Shown here: one piece after another, positions 1 to 64,000 of the stretch
Position numbering within the stretch: position 1 is the first letter of the stretch
How the letters are laid out: every line of letters begins with the position of its first letter
DNA from: Candidatus Epulonipiscium sp.
Lineage (GTDB): Bacteria; Bacillota; Clostridia; Lachnospirales; Defluviitaleaceae
Assembly: GCA_012519205.1 (NCBI GenBank)
Contig: JAAYQR010000022.1
Location: forward strand, 1-64,000
Direction of reading: 5' to 3'
DNA length: 64,000 nt
Program-made: the position numbers and the translations under genes
Notes under the pieces: generated by a model
Databases searched by the model: none
Seen by the model: only the letters and a program-made list of their open reading frames with translations
What the model was told of the DNA's origin: nothing

Positions 1-55
1 ATGACCTATGGGAGTTGATTGCTAACATATTATTATTGATTACCATGTTACTCAT
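1..55 (-). CDS. hag: Flagellin, N-terminal fragment (runs off left edge)
   Basis: Only the first 18 codons are present. They read MSNMVINNNMLAINSHRS, the usual start of bacterial flagellin (M-x-INxN-x-xAxN-x-xR), the filament subunit exported by the flagellar type III apparatus. The ATG at 55..53 follows AAGGAGG with 7 bases between. An in-frame ATG at 61..59 is only one base from that site and is rejected. Position directly after csrA matches fliW-csrA-hag in Bacillus. The leader carries its own sigma-D promoter and a CsrA site, so it is probably expressed late and repressed post-transcriptionally. Confidence 0.85.
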   Translation of the reverse strand, partial: MSNMVINNNMLAINSHRS

Positions 56-60
56 ATACA

Positions 61-70
61 TTCCTCCTTG
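61..70 (-). promoter_or_regulatory. Flagellin ribosome site, probable second CsrA site
   Basis: The minus strand reads CAAGGAGGAA, a strong Shine-Dalgarno site that also holds the GGA core bound by CsrA. In B. subtilis hag the second CsrA site likewise overlaps the ribosome site. The CsrA role here is inference from that precedent. Confidence 0.6.
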
Positions 71-79
71 AATTATATA

Positions 80-93
80 GGACATCCTTGTCC
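80..93 (-). promoter_or_regulatory. CsrA-binding hairpin in flagellin leader
   Basis: The minus strand reads GGACAAGGATGTCC: a 5-bp stem (GGACA/TGTCC) presenting AGGA in a 4-base loop. It contains ACAAGGATGT, matching the known CsrA SELEX consensus (RUACARGGAUGU) over its core. It lies about 11 bases upstream of the flagellin ribosome site, so one CsrA dimer could bridge the two sites. fliW and csrA lie directly upstream, giving the known FliW-CsrA-flagellin feedback set. Confidence 0.8.
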
Positions 94-110
94 TTTTATT
101 TGTACCTTCA

Positions 111-145
111 GCCTACCCCGTCGGTACTATTTTTCCGTAGTAGGC
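111..145 (-). other. Hairpin in flagellin leader
   Basis: Outer stem GCCTAC/GTAGGC with an inner CGG/CCG pairing encloses an A-rich loop. It lies between the sigma-D promoter and the CsrA hairpin, so it should be in the 5' untranslated RNA. It is not followed by a U-run. Function unknown. Confidence 0.5.
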
Positions 146-148
146 GGT

Positions 149-166
149 AATGGTTGGCCAACCATT
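149..166. other. Perfect 18-bp palindrome in flagellin leader
   Basis: AATGGTTGGCCAACCATT is a perfect inverted repeat lying about 16 bases downstream of the sigma-D -10 box. It could be a protein-binding operator or an RNA hairpin at the 5' end of the flagellin message. No matching known operator is recognised. Confidence 0.6.
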
Positions 167-181
167 TTGGTTTCATATTAT

Positions 182-209
182 ATATCGGATAATGAAAAAA
201 TAACTTTAA
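182..209 (-). promoter_or_regulatory. Sigma-D (sigma-28) promoter for flagellin
   Basis: The minus strand has TAAA, 15 bases, then TCCGATAT. This fits the sigma-D consensus TAAA-N15-GCCGATAT except the first base of the -10 box. The csrA stop lies just upstream. It gives a leader of about 120 bases holding the palindrome, the hairpin and the CsrA sites. Confidence 0.8.
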
Positions 210-216
210 CAATTTA

Positions 217-447
217 TTAATCCTTTTTAAATAATTCTTTTAATTTTTCTATTGACTCTTTGTCCGATTTTGTTGCTTCTTTATTTTCTTCTTGTATTTG
301 AAGGTAGACTTCTTTTCTATGAATTGGGATGTACTTTGGAGCCTCTATACCTATTCTCACTTGCTCTCCTTGCACTTCTAGTACGGTGATTTCTATGCCG
401 TCTCCGATTATTATGGATTCGCCTTTTTTCCTTGTTAGGGCCAGCAT
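217..447 (-). CDS. csrA: Carbon storage regulator CsrA
   Basis: A 76-residue RNA-binding protein that represses flagellin translation and is sequestered by FliW. The N-terminus [12 protein letters not shown] is the hallmark of the family, followed by VRIGIEAPK. The chosen ATG (447..445) has AGGTG six bases upstream. A GTG three codons earlier would leave no spacing. The ATG comes one base after the fliW stop (TAA-A-ATG), so translation is probably coupled. The C-terminal tail after residue 60 is Lys/Glu rich, as usual. The next gene is flagellin, its probable main target. Confidence 0.95.
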
Positions 448-448
448 T

Positions 449-913
449 TTATTCACCTGCCTTTTTTAATTGAGACTTTTCAAATTCTGCATATATGCTG
501 TGTTTGATTTGATACTCTTCATTTTGACATATTGCTTGCATGGCCTTTTGTGTTTCTATATTTATAATAATAGGCGCCTTTAGGTTAGCAGTCATAGCAG
601 TAATATCTTGGGGTATTACTACTATGGCATAGATTAGATAAGACCCTTCCCTAATCTCTCCTAAAGTTTTTAGATAATCCTCATCTATATTGGGAGCATA
701 ATCTGGCATAAATGAAAACGGATTAATTAAAACAAAGGCCGTATCTCCGTCTTCTAATGATTGGAGCCAACTAAAGGGGCTAGTGGAATCTTCCTCATCG
801 GTTATCAGTAGATACTGTTTATGCTCCTCAAATCCCGGTATCCCTTCCTTAAAGTTTATTACTTTTTCTTGGTTTATTTCTATTTCACCGAAGTGTTTGG
901 TTTTTACAGTCAT
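449..913 (-). CDS. fliW: Flagellar assembly factor FliW
   Basis: About 154 residues. FliW binds CsrA and releases its block on flagellin translation; free flagellin competes for FliW. Recognisable family features are [17 protein letters not shown] near residue 20, followed by [20 protein letters not shown] and the NLKAPIIIN motif near residue 115. The start MTVKTKHFG (913) has GGAGG eight bases upstream; a longer reading frame to 955 lacks this. It lies between flgL and csrA, and its stop is one base from the csrA start. Confidence 0.95.
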
Positions 914-1004
914 TTCGATTACCTCCGTTTTAGGTTGTTGACAGTTGTGATGCATAAGACATTTTAAGGGTATAATTTTTTAGAAATACATTACTAAAGA
1001 TTTT

Positions 1005-1026
1005 ATGGGCGGTTTTAGCCGCCCAT
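1005..1026. other. Short hairpin between flgL and fliW
   Basis: ATGGGCGG/CCGCCCAT with a 6-base loop. On the minus strand it follows the flgL stop within a few bases but has no clean U-run after it, so it may be an RNA-processing or stability element, or a weak terminator. Confidence 0.45.
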
Positions 1027-1030
1027 GGTT

Positions 1031-2338
1031 TTATCTGATAAAGTCTAGGAGGGTTGGTTGTATTACTTTTGCAGTTGCATTAAGGGCAGAATTATAAATA
1101 ATTTGCTGCATACTAAATTCAGTATATACTTCCTCTAGGTCTACCCCCTCATTATCATTATTAAGTTCTTTAAAGTTTAATTCATCGGCTGCTAGACGGT
1201 TGGATACCAGTTCAAGACGTTTCATTCTATTTCCTAGTCCTGATTTTTCCGTGGAAATTTGGCTTAGATGTTTATCTAGTTTGCCAATTAGACTATTAAA
1301 CCTTCTAGATACATCAAGAAGGCCCATCCTTTCATCTTCGGGCTTGTTTCCCTTTTTGACATCTTCTTCGATGCTATAAATTTCATCAACCAGTCTCGAT
1401 AATTCATCAATATCCCTCATTAAATCTGTGGTTAGAATATCTTTTCCTAGGATATTAACTTCTATTTTATTATTAATTCCAACTTCATATTGTATCTTTT
1501 CTGTAGATGGAACGTATTTTTCTCCCCCATCTAAATCTTCGCATTCGAAGTAATGAACGGGGTTTAAATCGCCCCCTTTAAAACTGTGTTTTTCATAGGA
1601 TATGGTAAAATCAGCAATAGTATCTATGTCTTCCTCATGAAAAATAAGTTCTCCTGTATCTCTCAGATAGTGGACTGTTCCTGAATTAGTTGGGTAATAT
1701 GCATCATTAGAATTTGAATCCATCGTCGTAACCGTAAGCCCAGATACATTATCTTTTAAATTATCATATGCCAGTCTTATACGATATGCAATTCCTGGTT
1801 TTTTATCTTGGGTATGCTTCCCCGCTATCTCTATTTCTTCTATATCCTCTTTGGTAAAGCTTTGTGTAATCTCAAACTTTTTGTCGGTTGTTTTATCAAA
1901 CACTAACTTCGTGTCTGTTCTAAATCCAGAAAATAAATATCTTCCTCCATCATAACTTACGTTTCCCTCGTTTATTAATTGTTTCTTTAATTCCATCAAT
2001 TGATCAGCAATCTTTTTTTGCTCATCTATTCCTAAGGTATCATTAGAGCCTTGAACACAACTATCTCTCATGCTTCCCAGTATGCTTTCTATATTTTTTA
2101 TGGCTTGCTCACTACCACCCATCCAACTTTTTGCTTGTTTTATATTAGACTGAAACTGCTGAGTTTCTGCTATTCTTGTTCTGAATTTTAGGGCACGGCC
2201 TGCTATAATTGGATCATCAGATGGTCTTTGTATCTTCTTTAAGGTTGTCATTTGGCTATAGAGTGTATCTAGCCTTTTCATATTTTTATTCAAACCCAAT
2301 AATGTATTATTCATTATCATATTATTAGTAATTCGCAT
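1031..2338 (-). CDS. flgL: Hook-filament junction protein FlgL (HAP3)
   Basis: 435 residues. FlgL forms the second junction ring between hook and filament. The N-terminus MRITNNMIMNNTLLGLNKNMKRL and the C-terminus ending in NSALNATAKVIQPTLLDFI are the paired helical D0/D1 ends shared with flagellin. The central segment (about 140-300) is longer and divergent, as expected for the exposed domain; the family is often nearer 300 residues. It follows flgK by 14 bases and belongs to the flgM-flgN-flgK-flgK-flgL-fliW-csrA unit, presumably driven by the sigma-D promoter before flgM. Confidence 0.92.
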   Translation of the reverse strand: MRITNNMIMNNTLLGLNKNMKRLDTLYSQMTTLKKIQRPSDDPIIAGRALKFRTRIAETQQFQSNIKQAKSWMGGSEQAIKNIESILGSMRDSCVQGSNDTLGIDEQKKIADQLMELKKQLINEGNVSYDGGRYLFSGFRTDTKLVFDKTTDKKFEITQSFTKEDIEEIEIAGKHTQDKKPGIAYRIRLAYDNLKDNVSGLTVTTMDSNSNDAYYPTNSGTVHYLRDTGELIFHEEDIDTIADFTISYEKHSFKGGDLNPVHYFECEDLDGGEKYVPSTEKIQYEVGINNKIEVNILGKDILTTDLMRDIDELSRLVDEIYSIEEDVKKGNKPEDERMGLLDVSRRFNSLIGKLDKHLSQISTEKSGLGNRMKRLELVSNRLAADELNFKELNNDNEGVDLEEVYTEFSMQQIIYNSALNATAKVIQPTLLDFIR

Positions 2339-2352
2339 TGTCTCACCCCTTA

Positions 2353-4137
2353 TTAACTAACTCCCATGCGATTGATGGTTACATCGTATATAGCATCCAT
2401 GACACTAATCATTTTTGCTGCCATATTATAGGCTTGATTAAATTTAATTAGGTTGGTCATTTCTTCGTTACTGTCTACTCCGGATACGGACATCCGTTGG
2501 TTTTCTACAATCTTTGATATGTTGATTTGCATATCTTCAATCATAACTGCTTGTTTTGTGTTTACCCCTAATTCCCCCATGATGGATTCCATATAAGAAC
2601 CCGGGGTTCCTTCGTTAAATACTTCTGTGTTTATCTTTATAGAAAAGAGTTCCTGCATCATTCTTCCATCGCCCTTAAGTCCCTTTTCTTTAGCTGCTGC
2701 AATATTGGCTACATCATCTATATCTTTTGAAAGGGTAAAGTTTTCTGCTGTCAGGGTTTCGTAATCTATGCCCGTGGTCATATTCTTAATATTTCCATCT
2801 GCGTTCCTATATGCAAAAAAGTGATTTTCCGTTTCACCATTTAGACCATAACCACCGGCATGGCCAGTCATTTCTGGTATTTCTTTTCCGCCTCTGGTTT
2901 TTCCTTCATTAAATGCCCTAGCGAAGGTTCTTACAAATTCATTAAGTCTGTTCATATAATGAGGAATTCCTTTGTAACCCATATCAGAACCTATTTGTAC
3001 CTCTTGATTTTCAAGTGAACCTGGTTCTATTGGAGTTTCCATCTCCAGTATCATAGTTACTTTTTTACTATCTTCATCATAATTAAATGAGGAGTATTTA
3101 TAGGCTTTACCATTAATCTTAATCTCGCCTGTTTCATTCATATCCCCTTTGGATGCATTTGCTATTACTATTTCTCTTGTATCAATGTCTACTGATTCTA
3201 TTTTGCCTTTAAACCCATTGTTATTATTACCATCCCTTATATCCATGTATCCCTTTATCTCTCCACTTAAGGTTGGGCTGGTGGTGTCAAATTTCACCCC
3301 ACCCCCCCAGTAAATATCATACAAATTCTCTGCATCTGTTGGATTGTTTTTACTTTCCCTAACTTTTATCTCCAATTGATTGTATGTAAAGTGGTTTACT
3401 AGGGTTTGTCCATTGATAGATACTATAAATTGTTTCTGCATTTCCCCCGATGGGGTTTGAGCTTCTATTTCTTTGGCTTCAGTATTTACGATTCTAGAAA
3501 GTCTGTCAACCAATAGGTCTCTTTGGTCCCTTAAATCATTAGCTTTATCCCCATGTCTTTCGTAACGGAAAATTTCCCTATTTAGACTTTCTATCTTTTG
3601 AGCAATGGTGTTTATGTCTTTTACCCTTACCCCAATTTCAAAATTAATATCTTTTTGATACTCTTTTAATCTTGTGGCTGCATCATTAAAGAACTTGGTA
3701 AAAGTTAAGGCTTGTTCCTTCAGCCCATTTCTCGCCTCCATGCTTTCTGGGTTATCTGCCACTTCTTGGAAAGCACTGAAAAAGTCATTAAAAATTGTAT
3801 TAAATCCTTCATCTGAAGGCTCATTGAAAATCCCTTCTATCAATGAAAGCTGGGTTCTTTTTATGGTAAATTCCCCAAGCATTTTATTTTCATTCCAAAA
3901 CTTAGTGTCTAAATATACATCTCTTTGCCTTACTATATCATATACTTCTGAGCCCGTTCCAACCATCCCCTTCCCTGTTCCTAGGGGAATGGGCATGGTT
4001 GCTTTTTGTTTTGCTATTTGTCTTGAGTAACCCTCCGTACCCATGTTTGATATATTATGGGAAGTTACGTCTAAGGCTGTTCTAGCTGTATATAAAGCCT
4101 GGGCTCCGATATTTATTCCAAAAAACGAAGAGTTCAA
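2353..4137 (-). CDS. flgK: Hook-associated protein FlgK (HAP1), second copy of a tandem pair
   Basis: 594 residues. FlgK forms the first junction ring on the hook. The N-terminal rod-type motif is ALYTARTALDVTSHNISNMGTEGYSRQ, with LNREIFRYERHGDKANDLRDQRD near residue 185 and a C-terminal EEMTNLIKFNQAYNMAAKMI block. The start is TTG (4137) with GGAGGG six bases upstream. It lies 11 bases after the other flgK. Sequence between the ends differs greatly from that neighbour, so this is an old duplication, not a recent copy. Which copy builds the ring cannot be told from sequence. Confidence 0.88.
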   Translation of the reverse strand: MNSSFFGINIGAQALYTARTALDVTSHNISNMGTEGYSRQIAKQKATMPIPLGTGKGMVGTGSEVYDIVRQRDVYLDTKFWNENKMLGEFTIKRTQLSLIEGIFNEPSDEGFNTIFNDFFSAFQEVADNPESMEARNGLKEQALTFTKFFNDAATRLKEYQKDINFEIGVRVKDINTIAQKIESLNREIFRYERHGDKANDLRDQRDLLVDRLSRIVNTEAKEIEAQTPSGEMQKQFIVSINGQTLVNHFTYNQLEIKVRESKNNPTDAENLYDIYWGGGVKFDTTSPTLSGEIKGYMDIRDGNNNNGFKGKIESVDIDTREIVIANASKGDMNETGEIKINGKAYKYSSFNYDEDSKKVTMILEMETPIEPGSLENQEVQIGSDMGYKGIPHYMNRLNEFVRTFARAFNEGKTRGGKEIPEMTGHAGGYGLNGETENHFFAYRNADGNIKNMTTGIDYETLTAENFTLSKDIDDVANIAAAKEKGLKGDGRMMQELFSIKINTEVFNEGTPGSYMESIMGELGVNTKQAVMIEDMQINISKIVENQRMSVSGVDSNEEMTNLIKFNQAYNMAAKMISVMDAIYDVTINRMGVS

Positions 4138-4148
4138 TATATTCCCTC

Positions 4149-5720
4149 CTATCTACCTACTAATCCAGTTCGATTTACAATGGTATCAATCATAGAATCT
4201 ATAATATTTACCATCCTTGCAGATGCATTATACGCATGCTGATATTTTATCAAATTTGTCATTTCCTCATCCGTTGAAACATCTGAAATGCTACTTCTAT
4301 TATTGGTTATGCTAGTTACTATAACTTGTTTTTCATCCATCTTTTGCGAGGCCTTATTGCCTCCTTCTGCAACCCTAGTGACAAATTCCGAGTAGTAATC
4401 TTCAAAATTAAGTTTATGGGCTATGGTTTCATCATAGGTTGAATTTGGCCTTTTCCATATATCTAAAAGTTCCTGGACAACCTGAGTATCCCCTACAGTC
4501 CCATCATAGGATAAGCCTAGCTTTTTATATCCATCATTATCTAAAAGAATGGGGTTTATTATTATATTTCCTGCGGAATATAACTTTCCATCCCTCGTTT
4601 CCTTGGCAATAAACAATTCCACTCCTTTTTCTCCATCTAAACCCTTTGGTGGTTCACCATTTTCATCAGATGGCGGTGGACTAGTTAATACCTTATTGAT
4701 TTCAATTGTTAGATCATGAATTAACCTGTCAAATTCTGCTTGAATTCTAGGAATCAAATAAGGTTCTACCTTTTTATATGCCTCATGATCCTTGGTATCT
4801 CTATAATCCGCTGAGGTATTACCCCTTGTTAAAAGGAGAGCCTTTAATTTTCCTGTATCATTTTGAAATTCTGCTCCTATTGGTTTGTTAAACCTGATTA
4901 CTTCTGAATTATCTGCTTCCCAGACAGGTTTTATAAATGAACTGACAGTACTTGAATCGATACCCGTTGTAGTTATTTTTGATACTAGATTTCCCGATAC
5001 TAAGGTATGTCCTTCTGCTAGAACATCTACTCTGCCTGCCTTATCTTCTTTATATGATATCTCGATATACTGTGCTAGTTCATCTAGAAGATTATTTCTT
5101 TGATCCCTTAAATCGTTTGCTCGGTCCCCACCTATCTCATATTTTGAAATTTTTTCATTTAGCTCCTTTATACCCTCTGCTAAATAATTAATCCTGCCTA
5201 CTGCTTCTTTTATCTGTAAGTTTAGGCTATTTTGATAGTCCGTAAGTTTTTCATCAATATAGTTAACCTTATCTACTAAAACACTGGCACTTTGTATAAA
5301 TTGGGTTCTTATACTTTGGTCTTGGGGTGCTGTAGAAAGGTTTTGCAGTTGTCCCCAAAAATCCCTTAAAACACCGCTAAAACTTTCTCCATCTACTTCC
5401 CCTAATATAGTTTCTATTTCCATTACTGCATCATATTGAACCTTGTAAAATTGCTGTGAAGAAATTTGGGTCCTATATGCTTTATCTAAAAACTCATCTC
5501 GAATTTGCCTTATCTCGGTTACATCGGTTCCGGCTCCAACAGAAAGAAGGTCCTTTCCATTTCGCCCAACTACCATATAAAAACTATCATTTTGTAGTAC
5601 CTGTTGTCTTACATATCCCGCGGTATTGGCATTGGCTAAATTATGCCCTGTTACTTCAAGTCCTGTCTGACTTGCATTAAGGCCGGATATGACCCTGGAT
5701 AAACTCGCCATTGAACTCAC
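4149..5720 (-). CDS. flgK: Hook-associated protein FlgK (HAP1), first copy of a tandem pair
   Basis: 523 residues. The N-terminal motif GLEVTGHNLANANTAGYVRQ, the LRDQRNNLLDELAQYIE block near residue 205 and the C-terminal EEMTNLIKYQHAYNASARMVNIID are all FlgK features. The GTG start at 5720 is preferred because GGGGG lies seven bases upstream; the in-frame ATG three codons later is 16 bases away. It follows flgN, its likely chaperone gene, by 11 bases. The length is close to that of ordinary FlgK, so this may be the orthologous copy. Confidence 0.9.
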   Translation of the reverse strand: MSSMASLSRVISGLNASQTGLEVTGHNLANANTAGYVRQQVLQNDSFYMVVGRNGKDLLSVGAGTDVTEIRQIRDEFLDKAYRTQISSQQFYKVQYDAVMEIETILGEVDGESFSGVLRDFWGQLQNLSTAPQDQSIRTQFIQSASVLVDKVNYIDEKLTDYQNSLNLQIKEAVGRINYLAEGIKELNEKISKYEIGGDRANDLRDQRNNLLDELAQYIEISYKEDKAGRVDVLAEGHTLVSGNLVSKITTTGIDSSTVSSFIKPVWEADNSEVIRFNKPIGAEFQNDTGKLKALLLTRGNTSADYRDTKDHEAYKKVEPYLIPRIQAEFDRLIHDLTIEINKVLTSPPPSDENGEPPKGLDGEKGVELFIAKETRDGKLYSAGNIIINPILLDNDGYKKLGLSYDGTVGDTQVVQELLDIWKRPNSTYDETIAHKLNFEDYYSEFVTRVAEGGNKASQKMDEKQVIVTSITNNRSSISDVSTDEEMTNLIKYQHAYNASARMVNIIDSMIDTIVNRTGLVGR

Positions 5721-5731
5721 AAAATTACCCC

Positions 5732-6238
5732 CTATTGTTTCGTATCAAAAAAGTTTCGACCACTTGCACCTTGGAACCTTCCGCCATCTCCATAATCATT
5801 TGTTGTAAAGGAACGGGTACTTTGTATGGCATTCATGGTAAAATTAATCATTTCCATAGATTGATTTAAAAGAACTTTATTTTGCTCATTTACTTGTTTT
5901 AATTGAATAATTAAGTCATTTATTCTTTTTTGGATTGTTTTTAACTTTTCTTTTTCTTCTATGGTGTTTTCAAGTTTTTCTATTAACTTAGTTATGGTTA
6001 GCCCTTCCTTTTTTTCGTTTAAGACTAGGGCTATATCCCCTACTATTGTTTCTCTTTGTTTTTCTAGCCTTATATTTTGGGATACAGCTTCTTGTTCTTT
6101 TTTTGTTAGTTTTTGAAGAGCTAAAACATCTCCTGAAACAATGATATCTGTCTTTTCTTTGGATATTTTTAAAAGAATCGTATAAAATCCTATTTCTCCT
6201 TCTAACACCTCTATTAAATCGTATATTAATCCTGCCAC
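5732..6238 (-). CDS. flgN: Flagellar export chaperone FlgN
   Basis: 168 residues, mostly helical. FlgN-type chaperones bind FlgK and FlgL before export. The sequence begins MAGLIYDLIEVLEGEIGFYTILLKISKEK and has Glu/Lys-rich coiled-coil segments (about 45-125), which fit the family though it has few sharp motifs. The call rests largely on position: it lies between flgM and flgK exactly as YvyG/FlgN in B. subtilis. Confidence 0.8.
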   Translation of the reverse strand: MAGLIYDLIEVLEGEIGFYTILLKISKEKTDIIVSGDVLALQKLTKKEQEAVSQNIRLEKQRETIVGDIALVLNEKKEGLTITKLIEKLENTIEEKEKLKTIQKRINDLIIQLKQVNEQNKVLLNQSMEMINFTMNAIQSTRSFTTNDYGDGGRFQGASGRNFFDTKQ

Positions 6239-6257
6239 ATTAATCCCTCATTTATGA

Positions 6258-6536
6258 TTAAATCTTAATATCAAAAGAATTATCAACTATTTTGTCTGCT
6301 ACTTCTTTAGCACCCACATTATAGATTCCTGATTGTATTTTTTGCTTTATTTCTTGTACCTTTTCTTCCCTTATATCAGGGGTCTTAGAAATTGCGTTAA
6401 GGGCTGTTTGAAAGTCCTTTCCCTCTTTTGATAGGGCAAAAATATCTTTTTTATGAACCGGCTTTTGCCTTTCTGATTTTTTAGTACTAGTCGTGTTATA
6501 AGCTTCTAATACTTTATTTACGCCAGTTATTTTCAT
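6258..6536 (-). CDS. flgM: Anti-sigma-28 factor FlgM
   Basis: 92 residues. FlgM holds sigma-D inactive until the hook is finished and it is exported. The C-terminal half PDIREEKVQEIKQKIQSGIY followed by ADKIVDNSF is the conserved sigma-binding part; the N-terminal half is polar and probably disordered. The ATG at 6536 has AAGGTG five bases upstream; a longer frame reaching 6632 runs through the promoter and is rejected. It is the first gene after a sigma-D-like promoter, giving the usual feedback loop. Confidence 0.92.
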   Translation of the reverse strand: MKITGVNKVLEAYNTTSTKKSERQKPVHKKDIFALSKEGKDFQTALNAISKTPDIREEKVQEIKQKIQSGIYNVGAKEVADKIVDNSFDIKI

Positions 6537-6573
6537 ATGCTCACCTTCTTTTTTGTTTTTTCTCTTACTACTT

Positions 6574-6601
6574 ATATCGTCACCAGTGGAATAAGAATTT
6601 A
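6574..6601 (-). promoter_or_regulatory. Sigma-D promoter for the flgM-csrA operon
   Basis: The minus strand has TAAA, 16 bases, then GACGATAT (7 of 8 matches to GCCGATAT). It lies between a terminator-like hairpin and flgM. Confidence 0.7.
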
Positions 6602-6612
6602 GTCTTATATCA

Positions 6613-6646
6613 TAAAAAAATAAGGGGAACAATGTTCACCCTTATT
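6613..6646 (-). terminator. Terminator after yvyF
   Basis: On the minus strand a long stem (AATAAGGG-GAACA pairing with TGTTC-CCCTTATT) is followed by a run of seven T. It overlaps the end of the yvyF-like gene and separates the competence-type upstream genes from the sigma-D flagellar unit. The core GAACA/TGTTC resembles hairpins at 35399 and 52785. Confidence 0.75.
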
Positions 6647-7067
6647 TTCCCCCGATTTTATCTTTATTTAAATAGTGCATTCTTGATTTTTTGGGATCGG
6701 TGCTTATGTTTTTTGTTGAATTTTGAAGACTGTTTGTAACAGAACGCATATCCCTTTCTAATTCATAGGCACACCTTTCACAAAATCTCCCTGTTTTTAT
6801 CGTTGCACCACATTTTTCACATTCAATGCCTATGGGTGAATCATTAGTAATAATAAGCCTTCCTTCGCGAAGATAATGTTTTATTGAGGTAACAGGAACT
6901 TCTGTTGCTTCTGATACTTCAATCATATTTGCCTTTGGATGATCATATAAATAATCTTTTACTCTCTTAAATTCCTTTTCTTCTTCCTCCTTACAACTAG
7001 GACAAATCATCCTCCCAACAATGTATTGAAATAGCCTATTGCATCTTCTACAATTTCTTACATCCAT
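6642..7067 (-). CDS. yvyF: YvyF-like flagellar operon zinc-ribbon protein
   Basis: 141 residues. It matches the YvyF (flagellar operon protein) family: an N-terminal zinc ribbon (CRRC...CPSC), a small helical segment with IEVSEATEVPVTSIKHYLREGR (about 60-80), then a second zinc ribbon (CEKC...CERC near 105-120). Function is not established; a regulatory role tied to flagella is likely. The start at 7067 has AGGAG seven bases upstream. It overlaps the end of the preceding gene by 20 bases. Position between comFC and flgM is the same as in B. subtilis. Confidence 0.85.
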   Translation of the reverse strand: MDVRNCRRCNRLFQYIVGRMICPSCKEEEEKEFKRVKDYLYDHPKANMIEVSEATEVPVTSIKHYLREGRLIITNDSPIGIECEKCGATIKTGRFCERCAYELERDMRSVTNSLQNSTKNISTDPKKSRMHYLNKDKIGGK

Positions 7068-7320
7068 TTTCCCACTCCTCTTCATTTATTTTGCTTTTTT
7101 TGTCAATGTCGATTCTTTCTTCATCTATAAAACGGTAAATTGTTTTAATGGAAATCCCTGTTACATTTGATACTTCCATTGCATTAACCCCTCTATGCTT
7201 TAAAACATAATCCCTTACTATATTGTATTCTTGTTTATCCTTCTCATAACACTCTTTACAATATTCCCTACTATTTTTTGGAAAAAATCTTCCACAAATT
7301 TTACAGATATCGTATGCCAT
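7048..7320 (-). CDS. Half-length YvyF paralogue with one zinc ribbon
   Basis: 90 residues. It has a single CKIC...CKEC ribbon (residues 6-25) and the same HTH-like segment (MEVSNVTGISIKTIYRFIDEERI), then stops where YvyF has its second ribbon. It therefore resembles the N-terminal half of the gene that follows it. The 20-base overlap with that gene suggests coupled translation. It may be a duplication or a split regulator; no function is known. Confidence 0.75.
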   Translation of the reverse strand: MAYDICKICGRFFPKNSREYCKECYEKDKQEYNIVRDYVLKHRGVNAMEVSNVTGISIKTIYRFIDEERIDIDKKSKINEEEWENGCKKL

Positions 7321-7336
7321 AGTATTCCCCCTTAGT

Positions 7337-8050
7337 TTAGCTATGCCCTATACTCAATGAAACAAAGTAAATTTTACCGGCATTTTTATTCTTCAGTAGT
7401 TTTGCACAGGAATTAATAGTGGCCCCTGTAGTATATATATCGTCTACTAATAGGATTTTCATTTGTTTTAAATCCATATTGATTTTGATTTTAAAAGCAT
7501 TTTTTATATTGTTTTTTCTTTCGATTATAGTTAGCCCACTTTGGGGCCTTGTTTCCTTTGTTCTAATTAAAATAGAAGTATCCATGGGCGAATTTAATTC
7601 TTTGGAGATTGTTTTTGCCAGTTCTTCCCCTTGATTATATCCCCTTGATTTTTTTCTGTTTGGATGAATTGGAATAGGTATAATTAAATCAAATTTTTCA
7701 TTTGGGGCCTCATTTCTTATTTTATCAGCCATTAAATGACCTAGGTATCTAGCATATTCTTTATAGCCCCCATATTTAAATCTATACATCATATCCCTTA
7801 TTAAGCCTTCATATACAAAAACTGCCCACCCTTTTTCATATTCAGGGGGATACTTGATACAATCTAGACATGTATCTCTCTTTTTTTCTATGGGTTTACC
7901 GCACCTTTGGCAGGTTTTACCTTCTACGAAGGAAAGGTTTTTTTTACATTCTTCGCATATCCCCTTTTCCTTTTGGATAGGAATGATATCTTTGCAAAAT
8001 ATACACCTAGGGGGGTAGATGATATCTAGAATTATATCTAAGTACCTCAT
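7337..8050 (-). CDS. comFC: ComFC-like phosphoribosyltransferase-fold protein
   Basis: 237 residues. ComFC/GntX family proteins act late in DNA uptake by natural transformation, on single-stranded DNA in the cytoplasm. Visible parts: an N-terminal four-cysteine region (CIFC...CEEC, then CQRC...CLDC at about 16-65) and a phosphoribosyltransferase domain with the PRPP-loop motif ILLVDDIYTTGAT near residue 200. It lies between recD2 and the YvyF genes, as comFC lies before yvyF in B. subtilis. comFA is absent here; recD2 occupies the upstream place. Confidence 0.88.
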   Translation of the reverse strand: MRYLDIILDIIYPPRCIFCKDIIPIQKEKGICEECKKNLSFVEGKTCQRCGKPIEKKRDTCLDCIKYPPEYEKGWAVFVYEGLIRDMMYRFKYGGYKEYARYLGHLMADKIRNEAPNEKFDLIIPIPIHPNRKKSRGYNQGEELAKTISKELNSPMDTSILIRTKETRPQSGLTIIERKNNIKNAFKIKINMDLKQMKILLVDDIYTTGATINSCAKLLKNKNAGKIYFVSLSIGHS

Positions 8051-8100
8051 TTTATCACCCTTTAGATAGCTTCTTTGCTATTCTTAAACGATTATTCTTT

Positions 8101-10344
8101 TCAAAATGGCGTCATTGATGATTTTATTTTCTTTAATCTATAAGATAATGCAGAATATCTATTAATTTCGCGGTTGTTATCTACCATATGGTAGAGGGTA
8201 GTAGCAAGTCCTACAATAACTACTAGTTGTTTTGCTCTTGTAACTGCCGTATAAAGTAGATTTCTATTCATGAGCATATATGGTCCGCTATGGATGGGTA
8301 TTATGACTATGGGATATTCCGAGCCTTGGGATTTATGGATGGTCACTGCATAAGCCAATTCTAGTTCATCCAGCTGACTAAATTCATATTCCACAGTCTT
8401 AAAATCATCAAATAATACAGTTAGAGTTTGAGCTTCATCATCAATTTCTAGTATGACTCCTCCATCTCCGTTAAAAATCCCCACTCCTTCTTCCATCTTT
8501 ATACCCACTTCATTGTATATTTTCCAAGGGATATTATAATTGTTCTTAATTTGCATTACCTTATCTCCCTCCCGCAATAAGTTCATGCGGTATTCCTTTT
8601 CCCTCTTTTTCCTAGAGGGAGGATTTAGGGCTTGTTGAAGCATGGTGTTAAGATGCATTACCCCTAGGGGGGTTTTTCTCATAGGAGTTAGAACTTGTAT
8701 ATCTTTTATAGGGTCACATTTTGCAAAGGCTGGTATCCTCTTTAAGACCAATTGCTGGATGGTTTCTATGACTTCATCTTTAATACTCCTCTGAATAAAA
8801 AAGAAGTCCTTTTCTTTTTCGTTAAGTAGAGGGTGTTCTCCTTTATTTATTCTATGGGCATTCATTACTATGGCGCTTTCTCTTGCCTGCCTAAATACTT
8901 CTGTAAGTCTTACAACTTTTATGGTTTCACTGTAAATCATATCCCTTAACACATTGCCCGGTCCTACGGATGGGAGCTGGTCTACATCCCCTACAAGAAT
9001 CAATCTAGTTCCAGAGGCAATTGCCTTAAGGAGGCTATTCATAAGAAGTATATCTACCATGGACATTTCATCTACTATAAGTACATCGGTTTCTAAGGGT
9101 CTTTCCTCATTTCTTTCAAATATCTGTTTTTTATTATCCTCTTCTAAGAAGCTGATTTCCAATAATCTATGGATTGTCTGCGCCTCTTTTCCTGTAGCTT
9201 CCGTCATACGCTTTGCTGCTCTACCCGTGGGAGCTGCTAGGGTTACTTCTAACTCTTGTTCTTCTAATAAGGATATAATTGCATTTATAGTGGTGGTTTT
9301 TCCTGTTCCGGGTCCCCCTGTTATAATAAGTAATTCTTTTTGGATGGCCTCTTTCACTGCTTTTCTTTGTTCCTCGGCAAGCATTATATTTTTTTGTTTT
9401 TCTAATTTATCTATTTTTTTGTCTATTTCTTCATTCTTATCTTCGTCTTCTACATCTAAAAAATCCATAAGTCTCCTAGCCACGTTCATTTCCGCATAAT
9501 AAAAGGGGGTTAAGTAGACCACCTCACTATCATTAATTTTCTCCTGCCATATCTGTTTATATATTTGGAGTTCTATTAAGGCATTTTCTATTAATTCTTC
9601 CGGTACCCTAAGTAATTCATAACTAGACTTTATTAAGTTTTCTTTTACCATATAGGTGTGCCCGTTATTTGAATATTGATTAAGAATAAATTTAATTCCT
9701 GCCTTTATTCTAGGGGGGGAATCCCCGTCTATACCTATGGTTTCTGCTATTTTATCCGCCATTTTAAAACCTATACCAAAAACATCCTCCGCGAGACGGT
9801 AGGGATTGTTTTTAACTATATCTATAGTTTTTTCACCATACTGTTTATAGATTTTTAGGGCATAGGTGGGGGAAATTCCGTAGTCTTGAAGAAATAAAAC
9901 AGCCCTTCTAAGCTCCCTTTGCTCATGAAATATTTCCCCTATTTGGAGTGCCTTTTCCCTACTTATACCCTTTACTTCATCTAAGCGCTCCCATTCTTCT
10001 TCTATGATACGAAGGGTATCAAGACCAAATCTTTCTACAATCCTTCTAGCAAGAGCCGGGCCTATGCCTTTTATTACTCCCGAACTCAAGTATTTTTCTA
10101 TACCTTCTTCTGTTTTAGGAGTTGTTTTCTCATAGCTATCTATCTGAAGCTGCTTCCCGTAGATTGGATGTATTACCCATGTTCCTACTATTTTAATGTT
10201 TTCCCCTGGGTGCACTCCTAGAAGGGTCCCAACACATACTATCTCTTCTTCTTTCGATTCTATAGAGCAGACCGTATAACCATTTTCTTCGTTACGGAAT
10301 ATAATATCTTCCATAATTCCTTCTATTATTATTTGTTCGCTCAT
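8101..10344 (-). CDS. recD2: RecD-like 5'-3' DNA helicase RecD2
   Basis: 747 residues, the size of stand-alone RecD2, which works in DNA repair without RecBC. The N-terminal OB-like domain and a helix-hairpin-helix region (IKGIGPALARRIVERFG, then VFGIGFKMADKIAETIG) are typical of RecD2. The Walker A motif GGPGTGKTT lies near residue 345, Walker B DEMSM near 425, and the C-terminal UvrD-like motif VTIHKSQGSEYP near 675. The gene is complete and ends about 50 bases before comFC. Confidence 0.93.
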   Translation of the reverse strand: MSEQIIIEGIMEDIIFRNEENGYTVCSIESKEEEIVCVGTLLGVHPGENIKIVGTWVIHPIYGKQLQIDSYEKTTPKTEEGIEKYLSSGVIKGIGPALARRIVERFGLDTLRIIEEEWERLDEVKGISREKALQIGEIFHEQRELRRAVLFLQDYGISPTYALKIYKQYGEKTIDIVKNNPYRLAEDVFGIGFKMADKIAETIGIDGDSPPRIKAGIKFILNQYSNNGHTYMVKENLIKSSYELLRVPEELIENALIELQIYKQIWQEKINDSEVVYLTPFYYAEMNVARRLMDFLDVEDEDKNEEIDKKIDKLEKQKNIMLAEEQRKAVKEAIQKELLIITGGPGTGKTTTINAIISLLEEQELEVTLAAPTGRAAKRMTEATGKEAQTIHRLLEISFLEEDNKKQIFERNEERPLETDVLIVDEMSMVDILLMNSLLKAIASGTRLILVGDVDQLPSVGPGNVLRDMIYSETIKVVRLTEVFRQARESAIVMNAHRINKGEHPLLNEKEKDFFFIQRSIKDEVIETIQQLVLKRIPAFAKCDPIKDIQVLTPMRKTPLGVMHLNTMLQQALNPPSRKKREKEYRMNLLREGDKVMQIKNNYNIPWKIYNEVGIKMEEGVGIFNGDGGVILEIDDEAQTLTVLFDDFKTVEYEFSQLDELELAYAVTIHKSQGSEYPIVIIPIHSGPYMLMNRNLLYTAVTRAKQLVVIVGLATTLYHMVDNNREINRYSALSYRLKKIKSSMTPF

Positions 10345-10407
10345 ATGTTCACACCATTCATTTTATATATCTATTTATTTTATCAATACGTTTCTAAAAA
10401 ACTCTCT

Positions 10408-10421
10408 CCTCTACCTAGAGG
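10408..10421. repeat. Left-end hairpin of the IS605-like element
   Basis: CCTCTACCTAGAGG is a short perfect hairpin (6-bp arms, 2-base loop) just outside the tnpA 3' end. Such imperfect or perfect hairpins are what TnpA recognises at IS200/IS605 ends. Confidence 0.55.
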
Positions 10422-10437
10422 ATGAATCGGAACGGTT

Positions 10438-10854
10438 TTAATCTTTAACTCCTGCTTGAGAACGAATATATTTTTCAATTATTTCTATTGTTGCCCCTCC
10501 AGTTGTTAAAATGCAATAACTTCTACTCCAAAACACTGGTTCCAAGTAGTATTCTTTTAAATATTCACTGTGCTTTTTCCTAATCAACCTTGAAGAAACA
10601 GTTTTCAAAGTATTAACTAATTTTGCTAATTCTACTTGTGGAGGAATTTCAAATAGTAAGTGAACGTTGTCGGGTTCTCCGTTAAATTCAATTATAGTCC
10701 CGTTCTTTCCTTTGATTATATTTTTAAATATTTCGTTTAAATCATCTAATATTTCTTTGTTAATACATTTGTGTCTATATTTAGTTGTTACAACCAAATG
10801 ATATTTTAGATTATATATTGAATGTCTATTGCTTTTAAATTCATTATCTTTCAC
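10438..10854 (-). CDS. tnpA: IS200/IS605 Y1 transposase TnpA (HUH motif altered)
   Basis: 138 residues, the usual size. The family fold is clear: KYHLVVTTKYRHKC at the N-terminus, ELAKLVNTLKTVSSRLIRKK in the middle, FWSRSYCILTTGG, and the C-terminal helix with the candidate catalytic tyrosine (IIEKYIRSQ). The metal-binding HUH motif, normally H-V-H in a DHVHLL context, reads DNVHLL: Asn (AAC) replaces the first His (CAC), a one-base change. That should impair cleavage, so the protein may be inactive even though the frame is open. Confidence 0.85.
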   Translation of the reverse strand: MKDNEFKSNRHSIYNLKYHLVVTTKYRHKCINKEILDDLNEIFKNIIKGKNGTIIEFNGEPDNVHLLFEIPPQVELAKLVNTLKTVSSRLIRKKHSEYLKEYYLEPVFWSRSYCILTTGGATIEIIEKYIRSQAGVKD

Positions 10855-10920
10855 CTTAAAACTCCTTTACAGCTAAGCTAAATTACCATACAATTATAGC
10901 ACAATGGAGGTGTGAAATCT

Positions 10921-11686
10921 ATGAAAATCAATAAAGCTTTTAAGTTTAGAATATATCCTACCAAAGGACAACTAACATTAATTCATAAAACTTTTGGCTG
11001 TGTTAGATTTACATATAATCATTTTCTTAACAAAAGAATTGAATTATACAGGAATGAAAAAAAATCAACTACTTATGTTAATCAAGCTAAGGAATTAACT
11101 TCTTTGAAGAAAGACTTAATTTGTCTTAAAGAAGTCGATAGTGTTTCTCCCTAATCGGCACTTAGAAATTTAGACACTGCTTTTAAAAATTTCTTTCAAA
11201 AGAGAACTAAATATCCTAAATTCAAATCTAAAAAATAATACTAAATCATATACAACTAAAAACACGAACAATTCAATAAGAATTGAAGGAGACATGTTAA
11301 AGTTTCCCAAATTAGGATTATTAAAAACTAAATTTCATAGAGAAATCCCTTCAAATTGTAAAATATTATCTGCTACTATTAGCCAAGTACCTATATGTGC
11401 TTATTTTGTCAACATTACTACGGAATTTGAAAAAGAAGTAGTTCAAGTTCCAAGTAATGACAACATAGTAGGTTTAGATTTTTCAATGAAAGAATTATTT
11501 GTTAGCTCCAAAAACCAAAGAACTAGTTATCCAAGGTTTTTTAGATTATTAGAATCTAAACTTGTAAAAGCACAAAGGAAACTATCAGATAGAGTATATA
11601 CTTGTGAATATGGCAATAAGGTAGAGAGAGATTTAAACGCAAGTATAAATATTAAAAATCAAGGTAACTTGTTGTTAAAATATTAA
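10921..11686 (+). pseudogene. tnpB: TnpB remnant (frameshifted and internally deleted)
   Basis: The first part (10921-11154) has the TnpB N-terminus KAFKFRIYPTKGQ...TFGCVRFTYNHFL, stops, and family sequence (ALRNLDTAFKNFFQKRTKYPKFKSK) continues in another frame. After further stops the frame resumes near 11294 and carries the RuvC-I region (VGLDFSMKELFV). Then KAQRKLSDR jumps straight to CEYGNKVERDLNASINI, the C-terminal RuvC-III end, so the segment with RuvC-II and most of the zinc ribbon is gone. The start ATG at 10921 has GGAGG ten bases upstream. It cannot make a working nuclease. Confidence 0.88.
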
Positions 11687-11758
11687 ATACAAACAGGGTA
11701 TGGCTTACCCGTAGAGCTTGGTAATAATAGCAACCATTAGGTTAGTACGTCCCAAGAA

Positions 11759-11792
11759 GCCCCCTCAAAACTGTTTAGGTTTAGTGGGGGAG
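11759..11792. repeat. Right-end hairpin of the IS605-like element
   Basis: GCCCCCT and AGTGGGGG arms enclose an A/T-rich loop after TCCCAAGAA, the common IS605 right-end form. The region from the tnpB stop to here is where the guide (omega) RNA of an active copy would be encoded. Confidence 0.6.
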
Positions 11793-11841
11793 CATGTCAC
11801 CATAAGATATTTTTGTGCAAAAGAAAAGGGAAATATGAAAA

Positions 11842-11863
11842 GGACGCCGTGGAAAGCGTCCCC
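11842..11863 (-). terminator. metK terminator
   Basis: Minus strand GGGGACGC, a short loop, then GCGTCC followed by TTTT, 13 bases after the metK stop codon. Confidence 0.7.
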
Positions 11864-11875
11864 TATTAAATCTAA

Positions 11876-13063
11876 TTATATGTTTGCTGCTTTTTTTAGT
11901 TCTTCTGCCTTGTCCACCTTTTCCCAAGGAAGTTCTAAATCTGTTCTCCCAAAATGTCCGTAGGCTGCTATTTTTGTATAAATCGGTTTTCTAAGATCCA
12001 AATTCTTAATGATTGCTGCTGGCCTTAAATCAAAATGCTTTTTTACCAAATCTGTAATGGCTTCATCGGATATCTTACCAGTGCCATGGGTATTTACTAG
12101 AATGGATATAGGTTCTGCAATCCCTATGGCATAAGCCAGTTCTATTTCACATTTTGTCGCTATGCCGGAAGCCACAATATTCTTAGCTACATAGCGAGCT
12201 GCATAAGCTGCCGAACGATCTACCTTAGTTGGATCCTTACCGGAAAATGCCCCACCACCATGGCTTGCATATCCACCATAGGTATCTACAATAATCTTTC
12301 TTCCCGTAAGACCAGAATCCCCTTGGGGGCCTCCTATTACGAATCTACCTGTAGGATTAATATAATATTTCGTATCTTTATCTAAAAGGTGTTTTGGTAT
12401 TATCGGTTTTATTACATATTCCATTATATCTCTTTTAATGGTGGACTGATCTATTTCCGGCCCATGTTGTGTTGAAATGACGACTGTATCCACCCTAATG
12501 GGCTTATCTTTCTCATATTCTACCGTAACTTGGGATTTGCCATCAGGTCTTAGGTATGGAAGGGTGCCATTTTTACGTACTTCTGATAATTTCATTGATA
12601 ATTTATGAGCTAGGGAAATAGGCATTGGCATAAGTTCCTCGGTCTCGTCACAGGCAAACCCAAACATCATTCCCTGATCCCCTGCCCCTATAGATTCATC
12701 AATTACGGTAGAATCCTCCTGTTTTGCCTCTAAGGATTTATCTACTCCCATAGCAATATCTCCCGATTGCTCGTCTAAGGATGTAAGGACAGCACAGGTA
12801 TCGAAATCAAAACCAAACTTTGCCCTATCATAACCTATTTCTTTGATTTTTTTTCTTACAACCTTAGGGATATCCACATAACAGTTGGTTGTTATTTCCC
12901 CCATCACTAGTACCATCCCCGTTGTCACTGCTGTTTCACATGCCACCCTAGCATAAGGATCTTGGGCTAATATGGCATCTAATACTGCATCTGAAATTTG
13001 ATCGCATATTTTATCCGGATGTCCCTCTGTCACGGATTCCGATGTAAATAGTCTCTTTGACAT
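11876..13063 (-). CDS. metK: S-adenosylmethionine synthetase
   Basis: 395 residues, the normal length. It makes SAM from methionine and ATP in the cytoplasm. Signature motifs are present: [17 protein letters not shown] near the N-terminus, [16 protein letters not shown] near 115-130, and [19 protein letters not shown] near 260. The ATG at 13063 has AAGGAG eight bases upstream; a GTG three codons earlier sits on the ribosome site. It is monocistronic, with its own promoter, SAM riboswitch and terminator. Confidence 0.97.
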
Positions 13064-13143
13064 ATGTATCACTCCTTGTATTATATTTTGATTAAAGAAT
13101 CATTTTTCATTCGTTTAATCGAAGACATGGGAAGTTTATCCCA

Positions 13144-13168
13144 ACAAAAAAAACCTTTGACAAGGTTT
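13144..13168 (-). terminator. Riboswitch-controlled terminator before metK
   Basis: Minus strand AAAACCTTGTCAAAGGTTTTTTTTG: a stem with AAAACCTT/AAGGTTTT arms and a long T-run, placed between the SAM aptamer and the metK start. It is the expression platform: formed when SAM is bound, it stops transcription. Confidence 0.85.
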
Positions 13169-13176
13169 TGAACTTC

Positions 13177-13281
13177 CTCATCTTTTAGAATATAAGAATA
13201 TTCTAAGGGAATTAGCACCAGTGCATAATAATGCTGGTTGCTGAGTTTCATCGGGCCCATCCCTCCACCTCTCTTGATAAG
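13177..13281 (-). promoter_or_regulatory. SAM-I (S-box) riboswitch aptamer
   Basis: The minus strand shows the conserved S-box blocks in order: CTTATCAAGAGAGGTGGAGG, GGGCCCGATGAAACTCAGCA, AACCAGC, GGTGCTAATTCC, and a closing GATGAG that pairs with CTTATC to make P1. It controls metK by SAM-dependent termination. This is a well-known class. Confidence 0.95.
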
Positions 13282-13309
13282 AAATTAAGATGAAATTCAT
13301 GATAAACTG

Positions 13310-13339
13310 AGTATATCAGTTTAAATAAGACCTTGTCAA
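13310..13339 (-). promoter_or_regulatory. Sigma-A promoter for metK
   Basis: Minus strand TTGACA, 18 bases, TATACT, about 30 bases upstream of the riboswitch. The rest of the metK-13400 gap holds only the riboswitch and its terminator. Confidence 0.75.
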
Positions 13340-13399
13340 GGCGTTAGGTGCCATGAGTATCATTGATATTGTTGTACTTGGATTTATGTAGATGACTTT

Positions 13400-13858
13400 T
13401 CAAATAAAAATCCCAATGCCATAGGTTAAAAAGGATATTAAGATTCCCGATACCATAGCTCCCAAAAACACAACCAAAATCGATCTTTTAAATTCTAAAT
13501 ACAGTAAGGCTGCTGCCAAGGAACCAGTCCATACCCCAGTACCCGGCAAAGGTATCGCCACAAATATAAAAAGACCCAAAAGCTGATACTTAGCAATGCT
13601 TTTGCTTTTTTTCATGGTTCGTTCTTCAATCCAGTGAGTAATAGTATGCATTTTGGGAATTTTTCTTAATAATTTAAATATCTTATTTACGAACAAAATA
13701 ATAAATGGACTTGGAAAAACAGCTCCTAGGAGTGTTAAAAGGTATACTTCCCAAAAGCCGATTCCCTGTATAATCCCATATGGGATAGCTACCTTTTGCT
13801 CTAATACGGGAACCGCAGCAATAAAAAATGTCATAAGTTCGTCTGGAAAAAAATCCAT
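13400..13858 (-). CDS. Small multi-drug export family membrane protein (PF06695-like)
   Basis: 152 residues with about four hydrophobic segments (near 10-25, 35-55, 90-120, 125-150). The central block LFIFVAIPLPGTGVWTGSLAAALL and the N-terminal pattern VPVLEQKVAIPYGI are those of the COG2426 'putative small multi-drug export' family. The transported substrate is not known; the name is historical. It stands alone between metK and the rod genes, with no obvious functional partner. Confidence 0.75.
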   Translation of the reverse strand: MDFFPDELMTFFIAAVPVLEQKVAIPYGIIQGIGFWEVYLLTLLGAVFPSPFIILFVNKIFKLLRKIPKMHTITHWIEERTMKKSKSIAKYQLLGLFIFVAIPLPGTGVWTGSLAAALLYLEFKRSILVVFLGAMVSGILISFLTYGIGIFI

Positions 13859-13944
13859 AGATTCACACCTATCATATTGTATTCTAATATAAATAGTATA
13901 CTGTTTTTATAAAGATTATAACACAATCCCTGTAGATTTAAATA

Positions 13945-14013
13945 AGATTCTTCGCTGCTCCAGAATGATGAGGTATGTCTCTAATATGTCATCCTGAGGG
14001 AATCGAAAAATCT
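13945..14013. repeat. Dispersed palindromic repeat (full copy)
   Basis: AGATTCTTCGCTGCTCCAGA at the left and CATCCTGAGGGAATCGAAAA at the right form an imperfect inverted repeat about 70 bases long. Its left arm is seen again, alone, at 22268-22293. It resembles the GATTCTTCGCTGC...CAGAATGAC intergenic repeats found in many Firmicutes genomes. Confidence 0.65.
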
Positions 14014-14030
14014 TGGGGTGTATACTTATA

Positions 14031-14060
14031 AATAAAATCGCCATAAATGGCGATTTTATT
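14031..14060 (-). terminator. Terminator after the flgJ-like gene
   Basis: Perfect 12-bp stem AATAAAATCGCC/GGCGATTTTATT with a 6-base loop. It overlaps the flgJ-like stop codon and ends the mbl-flhO-flhP-flgJ run. Confidence 0.8.
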
Positions 14061-14409
14061 TGGATTCTTTGGAAAGTTGTTTGTAGAGCATATCTGCTAA
14101 ACCTATACCAGTTCCTTGAGAAGCACCTTTGGAATATTCTTCATCTAGCATCTCCTGGAATATTTCTTCAGTTCTACTTTTTTCTATGAGACCTCCTGGT
14201 TGTACCGTACTTCTCATTTCTTTAAACATCTGATTGATAAAATATGCCTCAAATTCTTTACATGCCTTTTTAAGAACTACCTCATCTTTATCCTTCGAAG
14301 CTTTTTTTAATGCTTCTTCAAAACTCTCAGTTTTTTGATTTTGTCTTTGAATCTGAAATGCATTTTCTATGGGATAAGAAGTCGGTAGGTTAATTCCATT
14401 TATTTTCAT
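14056..14409 (-). CDS. flgJ: FlgJ-like rod-binding protein
   Basis: 117 residues matching the N-terminal rod-binding domain of FlgJ, with no muramidase domain. The core KKACKEFEAYFINQMFKEMRSTV (about 47-70) followed by EEIFQEMLDEEYSKGASQGTGIGLADMLYKQL is the family signature. The protein helps rod assembly in the cell envelope. It starts 14 bases after flhP and ends in a terminator, so it is the last gene of the rod cluster. Confidence 0.88.
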   Translation of the reverse strand: MKINGINLPTSYPIENAFQIQRQNQKTESFEEALKKASKDKDEVVLKKACKEFEAYFINQMFKEMRSTVQPGGLIEKSRTEEIFQEMLDEEYSKGASQGTGIGLADMLYKQLSKESK

Positions 14410-14423
14410 TTTAAATCAGACCC

Positions 14424-15239
14424 CTATCTTTTTAACTGATTTGCTTGAGCAAGCATATCATCTGAGGTTTGGATTGCCTTTGAATTAGTTTCATATGCCC
14501 TTTGGGCAATAATCAATTTTACCATCTCCTCCACTACCTGAACATTGGAGGATTCTAGGCTTCCTTGAATTAGCTTGCTTCTTGTATTTACTTCATCATC
14601 TATCTCATACATAGCCTCTCCAGAAGCACTGGTTTGTTTTACAAAGTTGTGTCCTATGTTTTCTAGCCCCGCCCTATTGGGAAATTGTACAACTAAAAGT
14701 TGTATACCTAAATCTATAGTAGTCCCTTCACCGTCTACATAGGAGAAGTTTCCATCTTCCCCTATAATTAAACTAGATATATTTACTTCTGGTGGAATAT
14801 ATATGGGTTCTTCATCTGTACTTAGTATGGGATATCCATCGGATGTAACCAACATAGCTTCCCCATCAAGCATACTAATTTTAAAAGCCCCATCCCTAGT
14901 GTATAGGTATTCATCATTCGCACCTAAAACTGCAAAAAAACCTTCCCCATCTATAGCTAAATCCAATGGGTTATCAGTCATTTCTATATTACCCATTGTG
15001 TAAGTTTTAGCGGTAGAAATTGCTCTAACCCCATGACCAATTTGTAAGTTTACCGGTCGTCCTGCTCCATTTCCATCCACCCCTGCCTTTGCCATGGTTT
15101 CGTATAGTAGAGATTTAAATTCCATTCTGCTTTTTTTATACCCCACTGTATTAACATTTGCTAAATTATTTGAAATAGTATCTACGTTCATCTGCTGGGA
15201 TACCATTCCTGAGGCTGCTGTCCATAAAGAACGCATCAT
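14424..15239 (-). CDS. flhP: Flagellar rod protein FlhP/FlgG family
   Basis: 271 residues. It has the rod/hook N-terminal motif MRSLWTAASGMVSQQMNVDTISNNLANVNTVGYKK, the central DNPLDLAIDGEGFFAV block near 90, and the C-terminal GSLESSNVQVVEEMVKLIIAQRAYETNSKAIQ helix. Members polymerise as the distal rod. The pair with the upstream rod gene and the link to mbl match mbl-flhO-flhP in B. subtilis, hence the name. Confidence 0.9.
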   Translation of the reverse strand: MMRSLWTAASGMVSQQMNVDTISNNLANVNTVGYKKSRMEFKSLLYETMAKAGVDGNGAGRPVNLQIGHGVRAISTAKTYTMGNIEMTDNPLDLAIDGEGFFAVLGANDEYLYTRDGAFKISMLDGEAMLVTSDGYPILSTDEEPIYIPPEVNISSLIIGEDGNFSYVDGEGTTIDLGIQLLVVQFPNRAGLENIGHNFVKQTSASGEAMYEIDDEVNTRSKLIQGSLESSNVQVVEEMVKLIIAQRAYETNSKAIQTSDDMLAQANQLKR

Positions 15240-15254
15240 ATTATATTCCCCCTA

Positions 15255-16013
15255 TTATAATTTTCCTACTTCGTTGACTGCCCTTCCCAGTGTCTCATCA
15301 TGGGCCAAAATAGCCTTTTGATTTGCCTCATAGGTTCTTGAAGCAGTAATCATATCTACCATTTCTTTAACTATATTTACATTTGAAGTTTCTAAAAACC
15401 CTTGTATAAGGCTACCTTCAAAAGTTTTCCCCTGGGTATTACCTGTTCTTTCTAATAGGTTATCCCCTACTTTTTTAAGGGTTTCGGGATTCTCAAAATC
15501 TACTACCCTAAGTTTATCAACCCATTCATCATCTAGAAATATATTCCCATCATTATCAATTCGCATATCCCCTTGTTCTAGAGAGATAACCCCGTTTTCT
15601 CCTAATACTAAATTCCCTTCCTTTGTCATAAGCCTTCCATCAGGAGCTAGGATAAAGGAACCATCTCTTGTATACTTTTCACTTCCATCCGCTGTCTGAA
15701 TGGCAAAAAAACCTTTTCCTTGGATGGCTATATTAAAAGGATTGTGGGTTTGATTAAGGGATCCCTGCATATAATTTGTATGGACTTCACCTACATATAC
15801 ACCTAAACTCATTCTCCCAATATTGTTATTATTAGAAAATCCATTTTTCCTATCATTAATTCTCTTTGCCAACTTTTCGGGAAATGAATGAGATACAACA
15901 ACGTCCTTTTTAAATCCCGTGGTATCTACATTGGCTAAATTATTAGAAATAACGTCCATTTTCTTAAACTGTGTTGTCATTCCTATTGCAGAAGTATATA
16001 GTCCTTTTATCAA
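15255..16013 (-). CDS. flhO: Flagellar rod protein FlhO/FlgF family
   Basis: 252 residues with the same architecture: N-terminal KKMDVISNNLANVDTTGFKKDVV, a central HNPFNIAIQGKGFFAI block near 100, and C-terminal GFLETSNVNIVKEMVDMITASRTYEANQKAI. It forms part of the rod crossing the cell wall. It begins 11 bases after mbl and is followed by flhP after 15 bases, so all are probably co-transcribed. Confidence 0.9.
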   Translation of the reverse strand: MIKGLYTSAIGMTTQFKKMDVISNNLANVDTTGFKKDVVVSHSFPEKLAKRINDRKNGFSNNNNIGRMSLGVYVGEVHTNYMQGSLNQTHNPFNIAIQGKGFFAIQTADGSEKYTRDGSFILAPDGRLMTKEGNLVLGENGVISLEQGDMRIDNDGNIFLDDEWVDKLRVVDFENPETLKKVGDNLLERTGNTQGKTFEGSLIQGFLETSNVNIVKEMVDMITASRTYEANQKAILAHDETLGRAVNEVGKL

Positions 16014-16024
16014 CTAAATTCCCC

Positions 16025-17038
16025 CTATCTAATGTATTCTTCCTGTTTTTTATTACCTGACATAAATTCTACATAGCGACCTGTCCCTATAGCTACACAA
16101 GAAACTGCTTCTTCTGCAATAATTACATTGATGCCTGTCTTTTCTTTTATGAGTTTATCAAGACCATAAAGTAGCCCTCCTCCTCCGGTCATCACAATAC
16201 CTCTATCTGAAATATCTGCTGCTAATTCCGGTGGAGTTTTTTCTAATACTGCATGAACTGCCTCTACGATATTAGAAACAGGTTCCTGTAGAGCCTCTAA
16301 CATTTCTTCTGAGGATACATTGATTGTTTTTGGGAGCCCCGTAATTAGATTTCTTCCCCTTACATCCATGGAAACAGGCTGAGTTCTTTCATAAGCCGTT
16401 CCCACATTTACCTTAAGGTCTTCTGCTGTTCTTTCTCCTATTAGGACATTATGTTTCTTCCTCATATACCGTACAATTGCTTCATCAAAATTATCTCCTG
16501 CTATTTTTAATGAAGAACTAACAACGGAACCTCCTAAGGAAATAACTGCAATATCAGTGGTTCCTCCACCAATATCTACAATCATACTTCCACAAGCCCG
16601 TCCTATATCTATGCCTGCTCCTATAGCAGCAGCAATAGGTTCTTCAATAACAAATACTTGTCTTGCCCCTGCCTGTTTGGTTGCATCTTCCACTGCCCTT
16701 CTTTCAACTTCTGTTACACCGCTTGGAACACATACTGCAATACGAGGTTTTAAAAGGAGTCTTCGCCCTACGGCTTTTTGGATAAAATATTTTAACATTT
16801 TTTCCGTTACATCATAATCAGAAATTACCCCTTGTCTTAAAGGTCTAATGGCTACGATATTGCCAGGTGTTCGTCCTAGCATCCTTCTTGCTTCTTCTCC
16901 AACTGCTAAGATGGTCTTATTATTATTATCGATGGCTACAACTGCTGGTTCTTGTAATACTATGCCTTGTCCTTTTATATATACAAGAACACTTGCCGTT
17001 CCAAGGTCTATACCTATATCTGTTCCAAACATGCTCAT
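16025..17038 (-). CDS. mbl: MreB-family rod-shape filament protein Mbl
   Basis: 337 residues, actin-like ATPase that guides lateral wall synthesis at the inner face of the membrane. Motifs: GTDIGIDLGTASVLVYIKG (phosphate 1), IVDIGGGTTDIAVISLGG near 160 (phosphate 2), and GIVMTGGGGLLYGLDKLI near 285 (adenosine). It is called Mbl and not MreB because it lies between spoIIID and flhO-flhP, as mbl does in B. subtilis, and no mreC/mreD follows. Confidence 0.9.
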   Translation of the reverse strand: MSMFGTDIGIDLGTASVLVYIKGQGIVLQEPAVVAIDNNNKTILAVGEEARRMLGRTPGNIVAIRPLRQGVISDYDVTEKMLKYFIQKAVGRRLLLKPRIAVCVPSGVTEVERRAVEDATKQAGARQVFVIEEPIAAAIGAGIDIGRACGSMIVDIGGGTTDIAVISLGGSVVSSSLKIAGDNFDEAIVRYMRKKHNVLIGERTAEDLKVNVGTAYERTQPVSMDVRGRNLITGLPKTINVSSEEMLEALQEPVSNIVEAVHAVLEKTPPELAADISDRGIVMTGGGGLLYGLDKLIKEKTGINVIIAEEAVSCVAIGTGRYVEFMSGNKKQEEYIR

Positions 17039-17181
17039 TCTCCTTTTTCTCTCTATTATGTTATCGACATATAATGCTTATTCCATTATAAGAAATTCTT
17101 TCCCATTTTTTGCCGCTATATGCCTTTTATTTCTATTATATATAACTTAGTTAAATTATTCAAAGGGTTTTCACATAAAAA

Positions 17182-17508
17182 TTATGTAAAATTATATCGA
17201 TAAAATAAAAAGGCGCCAAAGCGCCTTTTTATTTTATCCAATTCTTTTTTTGTTTTTTCTGTTATTCCCAAATATTTTTCTTTGGTTGCCAAACCACCTC
17301 TAAGGTGTCTTTCTGCTTTATTAAATTCCAAAACCTTTCTTGCCTGTATGGCTAGTTTAGGATTTATTTTTTCCAATCGTTCCGTAACATCTTTATGAAC
17401 GGTACTTTTACTAATTCCGAACTTCTTTGCTGTTTCTCTTACAGTAGCATTAGAACCTATGATATACTTCGCTACTTCTATGGCTCTTTCTTCAATATAC
17501 CCTTTCAA
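17182..17508 (-). CDS. spoIIID: Sporulation transcription factor SpoIIID
   Basis: 108 residues. SpoIIID is the mother-cell DNA-binding regulator that modifies the sigma-E regulon. The helix-turn-helix ATVRETAKKFGISKSTVHKDVTERL (about 21-45) and AERHLRGGLATKEKYLG (about 65-82) are diagnostic. B. subtilis SpoIIID has 93 residues; here the last 15 or so (from KIKRRFGAF) are encoded by a perfect terminator-like hairpin, an unusual overlap. It precedes mbl, as in Bacillus. Confidence 0.93.
   Translation of the reverse strand: MKGYIEERAIEVAKYIIGSNATVRETAKKFGISKSTVHKDVTERLEKINPKLAIQARKVLEFNKAERHLRGGLATKEKYLGITEKTKKELDKIKRRFGAFLFYRYNFT
17199..17238 (-). terminator. Terminator overlapping the spoIIID coding end
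   Basis: Perfect 18-bp stem (GATAAAATAAAAAGGCGC and its complement) with a 4-base loop. It lies inside the spoIIID frame, whose stop is at 17184-17182. The T-rich strand on both sides makes it able to work in either direction. Confidence 0.75.
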
Positions 17509-17540
17509 AAGATGGCCCCCCTTAACACAACTCTTGTTTA

Positions 17541-17570
17541 ATATATATGTTAAGGAAGGTCACTTTATGA
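17541..17570 (-). promoter_or_regulatory. Possible sigma-E promoter before spoIIID
   Basis: Minus strand TCATAAA, 14 bases, CATATATAT, loosely like the sigma-E boxes (ATA-type -35, CATACA-type -10). spoIIID is a sigma-E gene in B. subtilis. The match is weak. Confidence 0.35.
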
Positions 17571-17585
17571 TTTTAGTATTTAATT

Positions 17586-18431
17586 TTATTCACTTAATAA
17601 TTCTTTTGGATTAACTGGTTTTCCGTCTTTCATCACCTGAAAATACACATGTTGACCTAGTAAAACAGAGTATTTTGTAGGAGAACCAATTTCCCCTATA
17701 ACTTGTCCCTCTTCTACAATCTGATCTTGTTGTACGGAAACATCTTTCTGCAATTGACCATAGATAGTTCTCCAGCCGTTTCCGTGATTGATAACTACTG
17801 TAATACCTGTTTCTGGATCTTTTTTAATCACTTCCACTTTTCCTTTTGCCACTGCCTTTACTTTTGATTCTTCAGAAGGCGCAATACAAACAGCAGGATG
17901 AACTTTATATTCTTCTAAAGTTTTATCATAAACCAATTTATCAGAACTATAATCCATTACAATTTCACCCGATACTGGCCATAATATGTTGGTTGCTTCA
18001 CTAAATGAAAAGGTTTCCTGAGCTTCTTCATCTGGTTCAGGGACTTCAACTTTAGCTATAACTTCTTCTCCTTGGGAATGCTTTACCTCTTCTTTATTTT
18101 CTTGAGCTGACTTATTAGATACCACTGTAACCGTCCCTTGCTCTTCATCAGTAGGATTATCTTCTACTATTGCAACTCCCGCGCCTTCTGCTTCCTCCTC
18201 TGTAATTTCCAAATCATTCTGATAGGCATTAATCGTACCTACATCCTCCAAATCATAGTCTCCAAACTCCTCGTTTAAATCAATAGAATTTTCTTCGTTT
18301 AACTTGTCTAAAACCTTTTTATTATTTTTAGTCATAACTGAGGTTGTTCCGATTATCGTTAGAATACATAAGAATAAAATGCCATAATAACTCTTCTTAT
18401 TTAGATACATCCAAAATTTATTATTTTTCAT
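17586..18431 (-). CDS. spoIIQ: SpoIIQ-like M23/LytM sporulation protein
   Basis: 281 residues. SpoIIQ sits in the forespore membrane and joins SpoIIIAH across the intermembrane space. One membrane segment lies near 15-32, then an acidic linker (about 40-130), then a LytM/M23 domain (about 150-275). The zinc site is incomplete: the first motif is H-P-A-V-C (Asp position is Cys) and the second is QHVYF (HxH becomes HVY), so the peptidase is probably inactive. The ATG at 18431 has GGAGG eight bases upstream. It lies between spoIID and spoIIID. Confidence 0.85.
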   Translation of the reverse strand: MKNNKFWMYLNKKSYYGILFLCILTIIGTTSVMTKNNKKVLDKLNEENSIDLNEEFGDYDLEDVGTINAYQNDLEITEEEAEGAGVAIVEDNPTDEEQGTVTVVSNKSAQENKEEVKHSQGEEVIAKVEVPEPDEEAQETFSFSEATNILWPVSGEIVMDYSSDKLVYDKTLEEYKVHPAVCIAPSEESKVKAVAKGKVEVIKKDPETGITVVINHGNGWRTIYGQLQKDVSVQQDQIVEEGQVIGEIGSPTKYSVLLGQHVYFQVMKDGKPVNPKELLSE

Positions 18432-18473
18432 TGTATCCACCTCCGTTAATAGTATAACCGAAGGTAATTTAAC

Positions 18474-19475
18474 CTATTCATCATTCAAAATATTTTCATC
18501 GTAATCCTTTATTTCTTTAATTATAATCCCATTATAATAATGGTTTAGAATTTCTTTATAAGTCCTTCCTTCTTTAGCCATATAATTAGCACCATATTGA
18601 CTCATTCCTGCCCCGTGACCATACCCCTTGGTTGCAAATATAATATTTTCTCCTTCTTCTTTAAGAATAAAGGCGCTAGATTTAAGTTTAAATATTTCTC
18701 TTGCTTCCTCTCCGGTTAATATCTTATTTCCGATTTGAATATATTTGATATATCCTCCACTGCTTCTTTCTACAATTTGAATTTGCCCCACAAGGTCTTG
18801 AATAATAATATCGGGATACCTTGTTAGGAGGATTTCAATTACATCCTCTTTTTTAATTTTTTTCTCCTCTTCAAAGGCTGGAGCCTGCTTATCCCCATCA
18901 CTTTCCACACTTTGAAGGTATGGAACATCTGCTTGCCATACATCCTTAGCACTTTGGGTCATCCCTGCACTGGTAGAATGAAAAACTGCTTCGATGGGCT
19001 CTTCCTCATAAAACATAACTTGCCCCTTGGTATCTTCTACTGCCCTTGTTATTTTCTCATAATATGTATAAAAATTTTCTCCCCACTTTTCTTTTAATTC
19101 GTCGATACTTAAATATGCCTGTCCTTTAGAAGGTTCTGTTGATATATCTGCCACATTATCCTTATTTTTATCCATTTTTTTAACTGCATAGGTCCTTGCA
19201 GCTACTGCCTGGGCTTTTAGGGCTTCTATTTCAAATAATGCAGGCATTTCTGCGGCTAATACGCCTTTTATGTAATCTTCAAATTCAATATTATTAGTTT
19301 TACCAGTCTTTTCATCTAATACCCTGATAATCATTTTGTTTTCATTGATATCATCCATTTTACTTTTTACCATCGGCTGATTTATTTTATTTTCACCCAC
19401 TATGGATGTAATAAAGGCAGGTATCCCTATTATTGCCAAAAAAACCATCAAAAAAAGCCCTCCAAACTTTTTCAA
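18474..19475 (-). CDS. spoIID: Stage II sporulation protein D, peptidoglycan lytic enzyme
   Basis: 333 residues. SpoIID is a membrane-anchored lytic transglycosylase for septal peptidoglycan thinning and engulfment. An N-terminal membrane anchor (about 5-25) is followed by the core motif EDYIKGVLAAEMPALFEIEA-LKAQAVAARTYA (about 67-98), whose first glutamate in AAEMP is the expected catalytic residue, then QAYLSI and GYGHGAGMSQYGAN near 290. The start is TTG (19475) with GGGGGG five bases upstream. It lies next to spoIIQ and murA, as in Bacillus. Confidence 0.93.
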   Translation of the reverse strand: MKKFGGLFLMVFLAIIGIPAFITSIVGENKINQPMVKSKMDDINENKMIIRVLDEKTGKTNNIEFEDYIKGVLAAEMPALFEIEALKAQAVAARTYAVKKMDKNKDNVADISTEPSKGQAYLSIDELKEKWGENFYTYYEKITRAVEDTKGQVMFYEEEPIEAVFHSTSAGMTQSAKDVWQADVPYLQSVESDGDKQAPAFEEEKKIKKEDVIEILLTRYPDIIIQDLVGQIQIVERSSGGYIKYIQIGNKILTGEEAREIFKLKSSAFILKEEGENIIFATKGYGHGAGMSQYGANYMAKEGRTYKEILNHYYNGIIIKEIKDYDENILNDE

Positions 19476-19633
19476 ATTATCCCCCCTGTGAATTTGGCGT
19501 CAATTAATTTGAGAATGACATAAAATGAATATCTATTAGAAAATCAAATCCTTTACCACATTTAGAGTAACAAACATTCTTATGTGATATGTCTTTTATA
19601 TTTATATGTATTAAAAAGTAATCCCATTACAAT

Positions 19634-19674
19634 AAATAACCCACAGAAATTTGTCTTTTCTGTAGGTTATTTTA
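19634..19674 (-). terminator. murA terminator
   Basis: Minus strand AATAACC-ACAGAAA, a 9-base loop, TTTCTGT-GGTTATT, followed by T-rich sequence, just after the murA stop. The 19476-19633 stretch before spoIID is A/T-rich and shows no clear promoter. Confidence 0.65.
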
Positions 19675-19701
19675 CTTTTTCTATATTTGCACCTAGAGCT
19701 T

Positions 19702-20922
19702 TTAGTTTTTTTCCATCTCGGAATACCCACGTTCTACATGATAGATATCACTGATTTCTGTCGTTTCATCGGCAGCCAAGGCACATAGTATTAAGGATGC
19801 TCCAGCCCTCAAATCAGTGGCCTTAACTTGGGTTCCTGTAAGCTTGTTAACCCCGTCTATTATGGCACTTCTACTTTCTATCTTAATCTGTGCACCCATT
19901 CTTTTTAATTCTCCAACATGCATGAATCTATTTTCAAAAACTGTTTCTATAACCATGCTTGTTCCCTCGGCTACGCTTAATAAACTCATAAAAGGTGCCT
20001 GCATATCTGTCGGAAATCCTGGATAAGGAAGTGTCTTAACGTCTGCGGCCCTTATATCTTTTTCACCACATACCCTTATTCCTTTATCTGTTTCATATAT
20101 ATCTATATTACATTCCTTAAGTTTTGCAATGATGGGTTTTAGATGATCACTTACTATATTTTCGATAAATATGTTTCCTCTTGTAATAGCAGCTGCAATC
20201 ATAAAAGTTCCTGCTTCAATCCTATCGGGTATGACACAGTGATTTGTTCCCGTAAGTTTATTAACTCCATTTATTTTGATGGAATCCGTGCCTGCACCTC
20301 TTATATCTGCTCCCATGGCATTTAAGTAATTTGCAAGATCGACTATCTCAGGTTCTACTGCTGCATTTTCTATTATAGTTGTGCCTTCTGCAAATACTGC
20401 CGACATCATAATGTTTTCTGTAGCACCTACACTAGGAAAATCCAGATAAATTTTAGCTCCTGTTAATTTTTTAGCATAAGCTTCAACATATCCATTTTGT
20501 TGAGATATCTCTGCACCTAAAGCAGCAAATCCTTTTAGATGGAGATCTACAGGTCTGCTTCCTATAGCACAACCTCCTGGAAGGGGGATTTTAGCTTTTC
20601 CTACTCTAGCAAGGAGGGGTCCCATTACCAAAAACGATGCTCTCATTTGACTTACTAAATCGTAGGGAGCCTCATGTTCAATAATATTGTCACTATTAAT
20701 CTCTATTTCAGACTTCGTTTTACTCCATTTAATATTTGCCCCTAGATATTGGAGCAATTGCTGCATGATAACTACATCTTTTAAGAATGGAACGTCTCCG
20801 ACTTTACTCTTACCCTCTGCAAGAAGTGAAGCTGCTAATATAGGCAGTACAGAATTTTTGGATCCACTTATTTTAACATTTCCTCTTAGGGATGGACTTT
20901 TTTGAATAATAAATTTTGCCAA
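19702..20922 (-). CDS. murA: UDP-N-acetylglucosamine 1-carboxyvinyltransferase
   Basis: 406 residues, first committed step of peptidoglycan synthesis: transfer of enolpyruvate to UDP-GlcNAc. The N-terminal SGSKNSVLPILAASLL, the active-site loop PLPGGCAIGSRPVDLH with the catalytic cysteine near 115, and GYPGFPTDMQAP near 300 identify it. It follows ywmB by 15 bases and comes before spoIID, the murAA position of B. subtilis. The cysteine means it should be sensitive to fosfomycin-type inhibition. Confidence 0.95.
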   Translation of the reverse strand: MAKFIIQKSPSLRGNVKISGSKNSVLPILAASLLAEGKSKVGDVPFLKDVVIMQQLLQYLGANIKWSKTKSEIEINSDNIIEHEAPYDLVSQMRASFLVMGPLLARVGKAKIPLPGGCAIGSRPVDLHLKGFAALGAEISQQNGYVEAYAKKLTGAKIYLDFPSVGATENIMMSAVFAEGTTIIENAAVEPEIVDLANYLNAMGADIRGAGTDSIKINGVNKLTGTNHCVIPDRIEAGTFMIAAAITRGNIFIENIVSDHLKPIIAKLKECNIDIYETDKGIRVCGEKDIRAADVKTLPYPGFPTDMQAPFMSLLSVAEGTSMVIETVFENRFMHVGELKRMGAQIKIESRSAIIDGVNKLTGTQVKATDLRAGASLILCALAADETTEISDIYHVERGYSEMEKN

Positions 20923-20937
20923 TATGCTCTTTCCTTT

Positions 20938-21684
20938 CTAGTAGTCTACTATAATCACAGGAGTTGCTAAATAAACATAGGTCTTTTTTTCATAATCACT
21001 ATACCGGAATGCACAATTTATATTAATTTTTTTATCATTGGAAATTAGCCAATCATCTATTAGTTTAGTATAGCCATAAACACTATAAATCTCGTCTGTT
21101 TCATATGTTTCTTCTATTTTTGCCCCTAAGTTTTTTAATATATCTAGAGCAATAGTTTGTTTTTTTTCTTTTGTTAGTTTACCATCTTTATTACCTGTAA
21201 GAGTAATATTGGTTGTGGGCTTAATATCATTTTCCTCAAATATCTTATCGATACTTTGTTTTAAATAAGGTATACTTTCATATTGACCATATAAAGTAAT
21301 ATCAACTATTATATAGGTATTTGTAGTATTTTCTTTTTCGTATTTAATGGATTCTAGTTTAACTGTGGTCTTTGCGTTCTTAGATGCCTTAGTCATCGTT
21401 ATTTCTTTAAATATATCACTATCTTTTTCATCTGTTATAGTTGTATCATATATTCCCAAGGAATCAGTTATCGTTTCTGCCATATACTTCATCTCTTCTA
21501 TACTAGAAAATGACTGGTTCAAAAGTCCCCAACTATTTAAATTGATTTGTATTGTTTCGAATTCTGAATTAAGAAAAGCTGCTATGAAAGTTTCTTCTCC
21601 ATTTTTATTGTTTCCCATTTGTAAAAAAGCTACACTATAAACAATTACTAAAATAGATAAAAAAATGATAGCCTTTTTTTTCAT
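20938..21684 (-). CDS. ywmB: YwmB-family secreted protein of unknown function
   Basis: 248 residues with an N-terminal signal or anchor (MKKKAIIFLSILVIVYSVAFL) and an extracytoplasmic body containing NITLTGNKDGKLTKEKKQTIALDILKNLGAK, typical of the YwmB (DUF1779) family. Function is not known. The ATG at 21684 has GGGAGG seven bases upstream; earlier starts overlap that site. Its place between the atp operon and murA is as in Bacillus, and it is probably co-transcribed with murA. Confidence 0.8.
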   Translation of the reverse strand: MKKKAIIFLSILVIVYSVAFLQMGNNKNGEETFIAAFLNSEFETIQINLNSWGLLNQSFSSIEEMKYMAETITDSLGIYDTTITDEKDSDIFKEITMTKASKNAKTTVKLESIKYEKENTTNTYIIVDITLYGQYESIPYLKQSIDKIFEENDIKPTTNITLTGNKDGKLTKEKKQTIALDILKNLGAKIEETYETDEIYSVYGYTKLIDDWLISNDKKININCAFRYSDYEKKTYVYLATPVIIVDY

Positions 21685-21781
21685 TTTCATTCCTCCCACC
21701 CTATGATTTATTTAAAGTATGAACAGGTAGGAAAAATTTATTCATTTTTGAAAAGATTTACTAAAATAAAGTAAATTAAAT

Positions 21782-21800
21782 GGGCGCAATAAATGCGCCC
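21782..21800 (-). terminator. Terminator of the ATP synthase operon
   Basis: GGGCGCA/TGCGCCC with a 5-base loop, immediately after the atpC stop on the minus strand and followed by A/T-rich sequence. Confidence 0.7.
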
Positions 21801-22204
21801 TAATTATATTTACTCAATTCAAGTCTTACTAATGCTCTTTTTAAAGCACTTTCCGCCCTTGCTATGTTAATATTGGAAGTTTTAGAAGCTAACCTTTCTT
21901 CGGCTCTATGTTTTGAGGCTTCTGCCCTTGACTTATCTATTTCTTGGGGCCACTCTGCTGCATCGGCAAGAATTGTAATTCTATCCGGTTGAATCTCTGC
22001 AAAGCCTCCTATTAGAGATGCTTTCTTTTCTTTTTCTTCTTGTTTAATTCTAATTGTTCCAATAGAAACAATAGTGGTTAAGGGGGTGTGGTTAGGCAAT
22101 ACCCCTATATCTCCCTGAATCGTCCTGAAAATTGCCATATCCACTTCATCATCAAAAAATCTTTTATCCGGTGTTATAATTTGGAGCTTAATTTTTTTTG
22201 CCAT
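21800..22204 (-). CDS. atpC: ATP synthase F1 epsilon subunit
   Basis: 134 residues. The epsilon subunit couples the rotor to F1 and can inhibit ATP hydrolysis. The N-terminal beta domain shows LQIITPDKRFFDDEVDMAIFRT and GDIGVLPNHTPLTT; the C-terminal helical hairpin contains RAEERLASK and RAESALKRALVRLELS. It is the last atp gene, separated from atpD by about 100 bases that carry a dispersed-repeat arm. Confidence 0.95.
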   Translation of the reverse strand: MAKKIKLQIITPDKRFFDDEVDMAIFRTIQGDIGVLPNHTPLTTIVSIGTIRIKQEEKEKKASLIGGFAEIQPDRITILADAAEWPQEIDKSRAEASKHRAEERLASKTSNINIARAESALKRALVRLELSKYN

Positions 22205-22267
22205 TTATTCACCACCCTACGACTTGCGGCATTAAATAAGTTGTAAAACAGTTGCAATGTTGGGGTA

Positions 22268-22293
22268 AGATCCTTCGCTGCACCCAGGATGAC
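22268..22293. repeat. Dispersed repeat, single arm
   Basis: AGATCCTTCGCTGCACCCAGGATGAC matches the left arm of the repeat at 13945 with a few changes. It lies between atpD and atpC, inside the operon. Confidence 0.55.
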
Positions 22294-22306
22294 CATAGGA
22301 ATATAA

Positions 22307-23710
<1,404 letters not shown>

Positions 23711-23735
23711 TCACTCCTTCATTCATTTACCACCT

Positions 23736-24593
23736 TTATTTTAAAGCCTCCGAACCACCTACTATTTCTGTTATCTCTTGTGTTATTTCTGCTTGACGGG
23801 CTCTATTGTATTGAACTGTTAATCTTTCGATTATATCTTTCGCATTTTCTGTTGCTGAATCCATGGCAGTCATTCTTGCCCCCTGTTCACTGGCAGCAGA
23901 TTCAACCATAGCTCCAAAAATAACACTCTTTATATATTTTGGAATAACATAATCCAATACTCCCTCCGGGGAAGGTTCGTAATCCATAAGGGCGGCCCTC
24001 TTATTTTGTGCTTCCCCAAAATCAGAAATATCCACAGGCAATAACTTCATTATTTCAGGTTCTTGATTAATAGTTGATTTAAACGCAGTATATACCAAAT
24101 AGACTTCATCTATTTCCTGTTTTTTGTATAATTCTAATACGATTTCCCCTATTCTTGCTGCGTGGAAATACTTAGGTTCTTCTGAAATCCCTAGGTATGA
24201 GTCATGTATAGTATATGCTCTCCTACTAAAGTAGTCCCTTGCCCTTCTTCCGACCGTTATAACTTCTAGGTTTTCCTTTTTCTTCATATGCTGCAGGGCA
24301 AGTCTAGATACATTAATATTGTATCCCCCAGCTAATCCCCTATCAGAAGTCATAACAATATACATTGTTTTTTTTACTTCTCTTTCTCTTAGGTAGGGGT
24401 GTGTAATCCCCTTACTACCATTTACAATAGAGGAAATGCTACTTTTCATTTTATTAAAAAACGGTCTTGTTTCTTCTAAGTTTCTTCTAGCCTTTTGCAT
24501 CTTAGCTGTAGCTACTAATTTCATTGCCTTTGTTATTTGGCTGGTGCTATCAACACTTTTGATCCGTCTTCTTATATCTCGTATGGAGGCCAC
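23736..24593 (-). CDS. atpG: ATP synthase F1 gamma subunit
   Basis: 285 residues. Central shaft of F1. The N-terminal MASIRDIRRRIKSVDSTSQI-TKAMKLVATAK and the C-terminal ASEQGARMTAMDSATENAKD-IIERLTVQYNRARQAEITQEI blocks are the two long coiled-coil helices; MTSDRGLAGGYN lies near 85. It begins 15 bases after atpA. Confidence 0.97.
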   Translation of the reverse strand: MASIRDIRRRIKSVDSTSQITKAMKLVATAKMQKARRNLEETRPFFNKMKSSISSIVNGSKGITHPYLREREVKKTMYIVMTSDRGLAGGYNINVSRLALQHMKKKENLEVITVGRRARDYFSRRAYTIHDSYLGISEEPKYFHAARIGEIVLELYKKQEIDEVYLVYTAFKSTINQEPEIMKLLPVDISDFGEAQNKRAALMDYEPSPEGVLDYVIPKYIKSVIFGAMVESAASEQGARMTAMDSATENAKDIIERLTVQYNRARQAEITQEITEIVGGSEALK

Positions 24594-24608
24594 TATGACA
24601 CCCCTTTG

Positions 24609-26672
<2,064 letters not shown>

Positions 26673-26685
<13 letters not shown>

Positions 26686-27203
26686 GACACATCCCCCATC
26701 TTAGAAATTGCCTCTTCAACTAAATCCCTATGTTTTATATCATCTATGGAAGATGCAACAAATTTCCCTGCCATCAATGAAGATACTTCTATAATTTGCT
26801 TTCTTACTTCATCTTTAACTTTAGCTTTTTCTCTTTCTATTTCTATTAGGGCTCTATTCCTTATGATTTCAGATTCTTTTCTTGCTTCTTCTAAAATACC
26901 GGTTTCCTTTTGGAGAGCCTTTTGTCTTGCTTCTTTTAAAATATTATCTGCTTCTTGTTGAATTTCTTTTAATTTAGTTTCATATTCAACTTTTAATTTT
27001 AATGCTTTTTCTTCTTCTGCCTTGGCGTTTTCTACTTGTTCCTTTATTCTTTCTGTACGCTTTTCCATGAAATCACTTAGTGGCTTAAATAGGAGCTTAC
27101 TAAGTATAAAAAACAAAATAAGCGTATTAATCAGCTGCCCCCCTGCAGAAAATAAAAATTGTTTACCAAATTCAAGAAAACTTCCACCTAAATTACCACC
27201 CAA
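26673..27203 (-). CDS. atpF: ATP synthase F0 b subunit
   Basis: 176 residues. Peripheral stalk: one membrane helix near 15-38 (QLINTLILFFILSKLLFKPL) followed by a long charged coiled coil (about 45-140) with FMEKRTERIKEQVENAKAEE. Only one b-type gene is present, so the stalk is probably a homodimer. Confidence 0.95.
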
Positions 27204-27276
27204 GAGAAAATCCTCCTTTCTCCATCTTACAAAACAAGCATAATTAAAATAATTGAAGGGGTAATCCCCTTCAGTA

Positions 27277-27594
<318 letters not shown>

Positions 27595-27650
27595 TTATAA
27601 TAAATACTATATTTAATAATGCTAAATTCTTAAAGAAAATAGCAGAATTT

Positions 27651-28358
27651 CTACTCCTCAGTCGCAATAGAGCCAGATACAAAAATCATGCTTAACATGA
27701 CAAAAATAAATGCCTGCAAAACCCCTGCAAATATATCAAAATATATATGTAAAACTGCTGGGATACCTATTTTAAATATTCCTGGCAATGCGGCATATAT
27801 AAGACCCATAATAACAAGTCCTCCAGCTATATTACCAAATAAACGGAAGCTCAAGGATATCGGATTTGCCAACTCACCGATGATATTTAAGGGAAGAAGA
27901 AATGGCATGGGTTCTAAAAATCCTTTTAGATACCTTTTTATGCCCTGAGTCTTAATCCCGTAAAATTGAACCATGGTAAAGGTTGTTAATGCCATTACTG
28001 CAGTGGTGGCATAATCTGATGTGGGAGGTCTAAATCCAAGCAGTCCCCATAAATTAGAAAACAATATAAATAAAAACATGCTTCCATAAAAAGAGGCAAA
28101 TCTTTTATTATGTTCTCCCATAGTAGTTGAAGTAAATGAATCGAATATCTCAACAAATGCTTCTATCCCATTTTGAAATCCCTTAGGTATGGTTTCAAAA
28201 TTCTTAAGAGAATAACGAATAACTAGTGCAAGAATAATAAGAACTGCCATAACTATCCATGTACTTATCATACTTTGTGTAATATAAAATTCTTCGTTAC
28301 CTATATTGATTGGAATGACGTATTTGTTAGCAAAATCTAAGGTTTCCAAATTTACCAC
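27651..28358 (-). CDS. atpB: ATP synthase F0 a subunit
   Basis: 235 residues with about five or six membrane segments. It forms the ion half-channels against the c ring. The essential arginine lies in ANPISLSFRLFGNIAGG near 165-180; HIYFDIFAGVLQAFIFVMLS is the C-terminal signature. Position upstream of atpE is standard. Confidence 0.96.
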   Translation of the reverse strand: MVNLETLDFANKYVIPINIGNEEFYITQSMISTWIVMAVLIILALVIRYSLKNFETIPKGFQNGIEAFVEIFDSFTSTTMGEHNKRFASFYGSMFLFILFSNLWGLLGFRPPTSDYATTAVMALTTFTMVQFYGIKTQGIKRYLKGFLEPMPFLLPLNIIGELANPISLSFRLFGNIAGGLVIMGLIYAALPGIFKIGIPAVLHIYFDIFAGVLQAFIFVMLSMIFVSGSIATEE

Positions 28359-28420
28359 ACCCCTTTATCTGAAAAAATTCCATAATAATATGTAGTATTA
28401 CCTATAAAATTATTATCACT

Positions 28421-28774
28421 CTAATTTTTCTTTTTTTCACCTATAATCATTAAATAGGTAGAAGCTTTTAACGTAAGAAGGCCACTAACTACGCCTAGAA
28501 AACTAATGCTAGGTTCTAAGACAGCAATCATTAATATTATTGCAGTTAACACATATCTAATCATGTATTGAGCGATGGCATAATTTCGTGCTTTTTGTGG
28601 TGCCATCCTCACGGACCTTTTTACAGAGATATCCATAAGCCTTAATCTTAAAATACTAAATATAATCCCAAAGGCAAGGCCTTTTATCCAGGGTAACGGT
28701 TCATCTACAAAGAAGAGGCCTATAACCCCAACGATAATGCCAATACCCAGTATCTGAAGAATGAGCCGCTTCAT
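28421..28774 (-). CDS. atpI: ATP synthase subunit I family protein
   Basis: 117 residues with four hydrophobic segments (near 5-22, 28-45, 70-88, 90-108), the layout of the ATP synthase I-chain family (PF03899). AtpI proteins help assemble the c ring; they are weakly conserved. The call rests on the membrane layout, size and position between an AtpZ-like gene and atpB. Confidence 0.8.
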   Translation of the reverse strand: MKRLILQILGIGIIVGVIGLFFVDEPLPWIKGLAFGIIFSILRLRLMDISVKRSVRMAPQKARNYAIAQYMIRYVLTAIILMIAVLEPSISFLGVVSGLLTLKASTYLMIIGEKKKN

Positions 28775-28778
28775 TTTA

Positions 28779-29012
28779 TTAATCCTTTCTATTTTTTCCG
28801 TTTTTATGTACTTTTGATGTAATGACGAATAAATTACGGAATGCCGCCCCCACTCCTAAAATAGTAAATACAATCAGAAAAAATATTCCTGTATTAAACT
28901 TAATGTCTAAATAATTTCCTAATATAATACATCCTATTATCGGTAATGCCATCACCATACCAATTTGAGATATCAAGGAAAGAGCAGCTAAAAAGTCTCT
29001 GTTTTTGTTCAT
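28779..29012 (-). CDS. AtpZ/AtpI-family two-helix membrane protein
   Basis: 77 residues with two membrane helices (near 10-30 and 40-62) and a short charged tail (SKVHKNGKNRKD), matching the AtpZ-type family that begins many clostridial atp operons. The motif LDIKFNTGIFF between the helices fits. AtpZ with AtpI has been linked to divalent cation transport in alkaliphiles; that role here is unknown. Start at 29012 is chosen over a GTG three codons upstream that lies in the ribosome site. Confidence 0.75.
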   Translation of the reverse strand: MNKNRDFLAALSLISQIGMVMALPIIGCIILGNYLDIKFNTGIFFLIVFTILGVGAAFRNLFVITSKVHKNGKNRKD

Positions 29013-29101
29013 AAAATCCACCCATATAGTTATTTAAGAAAACCAACCCTAAATATAATAGTTAAATTAAGATACTGATTGGTTTTCAATAGTATTTCAT
29101 A

Positions 29102-29130
29102 ATTATACACCTTTATTTTTATAGTGTCTA
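29102..29130 (-). promoter_or_regulatory. Sigma-A promoter of the ATP synthase operon
   Basis: Minus strand TAGACA, 17 bases, TATAAT, upstream of the AtpZ-like gene. A long-loop inverted repeat (GAAAACCAA 29038-29046 with TTGGTTTTC 29079-29087) lies in the leader. Confidence 0.75.
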
Positions 29131-29151
29131 TAACAAGGTCTTCCTAGTATT

Positions 29152-30294
29152 TTAAAAGTCTTTGGGTCTTTCCTTCTTCATTTCAAATGAATAAAGTATT
29201 GCCTCTACAATCCTTGTAGATGCATTACCATCCCCAAATGGATTTTGAACACTTGTCATCTTATTGTATTCTTTTTTATTGGTAAGCAATGTATATGCCA
29301 TGTCAAATATTTTATCTTCGTTAGTTCCTGCCAATTTTAAGGTTCCCGCTTCTATCCCTTCCGGTCTTTCTGTTACATTTCTAAGGACTAATACTGGTTT
29401 TTTCATAGAAGGCACTTCCTCTTGTAATCCTCCTGAATCAGTCATTACAAGATAGGATAAATTCATTAAATTGTGCATATCCTTCATATCTAAGGGATCT
29501 ATTAAATGGATTCTTGGATGATTTCCTAAAATTTCATAAGCGACTTCCCTAACAGCAGGATTTTTATGTACAGCATAAACAACCTCTATATCTTCGAAGG
29601 TTTCTACCAATTTGTATACAGCCTTACAGATATTTCTTAGGGGTTCCCCTAAGTTTTCCCTTCTATGGGCTGTCATTGTAATTACTCGCTTTTTAGCATA
29701 GTCTATATTATTTAAAAGTTCTACTCCAAAGGTATAGTCTTCCTCTATGGTAGTCTTTAATGCATCTATAACCGTATTTCCTGTAACAAAAATTTGCTCT
29801 TTTGGAATATCTTCTTTTAGTAGATGGCTCTTAGCTAGGGCGGTAGGTGCAAAATGAAGATCAGCTAGGGAAGTTGTAAGCTTTCTATTCATTTCCTCTG
29901 GAAATGGCTGATACTTATCATATGTTCTTAATCCTGCCTCAACATGGCCCACTCTTATTTTGTTGTAAAATGCAGCTAAGGCTCCTACAAAAGTTGTGCT
30001 AGTATCACCATGAACTAAAACTATATCCGGTGACACTTTTTTCATCGTATCATCCAAACGCTCTAAGGCACGAATTGTTATATCCATAAGGCTCTGCCTC
30101 GATTTCATAATATCCAAATCGTAATCAGGTTCTAACTTGAAAATATCTAATACCTGGTCTAACATTTCTCTATGTTGTGCTGTCACGCATACAATACTTT
30201 TTATCCCATCTGCTTTTTCTAATTCTTTTACTACGGGTGCCATTTTTATAGCTTCAGGTCTCGTCCCAAAAACACTCATTACCTTTATTGACAT
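29152..30294 (-). CDS. wecB: UDP-N-acetylglucosamine 2-epimerase (non-hydrolysing)
   Basis: 380 residues. It interconverts UDP-GlcNAc and UDP-ManNAc for wall glycopolymer synthesis. N-terminal VMSVFGTRPEAIKMAPVVKEL, HRREN near 200 and TDSGGLQEEVPSMKKPVLVLRNVTERPEG near 290-320 are characteristic. The ATG at 30294 is favoured; a TTG four codons upstream lies on the ribosome site. In B. subtilis the equivalent (mnaA) also lies beside atpI, and tagO follows here upstream. Confidence 0.93.
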   Translation of the reverse strand: MSIKVMSVFGTRPEAIKMAPVVKELEKADGIKSIVCVTAQHREMLDQVLDIFKLEPDYDLDIMKSRQSLMDITIRALERLDDTMKKVSPDIVLVHGDTSTTFVGALAAFYNKIRVGHVEAGLRTYDKYQPFPEEMNRKLTTSLADLHFAPTALAKSHLLKEDIPKEQIFVTGNTVIDALKTTIEEDYTFGVELLNNIDYAKKRVITMTAHRRENLGEPLRNICKAVYKLVETFEDIEVVYAVHKNPAVREVAYEILGNHPRIHLIDPLDMKDMHNLMNLSYLVMTDSGGLQEEVPSMKKPVLVLRNVTERPEGIEAGTLKLAGTNEDKIFDMAYTLLTNKKEYNKMTSVQNPFGDGNASTRIVEAILYSFEMKKERPKDF

Positions 30295-30400
30295 TAGTAT
30301 ATCCAACCCTTCATGATTAATAATTACTACTATTTAACCATATATTTTTTAGTTGCGCAAGGAGATAGATACTTCTTAATTTATGTAAAGTTTAAAAGCA

Positions 30401-30430
30401 AAAATGACATACCATAGTATGTCATTTTTT
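30401..30430 (-). terminator. Terminator after tagO
   Basis: AAAATGACATAC/GTATGTCATTTTTT with a 4-base loop, overlapping the tagO stop. Confidence 0.8.
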
Positions 30431-31496
30431 AAACTTCTTTTTTTGTTTTTGTAATCATATATAAAGCTGCTGCCATAGCTATAAATACTCCTAGGGCAAC
30501 CTGTGTATCCCTATGGGCTATTAAAATACCTATTATCCCAAATCCCCCACTAATTCCGTAAAGAGTGATGACCGCTCTTTTTTGGGAATATCCTTTATCT
30601 ACAAGACGGTGATGGAGATGTCCTCTATCTGCCTGCATAATAGGTTGTCTATTAATAATTCTTCTAAATATTGCAAAGGTAGTATCAAATATTGGCAGTG
30701 CCAATATTAAAACTGAAATTGTAATCGTAACTGCTGTATATCCCTTGATAAATCCCTGTACTGATGTAACTGCTAATATAAATCCTAAAAATGTAGAGCC
30801 CGTATCTCCCATAAATATTTTTGCAGGATTAAAATTATAGGGCAAAAAACCTATGCAGGAACCTGCAAGAGCCGCAGTCATCACTGCTGCTACAGGACCT
30901 ATTGGATTTGGCGATAATATAGATAAAATCATAAGGCATATTGCTGCTATAGAAGATATTCCTGCAGCTAATCCATCTAATCCATCTATAAGATTAACAG
31001 CATTAGTAATCCCTACAATCCAAAATAAAGTAATAGGTATACTAATTTTTTCTAAGAAAAGAGTATTACTTTCTACAAAGGGCCAAGTAACAAACTCAAT
31101 TCTAATATCAGAATATATAACTACAAGGGCCGCTATAATCTGTACGAATAATTTAAGCTTTGCATTTAGATTATAAATATCATCAAAGAAACCTAATAAA
31201 AATATTATGAAGCTTCCAACTAAAAGTCCCGATATTTGTTTCCATTCAAAGGCTTTAACCATAGGAGTAAGAAGAAAAACCGTAATTATAAATCCAAGAA
31301 AAATAGCTATGCCACCCATTCTAGGCATGGGTTTATTATGCATTCCCCTAGCCTTCGGCAAATCTACCGCTCCAACCTTAAAGGCAATAATTTTACTTAA
31401 TGGGGTAGTAAATAGACTGATTAAAAAAGCTGAAATAAATGCTATTATATATATTAAAAAAGTTTCTTGAACAGCTATTCCTTGGAACACTTTCAT
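30429..31496 (-). CDS. tagO: Undecaprenyl-phosphate GlcNAc-1-phosphate transferase (WecA/TagO family)
   Basis: 355 residues with about ten membrane segments. It links GlcNAc-1-phosphate to undecaprenyl phosphate, the first step of teichoic-acid or other wall polymer synthesis. Motifs: KARGMHNKPMPRMGG near 50, GFFDDIYNLNAKLKL near 105 (DD metal site), NLIDGLDGLAAG near 165 and FMGDTGSTFLGF near 230. Pairing with wecB fits a polymer using GlcNAc and ManNAc. Confidence 0.92.
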   Translation of the reverse strand: MKVFQGIAVQETFLIYIIAFISAFLISLFTTPLSKIIAFKVGAVDLPKARGMHNKPMPRMGGIAIFLGFIITVFLLTPMVKAFEWKQISGLLVGSFIIFLLGFFDDIYNLNAKLKLFVQIIAALVVIYSDIRIEFVTWPFVESNTLFLEKISIPITLFWIVGITNAVNLIDGLDGLAAGISSIAAICLMILSILSPNPIGPVAAVMTAALAGSCIGFLPYNFNPAKIFMGDTGSTFLGFILAVTSVQGFIKGYTAVTITISVLILALPIFDTTFAIFRRIINRQPIMQADRGHLHHRLVDKGYSQKRAVITLYGISGGFGIIGILIAHRDTQVALGVFIAMAAALYMITKTKKEV

Positions 31497-31620
31497 CTCT
31501 CCTTAATAGTTGTAACTATATTTATTTTTTCCTATTTTATAAATTTCACACTATAAAGATTAAGCTATATATAACACATTATGTAAAAATCAATCTAAAA
31601 TTATAATGTGGACCATGTAT

Positions 31621-31649
31621 ATTCTATATTCATCTGTAATAGTTGTCAA
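31621..31649 (-). promoter_or_regulatory. Sigma-A promoter for tagO
   Basis: Minus strand TTGACA, 17 bases, TAGAAT, leaving an A/T-rich leader of about 120 bases. Confidence 0.7.
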
Positions 31650-31682
31650 ATTAAATTCATATTACAATTATTTAAAATTATT

Positions 31683-31715
31683 AAAAAACCGATACTGTCA
31701 TTAGTATCGGTTTTT
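31683..31715 (-). terminator. Terminator after the dCMP deaminase gene
   Basis: AAAAACCGATACT/AGTATCGGTTTTT with a 6-base loop, just after the stop; T-runs on both strands. Confidence 0.85.
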
Positions 31716-31720
31716 AGAAT

Positions 31721-32158
31721 TTAGAAGGAAACAATATCAATACCTGCTTCTTTTAAAAGTTCCATAGATAATTCATCGGGATAATCCCCTCTAAACACTA
31801 TTCTCTTAATTCCTGCATTTATAGCCATTTTAGCACACATGACGCAAGGTTGATGGGTTACATATAAAGTTCCCCCTAGGACAGATACTCCATGCATAGC
31901 TGCCTGAACAATAGCATTTTGTTCTGCATGAAGAGCTCTGCACAATTCATGTCTTTGTCCTGAAGGGATATTTAATTTTTCCCTCAGGCATCCTATTTCT
32001 TCACAATGAGAACATCCTGTAGGAGCCCCATTATAACCGGTTGATAAAATTCTTCTTTCCTTAACAATTAATGCACCTACCTGTCTTCTAAGACAAGTCG
32101 ACCTTTTTTTTACTAAATCCACAATCTCCATAAAGTACTCGTCCCATCCCGGCCTCAT
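31721..32158 (-). CDS. comEB: Deoxycytidylate deaminase family protein (ComEB-like)
   Basis: 145 residues. It deaminates dCMP to dUMP for dTTP synthesis. Zinc motifs are HAEQNAI (about 70) and PCVMCAK (about 97), with an extra Cys/His cluster (CSHCEEIGC) typical of dCMP deaminases. The ATG at 32158 has AGGGGG six bases upstream; an ATG two codons earlier abuts it. It follows upp by ten or so bases in a nucleotide-metabolism run. Confidence 0.9.
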
Positions 32159-32173
32159 AAACATCCCCCTAGA

Positions 32174-32803
32174 TTACTTAGTCCCAAATAGACGGTCTCC
32201 TGCATCTCCTAGACCTGGAATAATATATCCATGCTCATTTAACCTTTCATCTAAAGCTGCCACATAAATATCTACATCGGGATGATCTTCTTTTAATCTT
32301 TTAACCCCTTCTGGTGCTGCAATAAGGCATAAGAATCTAATTCTTTCTACACCTTTTTCCTTTATAAATTTTATAGTGGCAGAAGCAGAACCTCCTGTGG
32401 CTAACATGGGGTCTAATACATAGATATCTCTTTCTGGCGCATCATAAGGTAATTTGCAGTAGTATTCCACAGGCTCGAGAGTTTCTGGATCTCTATATAG
32501 TCCGACATGTCCAACCTTAGCTGCCGGAATCAAATTAAGCATGCCATCTACCATCCCAAGCCCTGCACGGAGTATAGGGACAATACCCAACTTTTTACCA
32601 GCTAATGCCTTTGCCTTTGCCTTTGCTACAGGGGTTTCCACGGTTATTTCTTCCAGTGGCAAATCTCTTGTAGCCTCATAGCACATAAGCATAGCTATTT
32701 CTTCTACCAATTCCCTAAATTCCTTTGACCCAGTTTCTTTGCATCTAAGCATGGATACCTTGTGTTGAATAAGTGGATGTTCCATTACGATTACTTGCGC
32801 CAT
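32174..32803 (-). CDS. upp: Uracil phosphoribosyltransferase
   Basis: 209 residues, the standard size. It salvages uracil to UMP with PRPP. The PRPP-binding motif [16 protein letters not shown] lies near 130 and the uracil-binding [17 protein letters not shown] ends the protein. Its place next to rpiB and the atp operon is conserved in Firmicutes. Confidence 0.97.
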
Positions 32804-32820
32804 AATAATCCTCCTCTTTT

Positions 32821-33249
32821 TTATCCTTCTATCTGTCCTATACGGCGAATATGTCTCTCTTCATTGGAAAATTCTGTTCCTAAAAATGTTTCTATAACTT
32901 TAAGGGCATGACCAGGACCTATAACCCTTGCTCCCATAGCCAATATATTGGCATTATTATGTTCCCTTGCCGCTTGGGCAGAAAAACAGTCATGACATAA
33001 GGCAGCACGAATCCCCTTTACCTTATTGGCTGCAATAGAAATTCCTATTCCGGTGCCGCAAATAATTATTCCCTTTTCACAAATTCCCTCTATAATAAGA
33101 TTAGCCACACTCTTACCAAACTCTGAATAATCACAGGCCTCTGCACTGTAACATCCTACATCTTTATAACTGATGTTTTTTTCCTCCAAATATCTTATTA
33201 TCTCTTGTTTTAGTTCATACCCTCCATGGTCACTTCCTATTGCTAGCAT
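32821..33249 (-). CDS. rpiB: Ribose-5-phosphate isomerase B
   Basis: 142 residues. Interconverts ribose-5-phosphate and ribulose-5-phosphate. [14 protein letters not shown] at the start and [25 protein letters not shown] near 65-85 are family signatures; the cysteine in CGTG is the expected acid/base residue. The ATG at 33249 has GGAGGG seven bases upstream; the longer frame starts within the ribosome site. Confidence 0.95.
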
Positions 33250-33314
33250 ATCTAGTCCCTCCATTTTTCCTTTTCTAATATATCACTTTCTAAAAGCTAT
33301 GGCAAACCCTAATT

Positions 33315-33767
33315 TTACATAGTTCTACTTATGGTTTTTATTGCTTTTTTAATCACCCTATTTAAGTTAGCTGCGCAATTCTTATAGCTATCCAAATTCC
33401 CACCAAAAGGGTCCTCTATATCCCCATTTTCATTTGTAAATTCTTTTATGGTATATATTTTTTTCCCGTATTCGGGAAAGTTAAGTAGTAAGTAATGTTT
33501 ATGTCCCTGTGTCATAGTTAATATCAAATCCGCATTTTCCATGTCTTTGGATTCCAAACCCTTTGATTTATGATCCTTTAAATCAATATCATATTCCTTC
33601 ATCGCTACATGAGCATAATTGCTAGCACTTGATGGGAAATAAACTGAAATCCCCCTTGAAATTACTTCTATATTAAGAGGGGATTCTTGTATTATTTTTT
33701 TTGCTAGTGCCTCTGCCATAGGGCTCCTGCAAGTATTCCCCGTGCATACAAATATTATCTTTTTCAT
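33315..33767 (-). CDS. ywlE: Low-molecular-weight phosphatase, probable protein arginine phosphatase
   Basis: 150 residues. The P-loop CTGNTCRSPMAEAL lies at residues 8-21. Threonine at the fifth place of CTGNTCR is the residue that gives arginine-phosphate specificity in B. subtilis YwlE, in contrast to the usual tyrosine phosphatases. The general acid lies in IEDPFGG near 118. It sits between rpiB and ywlC exactly as in B. subtilis. Confidence 0.88.
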   Translation of the reverse strand: MKKIIFVCTGNTCRSPMAEALAKKIIQESPLNIEVISRGISVYFPSSASNYAHVAMKEYDIDLKDHKSKGLESKDMENADLILTMTQGHKHYLLLNFPEYGKKIYTIKEFTNENGDIEDPFGGNLDSYKNCAANLNRVIKKAIKTISRTM

Positions 33768-33779
33768 TATGACTCTCCT

Positions 33780-34832
33780 TTATACCTTAAGTATGTCATA
33801 AGCAGCTGCTTTTTCTAATCTATTCATAATCGCAAATCCTATTTCATCATAGGAAAAGCTCTCAGAAAAAACTATATCCATTCCTGCCTCATCAAAATCT
33901 CTTAGGCTATTAAATAGATTTGAAGCAATTGTTTTTGGATTCTCCCTGTCCCCAACGGAAATTATGCAATCTGCATTGTATAAATCCCTTGTCTGCTTTG
34001 TTGCCATTACACCAATTTTTAGGTCTTGTCTTCGTTTTTCCCTCGTGAGATTATTAATGGTATCTATTACCTTATGGATTTCTCCCTCTACTATGGTAAC
34101 CTTAGCCTTAGGGGCATAATGCTTATATTTCATTCCTGGAGATTTTGGGATGGAGGATAGACTCTTTTGGGAAAGAATCGCAGGATCTACTGATATATTC
34201 CCCATTACTTCTTTTAACATCTCTATGGTAATACCACCCGGTCTTAGAACCATAGGGATTTCCCCGCTGATATCCACTACCGTCGATTCAAGTCCTACTT
34301 CTACACTACCCCCATCTAAAATCATATCAACCTTACCATCTAAATCCTCTATAACATGTGAAGCCCTAGTCGGGCTAGGTTTTCCTGAAGTATTAGCAGA
34401 AGGTGCAGCAATAGGAACCCCTGAATATTCAATTAATCTCCTTGCTATTTCATTTCGGGGAAATCTTATGGCAACAGTTGAAAGCCCCCCTGTAATCGCC
34501 TCTGGGATTGCTTCCGACTTTGGAAAGACAAGGGTTAAGGGCCCTGGCCAAAATTTTTCCACCAAAATCCGAGCATTATCGGGAATGGCACAAACTAATA
34601 AAGATAATTCCTTTATAGAGGAAATATGCACAATAAGGGGGTTATCAGAGGGCCTCCCCTTAGCAGAAAATATCTTTTTAATGCTTTTTTCATTAAGGGC
34701 ATTAGCACCTAATCCGTAAACGGTTTCTGTAGGAAAAGCAACTAAACCTCCGGATTTTATAATATTTGCACTTTCTTTAATAATTTCTAAATCAATATTG
34801 TTTGGGTCTATCATTCTAATTATGGTGTCCAT
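33780..34832 (-). CDS. ywlC: L-threonylcarbamoyladenylate synthase (Sua5/YwlC type)
   Basis: 350 residues, the long form: a YrdC domain (about 15-205) and a C-terminal Sua5 domain. It makes threonylcarbamoyl-AMP for the t6A tRNA modification. Motifs: GLVAFPTETVYGLGANAL near 30, KGRPSDNPLIVHI near 57, and SANTSGKPSPTRASHV near 145. It is the first gene of the ywlC-ywlE-rpiB-upp run and lies divergent from the small genes at 35 kb. Confidence 0.95.
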   Translation of the reverse strand: MDTIIRMIDPNNIDLEIIKESANIIKSGGLVAFPTETVYGLGANALNEKSIKKIFSAKGRPSDNPLIVHISSIKELSLLVCAIPDNARILVEKFWPGPLTLVFPKSEAIPEAITGGLSTVAIRFPRNEIARRLIEYSGVPIAAPSANTSGKPSPTRASHVIEDLDGKVDMILDGGSVEVGLESTVVDISGEIPMVLRPGGITIEMLKEVMGNISVDPAILSQKSLSSIPKSPGMKYKHYAPKAKVTIVEGEIHKVIDTINNLTREKRRQDLKIGVMATKQTRDLYNADCIISVGDRENPKTIASNLFNSLRDFDEAGMDIVFSESFSYDEIGFAIMNRLEKAAAYDILKV

Positions 34833-34950
34833 ATTTTCGCTTCCTTTATAATACTTTTCGCTTTTATTTTACCCCTATTATACCATAGAATTCAATCCCT
34901 TTTTATAACGCGTTTTTATTTATAAAAAATATATAAGACGTTGGTTTCGG

Positions 34951-34979
34951 AACTTTTTAATAGAACCTTCCATATATTA
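34951..34979 (+). promoter_or_regulatory. Possible sigma-K promoter before first LSm-like gene
   Basis: AAC, 17 bases, CATATATTA. The -10 fits the sigma-K pattern CATAnnnTA and the -35 fits its short AC element. The next gene has the same arrangement, which supports both. Confidence 0.5.
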
Positions 34980-35014
34980 TAGTAGGACTTTATATAATGA
35001 AAGGAGGTTACTGT

Positions 35015-35383
35015 ATGTCAAAATGTAATATTAGCGGCAGAAACCTTGCAACTCTTTTAGCAGATTATATTGGTGAAACTGTCACTCTTTTTACAGCTAG
35101 CGGCGGTCAGTCCGGTTCTGGTTTCACTGGAGTTGTCCTTTGTGTAAATAACTCTTTTATACGCCTTCTTACTCGTGTTGGTCCTCCCCCTGGATGTGCT
35201 CTTGGAAATGCCTGCACGGGATTTAATCCTGGGTATGGTTATAGTGGTTATGGTGGTAGCTATGGAGGGGGATATGGTGCTATTTCTGCCGGCGGGTGGA
35301 ATGGTTATCCCGTTTATACTGTTGGCTCTGTTACAGATATTCCTATCGATGCTATTGTTTCCTTTGTTCATAATGCCATATAA
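35015..35383 (+). CDS. Small LSm-like Gly/Tyr-rich protein, copy 1
   Basis: 122 residues, family not recognised by name. The core IGETVTLFTASGGQSGSGFT-GVVLCVNNSFIRLL (about 20-55) resembles the strand-turn-strand start of an Sm/LSm or DUF2642-type fold. A Cys pair and a Gly/Tyr-rich stretch follow (about 60-100: GYGYSGYGGSYGGGYG), then VGSVTDIPIDAIVSFVHNAI closes the protein. Spore-coat and exosporium proteins often look like this. No signal peptide. The ATG at 35015 has AAAGGAGG seven bases upstream. A paralogue follows. Spore-surface function is inference. Confidence 0.75.
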   Translation: MSKCNISGRNLATLLADYIGETVTLFTASGGQSGSGFTGVVLCVNNSFIRLLTRVGPPPGCALGNACTGFNPGYGYSGYGGSYGGGYGAISAGGWNGYPVYTVGSVTDIPIDAIVSFVHNAI

Positions 35384-35398
35384 CCCCATAAAATTTAC

Positions 35399-35417
35399 GG
35401 GCGAACAAAGTTCGCCC
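35399..35417 (+). terminator. Hairpin after LSm-like copy 1
   Basis: GGGCGAAC/GTTCGCCC with an AAA loop, then TTAC. The same hairpin (ATT loop) follows the glucan phosphorylase at 52785. It lacks a long T-run, so it may be a processing or repeat element. Confidence 0.5.
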
Positions 35418-35466
35418 TTACATAATAAAATATATTTTAAAGTAATTATACAGCCTTGTAATAAGT

Positions 35467-35494
35467 AACATTTCACTCTAAATGTCATAATATG
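35467..35494 (+). promoter_or_regulatory. Possible sigma-K promoter before second LSm-like gene
   Basis: AAC, 16 bases, CATAATATG, close to the sigma-K pattern AC-N16-CATAnnnTA. Same layout as at 34951. Confidence 0.45.
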
Positions 35495-35539
35495 TAACAG
35501 GATTAGAAATCCTAACACATTATGGAAGGAGGCAATTTT

Positions 35540-35860
35540 ATGCCCTTTGGTTATGGATACGGCTATGGGTATGGATATGGTGGAATACTAGGTCAATTAA
35601 GTCGATTTATAGGCGAAACCGTTACTATTTTTACTACTAGCGGAGGCCAATCAGGCTCTGGATTTACGGGAGTTTTAATAGGGGTAAATCCCTACTTCGT
35701 TACTTTAGTGACAGGCCAAGGTCCTGCCCCTGCTTGTCCCCTAGGAAATGCCTGCGGTGGTTACGGGGGTTACGGAGGATATAGCGGAATATATAATACA
35801 GGTTCTATCACTAACATTCCTGTATATATGATTGCTTCATTTTCACATAACACCCTTTAA
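35540..35860 (+). CDS. Small LSm-like Gly/Tyr-rich protein, copy 2
   Basis: 106 residues, clear paralogue of the gene at 35015. Shared blocks are IGETVTIFTTSGGQSGSGFT, GPAPACPLGNACGG and a closing GSITNIPVYMIASFSHN. The Gly/Tyr repeats differ: here GYGYGYGYGYGG comes first (residues 4-15) and a shorter YGGYGGYSG run lies late. The ATG at 35540 has GGAGG seven bases upstream. The pair is flanked by hairpins and is convergent with GH127, so it forms its own unit. Confidence 0.75.
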   Translation: MPFGYGYGYGYGYGGILGQLSRFIGETVTIFTTSGGQSGSGFTGVLIGVNPYFVTLVTGQGPAPACPLGNACGGYGGYGGYSGIYNTGSITNIPVYMIASFSHNTL

Positions 35861-35868
35861 CGCATAGT

Positions 35869-35900
35869 AAAAAGCCTTGATAAATTCATCAAGGCTTTTT
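35869..35900. terminator. Bidirectional terminator between LSm-like copy 2 and GH127
   Basis: AAAAAGCCTTGAT/ATCAAGGCTTTTT with a 6-base loop and T-runs on both strands, between convergent genes. Confidence 0.85.
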
Positions 35901-35905
35901 ATTTT

Positions 35906-37846
35906 TTACATTTCTCTAATCCATATTAGCATTTCCCCTGGTGTTCTATTAACCCAGGCGTAATAAGGTATTGCTATAATAGGGGTATTTATTAATTCAT
36001 TTTCCCCTCCAAAATATAAATCATCGGTTTTTATTTTGCTTCTCTTTGCAGTTCCCTTGATTACATAAACTCCCCCGAGTAAATCAGGGTTATATTCACC
36101 TCTTAGCTTTTCATTCTTTGGTATAGCTATATCGGTAAGTTCAGATCCATTATCAACTTCTTCTAGGCAGTACACTATAGGTCCTCTTTGCAGAGCAATT
36201 TTCCCTGCATTCCTCCATATTTTAGGGTTAGAGTGAACCCTTTGTATTTTCATTTCTAGGTTGTATTGTATTTTGTCCCCATTGTTCCAAAGCCTGTTGA
36301 GAACTACATACCCATTCCTAAGGAGTACTTCACTTTCATCAATCTTTTTGTTATTAATGTATATTTCTTTATTTTTACACCAGGAAGGCATACGTAGATA
36401 TATTGAGAAAGTCAAAGCTTTTCCGAGGTTAACATCTATCTCTATATCTCCATCCCAAGGATAGTTAGTTTTTTGATTTAGTTTTACATCGCCACAGCTT
36501 AGATTTATTTCTGCTTCTGATGAGGCAAATTGATGAATGTATATTTTATTTTTTTCCTCGATGGAAGAATACATAAATCTGCCAACAGATGCTGTCATGC
36601 GGGCAATGTTAGGAGGACAACAGGCACATCCGTACCATTTTTGACGCTCTGGCTTTACATGTCGCAGATCATGTCTATTTTCTACTGCCCTAGGCCATAC
36701 TTCTAGAGGGTTAACATAGAAAAACCTAGTGCCGTCTAAGGACATTCCACTGATGGTTCCATTGTATATGGCCCTTTCTATAACATCTGCGTATTTGCTA
36801 TCGATAGTGTAGTTTAGCATTTCGGATGCCCAAAAGGCAAGTCCTATGGAAGCACAGGTTTCCGTATAGGATAAATCGTTAGGTAAATCATAGTCTATGG
36901 TAAATGCCTCGCCATACTCACTAGATCCTATACCTGCCGTGATATACATCTGCTTATTGGTTATATTTTCCCATAGTCTCTCGCTCACTTCATACCAAAA
37001 ACGGTCTCCTGTTTCTGCTGCTAGGGCGGCTACTGAGGTATAGAAGTATACTGCCCTAACTGCATGGCCTACAGCCACTTCTTGATTTTTAACTTCTTTA
37101 TGAGCTTGATAGTAGGCATAGTCTTTGTTGGCACGCTCCCAAAAGTCTATTATATCGTCTCTTTTTTGAGCTTCATTTTTAAAGTATTTAGGCTCTTTTC
37201 CTCTTTCTTCAATGAAATACTTAGCCAACTTTAGCGCTTTTTCATCTTTTGTAATTCTATAGAGGCGAATAAGGGCATATTCTATTTCCTCATGCCCTGG
37301 ATAACCCTTCATCTTATCTTCTTCGGGGCCAAAAATAGATTCTATGTGATGGATTAATCTAGATGCAATCTCAATTCCCCTTGATTTTCCAGTAGCCTGA
37401 TAGTATGCCACTACCGCTTCTATGAAATGCCCTGCACAATAAAGTTCGTGCCAATCCTTTAGATTTGTCCATTTTTTATCTGGTTCTTTAACTGTAAAAT
37501 AGGTATTGAGGTATCCATCTGGAAGCTGGGCTTTCCCAATTAATTCTATCATTTCGTCTGCTTTACTTTCTAATTCTGAATCTTTATATATATTTAGGAC
37601 ATAAGCTACAGCTTCTAGCCATTTATATAAGTCACTATCTTGGAATACCATACCATGATATTCACCTTCCATAATTCCTGCTGCAATCTTAAAGTTATCA
37701 ATACTATGACTGGGTTCTGTATCTTCTAGCAAGTCATTTAGGGCCTTCCATTGATAGGGTATTACCTTATCCTTTATTAATTCAATCTTTTCTTTCCAAA
37801 AACCTTCATTGATAGTGATTTGTTTTAAATCAATTGGCTTTATCAT
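35906..37846 (-). CDS. GH127 beta-L-arabinofuranosidase
   Basis: 646 residues, no signal peptide, so cytosolic. It should release L-arabinofuranose from beta-linked arabino-oligosaccharides. The family's zinc and catalytic residues are present: Glu and Cys in YTETCASIG (about 330) and the Cys pair in CACCPPNIAR (about 405), the first of which is the expected nucleophile. The ATG at 37846 has GGAGG eight bases upstream; a longer frame to 37888 lacks one. It follows an AraC regulator. No arabinose pathway or transporter gene is next to it. Confidence 0.9.
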   Translation of the reverse strand: MIKPIDLKQITINEGFWKEKIELIKDKVIPYQWKALNDLLEDTEPSHSIDNFKIAAGIMEGEYHGMVFQDSDLYKWLEAVAYVLNIYKDSELESKADEMIELIGKAQLPDGYLNTYFTVKEPDKKWTNLKDWHELYCAGHFIEAVVAYYQATGKSRGIEIASRLIHHIESIFGPEEDKMKGYPGHEEIEYALIRLYRITKDEKALKLAKYFIEERGKEPKYFKNEAQKRDDIIDFWERANKDYAYYQAHKEVKNQEVAVGHAVRAVYFYTSVAALAAETGDRFWYEVSERLWENITNKQMYITAGIGSSEYGEAFTIDYDLPNDLSYTETCASIGLAFWASEMLNYTIDSKYADVIERAIYNGTISGMSLDGTRFFYVNPLEVWPRAVENRHDLRHVKPERQKWYGCACCPPNIARMTASVGRFMYSSIEEKNKIYIHQFASSEAEINLSCGDVKLNQKTNYPWDGDIEIDVNLGKALTFSIYLRMPSWCKNKEIYINNKKIDESEVLLRNGYVVLNRLWNNGDKIQYNLEMKIQRVHSNPKIWRNAGKIALQRGPIVYCLEEVDNGSELTDIAIPKNEKLRGEYNPDLLGGVYVIKGTAKRSKIKTDDLYFGGENELINTPIIAIPYYAWVNRTPGEMLIWIREM

Positions 37847-37959
37847 TCTACTAACCTCCATCTTTTTGGTTAATCTGATAGTCTTCATGCTCTAATGATA
37901 CTATATAGAATCTTCAAAAGCAGTATACAAATACGTATAATAGGTGTACTTTTTTTACC

Positions 37960-38841
37960 TTATAAATTCTTATCACTATTAAGGTGAGTATAGGAAAAAT
38001 TATATCTATATTGGGTAGGGGAAATACTCTCCTTTTTCCTAAACAACTTCATAAAATATTTATCGTCTTCAAACCCTACATTATAGGAAATTTCTTTGAT
38101 ACTTAGATTCGTATTGGTTAGTAATTCCTTAGCCTTTGTGAGGCGAAGCAAAAGCAGGTATTCCTTAGGGCCCACCCCCATTTGCTCTTTAAATCTTCTT
38201 GATAGGTACGAAGTATTGTAGTCAAACTGTTCTGCTATTTCTTTGATTGATATCTTTTGGTTGTAATGAACCCGAATCCATTCGGCAACCTCAACTAATC
38301 TATTTTTTGAGTAACTATCCTTTCTATATTTAATAATGGTATTTTCGGTAATCATAATCGTTAGGGTAGTCAATATATAATCTGTAATGTGCTTTGTATA
38401 TTGGTTACTGCTTCCATTATGAATAAGCTGCCTAAATAGGATCTTGAAATAATCTGTATTCTCATATTCACAATAAATCGGTAGGATGACTAACTCCCTT
38501 TGAGTATTAAAAAATAGTGCTCTGTCTCCATAAAACAAATCGTATTCTTCTGCAATCTCGTAGCGGCCCTCACAATAAAAATGACACCAGTAGTATGAAG
38601 TTTCTTCTCCTGATTCTTTAAAGCCCTGATGATATGCGTGAGGTGTTAGCAACAAGACATCCCCGGCTTTTACTTCATACCTTTGTCCCCCCTGTTCAAT
38701 ATATAAGCTCCCCCTTAGTCCAATAATTAAAACAAAGCTGTCAATATTACGTTTTGAATGTTTCCAATCTCCATTAGTTATAAACTTTCCAGAGGATATG
38801 TATCTTAGAGGCTTTGATAATCCATATATAAGAAATTTCAT
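37960..38841 (-). CDS. AraC-family transcriptional regulator
   Basis: 293 residues. N-terminal cupin-like sensor domain (about 25-120, with VKAGDVLLLTPHAYHQG) and a C-terminal double helix-turn-helix (about 190-285) with KISIKEIAEQFDYNTSYLSR and LSIKEISYNVGFEDDKYFMK-LFRKKESISPTQYR. It probably senses a sugar and activates the GH127 gene that follows on the same strand. Its ATG overlaps the end of a decayed gene upstream. Confidence 0.9.
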   Translation of the reverse strand: MKFLIYGLSKPLRYISSGKFITNGDWKHSKRNIDSFVLIIGLRGSLYIEQGGQRYEVKAGDVLLLTPHAYHQGFKESGEETSYYWCHFYCEGRYEIAEEYDLFYGDRALFFNTQRELVILPIYCEYENTDYFKILFRQLIHNGSSNQYTKHITDYILTTLTIMITENTIIKYRKDSYSKNRLVEVAEWIRVHYNQKISIKEIAEQFDYNTSYLSRRFKEQMGVGPKEYLLLLRLTKAKELLTNTNLSIKEISYNVGFEDDKYFMKLFRKKESISPTQYRYNFSYTHLNSDKNL

Positions 38842-39402
38842 AATGACACCTTCACTTTTAAATAGTTTTTATTATAATCTATTTTCACCGAGTCAGGGAT
38901 TACATTAGGAACGAGATTTCTTGGCATTATCACCCTAGGATTAGGGCAAGTTTTCCCTGGCTCATCTTCAATGTGTTCCCATATCAATGCTGTTGCATTG
39001 GGAGCCCCATCATAAAGGACATAACTATTAGACTTTGTTCTTCTAACCAGGTGAAAGCCGCTTCTCTAAGCTCGCTAAATCTTTACCATACCTTTTAGAG
39101 TAGGTTTCCTTATCCGTTTCCCTAGTATCTCCAATTACCATGGAGTTAGAATCCCTTCTTCTCATATAAATATCTTCGTAATTTGCTGCCGCACCATTTT
39201 TACATTTTACCACAGTCGCTTCTATAATTTTCCCCTTGCCTACCACATCATAGGCAACCTGAAATAAATCTGCATCTTGCTCTCCTAAAGCTAAAGAAAG
39301 TAAATGTTCTCTATCCTTTGGGATTGTAATACTCTTTACTTTCTCTAGAATACCTTGTACTTCTTTTGATAAAATAAATGTTTCTTTGATATCTTGTCCC
39401 AT
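38838..39402 (-). pseudogene. DUF4914-like gene remnant (both ends, middle deleted)
   Basis: The N-terminal 119-codon piece (MGQDIKETFILSKEVQGILE..., AYDVVGKGKIIEATVV, YMRRRDSNSMVIGDTRETDK) looks like the start of the DUF4914 family, which is several hundred residues long. The frame ends at 39043, but in another frame downstream the sequence continues as LYDGAPNATALIWEHIED and NPRVIMPRNLVPNVIPDSVK, plausibly that family's C-terminus, stopping inside the araC start. So both ends survive and the middle is gone. The family name is from memory and is less sure than the decay. Confidence 0.6.
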
Positions 39403-39697
39403 TACACTTCCTCCTTGATGTTTTAGTTATTATATATAAAAATGCCAATACCGATTCATATTGAATCAATATTGGCCTCAATCTGTCCTTTTATCATCAT
39501 ATACATAAACTCTTTCTAATTACGAAGAATTACCTTAAGCTAATCTTAACTTTCTTTTAGTCCTTCTATGATAAAATGATTTTTTTGATTTTATCATACT
39601 TTTAAACCATTTTCAATCATAACCTTATTATTAGTAAGTCACGGGGGATTTTATTGAAAGTATAAGTAAAAATGTTTTTTAGTATAATAAAAATATC
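39403..39697. other. Intergenic stretch with two inverted repeats
   Basis: No gene is seen in this stretch before the cadC promoter. It holds a 15-bp imperfect hairpin (39444-39476) with GCCAATA/TATTGGC outer arms, followed on the minus strand by a T-rich run, and an 11-bp perfect inverted repeat (39567-39577 with 39588-39598, ATGATAAAAT core). They may be the leader and attenuator of the lost gene at 39402. Confidence 0.5.
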
Positions 39698-39725
39698 TTG
39701 ACTTTACAAAGAAATGATTTATAAT
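39698..39725 (+). promoter_or_regulatory. Promoter of the cadC-cadA unit
   Basis: TTGACT, 16 bases, TATAAT on the plus strand, upstream of the metal-regulator gene. Confidence 0.7.
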
Positions 39726-39735
39726 AAAATTATCG

Positions 39736-39753
39736 TATGAATAATCGTTCATA
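39736..39753. promoter_or_regulatory. Likely ArsR/CadC operator
   Basis: TATGAATAATCGTTCATA is an inverted repeat (TATGAA-N6-TTCATA) about ten bases after the -10 box, the position and A/T-rich form expected for an ArsR-family operator. Binding is inferred. Confidence 0.6.
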
Positions 39754-39779
39754 TGTTCAAATATGAAAGGAAGACTATT

Positions 39780-40139
39780 ATGACAAAGAATAAAATCGAA
39801 AAATGTGACTGTACCGTCATTCATGAGGATGTCGTAGAAAAAGTCCGACAAAGCATGCCCCCTGAGGAACACCTATATGATTTAGCGGAGTTATTTAAAG
39901 TATTCGGAGATAGCACGAGAATCAGGATACTCCATGCCCTTTCGGCTTCTTCCATGTGCGTATGTGATATTGCTGCCCTACTTGGAATGAGTCAATCGGC
40001 TATTTCTCATCAACTTAGAGTTTTAAAACAATCCAAACTTGTAAAATATAAAAAAGAAGGAAAGGTAGTTTACTATTTTCTAGCAGATGAACATATTAGC
40101 GTGATTTTCGCTCAAGGTTTAGAACATGTTAGGGAATAA
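39780..40139 (+). CDS. cadC: CadC-type ArsR-family metal-sensing repressor
   Basis: 119 residues. Winged helix with ELFKVFGDSTRIRILHAL (about 37-54). Metal ligands are visible: N-terminal Cys9 and Cys11, and Cys60-Val-Cys62 in the alpha-4 helix, the CadC site for cadmium, lead or zinc; a His-containing C-terminal helix (DEHISVIFAQGLEH) resembles the second, zinc-type site. The ATG at 39780 has AAAGGAAG six bases upstream. It precedes cadA by 18 bases and should repress the unit without metal. Confidence 0.92.
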   Translation: MTKNKIEKCDCTVIHEDVVEKVRQSMPPEEHLYDLAELFKVFGDSTRIRILHALSASSMCVCDIAALLGMSQSAISHQLRVLKQSKLVKYKKEGKVVYYFLADEHISVIFAQGLEHVRE

Positions 40140-40157
40140 TATAAAGGAGGATAGAAT

Positions 40158-42250
40158 ATGGCTAAAAAAGAACTGATATTAGAGGGTCTTGATTGTGCGA
40201 ATTGTGCAATAAAAATAGAAACCCAAGTTAAGTCTATTCCCGGAGTTGTGGATGCCTCCGTAGATTTTGTATCCCAAAGACTTACCATGGAAGTAGATAA
40301 TATAAGAGAACTGGATTCTATAGTAAAAAAGGCTTCTTCTATTGCTACCTCTATCGAATCTGGAATTTCCATTCTTGAAAATGATGAAGAGGGAATCGCA
40401 GAGAATGAAAAAGAAAACAAAAGGGAATTGATTATCCTTGGTATTGGAATTTTATTTTTTACTTTAGGATTTATCCTTCCCTTGCCCCCTATTGTAGAAA
40501 ATATTGTATTTTTAGTTAGTTATCTTTTTGTTGGTATTGAAGTACTTATGAAAGCTATCAAAAACATATTCAAGGGGCAAGTTTTTGATGAAAACTTTTT
40601 GATGGCTATCGCAACTATTGGAGCTTTTGCCATCGGGCAATTTCCTGAAGCAGTATCCGTAATGCTTTTTTATCAGATTGGAGAGTTATTCCAAGATATG
40701 GCGGTAAATCGTTCTAGAAAATCAATTAAATCCTTAATGGATATCCGCCCTGATTATGCTAATCTAAAATTAGAAAATACAGTTAAAAAGGTATCTCCTG
40801 AGAAGATTAGTGTTGGGGATTTAATCCTTGTAAAGCCTGGAGAAAGGATTCCCCTTGACGGGATTATTGTAGATGGGGCTTCAACCTTGGATACCTCTGC
40901 CCTAACAGGTGAATCCCTTCCTAGGAAGGTCAAAACAAATGATGAAGTTCTATCAGGTTCCATTAATCAAGAAGGACTCCTTACCATAAAGGTGTCGAAA
41001 CTATTTGGAGAGTCCACTGTATCAAAGATATTGGATTTAGTTCAAAATGCAGGTTCTAAAAAAGCACCGACAGAAAATTTTATCACTAAGTTTGCAAGAT
41101 ATTATACCCCGGCAGTAGTTATTAGTGCAGTACTTTTAGCAGTTATTCCTCCTATTTTTATTCCGGGAGAAAGTTTTTCTATCTGGCTTTATAGGGCCCT
41201 TGTTTTCCTTGTAATTTCTTGTCCTTGCGCCTTGGTTATCTCCATACCCCTTGGTTTCTTTGGCGGCATCGGAGGAGCGTCTAAAAAAGGCATACTAATT
41301 AAAGGAAGCAACTACCTAGAAGCCTTAAATAATGTTCACACCATTGTATTCGATAAAACAGGAACCTTAACTAAAGGAGTCTTTAAGGTAACAAAAATAG
41401 ATTCAAAAGGGAATCTTTCAAAGGAATCCTTGTTAGAATATTCTGCCCTTGCCGAAAGTTATTCAACCCATCCTATAGCAGTTTCTATATTAAATGACTA
41501 TAAAAAAATATAGATAAAAGTAGGATAAGTGAAGTAGAAGAAATTTCAGGGCACGGAATTAGGGCCATGATAGATGGAAAAGAAGTTTTAGCTGGAAACA
41601 AAAAACTAATGGATAAGTATAATATTAAAGTCGATTCTAATGCAACTGGTTCTGTTGTCTATATTGCTATTAATAGAAATTATGAAGGAATGATAATCAT
41701 TTCTGATGAAATAAAAGTAGATTCTATGGGGGCTATAAGAGAACTCAAATCCCTAGGTATAAGTAAAATAGCCATGCTAACTGGTGATAATGATTCTACC
41801 GCTAAAGAAGTTGCAACTAGTCTTGAATTAGATGATTTTTATAGTCAGCTTCTTCCCCATGAAAAAGTTAAAAAACTAGAAATCCTCCACAGACAGCTCC
41901 CTAAAAAACAAAAACTAATATTTGTTGGAGATGGTATAAATGATGCACCGGTATTAGCAAGGGCTGATATAGGAATTGCCATGGGGGGGGGTAGGCTCCG
42001 ATGCTGCTATCGAAGCTTCCGATATTGTTCTTATGACCGATGAACCCTCTAAAATCGCAGATGCCATTAAGATTGCAAAAAAACCCGCCGTATTGTATGG
42101 GAAAACATTTCTTTTGCCCTTGGGGTTAAGGTATTTGTATTAGCCCTTGGAGCTTTAGGTCTTGCAACCATGTGGGCTGCAGTATTTGCTGATGTAGGTG
42201 TTGCCTTGATAGCAGTTTTAAATGCCATGCGGGTAATGAAAAACGAATAA
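40158..42250 (+). pseudogene. cadA: Heavy-metal P1B-type ATPase with three homopolymer frameshifts
   Basis: Encodes a cadmium/zinc/lead efflux ATPase: metal-binding GLDCANCA near residue 10, the SCPCALVIS membrane motif, DKTGT phosphorylation site and GDGINDAPVLARAD hinge. The frame breaks three times, each at a homopolymer: A7 at 41502-41508 (needs A8), G9 at 41983-41991 (needs G8) and A7 at 42077-42083 (needs A8). Corrected, the gene is exactly 698 codons and ends ALIAVLNAMRVMKNE. Either a recent pseudogene, a set of sequencing errors, or slippage; the sequence alone cannot decide. Confidence 0.85.
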
Positions 42251-42285
42251 GAAATCCTGACACAATGTGTCAGGATTTCTTATTC
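42246..42285. terminator. Bidirectional terminator between cadA and lacI-type gene
   Basis: AAGAAATCCTGACACA and TGTGTCAGGATTTCTT arms form a long near-perfect stem between convergent genes. Confidence 0.85.
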
Positions 42286-42286
42286 G

Positions 42287-43318
42287 TTAATTTAATGCCT
42301 TAGTTGAATCCCTAATTAATAACTCCCCCGAAAAAATTTTATGAGAGTAGGTTTCCTTTTCATTAATTAAATCAAATAGGATTTTTATAGTTTCTTCTGC
42401 CATCTCTTCAACAGGCTGCCTTATGGTAGTTATGGATGGTTGATAATAAAATGAGATATCAAGCCCATCAAAACCAGCTACAGAATAATCCTCAGGAATT
42501 CTTTTCCCTGCCTCAAATATAGCTTTACATGCCCCTATTGCCATACTATCAGATACGGCATAAATGGCTGTGAATTCTTCATTAAATTCTAGTAATTCCT
42601 TTGTAACCAAATATCCATTTTCCATAGAATAACTCTCAATGCCTTCTTTCATTATTCTCACTAAAGCATCATCGACTTTTAATCCATGGCTCTCTAAGGC
42701 TCTTTTATATCCTTCATACCTTAGCTTTCCAATACTTACATCACTCATCGGAGCCGTAATAATGGCAATCTTCTCATGGCCTAGGCTACATAAATAATCA
42801 ACTATTTTATAGCTTTCCCTAAAATCATCCACCGATACAGAGGAATAATCACTTAAATCAAATTCCTGGGTCATCCTCATTGTACTTAATACAAAAGGTA
42901 CCGTTAGCTGCTGGAGTTTTTCTTTTGAGTGGGAAAACGCCCCCCCTAAAAAAACAATTCCTCTTAGGCGTTTTTCCTTTGCTAATTCAATGGCAACTTC
43001 TATTTCATCTTGTTTTTCTTCTACTCTTTGTAATATAAAAGAATATTTCTTATCCTTGATTTCTTTTTCGAATATCTTTATTGACTTATTAAAAAATGGG
43101 TTGGTAATTCCTTTAATTAATACTGCTATTGTCTTTGAATTTGATCTTTTTAAGTTTCTTGCACTATTGTTAGGAATATAATGATTTTCTTTTATTACCT
43201 TCATTATTCTTGCTTTTGTTTTCTCATTAATATCGGGATGATTATTGATTGCTCTTGATACTGTAGTTACTCCCACTCCACACATTTTAGCAATATCTTT
43301 AATTGTAATTGCAGCCAT
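42287..43318 (-). CDS. LacI-family transcriptional regulator
   Basis: 343 residues. N-terminal helix-turn-helix ITIKDIAKMCGVGVTTVSRA-INNHPDINEKT, hinge RNLKRSNSKTIAVLI, then a periplasmic-binding-like sensor domain. It is the last gene after a sugar ABC importer on the same strand and probably controls it. A candidate operator lies downstream of the importer promoter at 46721-46734. The sugar sensed is unknown. Confidence 0.88.
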   Translation of the reverse strand: MAAITIKDIAKMCGVGVTTVSRAINNHPDINEKTKARIMKVIKENHYIPNNSARNLKRSNSKTIAVLIKGITNPFFNKSIKIFEKEIKDKKYSFILQRVEEKQDEIEVAIELAKEKRLRGIVFLGGAFSHSKEKLQQLTVPFVLSTMRMTQEFDLSDYSSVSVDDFRESYKIVDYLCSLGHEKIAIITAPMSDVSIGKLRYEGYKRALESHGLKVDDALVRIMKEGIESYSMENGYLVTKELLEFNEEFTAIYAVSDSMAIGACKAIFEAGKRIPEDYSVAGFDGLDISFYYQPSITTIRQPVEEMAEETIKILFDLINEKETYSHKIFSGELLIRDSTKALN

Positions 43319-43433
43319 CTTACTTCTTCCCCTACATTATACTTTTCCAAAGGCTTTCTAAGCCCATGGGTAATATTGAAATTGTTTGACTATAAATAAT
43401 ATATCAAACTTGTGCGTAAGTTCCAAGTAAAAT

Positions 43434-44267
43434 TTAGCCTTTTACTGCACCTGCAACAACACCTTCTATTATATATTTTTGGGAGGCCAAATAAAATGCT
43501 ACTATAGGCAAGATAGCTAACACTAACATAGCCATCATGGCACCCATATCGATGGATCCATAGCCACCTTTTAAGTATTGTATAGCAATAGGTATTGTCT
43601 TATAGTCTGTACCAATAACTAAGTTTGGCAATAAGTAGTCATTCCATATCCACATCGTATTAAGTATTGCCACCGTAATGGCTATTGGTTTAAGTATAGG
43701 CATTATAACTTGGAAAAAGGTTTGTAATGGGTTACAGCCATCGATGATAGCTGCCTCCTCTATTTCTATTGGAATCGATTTCACAAAACCTGAAAACATA
43801 AACACCGATAGGCCTGAACCGAATCCTAAATAAATTAATATAAGTCCAACTGGATTATCGATACGTAGCATATTAGCAATTTTACTCATGGTAAACATCA
43901 CCATCTGAAATGGAACTACCATTGAAAATACGAACATATAATACAATCCATCAGTCAATTTTGATTTAACCCTTGTAATGTACCAAGCAGTCATAGAAGT
44001 AAATAAGATAATTACAATAACTGATGATACCGTAATAAATAAAGACATAATAAATGCATTTATAAAACCCGTTTTTAATATACCACTGGCATAATTATTA
44101 AGACCTACAAATGTTTTAGCATCGGGTAAAACAAATGGCGCATTGCTGATAAAAAATTTACCTTTAAAGGAATTCATAAAAACAATAAATATAGGAGCCA
44201 AAAACAAAATAGATAATATACACAAAATTATGAATATTATATAATCCTTTAGCCTTGCGTTTTTCAC
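43434..44267 (-). CDS. Sugar ABC importer permease, MalG type
   Basis: 277 residues with six membrane segments and the EAA loop EEAAIIDGCNPLQTFFQVIMPILKP (about 180-205). GTG start at 44267; the previous gene's TAG shares one base with it (TAGTG), so translation is coupled. It pairs with the MalF-type permease. CUT1-family placement (oligosaccharides) is likely. No ATPase gene follows. Confidence 0.9.
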   Translation of the reverse strand: MKNARLKDYIIFIILCILSILFLAPIFIVFMNSFKGKFFISNAPFVLPDAKTFVGLNNYASGILKTGFINAFIMSLFITVSSVIVIILFTSMTAWYITRVKSKLTDGLYYMFVFSMVVPFQMVMFTMSKIANMLRIDNPVGLILIYLGFGSGLSVFMFSGFVKSIPIEIEEAAIIDGCNPLQTFFQVIMPILKPIAITVAILNTMWIWNDYLLPNLVIGTDYKTIPIAIQYLKGGYGSIDMGAMMAMLVLAILPIVAFYLASQKYIIEGVVAGAVKG

Positions 44268-45106
44268 TAGCCCTCAATCTCCCTTCCTCTAGTAATCAAA
44301 AGTTGTACCAAGGAAATTAATCCTACTAGTATAAAAAATATGACTGCTTTTGCTTGTCCTGTGCCTTCTAATAATTTGGCGTAAAAAGTATTATAGATAT
44401 CTAAGGCTAACATAGTTGTCTGTTTTGAAGGCGCCCCTGCTGTTAGCGCTAAGTTTTGGTCAAATAACTTAAATGAGTTCGACAAAGTTAAGAACAAACA
44501 TATTGTAATAGACGGCATTACTAAAGGTATGGTTACATTTTTTAATATTTGAAAATGGTTGGCTCCATCTATGTTGGCAGCCTCAACCAATTCTTTAGGA
44601 ATACTTTGGATACCTGCTATATATATGACCATCATATAGCCTATTAACTGCCAGTTCATTAGAACTACCAATCCCCAAAAACCATATTTAGCGCTGAAAG
44701 TTAAGGTTACCCCAAACTTTAACAGTACCCCATTAATAATCAACTGCCATATATAACCTAATACAATTCCACCTATTAAATTAGGCATAAAGAAAATAGT
44801 TCTAAAAATATTAGTGCCAAACATCCCCCTGGTCAATAATATAGCAAGAATAAATGCAAGGATATTAATCATTAAAACCGATACCACTGTAAATCTAGTG
44901 GTAAACCAAAGGGCATTTAAAAACTCCTTATCGGAGAATATTCTAATATAATTTTCTAGACCTACCCATTTCGCATCAACTACTGTGGTAAAGTCTGTAA
45001 AGGACAGGTATATTCCTAAAACAAACGGTACAAAAAATGCTATCGCAAATGCTATTAAGGTTGGTAATGCAAAAATCGGGAAATATCTTTTAAGTGTCCT
45101 TTCCAT
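44267..45106 (-). CDS. Sugar ABC importer permease, MalF type
   Basis: 279 residues, six membrane segments, with the EAA motif VEAANIDGANHFQILKNVTIPLV near 170-192 that contacts the ATPase. It lies between the binding protein and the MalG-type permease. Unlike the MalF of the maltodextrin locus, it has no N-terminal extension. Confidence 0.9.
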   Translation of the reverse strand: MERTLKRYFPIFALPTLIAFAIAFFVPFVLGIYLSFTDFTTVVDAKWVGLENYIRIFSDKEFLNALWFTTRFTVVSVLMINILAFILAILLTRGMFGTNIFRTIFFMPNLIGGIVLGYIWQLIINGVLLKFGVTLTFSAKYGFWGLVVLMNWQLIGYMMVIYIAGIQSIPKELVEAANIDGANHFQILKNVTIPLVMPSITICLFLTLSNSFKLFDQNLALTAGAPSKQTTMLALDIYNTFYAKLLEGTGQAKAVIFFILVGLISLVQLLITRGREIEG

Positions 45107-45174
45107 GTACCCTTCTCCTAACTTTAATTATAGTCCCCTATTAAATAGTCTTTTCTATTTTTCTATCTATAAAA

Positions 45175-45205
45175 AGGGTGAGTAAGATAAAGTCATACTC
45201 ACCCT
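45175..45205 (-). other. Hairpin between binding-protein and permease genes
   Basis: AGGGTGAGTA/TACTCACCCT with an 11-base loop and no T-run. Such stems after a binding-protein gene usually stabilise its message or lower read-through, keeping the binding protein in excess. Confidence 0.65.
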
Positions 45206-45220
45206 AAGGTATAAAAGTTA

Positions 45221-46636
45221 TTATTTAGCTTTTTCAGACTTCCAAGCTTCTTTCACAACGTCTACTACTTCATCCCAAGTTCCTGTTCCTTGAGCATATT
45301 GAAGTAATGCATCTCCAAAGTAGTTTTTAAATTCTTCACTTGGGAATGCTGCAAAAGTCCAAGTTACAGCAGTAGTATCTTTTTCCATCCATGTCAATAC
45401 TTCCTTCGCCAATGGATCGGTTGGTTTTTCATCTTCACCAAAAGTTGTAAATGGTGCAATAAATCCTAGGTCTTTTGCTACATATCCTTTACCTTTTTCA
45501 CTAGAGAATAACCATTCTAAAAAGTCAACGGAAGCTTGTTGTACTTCAGGAGCTACCTTAGAGTTGATTGCAAAGTAGTTTTCTGTTCCAACAGCTAAAC
45601 CTTGGCTTTCTTCTCCAGCCATACCTGTGTAGATTGGTAAGAATTTAATATCTTCAGATGCTACCACGTTTCCTTCTACTTCGTCAATTTGTGACCAAGC
45701 CCAGTTACCGTTTTGAACCATTGCTGCTTGACCAAGAGCAAATTCAGCCATGGAATCTTGAACGGATTTACTCCCTAACATGGTTCCTGCAACTGTTGAG
45801 TTGTTTACATATAAATCAAAGATGTTTTTAAAGTTATCTGCATATTTGAATTCAATTTCGTCAGCTGCAAGACCTGCTAAAATAGTATTGTCAAAGTCTG
45901 TATTATCTTTGAATTCATAGTAGAAAGGAATATTTGCTAAGTGAGTTTGCCATCTCCATTGTTCTCCTGCAGATAAGGATGTAGAAGCAAATACACCTTC
46001 AATGCCTAAAGCATCTTTCTTTGCAGTCATATCTTCAACTACAGCTTTTAATATATCAAAGTTATTCACTTCGTCCATTGAAGATACGGAAACCGCTTTA
46101 TCTTCTAGAGCAAAATATTTTTCCATAATGGCATTGTTATAAATAATACCATATCCTTCAACTGCATATGGGATACCATAAACCCCTTCTCCCTCTGTTA
46201 CTGCTAAGCTCTTATCGGATAGAGTATTATAAAGATTTGTATTTCCTAAATCTGCACAATATTCTTTCCAATTTGCATAACCAACGGGTCCATTGATTTG
46301 GAATATTGTAGGTGGTTGGGATTTAGCAATTTCTGATTTTAAGGTTGTCTCATATGTTCCAGCTGCTGCTGTTACGACTTTAACTTTAACCCCTGTTTCT
46401 GCTTCATAATCTGCTGCAACCTTATCGTATACTTCTGCAATCTCAGGTTTAAAGTTTAAGAAATATATTTCTTTTACGTCAGATGTAGATGCATTTGAAT
46501 CATCTTTTTCTGTTTGTTGTGTTGCGTTATTATCCCCTTGTTGATTACCATTTTGTGCTTGCTTTCCACATCCTGCTGTTAGTCCGGCAAGCATTGTCAC
46601 TAATAACGCAGATGCTAATAACTTTTTGATTTTCAT
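45221..46636 (-). CDS. Sugar ABC importer substrate-binding lipoprotein
   Basis: 471 residues. Signal peptide with lipobox (LLVTMLAGLTAGCGKQ), a Gln/Asn/Asp-rich linker, then a family 1 extracellular solute-binding fold. Lipid anchoring at the cysteine near residue 22 puts it on the outer face of the membrane. The ATG at 46636 has GGGAG five bases upstream; a longer frame to 46735 crosses the operator. The sugar cannot be named. Confidence 0.9.
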   Translation of the reverse strand: MKIKKLLASALLVTMLAGLTAGCGKQAQNGNQQGDNNATQQTEKDDSNASTSDVKEIYFLNFKPEIAEVYDKVAADYEAETGVKVKVVTAAAGTYETTLKSEIAKSQPPTIFQINGPVGYANWKEYCADLGNTNLYNTLSDKSLAVTEGEGVYGIPYAVEGYGIIYNNAIMEKYFALEDKAVSVSSMDEVNNFDILKAVVEDMTAKKDALGIEGVFASTSLSAGEQWRWQTHLANIPFYYEFKDNTDFDNTILAGLAADEIEFKYADNFKNIFDLYVNNSTVAGTMLGSKSVQDSMAEFALGQAAMVQNGNWAWSQIDEVEGNVVASEDIKFLPIYTGMAGEESQGLAVGTENYFAINSKVAPEVQQASVDFLEWLFSSEKGKGYVAKDLGFIAPFTTFGEDEKPTDPLAKEVLTWMEKDTTAVTWTFAAFPSEEFKNYFGDALLQYAQGTGTWDEVVDVVKEAWKSEKAK

Positions 46637-46720
46637 TGTTTCTCCCTCTTTCTTTTTGTTTTTTAATTCTTTTATGAAATACATTACCAGCATATACTTT
46701 GAAGGAATCGGTATCCTTAT

Positions 46721-46734
46721 CGGTAACGTTTTCA
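46721..46734. promoter_or_regulatory. Candidate LacI-family operator
   Basis: Minus strand TGAAAACGTTACCG, close to LacI-family/CRE-type sites with a central CG. It lies a few bases after the expected transcription start of the binding-protein gene, so a bound repressor would block initiation. It could be a site for the LacI protein at 42287 or for CcpA. Confidence 0.5.
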
Positions 46735-46744
46735 CCTCAAGGGT

Positions 46745-46773
46745 ATGTTAGCATATTTGCCTATCTTTTGCAA
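46745..46773 (-). promoter_or_regulatory. Possible sigma-A promoter of the sugar importer
   Basis: Minus strand TTGCAA, 17 bases, TAACAT; moderate matches at correct spacing. Confidence 0.5.
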
Positions 46774-46901
46774 CAGTTTTTCACAGATATGCTATTGTTA
46801 TTATACATTTATAATTACCCAGTATTTATTTTTGTATACTTATTCTAATAAATTTTAATTAATTAGTTAAGTTTCAATATAATTATTATAGAGAAGAAAC
46901 T

Positions 46902-48980
46902 TTACACTCTAAATTGTTCTAGGGACTTGCTTAAATTAGTGGTTGCCTCCGATAACTTATCTGCTAATTTAGCCAGTTGTTCGGCAGAACTCGTCTGTTC
47001 CTTACTAACATGTGCAACTTCTTGAAGAGATTTTGCGCTTTTCTCAGCAATATCTGAAATACTTTTAATTGACCCCACAGATTCTTCCTTCTGCCTTCTT
47101 ATATCCTGTATGTTTATATTGGTATCTTCTACCTGCCTGATTATTTTTTGTATGGACTCTGCCATTTCATTAAAAGCATTATTGGCTTTTAAAACGATTT
47201 CTTTTTGTTCTTCAAATATCTCATCTGACATCTCTACCTTGTATACTGTTTTCTCTGTCTTTACTTTAATATTGGATATAATTATCGCAATTGTTTCTGT
47301 AGCTTTTTTTGTCTCTACAGATAATTTGCGGATTTCTTCAGCTACAACCGCAAATCCTTTTCCTGTTTCCCCTGCCTTGGCGGCCTCAATAGCTGCATTT
47401 AAAGCGAGAAGGTTCGTTTGCTCACTGATATCTTCTATAACCTTTACAACTTGAATGACTTCTGAGGTTTCCTCACTTAATTTATTGATTTCTTCATTGA
47501 TTATATTGGAGGATTCTACTGCTGCTTGTGTCTTTTTGTTTAAGTTTTTTATCGTATTTACAGCGTAATCCCTTGATTGTTGGGTTCTATCGACCATATT
47601 CATAATGTTTTCAGTATGCTTTATAATGTCATTGATATTACGAGCTAAGTGTTCCATTGTCCCGTGGGTATTTTCCGATTGCTTTGCCTGTTCTAGGGAG
47701 CCCTTTGCTAAATCATCAACGGCAAAAGAAACCTGTTCTGCTGCTGCTGCCGATAAATGGGAACTGTTTTTTATAATATCATTATCGTTTTCTATTTGTT
47801 TAGCTACATCCGAGGTTTGTATAATTAAATTTTGAATGTTTTGGACCATCTTATTAAAGCTTTTTGCAAATCTTCCTATTTCATTTTTTCCTTCGATAGA
47901 TGAGGCTATCCTTAAGTCCCCACCCTCCACCTTAGCCATGAGATTTATTATGCTCTTTAAGGGGGTAGATATGCTAAAGGCAATAAAAATTCCCACTATG
48001 ATGGATATCAAGACACATATAATGCTAATTATAATAATACTCTTCCTTACAGTAGTCATTTCTGACATTAAAGAGTTTATCGGCTCCTTAGTAACTAATT
48101 TCCAACCATTTTTTGTGGTTCCATAACTTATTACATAATTTGAATCTGTAAAGTTATCTGTTTCTTCATTACTATATATATTGTTTAGATATTCGTCTTC
48201 TAACTCAATTCCTAGCATATCAAAATCCAAATGGGATATGACTTTTCTATCATTATTTAATAGAAATATCTCCAAATCGCTTCCTAAATTTGCTTGTTCA
48301 AAAATCGAGTTGATTCCTTCCATGTTAATACAGATACTTAAAACTCCTATTTGTTCATGGGCTTTTAAGCTTTTTAAGGATGTCAAAATATAGATATACT
48401 CGTAGGAGTCATTAAGACCTGTAACCCATACAGGTGTACCATTGGTATCCTTAACAATCTCCGTAAATTGTCGCAACAATTGGTTTTTATTAATTGCTCT
48501 ACCGTCCCTTGTTGTTATCACGATACCTGAGCCTAAAACATCGCCATTGTCTTTGTAAATATTGGCACCTTCTATATATTCACTGGAGGTTGTTATGGAT
48601 ATTAAAGCCTTGTTTATCTTGTCCAAACTTTGAACCTTTTCAAATGAATTTTTAAACTCCTGCTTTTCAAGGTTTTCCATTAATTCCGTATTAGAAATAA
48701 TCATCCTGGATAAACTTTCAAAATCTTCTATTGTATAATCTATATTTACAGCCATTTGCTTAATCATCTTTTCAGAATAAAGCCCTACCTTGTCTTTAAC
48801 AGTTTTTTCCGCATTGAAATAGGAGAAGCCTGCCACAATAGCTAGGGGAATAATGCTTAATAATATAAAAGCCGTAATTAGTTTTTGAGCGATTCCTATA
48901 TTATTTGTAGAACTAACTCTAGGTTCCTTATGTCTTCCTTGACGCTTTGACTTTTCACGTAATTTTTTTAATTTATACAA
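46902..48980 (-). CDS. Methyl-accepting chemotaxis protein with Cache-type sensor
   Basis: 692 residues. First membrane segment near 30-52, a large extracellular domain of Cache type (about 55-310), a second segment near 315-337, HAMP (about 338-395) and a signalling domain whose tip reads [31 protein letters not shown]. Start is TTG (48980) with AGGAGG seven bases upstream. It lies between a sugar importer and a second chemoreceptor, suggesting attraction to a sugar or its binding protein, but the ligand is unknown. Confidence 0.92.
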
Positions 48981-49012
48981 GAACCTTCCTCCTCATACTT
49001 TCCCCATCTATC

Positions 49013-49052
49013 AAAGAAGGCACCTGCCCTTAAAGCAGCATGTACCTTCTTT
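49013..49052 (-). terminator. Hairpin between the two chemoreceptor genes
   Basis: AAAGAAGG/CCTTCTTT outer arms with internal partial pairing, after the 49073 gene on the minus strand. Likely a weak terminator. Confidence 0.5.
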
Positions 49053-49072
49053 ATCCATTTATAAATTTATTC

Positions 49073-50848
49073 CTATTTAAGTTTAAAACTGTTAATCCTT
49101 TGGTTAAGTATCTTTGCCATTTCATTTAATTGTTGGGAGGTTGCTGACAATTCCTGTGCTGCCGCATTCACCTCTTCCGATGAAGCTGCTATTTGATTGG
49201 ATGTCGCTGATGTCCCTTCTGCATACAAGGATACTGTCTTTACTTTTTCAACTATGCCATCTTTGTTACCATTAATTACAAATATAGATTTACTTACAGC
49301 ATCAATCTGTGGAAGGATACTCTCAATAGATCTTATTATTTCTTTAAAAGATTCTATAGTACTGTTAACTTCTTCTGTTTGAGCTACTAAATGATTCTTC
49401 ACATCGTCTGTTGTTTCTATAACCGTATCTGATTCTTCCTCAATCATATTTATCATATCATCTATGTTTTTAGATGCTCTTTTTGATTGTTCTGCTAGTT
49501 TTCTTATCTCATCGGCAACAACCGCGAATCCTTTCCCTGCCTCCCCTGCTCTAGCAGCCTCGATAGCTGCATTCAAAGCTAGTAAATCCGTCTGATCTGA
49601 AATTGCATTAATCATATTAGTAATGGTTGTTATAGAACTTATGTTTACACCTAATCTTTCAATTTTTTCAATTACTGTACCAAATAAGCTTTCAATGCTC
49701 TTTATAGAAGACATAAGGCTCTCTAGCTTTTCATTTCCACCCTTAGCCATTGTATTCGTGTTCATTGCATTTTCGTGAACATCTTCTATGGAAATAACAA
49801 TACTATCTAATTCCATTCCAAATTCAGTAACACTCTCGCTTATACCTTGTAGTTCATTGTATTGATGAAGAGCACCCTTAGATACATCCTGCACGGCTTC
49901 TGAAACTTGCTCTGCCGATGCGCTCATCTGCTCTGCTACAGAGGCTAAATCATCAGAATATACTTCTATATCTGATGTGCTTTGTTTGACTAATTTAAAT
50001 GCATTGGAAATTTCATCAGATACTTTTGCTAGGGCCTTTCTCATGATTCCAAATTCATTTTTACCATTGATGCTGATTTCTTCCGTAAAATCCCCTTCGG
50101 AAATCTTGTCTAAATTGCCTATCATTAATTTCATGGATTTTCTTATAATTCTTGTAATAACTAAGCTAAAACTTACCAGAAGAAAAAGAGAGATAGTGAT
50201 AATAATTATGTAAAACTTTAAATTGTTATCGTATATAGCTTTATTTTCTTCCTTCAAACCTTCCGCTAGGGATTTATTGTATCTTACCAGTCCTTGTAAA
50301 GAAGAATCAATATTAGATTCTATAGTCTTTACTTTGCTTTGTTGTAAACTTTCCACTTTGCCTTTTTCTGATATAGTTGATTTGATTACTTCCCAGGTTT
50401 CCAAATAATCTTTATATTCTTTTTTGAATTTTTCAAGATATTTAGCTTCGTTTTCGTCCATTTCTATTTGATCGTATTCGTTAATTATACTTTCAATCAA
50501 TTTATGACTAGACTTGATTCTGTTATCATATTCATGATAAAATGTAGTTTCCGTTCCTCGGGATAAATTGTAACGGATTGAATAATATTGATTTTGTAGT
50601 TCTCCTATTTTTACAATCGGCAAAAGCCTATCTTCATAAATTGCCTCTGCATTTCTTTCAATCTTACCCATGGAACTATATCCCAGTGTACCAACAAACA
50701 ACAAAAGGGTAATAGAAAAAAATAAAATTAATATTATGCCGGTAACAATCTTTATACCCTTTTTGCTCTCTTTTTTTAAAGAATCTTTAGAAGGATGCTG
50801 GCTTTTCAGGACACTCTTTTTAGGCTTAAGCAGTTTAAGTTTCTTCAT
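49073..50848 (-). CDS. Methyl-accepting chemotaxis protein with four-helix-bundle sensor
   Basis: 591 residues. Cytoplasmic Lys-rich start, membrane segment near 32-55, a short helical extracellular domain (about 58-210; the 4HB_MCP pattern), a second segment near 213-233, HAMP, and a signalling tip [34 protein letters not shown]. Its promoter (50963-50991) faces away from the glucan phosphorylase promoter and shares the MalR-like operator at 50988, so this receptor probably belongs to the maltodextrin regulon. Confidence 0.92.
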
Positions 50849-50962
50849 GGCAAAATCCCTCCTTTTTCTGGCAGCTTAGTTCATTTAATTTTCTTACTGC
50901 TTGACGTTTTGTTAGTTCATTTGTACAATAAAGATACGGTATTAATAAATATTTTTAATGCT

Positions 50963-50991
50963 ATTATACAATAAATAAATAATTAATGCAA
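50963..50991 (-). promoter_or_regulatory. Sigma-A promoter of the chemoreceptor gene
   Basis: Minus strand TTGCAT, 17 bases, TATAAT. Its -35 box overlaps the palindromic operator at 50988-50999. The rest of the gap down to the ribosome site (50849-50962) shows nothing else clear. Confidence 0.7.
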
Positions 50992-50999
50992 CCGATTGC
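50988..50999. promoter_or_regulatory. MalR-type operator between divergent promoters
   Basis: GCAACCGATTGC, one of three GCAA-NCGN-TTGC sites in this locus. It overlaps the -35 boxes of both divergent promoters, so one repressor dimer could silence both the chemoreceptor and the glucan phosphorylase. Confidence 0.75.
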
Positions 51000-51024
51000 G
51001 TTAATTATATTTTTTTTGTATAAT
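50996..51024 (+). promoter_or_regulatory. Sigma-A promoter of the glucan phosphorylase gene
   Basis: TTGCGT, 17 bases, TATAAT. The leader of about 130 bases holds a long-loop inverted repeat (AAAACTTAA at 51063, TTAAGTTTT ending at 51110). Confidence 0.75.
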
Positions 51025-51162
51025 ATTAGATAAGATTTAAAATGTTATAGTAAAGTGCTGCTAAAACTTAATACATAATCATATAAAATAAAGTATCTGT
51101 TTTAAGTTTTTGGGCGCAGTTTTACTGATATTTTAAAAAATAATTATTTTAGGAGGGTTCAC

Positions 51163-52779
51163 ATGGTTAATAAAAACTTACCAAAGGTTGCCTATTTCTG
51201 TATGGAGTATGGTCTTGATGTATCCTTAAAGACCTATGCAGGTGGACTTGGAATATTAGCTGGGGACTATATGAAAGGTGCTAAAGATCATAATTTCCCT
51301 ATTATTGGGATTGGTCTTAAATGGAAACAAGGATATACCGATCAAAAAATTGGTGAAGATGGTCGTCCTTACGATACATATCATAATTATGACTATGATT
51401 GTATGAAAGATACAGGGGTTAAGGTTACTGTAAAAATCCGTCAAAGAGATGTTGTATGTAAGGTTTGGGAAGTTACCGAATTTGGAACTAATCCATTGTA
51501 TCTTCTAGATACAGACCTTCCTGAAAATGAAGATAATTGGATTACCGGCCAATTATATGGATGGTTTGGGGAAGAAAGAATTGCTCAAGAAATGGTTTTA
51601 GGTATTGGGGGAGTTAGAGCTCTTAGGGCTTTAGGTATTGATGTAGATGTTTATCACTTTAATGAAGGTCATGCACTTTTTGCAGGCTTTGAATTAGTAA
51701 AGGAAAGAATGGATAAAGGAATGACTTTCGCAGAAGCTGCAGAAGCTTCAAGAGATGAAATTGTATTTACAACCCATACTCCTATTGTACAAGGAAACGA
51801 ATCCCACTACTTGGATAGACTTATGTACATGGGTGCTAATAATGGGCTAACCCTAGAACAATTGGTTTCCCTAGGCGGTTCTCCATTCAATATGACTGTA
51901 GGGGCTCTTAAGTTATCAAGAAAGTCCAATGCAGTTGCTCAACTTCATAACGAAACCGCAAATAAAATGTGGGCTCATATAGACAACCGTTCTGAAATTG
52001 TAGGGATTACTAATGCGATTCATCTACCAACTTGGGTTGACAATCGCATGGTTGATGCCGCGACTAATGGTGGAGACTTATGGGAAATCCATATGGAAAA
52101 CAAGAAAAAACTAGTAGATTTCGTTGAAGAAAGAAATGGAGTTAAACTAGATGCCAATAAGCTTCTCATTGGTTTCTCAAGAAGAGCTGCTCCATATAAG
52201 AGAAGTAACTTTATTTTCACAGATGAAAGCATTATTGATCCTTTGTTGAAGGAAGGCAAACTCCAAATTGTATTCTCCGGTAAAGCTCATCCCCTAGATG
52301 ATACCGGAAAAGAAATCGTTGAAAATATAGTTCGTATGTCTAAAAAATACCCTAATGCAGTGGTTTTCCTTGAAAATTATGATATGACTATTGGTGCCAT
52401 GCTTACAAGAGGTTCTGATGTATGGTTGAATAATCCAAGAAGACCTAAGGAAGCTAGCGGAACTTCCGGAATGAAAGCAGCTATGAATGGAATCCTAAAC
52501 CTAAGCACCCTAGATGGATGGTGGCCAGAAGCCTGTGATCATGGTGTTAATGGATGGCAATTCGGGGATGGTTTTGAAAGTGAAGATGAAAAAGTATTAG
52601 ATGCCCATGATTTAAAGGCTCTTTATAAAGTACTTTTAGAAGAAGTGCTGCCAACCTATTACGATAATCGCGATAAATGGGTTGAAATGATGAAAGAAAG
52701 TATCTTAAGTACAAAAGACAAATTTGCAGTTAAAAGAATGCTAGAAGAGTATTACGAAAAACTTTATATCAAGGCATAA
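51163..52779 (+). CDS. glgP: Alpha-glucan phosphorylase (GT35, short form)
   Basis: 538 residues. It cleaves alpha-1,4-glucans with phosphate to alpha-glucose-1-phosphate. This is the short phosphorylase type, far below the 800 or so residues of classical GlgP. Motifs: PKVAYFCMEYGLDVSLKTYAGGLG at the N-terminus, FNEGHALFAGFEL near 165, and RPKEASGTSGMKAAMNGILNLS near 430, containing the pyridoxal-phosphate lysine. The ATG has AGGAGG just upstream. It is monocistronic, followed by a hairpin, and controlled by the operator at 50988. Confidence 0.92.
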   Translation: MVNKNLPKVAYFCMEYGLDVSLKTYAGGLGILAGDYMKGAKDHNFPIIGIGLKWKQGYTDQKIGEDGRPYDTYHNYDYDCMKDTGVKVTVKIRQRDVVCKVWEVTEFGTNPLYLLDTDLPENEDNWITGQLYGWFGEERIAQEMVLGIGGVRALRALGIDVDVYHFNEGHALFAGFELVKERMDKGMTFAEAAEASRDEIVFTTHTPIVQGNESHYLDRLMYMGANNGLTLEQLVSLGGSPFNMTVGALKLSRKSNAVAQLHNETANKMWAHIDNRSEIVGITNAIHLPTWVDNRMVDAATNGGDLWEIHMENKKKLVDFVEERNGVKLDANKLLIGFSRRAAPYKRSNFIFTDESIIDPLLKEGKLQIVFSGKAHPLDDTGKEIVENIVRMSKKYPNAVVFLENYDMTIGAMLTRGSDVWLNNPRRPKEASGTSGMKAAMNGILNLSTLDGWWPEACDHGVNGWQFGDGFESEDEKVLDAHDLKALYKVLLEEVLPTYYDNRDKWVEMMKESILSTKDKFAVKRMLEEYYEKLYIKA

Positions 52780-52784
52780 AACTT

Positions 52785-52803
52785 GGGCGAACATTGTTCG
52801 CCC
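52785..52803 (+). terminator. Hairpin after the glucan phosphorylase gene
   Basis: GGGCGAAC/GTTCGCCC with an ATT loop, then TTAC; same element as at 35399. Confidence 0.5.
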
Positions 52804-52844
52804 TTACTTAAATAATTTATGAAATCTTTGCCTAGATGTACAAG

Positions 52845-52856
52845 GCAAACGGTTGC
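52845..52856. promoter_or_regulatory. MalR-type operator before the amylase gene
   Basis: GCAAACGGTTGC, the second of the three GCAA-NCGN-TTGC palindromes, 28 bases before the amylase start. No clear sigma-A promoter was found beside it. Confidence 0.7.
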
Positions 52857-52884
52857 TTATTAATTCATATTAGGGAGGGATAAT

Positions 52885-54402
52885 TTGAAAAGGTTGCTCT
52901 TATTTTTCCTAGTTCTTTTACTTTTTACAGGATGTAATCCAAAACAAGCTCCCGAACAAATAGAAGACAAATCTCATATAAAGCAAGAATCCTCCACTAA
53001 AGAGGAAAATAATAATACTCCTTCGGTGGATTCTGAAATTAAATATACTGTTAAAAATGATGGTGGAAATTTTTCAAGTGAAGATTTAATTTACTTTATT
53101 ATGGTGGATAGATTTTATGATGGGGATGAAACAAATAACAATTTCGATGATGTCGATAAAAATGATCCAATAAAATTTCATGGGGGAGATATTAAAGGAA
53201 TAATTGAGAAACTTGATTATATAAAATCCCTAGGAGCTACTGCCATCTGGCTTACCCCGGTTCTTAAAAATGAGCCTAATGGCTATCACGGTTACTGGAC
53301 TTATGATTTCTATGATGTCGATCCTCATTTTGGTTCTATGAAGGATTTAAAATTATTAGTTGAAAAGGCACATAGTATGGACATAAAGGTATTATTTGAC
53401 CATATTGTAAATCACACAGGATACAACCATCCTTGGGTAACCGCTCCTGAGAAAGAAGATTGGTTCCACCCAAAAAAGGACATTACCAATTGGAATGACC
53501 AAAAACAGGTTGAGGATGGATGGCTCCATGGTCTCCCAGACCTAAATCAGGATAATCCTGAAGTTAGTAAATATCTTTATGATAACACCCTTTGGTGGAT
53601 TGAAAATACCGGTATTGATGGCATGAGACTTGATACCATGCGCCATGTATCAAAGGAATTTTGGAATGAATTTGCTAAGGAAATCAAAGATAAATATCCC
53701 GATTTTTATTTAATTGGGGAAGTCTGGAACAATAATCCAAGGTATCTAGAGTTATATCATCAGGTAGGAATTGACGGTATGACAAATTATCCTCTATTTG
53801 ATGGAATTAGAGATACCTTTAAACAGTTTGGGAAAACCAGTGCCCTAGTAAGTGCTATCGAAAAGGAAAAGTTCTATTCTAATCCCGAGATAAATGGGGT
53901 ATTTCTAGATAATCATGACAATAAAAGACTAATAACCCAGGCTGGGGATAATGGGGAAGAATATCTAAGACAAGCTCTAGCTTTTGTCATGACCTATAAA
54001 GCCATTCCTGTAATCTATTATGGAACAGAAATAGCCATGGAAGGCGGAGATGATCCTGATAACAGAAGGGATATGCAGTGGGAAAAAATTCAGGATTCTA
54101 AAACCTTAGAATTCTATAAGACCTTAGTTACCTTAAGGCAAAGCAATGAGGCTCTAAAATCTGGAGAGTTTAAACTCTTAGATTATGATAATGAATTTAT
54201 TTCATACAGTAGATATACTGATGATAAAGCTGTTATTGTAATAATTAACATAAAAGATAAGCAAAAAGAGGTAAGTATTGACATTGATCATTCTGCTATT
54301 TCTTTTAAAAATATATTCAGCGACACCGTTTATTCAGCTGGAAATGGTAAAATAAAAATAGACCTTAAGCCTTTTGATATAATCATATTAGAATCAAAGT
54401 AG
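52885..54402 (+). CDS. GH13 alpha-amylase, cell-surface lipoprotein
   Basis: 505 residues. Signal peptide and lipobox LLFTGCN put it on the outer face of the membrane; a polar linker follows. The GH13 barrel is intact: LFDHIVNHTG (region I), GMRLDTMRH with the nucleophile Asp, LIGEVWNN with the acid Glu, and FLDNHDNKR with the third Asp. Start is TTG (52885) with GGGAGG upstream. It should degrade starch to maltodextrins for the importer at 55.6-59.1 kb. Exact product pattern (amylase or pullulanase-like) is not certain. Confidence 0.9.
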   Translation: MKRLLLFFLVLLLFTGCNPKQAPEQIEDKSHIKQESSTKEENNNTPSVDSEIKYTVKNDGGNFSSEDLIYFIMVDRFYDGDETNNNFDDVDKNDPIKFHGGDIKGIIEKLDYIKSLGATAIWLTPVLKNEPNGYHGYWTYDFYDVDPHFGSMKDLKLLVEKAHSMDIKVLFDHIVNHTGYNHPWVTAPEKEDWFHPKKDITNWNDQKQVEDGWLHGLPDLNQDNPEVSKYLYDNTLWWIENTGIDGMRLDTMRHVSKEFWNEFAKEIKDKYPDFYLIGEVWNNNPRYLELYHQVGIDGMTNYPLFDGIRDTFKQFGKTSALVSAIEKEKFYSNPEINGVFLDNHDNKRLITQAGDNGEEYLRQALAFVMTYKAIPVIYYGTEIAMEGGDDPDNRRDMQWEKIQDSKTLEFYKTLVTLRQSNEALKSGEFKLLDYDNEFISYSRYTDDKAVIVIINIKDKQKEVSIDIDHSAISFKNIFSDTVYSAGNGKIKIDLKPFDIIILESK

Positions 54403-54428
54403 CCCTACTTTTTTAGTAGGGCTTTTTG
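54400..54428. terminator. Bidirectional terminator between amylase and malR-like genes
   Basis: AGCCCTACT/AGTAGGGCT with a 5-base T loop and T-run, overlapping the amylase stop and the 3' end of the regulator gene. Confidence 0.8.
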
Positions 54429-55430
54429 TGTTGACTCTCTTTCTATAAAATTTGTTTCTATTATATAATGGGTGGCTATTTCCCCTTTTTCTATGCTACT
54501 TTCTAGCTTATTGATGAGAAGCTTAGTTGCATAGTATCCGATTTTTTCTGCTTTAATATCTACAGAAGAGAGGGAAGGAGTTTGGTAAGGGGCAAGGGAG
54601 GTATTATTAAACCCCGCGACTAAAACTTCCCCCATGTCTTTTTCTTTGATTGCCTTTAATACTCCAAAGGCAATCAAATCATCCGTTGTTACAATAGCAT
54701 GGGGAATAGTATATTCCATGAGTTCTTTTGCACCTTCATAACCTTTTAATTCAGAAAACTCTGAGGTAATAATAAGGTTATCATCTATGCTTATACCTCT
54801 TCCTTCTAGAGCTCTTTTATATCCCGCCAATCTATCCTTTGTAACATTAAATTGCTCCGGTCCACCAATAAAAGCAATCTTTTTATTGCCTCTTTCAATG
54901 AGGGTAGTAACTACATTATACATAGCTTGAAAATTATCATTGTCAACCCATAACACATTAGAGGTATCTTTTGGACGTCCTACAACAACAAATGGATACT
55001 TAATGTCTTTAAGATATTCTATAGATTCATCTTCTTCTCTTGCAGACAGTAGTATAATGCCATCTACCCACTTACTATGGATATACTTTTTAATAAATTC
55101 CATTTCTTGTTCTTCATTATCACTATAACTATACATAATATAGTACCCTCTTTTTTGTGCGTATACACTTATTCCTCGCATAGCTTGAATAAAGAAAGGG
55201 TTATTAAATAAATCTTCATCTGTATTGGGAAGTAAAACTCCCAAGGTCTTTGTGGATCTATTTGCCAAACTTCTTGCTATGGCATTAGGGTGATAATGTA
55301 ACTGCTTCATTGCCTTTAAAACTCTTTTTTTTGTTTCATCGCTAATCTTAGGATTATCTGCTATTACCCTAGAAACAGTAGAAGGCGATACATTAGCTGC
55401 CTTAGCCACATCCTTAATCGTAACTACCAT
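54405..55430 (-). CDS. malR: LacI-family regulator, probable maltodextrin regulator MalR
   Basis: 341 residues. N-terminal VTIKDVAKAANVSPSTVSRV helix-turn-helix, the hinge RSLANRSTKTLGVLL, then a sugar-binding-like domain ending before the terminator. It sits between the amylase and malG. Three GCAA-NCGN-TTGC palindromes in the locus match the operator type bound by MalR-like members of this family. Regulation by maltodextrin is inferred from context. Confidence 0.85.
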   Translation of the reverse strand: MVVTIKDVAKAANVSPSTVSRVIADNPKISDETKKRVLKAMKQLHYHPNAIARSLANRSTKTLGVLLPNTDEDLFNNPFFIQAMRGISVYAQKRGYYIMYSYSDNEEQEMEFIKKYIHSKWVDGIILLSAREEDESIEYLKDIKYPFVVVGRPKDTSNVLWVDNDNFQAMYNVVTTLIERGNKKIAFIGGPEQFNVTKDRLAGYKRALEGRGISIDDNLIITSEFSELKGYEGAKELMEYTIPHAIVTTDDLIAFGVLKAIKEKDMGEVLVAGFNNTSLAPYQTPSLSSVDIKAEKIGYYATKLLINKLESSIEKGEIATHYIIETNFIERESTQKALLKK

Positions 55431-55565
55431 AACTACTCACTTCCTACTCCAATAATTCATGTTCTTCATAATTTCATAATCCTTATAAGAATAGCATATT
55501 TCTAAATATTTTGGTAGTACTAGTAAAATATTTTTACTTAGTATAAAAATAATTTTAAATAATTA

Positions 55566-56444
55566 TTAACCTTTAGTAGCTCCTGCAGATAAACCTTGTA
55601 CAATGTATTTTTGTAAGAATAAAAATAGTATTGTAATCGGAATTGCTACTAAGATAGAGCCCGCTGCAAATCTTGTAAAATAGGTGTTTTGGTTTTCTTG
55701 AATCCACTGGAATAATCCTAGAGCTAAAGTTCGCTTATTAGATGACCTAAGAACTATTTGTGGGAATATAAAATCAAACCAAGGTCCTATGAAATTACTT
55801 ATAGCCACGAAGGTAATGATAGGTTTTGCAAGGGGTATAATAATTTTTCTAAATATGGTGATATTACTTGCCCCATCAATTTTGGCAGCCTCATCAAGAC
55901 TTCTTGGAATTCCTTCAAAATAACCCTTACAAAGCCATGTATTGTATGGAATCTGTCCTGAAGCATAAACCAATATTAACCCTAAATGGGTATTTAATAA
56001 ATTAAGTCTAAATAAAAGAACATATATGGCTGTCATTGACATAAAGGCCGGGAACATTTGTAATATTAATATTGTCATTATAGTTAATTTTCTTCCCCTA
56101 AATGTAAACCTTGAAAAAACATATGCCGTTAGAGTTGTGAAAACAACCGATAAAACCATATTAGCTGTTGCTATTTTTATGGTATTAAGATACCATATGG
56201 CGTAATCCGTTTCGGTAAACAAATCAATATAATGCTTAAAAGTAGGGTTCTTGGGAAACATTGTAGAACTAAAAAGACTGCTTCCCGAGTTAAGAGAAGA
56301 ACCTACAATCCATAAAACTGGTGCCAATATAATTGCTGACATCAGTATAAGTAATCCATAAACAAAAATCATCTTTATAATCCTTAAGGGACTAAATCTT
56401 TTATTTAATTCTGGAATTTGGTTGTTTAGCTTCGTATCCATCAC
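55566..56444 (-). CDS. malG: Maltodextrin ABC importer permease MalG
   Basis: 292 residues, six membrane segments, EAA motif LDEAAKIDGASNITIFRKIIIP near 190-210. The start overlaps the malF stop (ATGA), so translation is coupled. Its substrate is inferred from the surrounding amylase, glucosidases and phosphorylases. No ATPase gene in the locus. Confidence 0.92.
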   Translation of the reverse strand: MMDTKLNNQIPELNKRFSPLRIIKMIFVYGLLILMSAIILAPVLWIVGSSLNSGSSLFSSTMFPKNPTFKHYIDLFTETDYAIWYLNTIKIATANMVLSVVFTTLTAYVFSRFTFRGRKLTIMTILILQMFPAFMSMTAIYVLLFRLNLLNTHLGLILVYASGQIPYNTWLCKGYFEGIPRSLDEAAKIDGASNITIFRKIIIPLAKPIITFVAISNFIGPWFDFIFPQIVLRSSNKRTLALGLFQWIQENQNTYFTRFAAGSILVAIPITILFLFLQKYIVQGLSAGATKG

Positions 56445-57727
56445 ATCATGTCCTCCTCTTTGAAGGATTTTGTTCTAGTAAATGAATATGCAGAAATACT
56501 TGCTATAAATAAAAATAGTATAATCGTAATAACCGATGCCATATGGTATTTATTTTGGTCCCTTGTCAATTTATAAATCCATGATATTAATATATCAGTT
56601 GAACCCGCATATCTGTAGTTTCCATTGACAGGATTTCCATCGGTTAATAAGTATATAGCTTGGAAATTATTAAAGTTGTGTGCAAAGGTCATTACAATAA
56701 GAGCAGAGGTTTGATAAAGTACCATGGGCAAAGTTATATGGATAAACTGTTGAAATTTATTTCCACCGTCAATTTCTGCCGCTTCATACATACCCTTGTC
56801 TATGTTTGTTAATACCCCCGACATAAGTGCCATCCAGTAAGGAGAACCAAGCCAAATATTAATAATTACAATCATAACCTTAGCCAGTATTGAATCGGTA
56901 AGCCAAGGGGTTTTATTCATTCCCAAAGATACCAAAAGGTTATTAATAGGGCCTGGGCCACTAAACATCAGGCGCATAATAAGAAGAGAAATAAAGCCGG
57001 GTATAGCATAAGGAAGTATAAAAATACTTCTCCAGAATTTCTTCAGCTTAACTTCTTTCCAGTTGACAATAAGTGCCATAAATAATCCTGCAAAGTAATT
57101 GGATACTGTAGCTGCTATTGCCCAGATAACAGTCCATACCCCTACCCCTACAAAAGTATTGTTCCAAATATCTAAGGTAAATAATTGCTTAAAATTTTTG
57201 AAACCTACCCAATCAACTAAATTCTTAGGAGGCAGATGGTTAGGACTTGAATAGTTGGTAAATGCTATAGATACTGTAAATACAATCGGAAGTAACACAA
57301 AGAAGATTATAAATACCATCGGTATTGCTAAAATAAATTGTGGAAAATATCTATCCCATACATATAATAAAAATTCCTTTGTAGTCAAAACAGGTTCTCC
57401 CTGTGCTCTTAGCTCTCCAGATTTTTTAGCATCTATAATATTAAGAATATATACTATAACTACTAAAGTTAATAATAATGCTGCTATAAGGCCATCTACT
57501 AAAAGAAATATAGAATGATCTCCCTGTGCTATACCATCCACATAATGCAGAGGAGTATCCCCTAGGGTTATTAGTCCATATATTGATTTCTTAAAGTATG
57601 GAATAAAAATAATGGTTACGACTTCTATTAAAAAATATATAATTCCTTTTAGATATTCTTTATTATAAAACTGACCAAGTCCCATGAATAATATAGACAA
57701 TGCCATGGATCTCTTAGACTTTTTCAT
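56441..57727 (-). CDS. malF: Maltodextrin ABC importer permease MalF with N-terminal membrane extension
   Basis: 428 residues, about 140 longer than a plain permease. Residues 1-115 form extra membrane segments beginning MALSILFMGLGQFYNKEYLK, similar to TM2-type domains, before the six-segment permease part with the EAA motif MYEAAEIDGGNKFQQFIHITLP near 310-330. Long MalF forms with extra N-terminal helices are known; the role of this part is unclear. Confidence 0.9.
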   Translation of the reverse strand: MKKSKRSMALSILFMGLGQFYNKEYLKGIIYFLIEVVTIIFIPYFKKSIYGLITLGDTPLHYVDGIAQGDHSIFLLVDGLIAALLLTLVVIVYILNIIDAKKSGELRAQGEPVLTTKEFLLYVWDRYFPQFILAIPMVFIIFFVLLPIVFTVSIAFTNYSSPNHLPPKNLVDWVGFKNFKQLFTLDIWNNTFVGVGVWTVIWAIAATVSNYFAGLFMALIVNWKEVKLKKFWRSIFILPYAIPGFISLLIMRLMFSGPGPINNLLVSLGMNKTPWLTDSILAKVMIVIINIWLGSPYWMALMSGVLTNIDKGMYEAAEIDGGNKFQQFIHITLPMVLYQTSALIVMTFAHNFNNFQAIYLLTDGNPVNGNYRYAGSTDILISWIYKLTRDQNKYHMASVITIILFLFIASISAYSFTRTKSFKEEDMM

Positions 57728-57753
57728 CTCCCCAACCCTCCTTGTTTTTTTAG

Positions 57754-57795
57754 AAAAAATCTAGTCACCTACCACAGTAAATGACTAGATTTTAT
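57754..57795 (-). other. Hairpin between malE and malF
   Basis: AAAATCTAGTCA/TGACTAGATTTT arms with a 14-base loop; same position as the hairpin at 45175 in the other importer. Probably raises malE message over malF. Confidence 0.65.
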
Positions 57796-57808
57796 TAATA
57801 AACTAGTT

Positions 57809-59122
57809 TTATTCTTCTTCTGCAGTGATAGAATCTCTCATTGCATCTGCAGCCTTTTTAAGTGCTTCTTCTGGTGCTACACCATCATTCCACATGGAAC
57901 CAAATGCTGCTCCATATGGATCCCACATATATTGTACTTGAGAAATACTTGGCATTGGTACAGCGTATTCTGCTTGGTCTAAGAATGGAGATACAAATTC
58001 ATCATTTTTAATTTCCTCTGCATCAGCTAATGCCTTAACAGGAGGTATTTGACTGGTTACTTCAAATCTCTTTAAGAGAGCTTCATCAGATGTTATAAAG
58101 TCAAGGAAAAGTTTTGAAGCATTAGGATATTTTGTGTATGCACTTACCCAAAGTACACGAATACCTGAAAAGCTTGGTTGTTGTTGTCCATTAGACATTT
58201 TTGGAAGAGGAGCAACGCCGAAGTTTAAGCCTGCATCTTTTCTACCTTGAACTGCCCAAGGTCCATCAATGATAGCTCCCACTTTACCTTCATCAAATAA
58301 TCCTTCGATAATTTGTGTAGTAGAGTCTGTGGAGTTTACAGGTAAGATTTCTTTAAGTCTAAGCATATCTTTTGCCCCTGCAACAGCACCATCATTGTCA
58401 AGACCCACATCGTCTTTATCTGTTCCACCTTGACCGAATACATATCCACCACCATTAGCTATAAAGCTATGGGAGTAGTATGCGTTTTGGATATCCCACA
58501 TGAAAGCATATTTGTTAGCGTTTGCATCGTTAAATTCATCTGCTTTTGCAATAATTTCATCATAGGATGTTGGAGCTTCTGGGAAGATATCTTTGTTATA
58601 AAAAAGAGCATATGTTTCGATAGCTGTTGGGTAACCATATACTGTTCCTTGGTATGATACAGCTGAATAAGCAGCATCCATGAAATCATTCTTAATTCTT
58701 TCACCTGTATTTGTATTAGGTTGAACCAATCCTGCAGATATTAATGAACCTAAATGGTCATGGGGAGCTGCAAATATATCTGCCCCAACCCCAGCAGGTC
58801 CGTCTTGTGCTAATCTTTCTTCAGCGTCAACTGCGCCTACTGCTTCAAGGTTAACTTTTACGCCATATTTAGCTTCAAAGTCTACAACCATTTCTTTTAA
58901 CCACTCTTGTTCAGGTCCTTCACTTTCCCATACAAGAAGTTCTGCGCCATCTTCTGGTTTTAGATCATTATCTTCTTCTACCTGGTCTTCTTTTTTACCT
59001 GAATCATCTGTTACCTCTTGATTTGAATCTCCTTGTGATGCTGGCTTTTGTTTTTCGCCGCCACAAGCTGCTAATGATAATACCATTACCATCATTAACA
59101 TTAAACTTAAAATCTTCTTCAT
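57809..59122 (-). CDS. malE: Maltodextrin-binding lipoprotein MalE
   Basis: 437 residues. Signal peptide with lipobox VMVLSLAACGGEK, an acidic Gln/Glu/Asp linker, then a maltodextrin-type solute-binding fold (LLVWESEGPEQEWLKEMVVDFEAKYGVKV; later YGYPTAIETYALFYNKDIFP). The ATG at 59122 has AAGGGGG six bases upstream. It is driven by a strong promoter at 59177 and controlled by the operator at 59157. Confidence 0.92.
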   Translation of the reverse strand: MKKILSLMLMMVMVLSLAACGGEKQKPASQGDSNQEVTDDSGKKEDQVEEDNDLKPEDGAELLVWESEGPEQEWLKEMVVDFEAKYGVKVNLEAVGAVDAEERLAQDGPAGVGADIFAAPHDHLGSLISAGLVQPNTNTGERIKNDFMDAAYSAVSYQGTVYGYPTAIETYALFYNKDIFPEAPTSYDEIIAKADEFNDANANKYAFMWDIQNAYYSHSFIANGGGYVFGQGGTDKDDVGLDNDGAVAGAKDMLRLKEILPVNSTDSTTQIIEGLFDEGKVGAIIDGPWAVQGRKDAGLNFGVAPLPKMSNGQQQPSFSGIRVLWVSAYTKYPNASKLFLDFITSDEALLKRFEVTSQIPPVKALADAEEIKNDEFVSPFLDQAEYAVPMPSISQVQYMWDPYGAAFGSMWNDGVAPEEALKKAADAMRDSITAEEE

Positions 59123-59156
59123 GTGAATCCCCCTTACTAATTTTAGAATAGTTTTT

Positions 59157-59168
59157 GCAATCGTTTGC
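59157..59168. promoter_or_regulatory. MalR-type operator at the malE start site
   Basis: GCAATCGTTTGC (minus strand GCAAACGATTGC), third of the GCAA-NCGN-TTGC set, lying at the expected transcription start just after the -10 box. Confidence 0.8.
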
Positions 59169-59176
59169 ATAACCCA

Positions 59177-59205
59177 ATTATAAATCCTTTTTGTTATAAT
59201 GTCAA
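59177..59205 (-). promoter_or_regulatory. Strong sigma-A promoter of malEFG
   Basis: Minus strand TTGACA, 17 bases, TATAAT: consensus boxes at ideal spacing, in the gap between the neopullulanase and malE genes. Confidence 0.9.
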
Positions 59206-59213
59206 ACTTATTT

Positions 59214-60953
59214 TTAATTTTTCACAAATAAAATTTTATATTGATGAGGTAAAATAGTAAAATTGACTATATTACCATCACTTTGGATACTTCTACCTTG
59301 TGCAGCATCTAAGCAGTATTTTTTATCTATGGCTAGTTTTAAGTTGCTCTTGTTTCTGCTATTATTTATGAAAACATATACCTTTTCATCCTTATACTCT
59401 CTTACAAAACCAATAACATCCTCCTCAGTCTTAACCCATTTAAAACTTCCTCTTCTTAAAGGGGTATATTTATTTCTTATACCAATCAAGGTCCTATAAT
59501 GGGTGAAAAGCTCCATATCCCATTTATCCCTATCCCATTCCATGCATCTCCTACAATCGGGATCTTCTCCCCCTTCCATACCAATTTCCGTGCCATAGTA
59601 TATGCAAGGAGTACCTGCATATGTAAGTTGAAAAACAGATGCAAGTTTTAGCTTGTTAATATCTCCCTTGGACTTGGTCAAGAATCTTGATGTATCATGG
59701 CTATCTAGTAGATTTAACATAACCTCATTTACTTGTTGGGTATTAGACATAATGGTCCTGTTTATTCCTTCTCTAAACTTTTTTTCATTAATACTTTCTT
59801 GGGCAAAGTACTCTATGCATACGTTTGTAAAAGGATAATTCATAATAGCATCAAATTGGTCACCCATTAGCCAAGGTAGAGAATTATGCCATATTTCTCC
59901 CACTATATAAGCATCCTCTTTAGCATTTTTTACTACCTGCCTAAATTCCCTCCAAAAATGATGATCTATTTCATTAGCAACATCCAATCTCCAGCCATCA
60001 ATATTTACTTCTTCAATCCAATATCTAGCTACATCAAGCAAATATTCTTTTACCTCGGGATTTGCAGTATTAAGTTTTGGCATGTTTTTAGCAAAAGCAA
60101 AAGTTTCATAACTTAAAGGTTCTATTGTAATAGGGCATTCTTTAATATGAAACCAATCAAAATAAGGGGATGCCTTCCCTTTTTGTATTACATCCTGAAA
60201 GGCAAAAAAGATATGTCCACTATGATTAAACACAGCATCAAATACTACTTTTATTCCCCTATCATGGCATCTTTTTACTAGAGTCTTGACTGTTTCCAAA
60301 TCTCCAAAATGGGGGTCTATCTTTTTATAATCTTTTGTATCGTATTTATGATTAGTAGGCGATTCAAATATAGGGGTCATATAAATTGCATTTATTCCTA
60401 GTTCTGTAAGATAATCTATCTTTTCTATAATACCTTTAATATCTCCCCCAAAAAAGCTATCTCTTTCCGGTAGCTTACCCCATGGTTCAATGTTTTCTGG
60501 ATCGTTGCTTTTATCCCCATTATAAAACCTTTCGGGAAATATTTGATAAAACACGGCATCCTTAACCCATTCTGGGACCTTATGTACATCTATCTCGTTA
60601 ATATAAGGGTAGTTAAAGCCATATTTATATACATCATCAGGATTAAGGTTCTTGCTAAACCCCATCTCTGTATAATATAATTTTTCTCTTTCTCCTTCTA
60701 TTATGAAATAATAGGTTAATCTTTTGTTCAGGGGTATGATGGAGGTGCTAAAATAATCGAATTTTTCATCGGCACAACTAAGTTCCATAGGAAGCTCTCT
60801 TTTGCTTTCTTCCCAAATATATTTATCTCCATACACTAAGATAATCCTTTTTATGTCATCTTTGTCTCCTCTTAATCTTATATGAATCGTATCTTTATCA
60901 TATGCATAACAATAATTGCTTTTTGGTAAATGATATATTGCCTGTAGGTTCAT
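59214..60953 (-). CDS. GH13 neopullulanase/cyclomaltodextrinase-like enzyme
   Basis: 579 residues, no signal peptide, so cytosolic. An N-terminal CBM34-like domain (about 1-125) precedes the GH13 barrel, the layout of the neopullulanase, maltogenic amylase and cyclomaltodextrinase group. Catalytic blocks: VVFDAVFNHSG, DGWRLDVANEID (nucleophile Asp), YIVGEIWHNS (acid Glu), NLLDSHDTSRF (third Asp). It should trim imported maltodextrins. It lies directly upstream of malE. Confidence 0.9.
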   Translation of the reverse strand: MNLQAIYHLPKSNYCYAYDKDTIHIRLRGDKDDIKRIILVYGDKYIWEESKRELPMELSCADEKFDYFSTSIIPLNKRLTYYFIIEGEREKLYYTEMGFSKNLNPDDVYKYGFNYPYINEIDVHKVPEWVKDAVFYQIFPERFYNGDKSNDPENIEPWGKLPERDSFFGGDIKGIIEKIDYLTELGINAIYMTPIFESPTNHKYDTKDYKKIDPHFGDLETVKTLVKRCHDRGIKVVFDAVFNHSGHIFFAFQDVIQKGKASPYFDWFHIKECPITIEPLSYETFAFAKNMPKLNTANPEVKEYLLDVARYWIEEVNIDGWRLDVANEIDHHFWREFRQVVKNAKEDAYIVGEIWHNSLPWLMGDQFDAIMNYPFTNVCIEYFAQESINEKKFREGINRTIMSNTQQVNEVMLNLLDSHDTSRFLTKSKGDINKLKLASVFQLTYAGTPCIYYGTEIGMEGGEDPDCRRCMEWDRDKWDMELFTHYRTLIGIRNKYTPLRRGSFKWVKTEEDVIGFVREYKDEKVYVFINNSRNKSNLKLAIDKKYCLDAAQGRSIQSDGNIVNFTILPHQYKILFVKN

Positions 60954-60986
60954 ATGATTTCTCCTTTTTTATATTTTGGATAAATT

Positions 60987-61011
60987 TAAAGGCGACCAAT
61001 GGCCGCCTTTA
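60987..61011 (-). terminator. Hairpin after pgmB
   Basis: TAAAGGCG/CGCCTTTA arms overlapping the pgmB stop, no long T-run. Confidence 0.5.
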
Positions 61012-61653
61012 TCTATTTGCTACTTCAAGTAAAAGGTCATAGGTTAATTCTTTTGTTGAACTTACCGATACATCGGCACTAACTCCTACTCCTATGGCTA
61101 TTATACCTGCTCCTTTTATTGCCTTAACCCCTGCTATAGCATCTTCTATTCCAAGTACTTCCTCAGGTCTAAGATTAAGTCCCTTAAGCCCGTCTATAAA
61201 AATATCAGGGGCAGGCTTACTGTTTTTCACCTCAGCTGGGTTTACAATATAATCGAAATAGTTCTCTATTTCCAGTTGTTTTAATATCATAGGGCCGTTT
61301 TTTGATGCGGAGCCCAGAGCCATTTTTATATTATTTTGTTTTAAATCTTCAAGCAAATCCTCGATTCCCGGTAGAATATCTTTTTTTGTTATATTGTTAA
61401 TTAGTTGTATATAGTTATTATTTTTCTTTGCTGCTAGAGCATTTTTCTCTTCTTGTGTGAAATCGTTTTCTCTAAGTCCATGCCTTAATATTGCCTCAAG
61501 GGATTCCATCCTTGAGACACCTTTTAGTTTCTCATTGAATTCTCTATCAATCTCTATGCCTATATCTTTCGCTAATTGTGCCCAAGCCTTAAAATGATAT
61601 TCTGCGGTATCGGTAATAACACCATCTAGATCGAATATAACTCCTTTTAACAT
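61009..61653 (-). CDS. pgmB: Beta-phosphoglucomutase
   Basis: 214 residues, HAD family. Converts beta-glucose-1-phosphate to glucose-6-phosphate. The catalytic FDLDGVITDTAEYHFKAW (Asp8 nucleophile, Asp10 acid/base), MALGSASKN and GIEDAIAGVKA motifs match. Its partner is the GH65 phosphorylase at the right edge, which makes beta-glucose-1-phosphate by inversion. It lies between two GH13 genes. Confidence 0.95.
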   Translation of the reverse strand: MLKGVIFDLDGVITDTAEYHFKAWAQLAKDIGIEIDREFNEKLKGVSRMESLEAILRHGLRENDFTQEEKNALAAKKNNNYIQLINNITKKDILPGIEDLLEDLKQNNIKMALGSASKNGPMILKQLEIENYFDYIVNPAEVKNSKPAPDIFIDGLKGLNLRPEEVLGIEDAIAGVKAIKGAGIIAIGVGVSADVSVSSTKELTYDLLLEVANR

Positions 61654-61784
61654 GGTTAATCCTCCATTAATATGTTATAAATTTTGCGGCTGGCTTCAAA
61701 CCATCCAATCTCAATGAAAAAATCCATATGACAAAATTGGTAATTGGCTATTTTCAAGCCTTTTTAGTCTTTTTAAGGCTGAAC

Positions 61785-63458
61785 CTATAACTTATATACT
61801 ATGGCTTCGTAAGGGCGAAGGGTAATTTTATTGATGGATGCTGGGGAATCTTTATAATTTGATATGAGTATCTCCCCTTGGTTTTCCTTAATTTCTTCGG
61901 GTTTTATAAACCAGACTTTCTTATCAAAGAAATTTGCCACTACTAATAATCGTTCATCATCATAAATACGCATATATGAAAAAATTTGTTCATCCCTCTC
62001 AAGTATAGGGTGAAAACTCCCATGGACTATGATATCTTTTTCTTTTCTAAGTTTTATAAGCTTTTGGTAATGATAGAAAATAGAACCCGAATCTTCTAAG
62101 GCCTTTTTTACATTAATTTCTTTATATCTTGGATTTAGTTTAATCCAAGGTGTACCATCAGTAAAACCGCCGTTAATATTTTCATCCCACTGCATAGGGG
62201 TTCTTGAATGGTCTCGCACAATAATATTAGCTGCATCCAAAAATTCTTCCTTATCCATGAGCTTTTTTTCTATTACTAATTCTTTATAGGCATTTTTTAT
62301 TCCAATATCGTCAAATTCATCTAATTTAAAATCGCAATTGGTCATTCCTATTTCTTCCCCCTGATATATATAAGGAGTTCCTTTCATCATATGAAGGACC
62401 GTAGCATACATCTTTGCACATTCTATTCTATACTCTTTGTCATTACCCCATCTTGAAATAATGCGAGCTTGGTCGTGGTTTTCCCAGTAAAGTGCATTCC
62501 AACCCTGACCTTCTAAATCTATCTGCCATTTAAACATTATTTCCTTTAGTTTTCGTAAATCTAGAGGGATTAATTCATATCTTCCCTTTTCAGAGTTAAA
62601 ATTACTATCAATCGTCATATGTTCAAAGGTAAAAATCATATCCAATTCTTTTCTTTTGGGGTCGGTAAATAATATCCCATCTTCTGTAGTAGAACCCGAA
62701 GCTTCTCCCACGGTCATACAATCATATTTGGATAAGACTTCTTCATTCATTTCCTTTATATAGGTATGAAGTTTAGGACCATTAACATGGTATTTTCCTA
62801 TTGAATACTCGCTAGTATCTTCGTAATCAGCAAATTCTAGATATTTTGATATGGAGCTTATGGAGTCTACCCTCCAACCATCTACCCCTCTATCCATCCA
62901 ATATCTCATTACATCCCATATTTCTTGCCTTACCTTTACATTCTCCCAATTAATATCTGGTTGTTCCTTTGCAAAAAAATGAAGGTAATATTGCCCTGTA
63001 TTATCATCATAGGTCCAAGCAGAACCCCCAAAATAAGAACCCCAATTGGTTGGTTCTTTGCCCTTTTTCCCATCTTTCCAAAAATAACAATCCCTATAAG
63101 GATTGTCTTTGGACCTTTTACTTTCTATGAACCAGATGTGTTGGTCGCTGGTATGATTTAACACCAAATCCATTATAATCTTCATGTTTCTTTTATGTGC
63201 TTTTTTGATTAATTCTTCTAAATCCTCATTACTACCAAACATAGAATGAATTTTTCTATAATCGCTTATATCGTAACCGTTATCTATTTGGGGGGATTCA
63301 TAGATGGGGCAAAGCCATAAGGCTTCAACCCCTAACAGTTCCAAATAATCTAGTTTTTCTATAATCCCTCTAATATCACCAATTCCATCGTTATTGGTAT
63401 CATAAAAACTCTTTGGATAAATCTGATATACAACTCCACTTCTCCACCAGCTATTCAT
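61785..63458 (-). CDS. GH13_31 alpha-glucosidase (oligo-1,6-glucosidase group)
   Basis: 557 residues, cytosolic. Catalytic regions: IIMDLVLNHTSDQH, DGWRVDSISSIS (nucleophile Asp), MTVGEASGS (acid Glu), YWENHDQARI (third Asp); QPDINWEN marks the GH13_31 and related group. The residue after the nucleophile is Ser; Val there goes with alpha-1,6 specificity and Ala or Thr with alpha-1,4, so the linkage preference is open. It follows the GH65 gene by about 25 bases. Confidence 0.9.
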   Translation of the reverse strand: MNSWWRSGVVYQIYPKSFYDTNNDGIGDIRGIIEKLDYLELLGVEALWLCPIYESPQIDNGYDISDYRKIHSMFGSNEDLEELIKKAHKRNMKIIMDLVLNHTSDQHIWFIESKRSKDNPYRDCYFWKDGKKGKEPTNWGSYFGGSAWTYDDNTGQYYLHFFAKEQPDINWENVKVRQEIWDVMRYWMDRGVDGWRVDSISSISKYLEFADYEDTSEYSIGKYHVNGPKLHTYIKEMNEEVLSKYDCMTVGEASGSTTEDGILFTDPKRKELDMIFTFEHMTIDSNFNSEKGRYELIPLDLRKLKEIMFKWQIDLEGQGWNALYWENHDQARIISRWGNDKEYRIECAKMYATVLHMMKGTPYIYQGEEIGMTNCDFKLDEFDDIGIKNAYKELVIEKKLMDKEEFLDAANIIVRDHSRTPMQWDENINGGFTDGTPWIKLNPRYKEINVKKALEDSGSIFYHYQKLIKLRKEKDIIVHGSFHPILERDEQIFSYMRIYDDERLLVVANFFDKKVWFIKPEEIKENQGEILISNYKDSPASINKITLRPYEAIVYKL

Positions 63459-63482
63459 AGTATATCCTCCAAGCTCATAAGT

Positions 63483-64000
63483 CTATTTTATGCTGCCTAC
63501 ATGCTCATTCGATAAATTAATCACTTCACCATATAGTTTAATATCTAGGGATTCCCCTTTTTCCAAGGTAAGTCTTATATTTTTTTTATCTACAAACACT
63601 TTTATTAATCTATCTTTATAGTTGATTTTAAATGCATAGCTTTCCCAATCTTTAGGGATAAAAGGTGAAAAAGCTATCTCCTCATTAAAAGTTCTAAGTC
63701 CTGCAAAGCCATGAACGATAGAAAGCCAACTGCCTGACATTGAAGTAATATGAAGCCCATCTTCTGTATCGTTATTATAATTGTCGAGGTCTAGTCTTGC
63801 TGTTCTTTTATACATTTCTACTGCCTTATCCTCCATTTTAAGTTCTGCTGCTAATATGCAGTGAATACAAGGAGAAAGACTGGATTCATGAACTGTCATA
63901 GGCTCATAAAATTCAAAATTCCTTTTCTTTTCTTCGAAGGTAAATCTATCGTTTAGGAAGTAAAAACCTTGGAGTACATCTGCCTGTTTAATAAAACATG
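63483..64000 (-). CDS. GH65 disaccharide phosphorylase, C-terminal part (runs off right edge)
   Basis: The last 170 or so residues of a GH65 phosphorylase; the frame is open to the window edge and reads [18 protein letters not shown], where KQADVL is the phosphate/sugar-site motif, then [20 protein letters not shown] and [20 protein letters not shown]. Family members split maltose, trehalose or kojibiose to glucose and beta-glucose-1-phosphate. Maltose phosphorylase is the best guess from the neighbouring pgmB and maltodextrin genes. An internal ATG at 63899 is not the start. Confidence 0.9.

Follow-up and report, generated by a model that had tools for sequence, protein, structure and literature searches.

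Gly/Tyr-rich paralogues with a predicted Sm-type fold and sigma-K-like promoters as candidate spore-layer proteins of Defluviitaleaceae and other Clostridia

The stretch of DNA analysed here (hereafter, the window) comprises positions 1 to 64,000 of contig JAAYQR010000022.1 from Candidatus Epulonipiscium sp. (assembly GCA_012519205.1) and contains two small neighbouring genes, A and B. Sequence alignment of their products revealed three common blocks: an Sm-like core, one of GPxPxCxLGNxC type, and a strand reading IPxxxIxSFxHN. The initial annotation had proposed the two ORFs and these blocks, and the sequence contains them all. A Gly/Tyr stretch follows the GPxPxCxLGNxC block in A and B alike, and B has a second, N-terminal (GY)n run. 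The features of the locus are as follows.

34952..34978 (+): sigma-K-like promoter of gene A, AC (34952-34953)-N17-CATATATT (34971), from the sequence and the family-wide enrichment of the pattern
35002..35009 (+): ribosome-binding site of gene A, AAAGGAGG, from the sequence
35015-35383 (+): gene A, 122 aa, from the sequence and ORF reading, its start preceded by a strong ribosome-binding site
35399..35417 (+): terminator-like hairpin between A and B, GGGCGAAC-AAA-GTTCGCCC, with a clear T run absent, from the sequence
35468..35493 (+): sigma-K-like promoter of gene B, AC (35468-35469, within GTAAC)-N16-CATAATAT (35486), from the sequence and the family-wide pattern
35499..35513 (+): hairpin near the predicted 5' end of the gene B mRNA, AGGATT-AGA-AATCCT
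35540-35860 (+): gene B, 106 aa, from the sequence and ORF reading, its start preceded by a strong ribosome-binding site
35869..35900 (+): intrinsic terminator after gene B, AAAAAGCCTTGAT-AAATTC-ATCAAGGCTTTTT, from the sequence
Gene A protein: predicted Sm core (residues 11-54), GPPPGCALGNAC block (56-67), Gly/Tyr-rich loop predicted to be disordered (68-100), and predicted strands 4-5, SVTDIPIDAIVSFVHN (105-120)
Gene B protein, in order: N-terminal (GY)n run, predicted Sm core, GPAPACPLGNAC block, short Gly/Tyr loop, and SITNIPVYMIASFSHN end

The two genes are flanked by a TsaC/Sua5-like gene and a GH127-like gene (names from reading), both on the reverse strand. Because A and B each have their own promoter, strong ribosome-binding site, and 3' hairpin, they are neighbours that probably do not form an operon. 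The initial annotation had treated them as a paralogue pair, but they are two of six paralogues in the source genome, separately promoted and with a terminator-like hairpin between them. Elsewhere in the window, reading of the ORF list pointed to an apparently broken IS200/IS605-type element (10438-11686) with a TnpA-like ORF on the reverse strand and a TnpB-like gene in two pieces on the forward strand. A heavy-metal P-type ATPase (40158-42043, from reading), which adjoins an ArsR-type regulator, is broken up into one ORF of 451 aa and another of 158 aa and is therefore probably frameshifted or mis-assembled. The Rfam scan returned a SAM riboswitch only (13175-13283, reverse strand, 87.8 bits), which lies directly upstream of a metK-like gene (11876-13072).

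The six family copies in the source genome (2.13 Mb, 28 contigs) are A, B, three further Gly/Tyr members (C27, C19, and C10), and one minimal copy without the GPxPxC block and the loop. Scanning GTDB genomes (one genome per species) yielded 211 family loci, and tandem members were frequent, with more than one family gene in 28 of 76 loci. Named species among the 80 kept include members of Acetivibrio, Ruminiclostridium, Clostridium, and Defluviitalea as well as Alkalibaculum sporogenes; the closest named relative of the source genome is Defluviitalea phaphyphila. Seven genomes of a single genus, in the same phylum but outside the class, also carry the family, and no homologue was found in phages or plasmids. 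The claim that these proteins belong to no named family held up: neither Pfam nor NCBIfam has a model for the family (scans of A, B, and members), and PHROGs lacks one for A or B. Searching solved structures by sequence gave one chance match (E 0.13), and the profile search gave none. A survey of sporulation genes (PMC3533761) predicted that other Firmicutes have coat proteins yet to be identified, and placed low-complexity candidates in its supplement; we found no description of the family in the literature, nor any expression, proteome, or localisation record of it, and an earlier unnamed listing is possible in Table S3 of that supplement.

Using SpoIVA (TIGR02836) as the sporulation marker, we found spoIVA in all 65 family-positive genomes checked (23/23 relatives, 33/33 class genomes, and 11/11 further phylum genomes, with two genomes shared between the relatives and class sets). 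The class-set match in G189 is broken, and the phylum-set matches in G539, G793, and G802 are weak small-barrel matches. Homologues in non-spore-formers, raised in the initial annotation as a possible objection to a spore role, were looked for and none was found among the 116 genome entries that have no spoIVA match (6 of 40 relatives and 110 of 391 class genomes, with G012 and G034 counted twice as they occur in both sets); G030, in which the marker is only a fragment, also lacks the family. The enrichment of the family with spoIVA (Fisher p=0.003, hypergeometric p=1e-5) ignores phylogeny in both tests, and an honest tally for the class set is therefore of roughly a dozen genera. Only 33 of the 281 spoIVA-positive class genomes have the family; since most marker-positive genomes of the class are without it, these proteins are not a universal coat part. 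The source genome itself contains spoIVA, and its sigK scores above the curated cut-off.

Upstream of each gene, the AC-N16/17-CATA spacing reported in the initial annotation was confirmed (N17 for A, N16 for B), and promoters of relatives (e.g., L017, L022, and L049) resemble that of gene A in upstream comparison. Because the pattern was fixed on A and B only, the remaining family members provide an out-of-sample test. AC-N16/17-CATA was found in 67% of 180 unique family upstreams, compared with 7.9% of 177 other genes from the same loci and 5% of shuffles, although the family sequences are related and these percentages are not independent counts. Spacing peaked at N16-17 (N17 45%, N16 22%, N15 16%, N18 3%), and bases that the pattern did not select were nonetheless conserved, namely GTA 5' of AC, clearest in the N17 sites, and T at the eighth -10 position (CATAnnnT) in 97-99%. 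Sigma-K-like promoters, as claimed, recur across the family. In C. difficile, the two mother-cell sigma factors, sigma-E and sigma-K, share a common -10 element and differ in the -35 element, which is ATA for sigma-E and AC for sigma-K (PMC3789822). The sigma-E -35 (ATA) was sought in the family upstreams and was not enriched, and a sigma-E reading was rejected on this ground; the family has the AC-N16/17-CATAnnnT arrangement of sigma-K regulon promoters. C27, C19, and C10 show a consistent one-base departure from CATA (AC-N16/17-AATA), and no such site was found upstream of the minimal copy in the source genome.

The leaders of family members fold better than shuffles (mean z -1.31 vs 0.03 for the background). 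Hairpins near the predicted mRNA 5' end differ in sequence while pairing is kept (e.g., AGGATTAGAAATCCT, TAGGATTAAAATAATCCTA, and TAGTAGTTCCAAAATGGAATTACTA), and the leader hairpin is perhaps a stabiliser of late sporulation mRNAs.

AlphaFold2, run with 94 family sequences, predicted for the gene A protein a helix (residues 11-16) and five strands (22-27, 37-44, 48-53, 105-110, and 114-119); most of the core is modelled with high confidence, and residues 56-99 have pLDDT <50 (disordered). A helix followed by five strands is the Sm topology, and the prediction contains its N-terminal helix and five-stranded barrel, with strands 1-3 as Sm1, strands 4-5 as Sm2, and loop L4 joining the two halves. 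The GPxPxC block and the Gly/Tyr stretch form in this model an L4 insert of ~44 residues between Sm1 and Sm2, which agrees with the minimal paralogue, where that insert is absent. What the initial annotation had called a Gly/Tyr tail is accordingly modelled as an internal disordered loop between strands 3 and 4. Across the family, this insert (29% Gly, 11% Tyr, 9% Asn) varies in length from 12 to 66 aa, whereas the core and the blocks flanking it are ~80% conserved; Cys61 is kept in 95% and Cys67 in 93% of members, and His119 is nearly invariant.

Foldseek comparison of the model with the PDB agreed with the Sm-like core that had been proposed, in that most of the best matches are small barrels. 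Rank 1 is a small subunit of the Mnx complex and rank 3 is GerQ (E 0.04-0.1, both prob 0.99), followed at later ranks by Sm, LSm, and Hfq chains; rank 2, an unrelated cytochrome, superposed poorly. Two of the top three matches come from spore-borne Bacillus assemblies, a property that was not built into the search. As no match had an E-value below 0.001, these results support the fold and are not proof of descent, and a small barrel fold by itself implies no coat role.

GerQ (YwdL, PF09671) belongs to the spore coat of bacilli; it is an inner-coat protein whose rings of nine subunits stack on one another, a flexible N-terminal region lying outside them (PMC11405398). Besides the small-barrel fold match (prob 0.99), GerQ and the family each have a flexible low-complexity region outside the folded core, although this part is N-terminal in GerQ and the internal L4 loop in the family. 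Profile comparison found no sequence similarity between them (hhalign prob 0.5%), and identity of the family with GerQ by sequence was rejected. The GerQ model matched 6 of 149 phylum genomes and nothing in the source genome.

DUF2642 (PF10842), a group of small uncharacterised Bacillales proteins, shows a weak in-register profile match to strands 1-3 of the family (P=0.0015, prob 17%), but is without the GPxPxC block and the Gly/Tyr loop and has sigma-K-like sites upstream in 9 of 32 cases. Three of 49 family members match the model weakly (best E 0.0027), below its curated cut-off (22.7 bits), and membership was rejected for this reason; A and B gave no match up to E=1, and PF10842 finds nothing in the source genome. 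A match with prob 95.6% was discarded as circular, because the family's own profile had supplied half of its alignment, and independent sequences gave 3-17%. Separately, two spore-formers (G539 and G793) encode small DUF2642-like barrel proteins (L183, 1501-1743; L184, ~1500-1820) with a CATAATAT-type -10 upstream; these may be a further branch of small-barrel spore proteins with a simpler build.

Protein X, of ~120 aa and without a Pfam family, adjoins a family member in the source genome and in 9 of 79 fetched loci. The X clusters (L009:622-1923, at C27 of the source genome, L102, L107, L109, L120, L122, L124, L125, L128, and L129) often contain a second LSm member, with a basic N terminus in several loci, and sigma-K-like sites occur at X in several genomes, including the source genome. 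Its AlphaFold model is confident (pLDDT 86.5) and found no convincing PDB fold match; X shows no profile similarity to the family and was rejected as a relative.

The best-ranked fold match raises an alternative in which the proteins form accessory rings of a spore layer that bind metal or hold an enzyme, as MnxE/MnxF do with MnxG, rather than bulk structure. MnxE3F3 is probably a cyclic hexamer, from Bacillus species whose spores oxidise Mn, MnxE and MnxF bind copper, and a disulfide is reported for MnxE (PMC5622069); earlier work cited there localised MnxG to the exosporium. The conserved Cys pair together with His119 and the presence of X as a conserved neighbour at some loci are in keeping with such a role. 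Identity in the fold alignment is however ~8%, and no partner multicopper oxidase adjoins the family genes in the loci read. The MnxE and MnxF chains have 87-92 residues and so probably lack a loop like that of the family, the hosts are anaerobes, and the number of paralogues that carry low-complexity loops is more in line with a structural role. We consider an accessory ring unlikely.

A sigma-K promoter tells timing and compartment, not location, and would also fit a soluble late protein of the mother cell or forespore (storage, SASP-like, or stress) that stays outside the outer layers. Forespore sigma factors, however, use other promoters, and a coat protein is among the nearest solved folds. 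The combination of a Gly/Tyr-rich composition with a Cys pair is unusual in soluble proteins and typical of coat proteins, and we give the soluble reading little credence.

The predicted Sm topology and the matches to Hfq and LSm chains also suggest a sporulation-specific RNA-binding LSm protein of the mother cell, acting as an Hfq-like regulator or mRNA protector. Unlike Sm, LSm, and Hfq rings, the family has low charge and a long low-complexity L4 insert, and is confined to genomes with sporulation genes. Neither the Sm2 RNA-binding signature (on reading) nor a basic contact surface was found; basic residues are so scarce (four K/R in A, one in B, family median 4.1% K+R) that RNA binding is improbable. 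No Pfam Sm or Hfq model scored above cut-off, the only weak match being one member to SM-ATX (E 0.0098). The presence of as many as six paralogues in one genome, with large Gly/Tyr loops that vary in length, also argues against this role, which we regard as very unlikely. Finally, a vegetative cell-surface or biofilm protein, linked with sporulation genes through shared ancestry only, is highly improbable: family-positive genomes cluster in certain families, so the spoIVA association is partly phylogenetic, but the sigma-K-type promoter is conserved across many genera, no signal peptide was seen on reading, and every positive genome checked has spoIVA (65/65).

A and B are thus probably structural proteins of a coat or exosporium layer that depend on sigma-K and may self-associate through their Gly/Tyr/Asn loop, and the initial interpretation as a whole is partly supported. 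From the computed elements (the family, its restriction to spoIVA genomes, the promoter, and the predicted fold) we infer location in the spore, ring assembly, and cohesion or cross-linking via the loop. The family would be new, of a known kind (spore-layer protein), with a predicted fold that has a precedent in GerQ and a loop that appears distinctive. CdeC, CdeM, and other clostridial exosporium proteins are similar in their supposed role as late, Cys-containing, lineage-specific outer-layer proteins; their architecture differs from that of the family.

According to this structural model, Defluviitaleaceae and many other Clostridia would use A and B to build the outer spore layers, either coat or exosporium. 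Sigma-K RNA polymerase would transcribe the two genes separately and at a late stage in the mother cell. The proteins would each fold into a small Sm-type barrel, and contacts between edge strands would most likely join the barrels into single or stacked rings, much as GerQ of bacilli assembles. The Gly/Tyr/Asn-rich L4 loop, beside the nearly invariant Cys pair, would project from the assembly, where projecting loops could stick units together or allow cross-links (disulfide or Tyr), and several paralogues would give a mixed matrix. The simplest account would be a core that forms rings, with sticky loops projecting from it and fixed by disulfide or Tyr links. A wider scheme, which we put forward as speculative and rather doubtful, is that the outer layer consists of mixed (stacked) rings of Sm-fold paralogues, including the minimal type with a basic N terminus and perhaps X, and that the family, GerQ, MnxE/F, and DUF2642 all branched from a single ancient small-barrel toolkit for spore shells.

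As a candidate, the family is concrete, widespread, and easy to recognise, and it comes with a fold prediction, a promoter, and an assembly model. If the structural reading is right, coat building in Clostridia and in bacilli (GerQ) would use the same kind of small-barrel ring, and Acetivibrio, Ruminiclostridium, and probably Thermoanaerobacter species would be ready targets.

Follow-up and report, generated by a model that had tools for sequence, protein, structure and literature searches.

A predicted maltodextrin operator shared by the divergent promoters of a chemoreceptor and an alpha-glucan phosphorylase in Candidatus Epulonipiscium

The window analyzed here, a stretch of 64,000 nucleotides from a Candidatus Epulonipiscium sp. 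contig (JAAYQR010000022.1, assembly GCA_012519205.1), carries a chemoreceptor gene lying back to back with an alpha-glucan phosphorylase gene. The receptor (49073-50848, minus strand, 591 aa) has a four-helix-bundle (4HB) ligand domain between two membrane helices, a HAMP domain (24.3 bits, slightly below the curated cut-off of 25), and an MCP signalling domain. This organization and its Pfam matches (4HB_MCP_1, 5e-22; TarH, 1.5e-12; MCPsignal, 3e-35) place it in the 4HB_MCP/TarH class. On the plus strand, glgP (51163-52779) encodes an alpha-glucan (maltodextrin) phosphorylase of 538 aa, which scores 643.7 bits against TIGR02094 (cut-off 191.7). It is followed by an alpha-amylase/neopullulanase-type GH13 enzyme (52885-54402, plus strand; Pfam Alpha-amylase, 3.5e-69) whose N-terminus is lipoprotein-like, with a sequence that resembles a lipobox when judged by eye. 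Adjoining the amylase gene is that of a LacI-family, MalR-like regulator (54405-55430, minus strand; Pfam LacI, 1.8e-21, and Peripla_BP_3), which is a candidate repressor and whose gene directly follows malE-malF-malG on the same strand. These three genes (55566-59170, minus strand) are assigned to a maltodextrin-type ABC transporter by matches to MalE and MalF models that fall below the curated cut-offs. As in MalR regulons for alpha-glucans, a LacI-family regulator is encoded together with alpha-glucan genes.

A second receptor gene, of the dCache type (46902-48980, minus strand), lies 92 bases downstream of the first. It is directly upstream of a set of sugar ABC transporter genes (45221-46735, 44267-45106, and 43434-44267), and this set is in turn followed by a LacI-family gene of its own (HTH at 43169-43306). 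The dCache receptor is possibly another sugar-linked receptor. The two receptor genes may be cotranscribed, as a scan found no T-tailed terminator between them, but a strong hairpin lies there on the minus strand (48985-49070, -21.7 kcal/mol, z -3.7), without a clear T tail.

Between the receptor gene and glgP, the plus strand from 50963 to 51024 reads ATTATA-N19-GCAACCGATTGC-N19-TATAAT over a span of 62 bases. The central palindrome (50988-50999, no strand assigned) is a predicted LacI/MalR-type operator, and it supplies the first four of the six bases of a -35 box in each direction. The predicted sigma-A promoter of the receptor (50963-50991, minus strand) combines TTGCAT at 50991-50986 with TATAAT at 50968-50963, and that of the phosphorylase (50996-51024, plus strand) combines TTGCGT at 50996-51001 with TATAAT at 51019-51024. 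Both -10 boxes are perfect, and each is separated from its own -35 box by 17 bases. Direct reading of the sequence bears out to the base what the initial annotation had described, namely an operator overlapping the -35 boxes of divergent promoters with 17-base spacers. Counting against the promoter reading, neither -35 box matches TTGACA at more than three of six positions. Because of this poor fit to consensus (3/6), a stock promoter scan lists neither of the two predicted promoters, and it reports promoter-like sites at chance level. Support for the predicted promoters comes from the perfect -10 boxes and from their conservation. When the flanks are shuffled (preserving dinucleotides, operator fixed), a perfect -10 box falls in place in 0.29% of cases on the left and 0.37% on the right, the product being about 1e-5.

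The operator belongs to a small set of sites. Allowing up to one mismatch, the motif GCAANCGNTTGC is found three times in the window (all three copies perfect) against 0.55 expected, and the 2.13-Mb genome holds seven perfect copies, while the reversed control gives none. Two of the seven (L001, L007) are inside coding sequence, and the five non-coding ones all lie upstream of alpha-glucan genes: the receptor/glgP pair, the amylase gene at 52885, malE, a GH65-type phosphorylase gene just past the window's end (contig position 65969), and a pullulanase-type gene on a different contig. The copy upstream of the amylase gene reads GCAAACGGTTGC (52845-52856), and the malE copy (59157-59168, GCAAACGATTGC on the minus strand) comes directly downstream of TTGACA-17-TATAAT; no strand is assigned to either. 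Three of the sites, those of malE, the GH65 gene, and the pullulanase gene, are downstream of the -10 box, so that overlap with both -35 boxes is peculiar to the divergent pair. The five non-coding GCAANCGNTTGC sites show what is expected of a MalR regulon, that is, an even palindrome with a central CG common to alpha-glucan promoters. In a broader sample, the operator occurs within 300 bp upstream in 15 of 41 Bacillota glgP loci, as compared with 97 of 8200 random windows from those loci.

The genome encodes six LacI-family proteins, including that of the 54405 gene, and the palindrome GCAACCGATTGC also resembles a cre site. Both points would suit a CcpA-like global catabolite regulator acting at the operator, in which case preferred sugars would repress the two genes and maltodextrin would not induce them. 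However, all six proteins fall short of the NCBIfam ccpA cut-off (442 bits, the best of them scoring 227), and the five non-coding copies, all at alpha-glucan genes, form too narrow a set for a global regulator. What would mark a CcpA regulon was not seen: there is no protein at the ccpA level, and in this survey of strict sites the copies are confined to alpha-glucan genes. Control by a CcpA-like protein is further opposed by orthologues of the 54405 gene (68-70% identity) in the corresponding clusters of Caloranaerobacter azorensis and a second genome (G390), where they also adjoin malEFG. Global catabolite control is therefore improbable. Because every non-coding site is at an alpha-glucan gene, and because the orthologue accompanies the arrangement in these two genomes, the 54405 product appears to be the best candidate regulator of the operator sites, as first proposed.

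The arrangement itself recurs. Among 80 phosphorylase loci taken from species genomes, one has a receptor back to back with glgP, that of C. azorensis DSM 13643 (L056). Its receptor is 46% identical to the window's, and the intergenic region contains GCAAACGGTTGC with TTGCAT-17-TATAAT on either side. A search of 150 relatives of C. azorensis revealed one further close receptor relative, in G390, where glgP and the gene of this receptor, whose identity to the window's is 48%, point away from each other on either side of GCAAACGGTTGC, with both -10 distances the same. The window, C. azorensis, and G390 thus share the receptor-operator-glgP unit with ATTATA-N19-GCAANCGNTTGC-N19-TATAAT at identical spacings. 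When the three regions are aligned by their operators, they are identical at six of six positions in each -10 box and at 10 of 12 in the operator, as opposed to 6 of 17 in each spacer and 10 of 70 in the outer flanks. Conservation is therefore concentrated in the control elements, and the strongest evidence for the predicted array is that two other genomes have it in full. The chance tests and this recurrence uphold the earlier idea of a LacI-type operator common to both promoters; the placing of the receptor within the maltodextrin regulon likewise gains from the recurrence and from the five of five non-coding sites at alpha-glucan genes.

A fourth receptor (40% identity), in G287, came from a profile search that covered 391 genomes of the class. 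Its gene there is second after a debranching-enzyme-like gene, and the operator separates the latter from an amylase gene that runs divergently. The rightward promoter of this locus (L261, 3626-7477) resembles an extended -10 (TGTTATAAT). In a tree of 46 receptors, the four starch-linked ones form a single clade (support 100/99). A check of 46 other receptors, which covered 2.5 kb upstream of each as far as sequence was available, found the operator before none of them. When 291 genomes of the class were scanned for the full bidirectional pattern, the sole match was the window's own genome, which makes the arrangement a rare one among them. Searching 96 relatives with the ligand domain gave only remote matches (19-27% identity), none of which has operator or glgP neighbors among the loci inspected. 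In C. azorensis, a pair of operator copies 44 bases apart (L157, about 1500-1560; G375:C69:22553-22608) lies upstream of a gene for a secreted-protein-like product of at least 481 aa, which is a candidate for a further member of the alpha-glucan regulon there.

The closest relative by glgP (L055, 90% identity) has the design with the operator in the -35 box (TTGCAC-17-TATAAT) next to a different divergent neighbor, with no receptor at the locus. The linkage of receptor and glgP is therefore not universal, and the receptor must have been gained or lost at a pre-existing glgP control site. This locus shows that the glgP side can stand alone, and divergent neighbors are common, as would be expected if the operator regulated the phosphorylase only and the receptor were merely back to back with it, expressed constitutively or from another promoter. 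Yet the leftward -10 box and the length of its 17-base spacer are invariant in three genomes whose flanks vary, an operator lying over both -35 boxes is not easily selective, and in G287, the sole receptor orthologue in another gene order, the receptor is again behind the operator. It is thus quite unlikely that the receptor escapes the control exerted on glgP.

Since the genome encodes a FliA-type sigma factor and flagellins, the receptor might instead depend on flagellar sigma-D, with the sigma-A-like promoter being incidental. One of four flagellin N-terminal domain matches in the genome falls in the window itself (1922-2332, minus strand, 66.4 bits). Against sigma-D dependence, the receptor-glgP intergenic region contains no TAAA-N13-16-CCGATA site, the only sigma-D-like sequence there being a degenerate and wrongly spaced ACCGTATC. 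Nor does the receptor gene have the TAAA-N15-GCCGATAT-type promoter of sigma-D receptor genes, a motif that may be divergent in this genome. We regard flagellar control of this receptor as extremely unlikely. The same search bears on the “usual sigma-D control” with which the initial annotation had contrasted this receptor: TAAA-N13-16-CCGATA is not enriched genome-wide (65 matches against 57 in the control), and a CCGAT[AT] box is present in none of the nine upstream regions of the genome's other receptors. As the motif is not enriched, no contrast with other receptors could be drawn, and that part of the proposal is unsupported.

A model of shared repression can be proposed from these elements. 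Very probably, a MalR-type repressor silences the receptor and the phosphorylase jointly until maltodextrin is present. A dimer of the LacI-family protein encoded at 54405 would bind the palindrome at 50988-50999, centered on 50993/50994, where it would cover both -35 boxes, block sigma-factor contact, and exclude the polymerase from both promoters. Leftward transcription of the 4HB chemoreceptor gene and rightward transcription of the phosphorylase gene would be silenced together. A maltodextrin-derived inducer would then release the repressor and open both promoters, and the same release would open those of the amylase, malE, GH65 phosphorylase, and pullulanase genes, so that the receptor would be among the inducible members of the alpha-glucan regulon. 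As the two -35 boxes are only four bases apart, two polymerases would hardly fit together, and the promoters may compete. We infer this mechanism as a whole, including repressor binding, the sign of regulation, the inducer, and the receptor's ligand, from the anatomy of the locus and from knowledge of the family. Since the array is kept with identical spacing in two other bacteria, the sensor is probably made only when starch sugars are there.

The receptor itself would probably signal the presence of maltodextrins or of products of starch breakdown, whether directly or via the MalE-type binding protein. The structure model of its ligand domain has four long helices at moderate confidence (pLDDT 76, from a two-sequence alignment), and its nearest solved folds include 4HB receptor domains such as those of Vc1313 and Tsr, with no match below an E-value of 0.001. 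The model and the fold comparison indicate the general 4HB fold and no ligand. All members of the starch-linked clade have the five residues N86, Y93, Y104, N133, and G186, and none of the 41 outgroup receptors compared has them at these positions, which makes them candidates for contacts with a ligand or partner. On balance, we lean toward a broader proposal in which this distinct clostridial 4HB clade would be a dedicated, repressor-gated module for alpha-glucan taxis. It would be built only on maltodextrin induction through a symmetrical one-operator bidirectional promoter, and the receptor-operator-glgP unit would have been retained or transferred as a block across families of the class.

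Receptor content is usually regarded as part of the flagellar program, and here the sequence ties a receptor to the repressor of a sugar pathway. One operator is predicted to serve both sensor and enzyme, tying the receptor to the pathway that it may serve. Taxis toward starch sugars should accordingly be inducible under this prediction, and the 4HB ligand domain gains a concrete class of candidate ligands. Both predictions can be tested, as the receptor-operator-glgP unit is also carried by a named strain, C. azorensis DSM 13643.

The window's receptor shares its four-helix-bundle fold with E. coli Tar, as judged from the TarH match and the Tsr/Tar-like folds. Tar senses maltose through MalE and is expressed with the flagellar regulon, only MalE being in the mal regulon; here, by contrast, the receptor itself would be placed in the sugar regulon. 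A closer parallel is found in Shewanella, where gel shift and qPCR showed that the LacI-family regulator NagR controls transport, catabolic enzymes, and mcp-Nag (PMC3223726). In both systems a LacI-family sugar regulator has a methyl-accepting chemotaxis protein in its regulon, by prediction in ours. The Shewanella system concerns N-acetylglucosamine in Gammaproteobacteria and this one alpha-glucans in Clostridia, and, unlike the NagR system, a single operator here extends into both -35 boxes of divergently arranged receptor and enzyme genes. The enzymatic side is familiar from Caldicellulosiruptor bescii, in which the LacI-family MalR controls glgP, malEFG, and amylases via a palindrome (PMC8579813). 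Firmicute MalR regulons in general also have a common palindrome and target glgP, malEFG, amylases, and pullulanase (PMC8579813; LacI-family survey, PMC4052901). In contrast to the present locus, the main texts of these two papers mention no chemotaxis or methyl-accepting protein, and searches of the open literature turned up no receptor described as being under MalR. LacI-family control of a sugar-regulon chemoreceptor (NagR/mcp-Nag) and MalR regulons are therefore known already; what is new, as far as could be checked, is the symmetrical shared operator in an alpha-glucan regulon, together with the starch-linked receptor clade.
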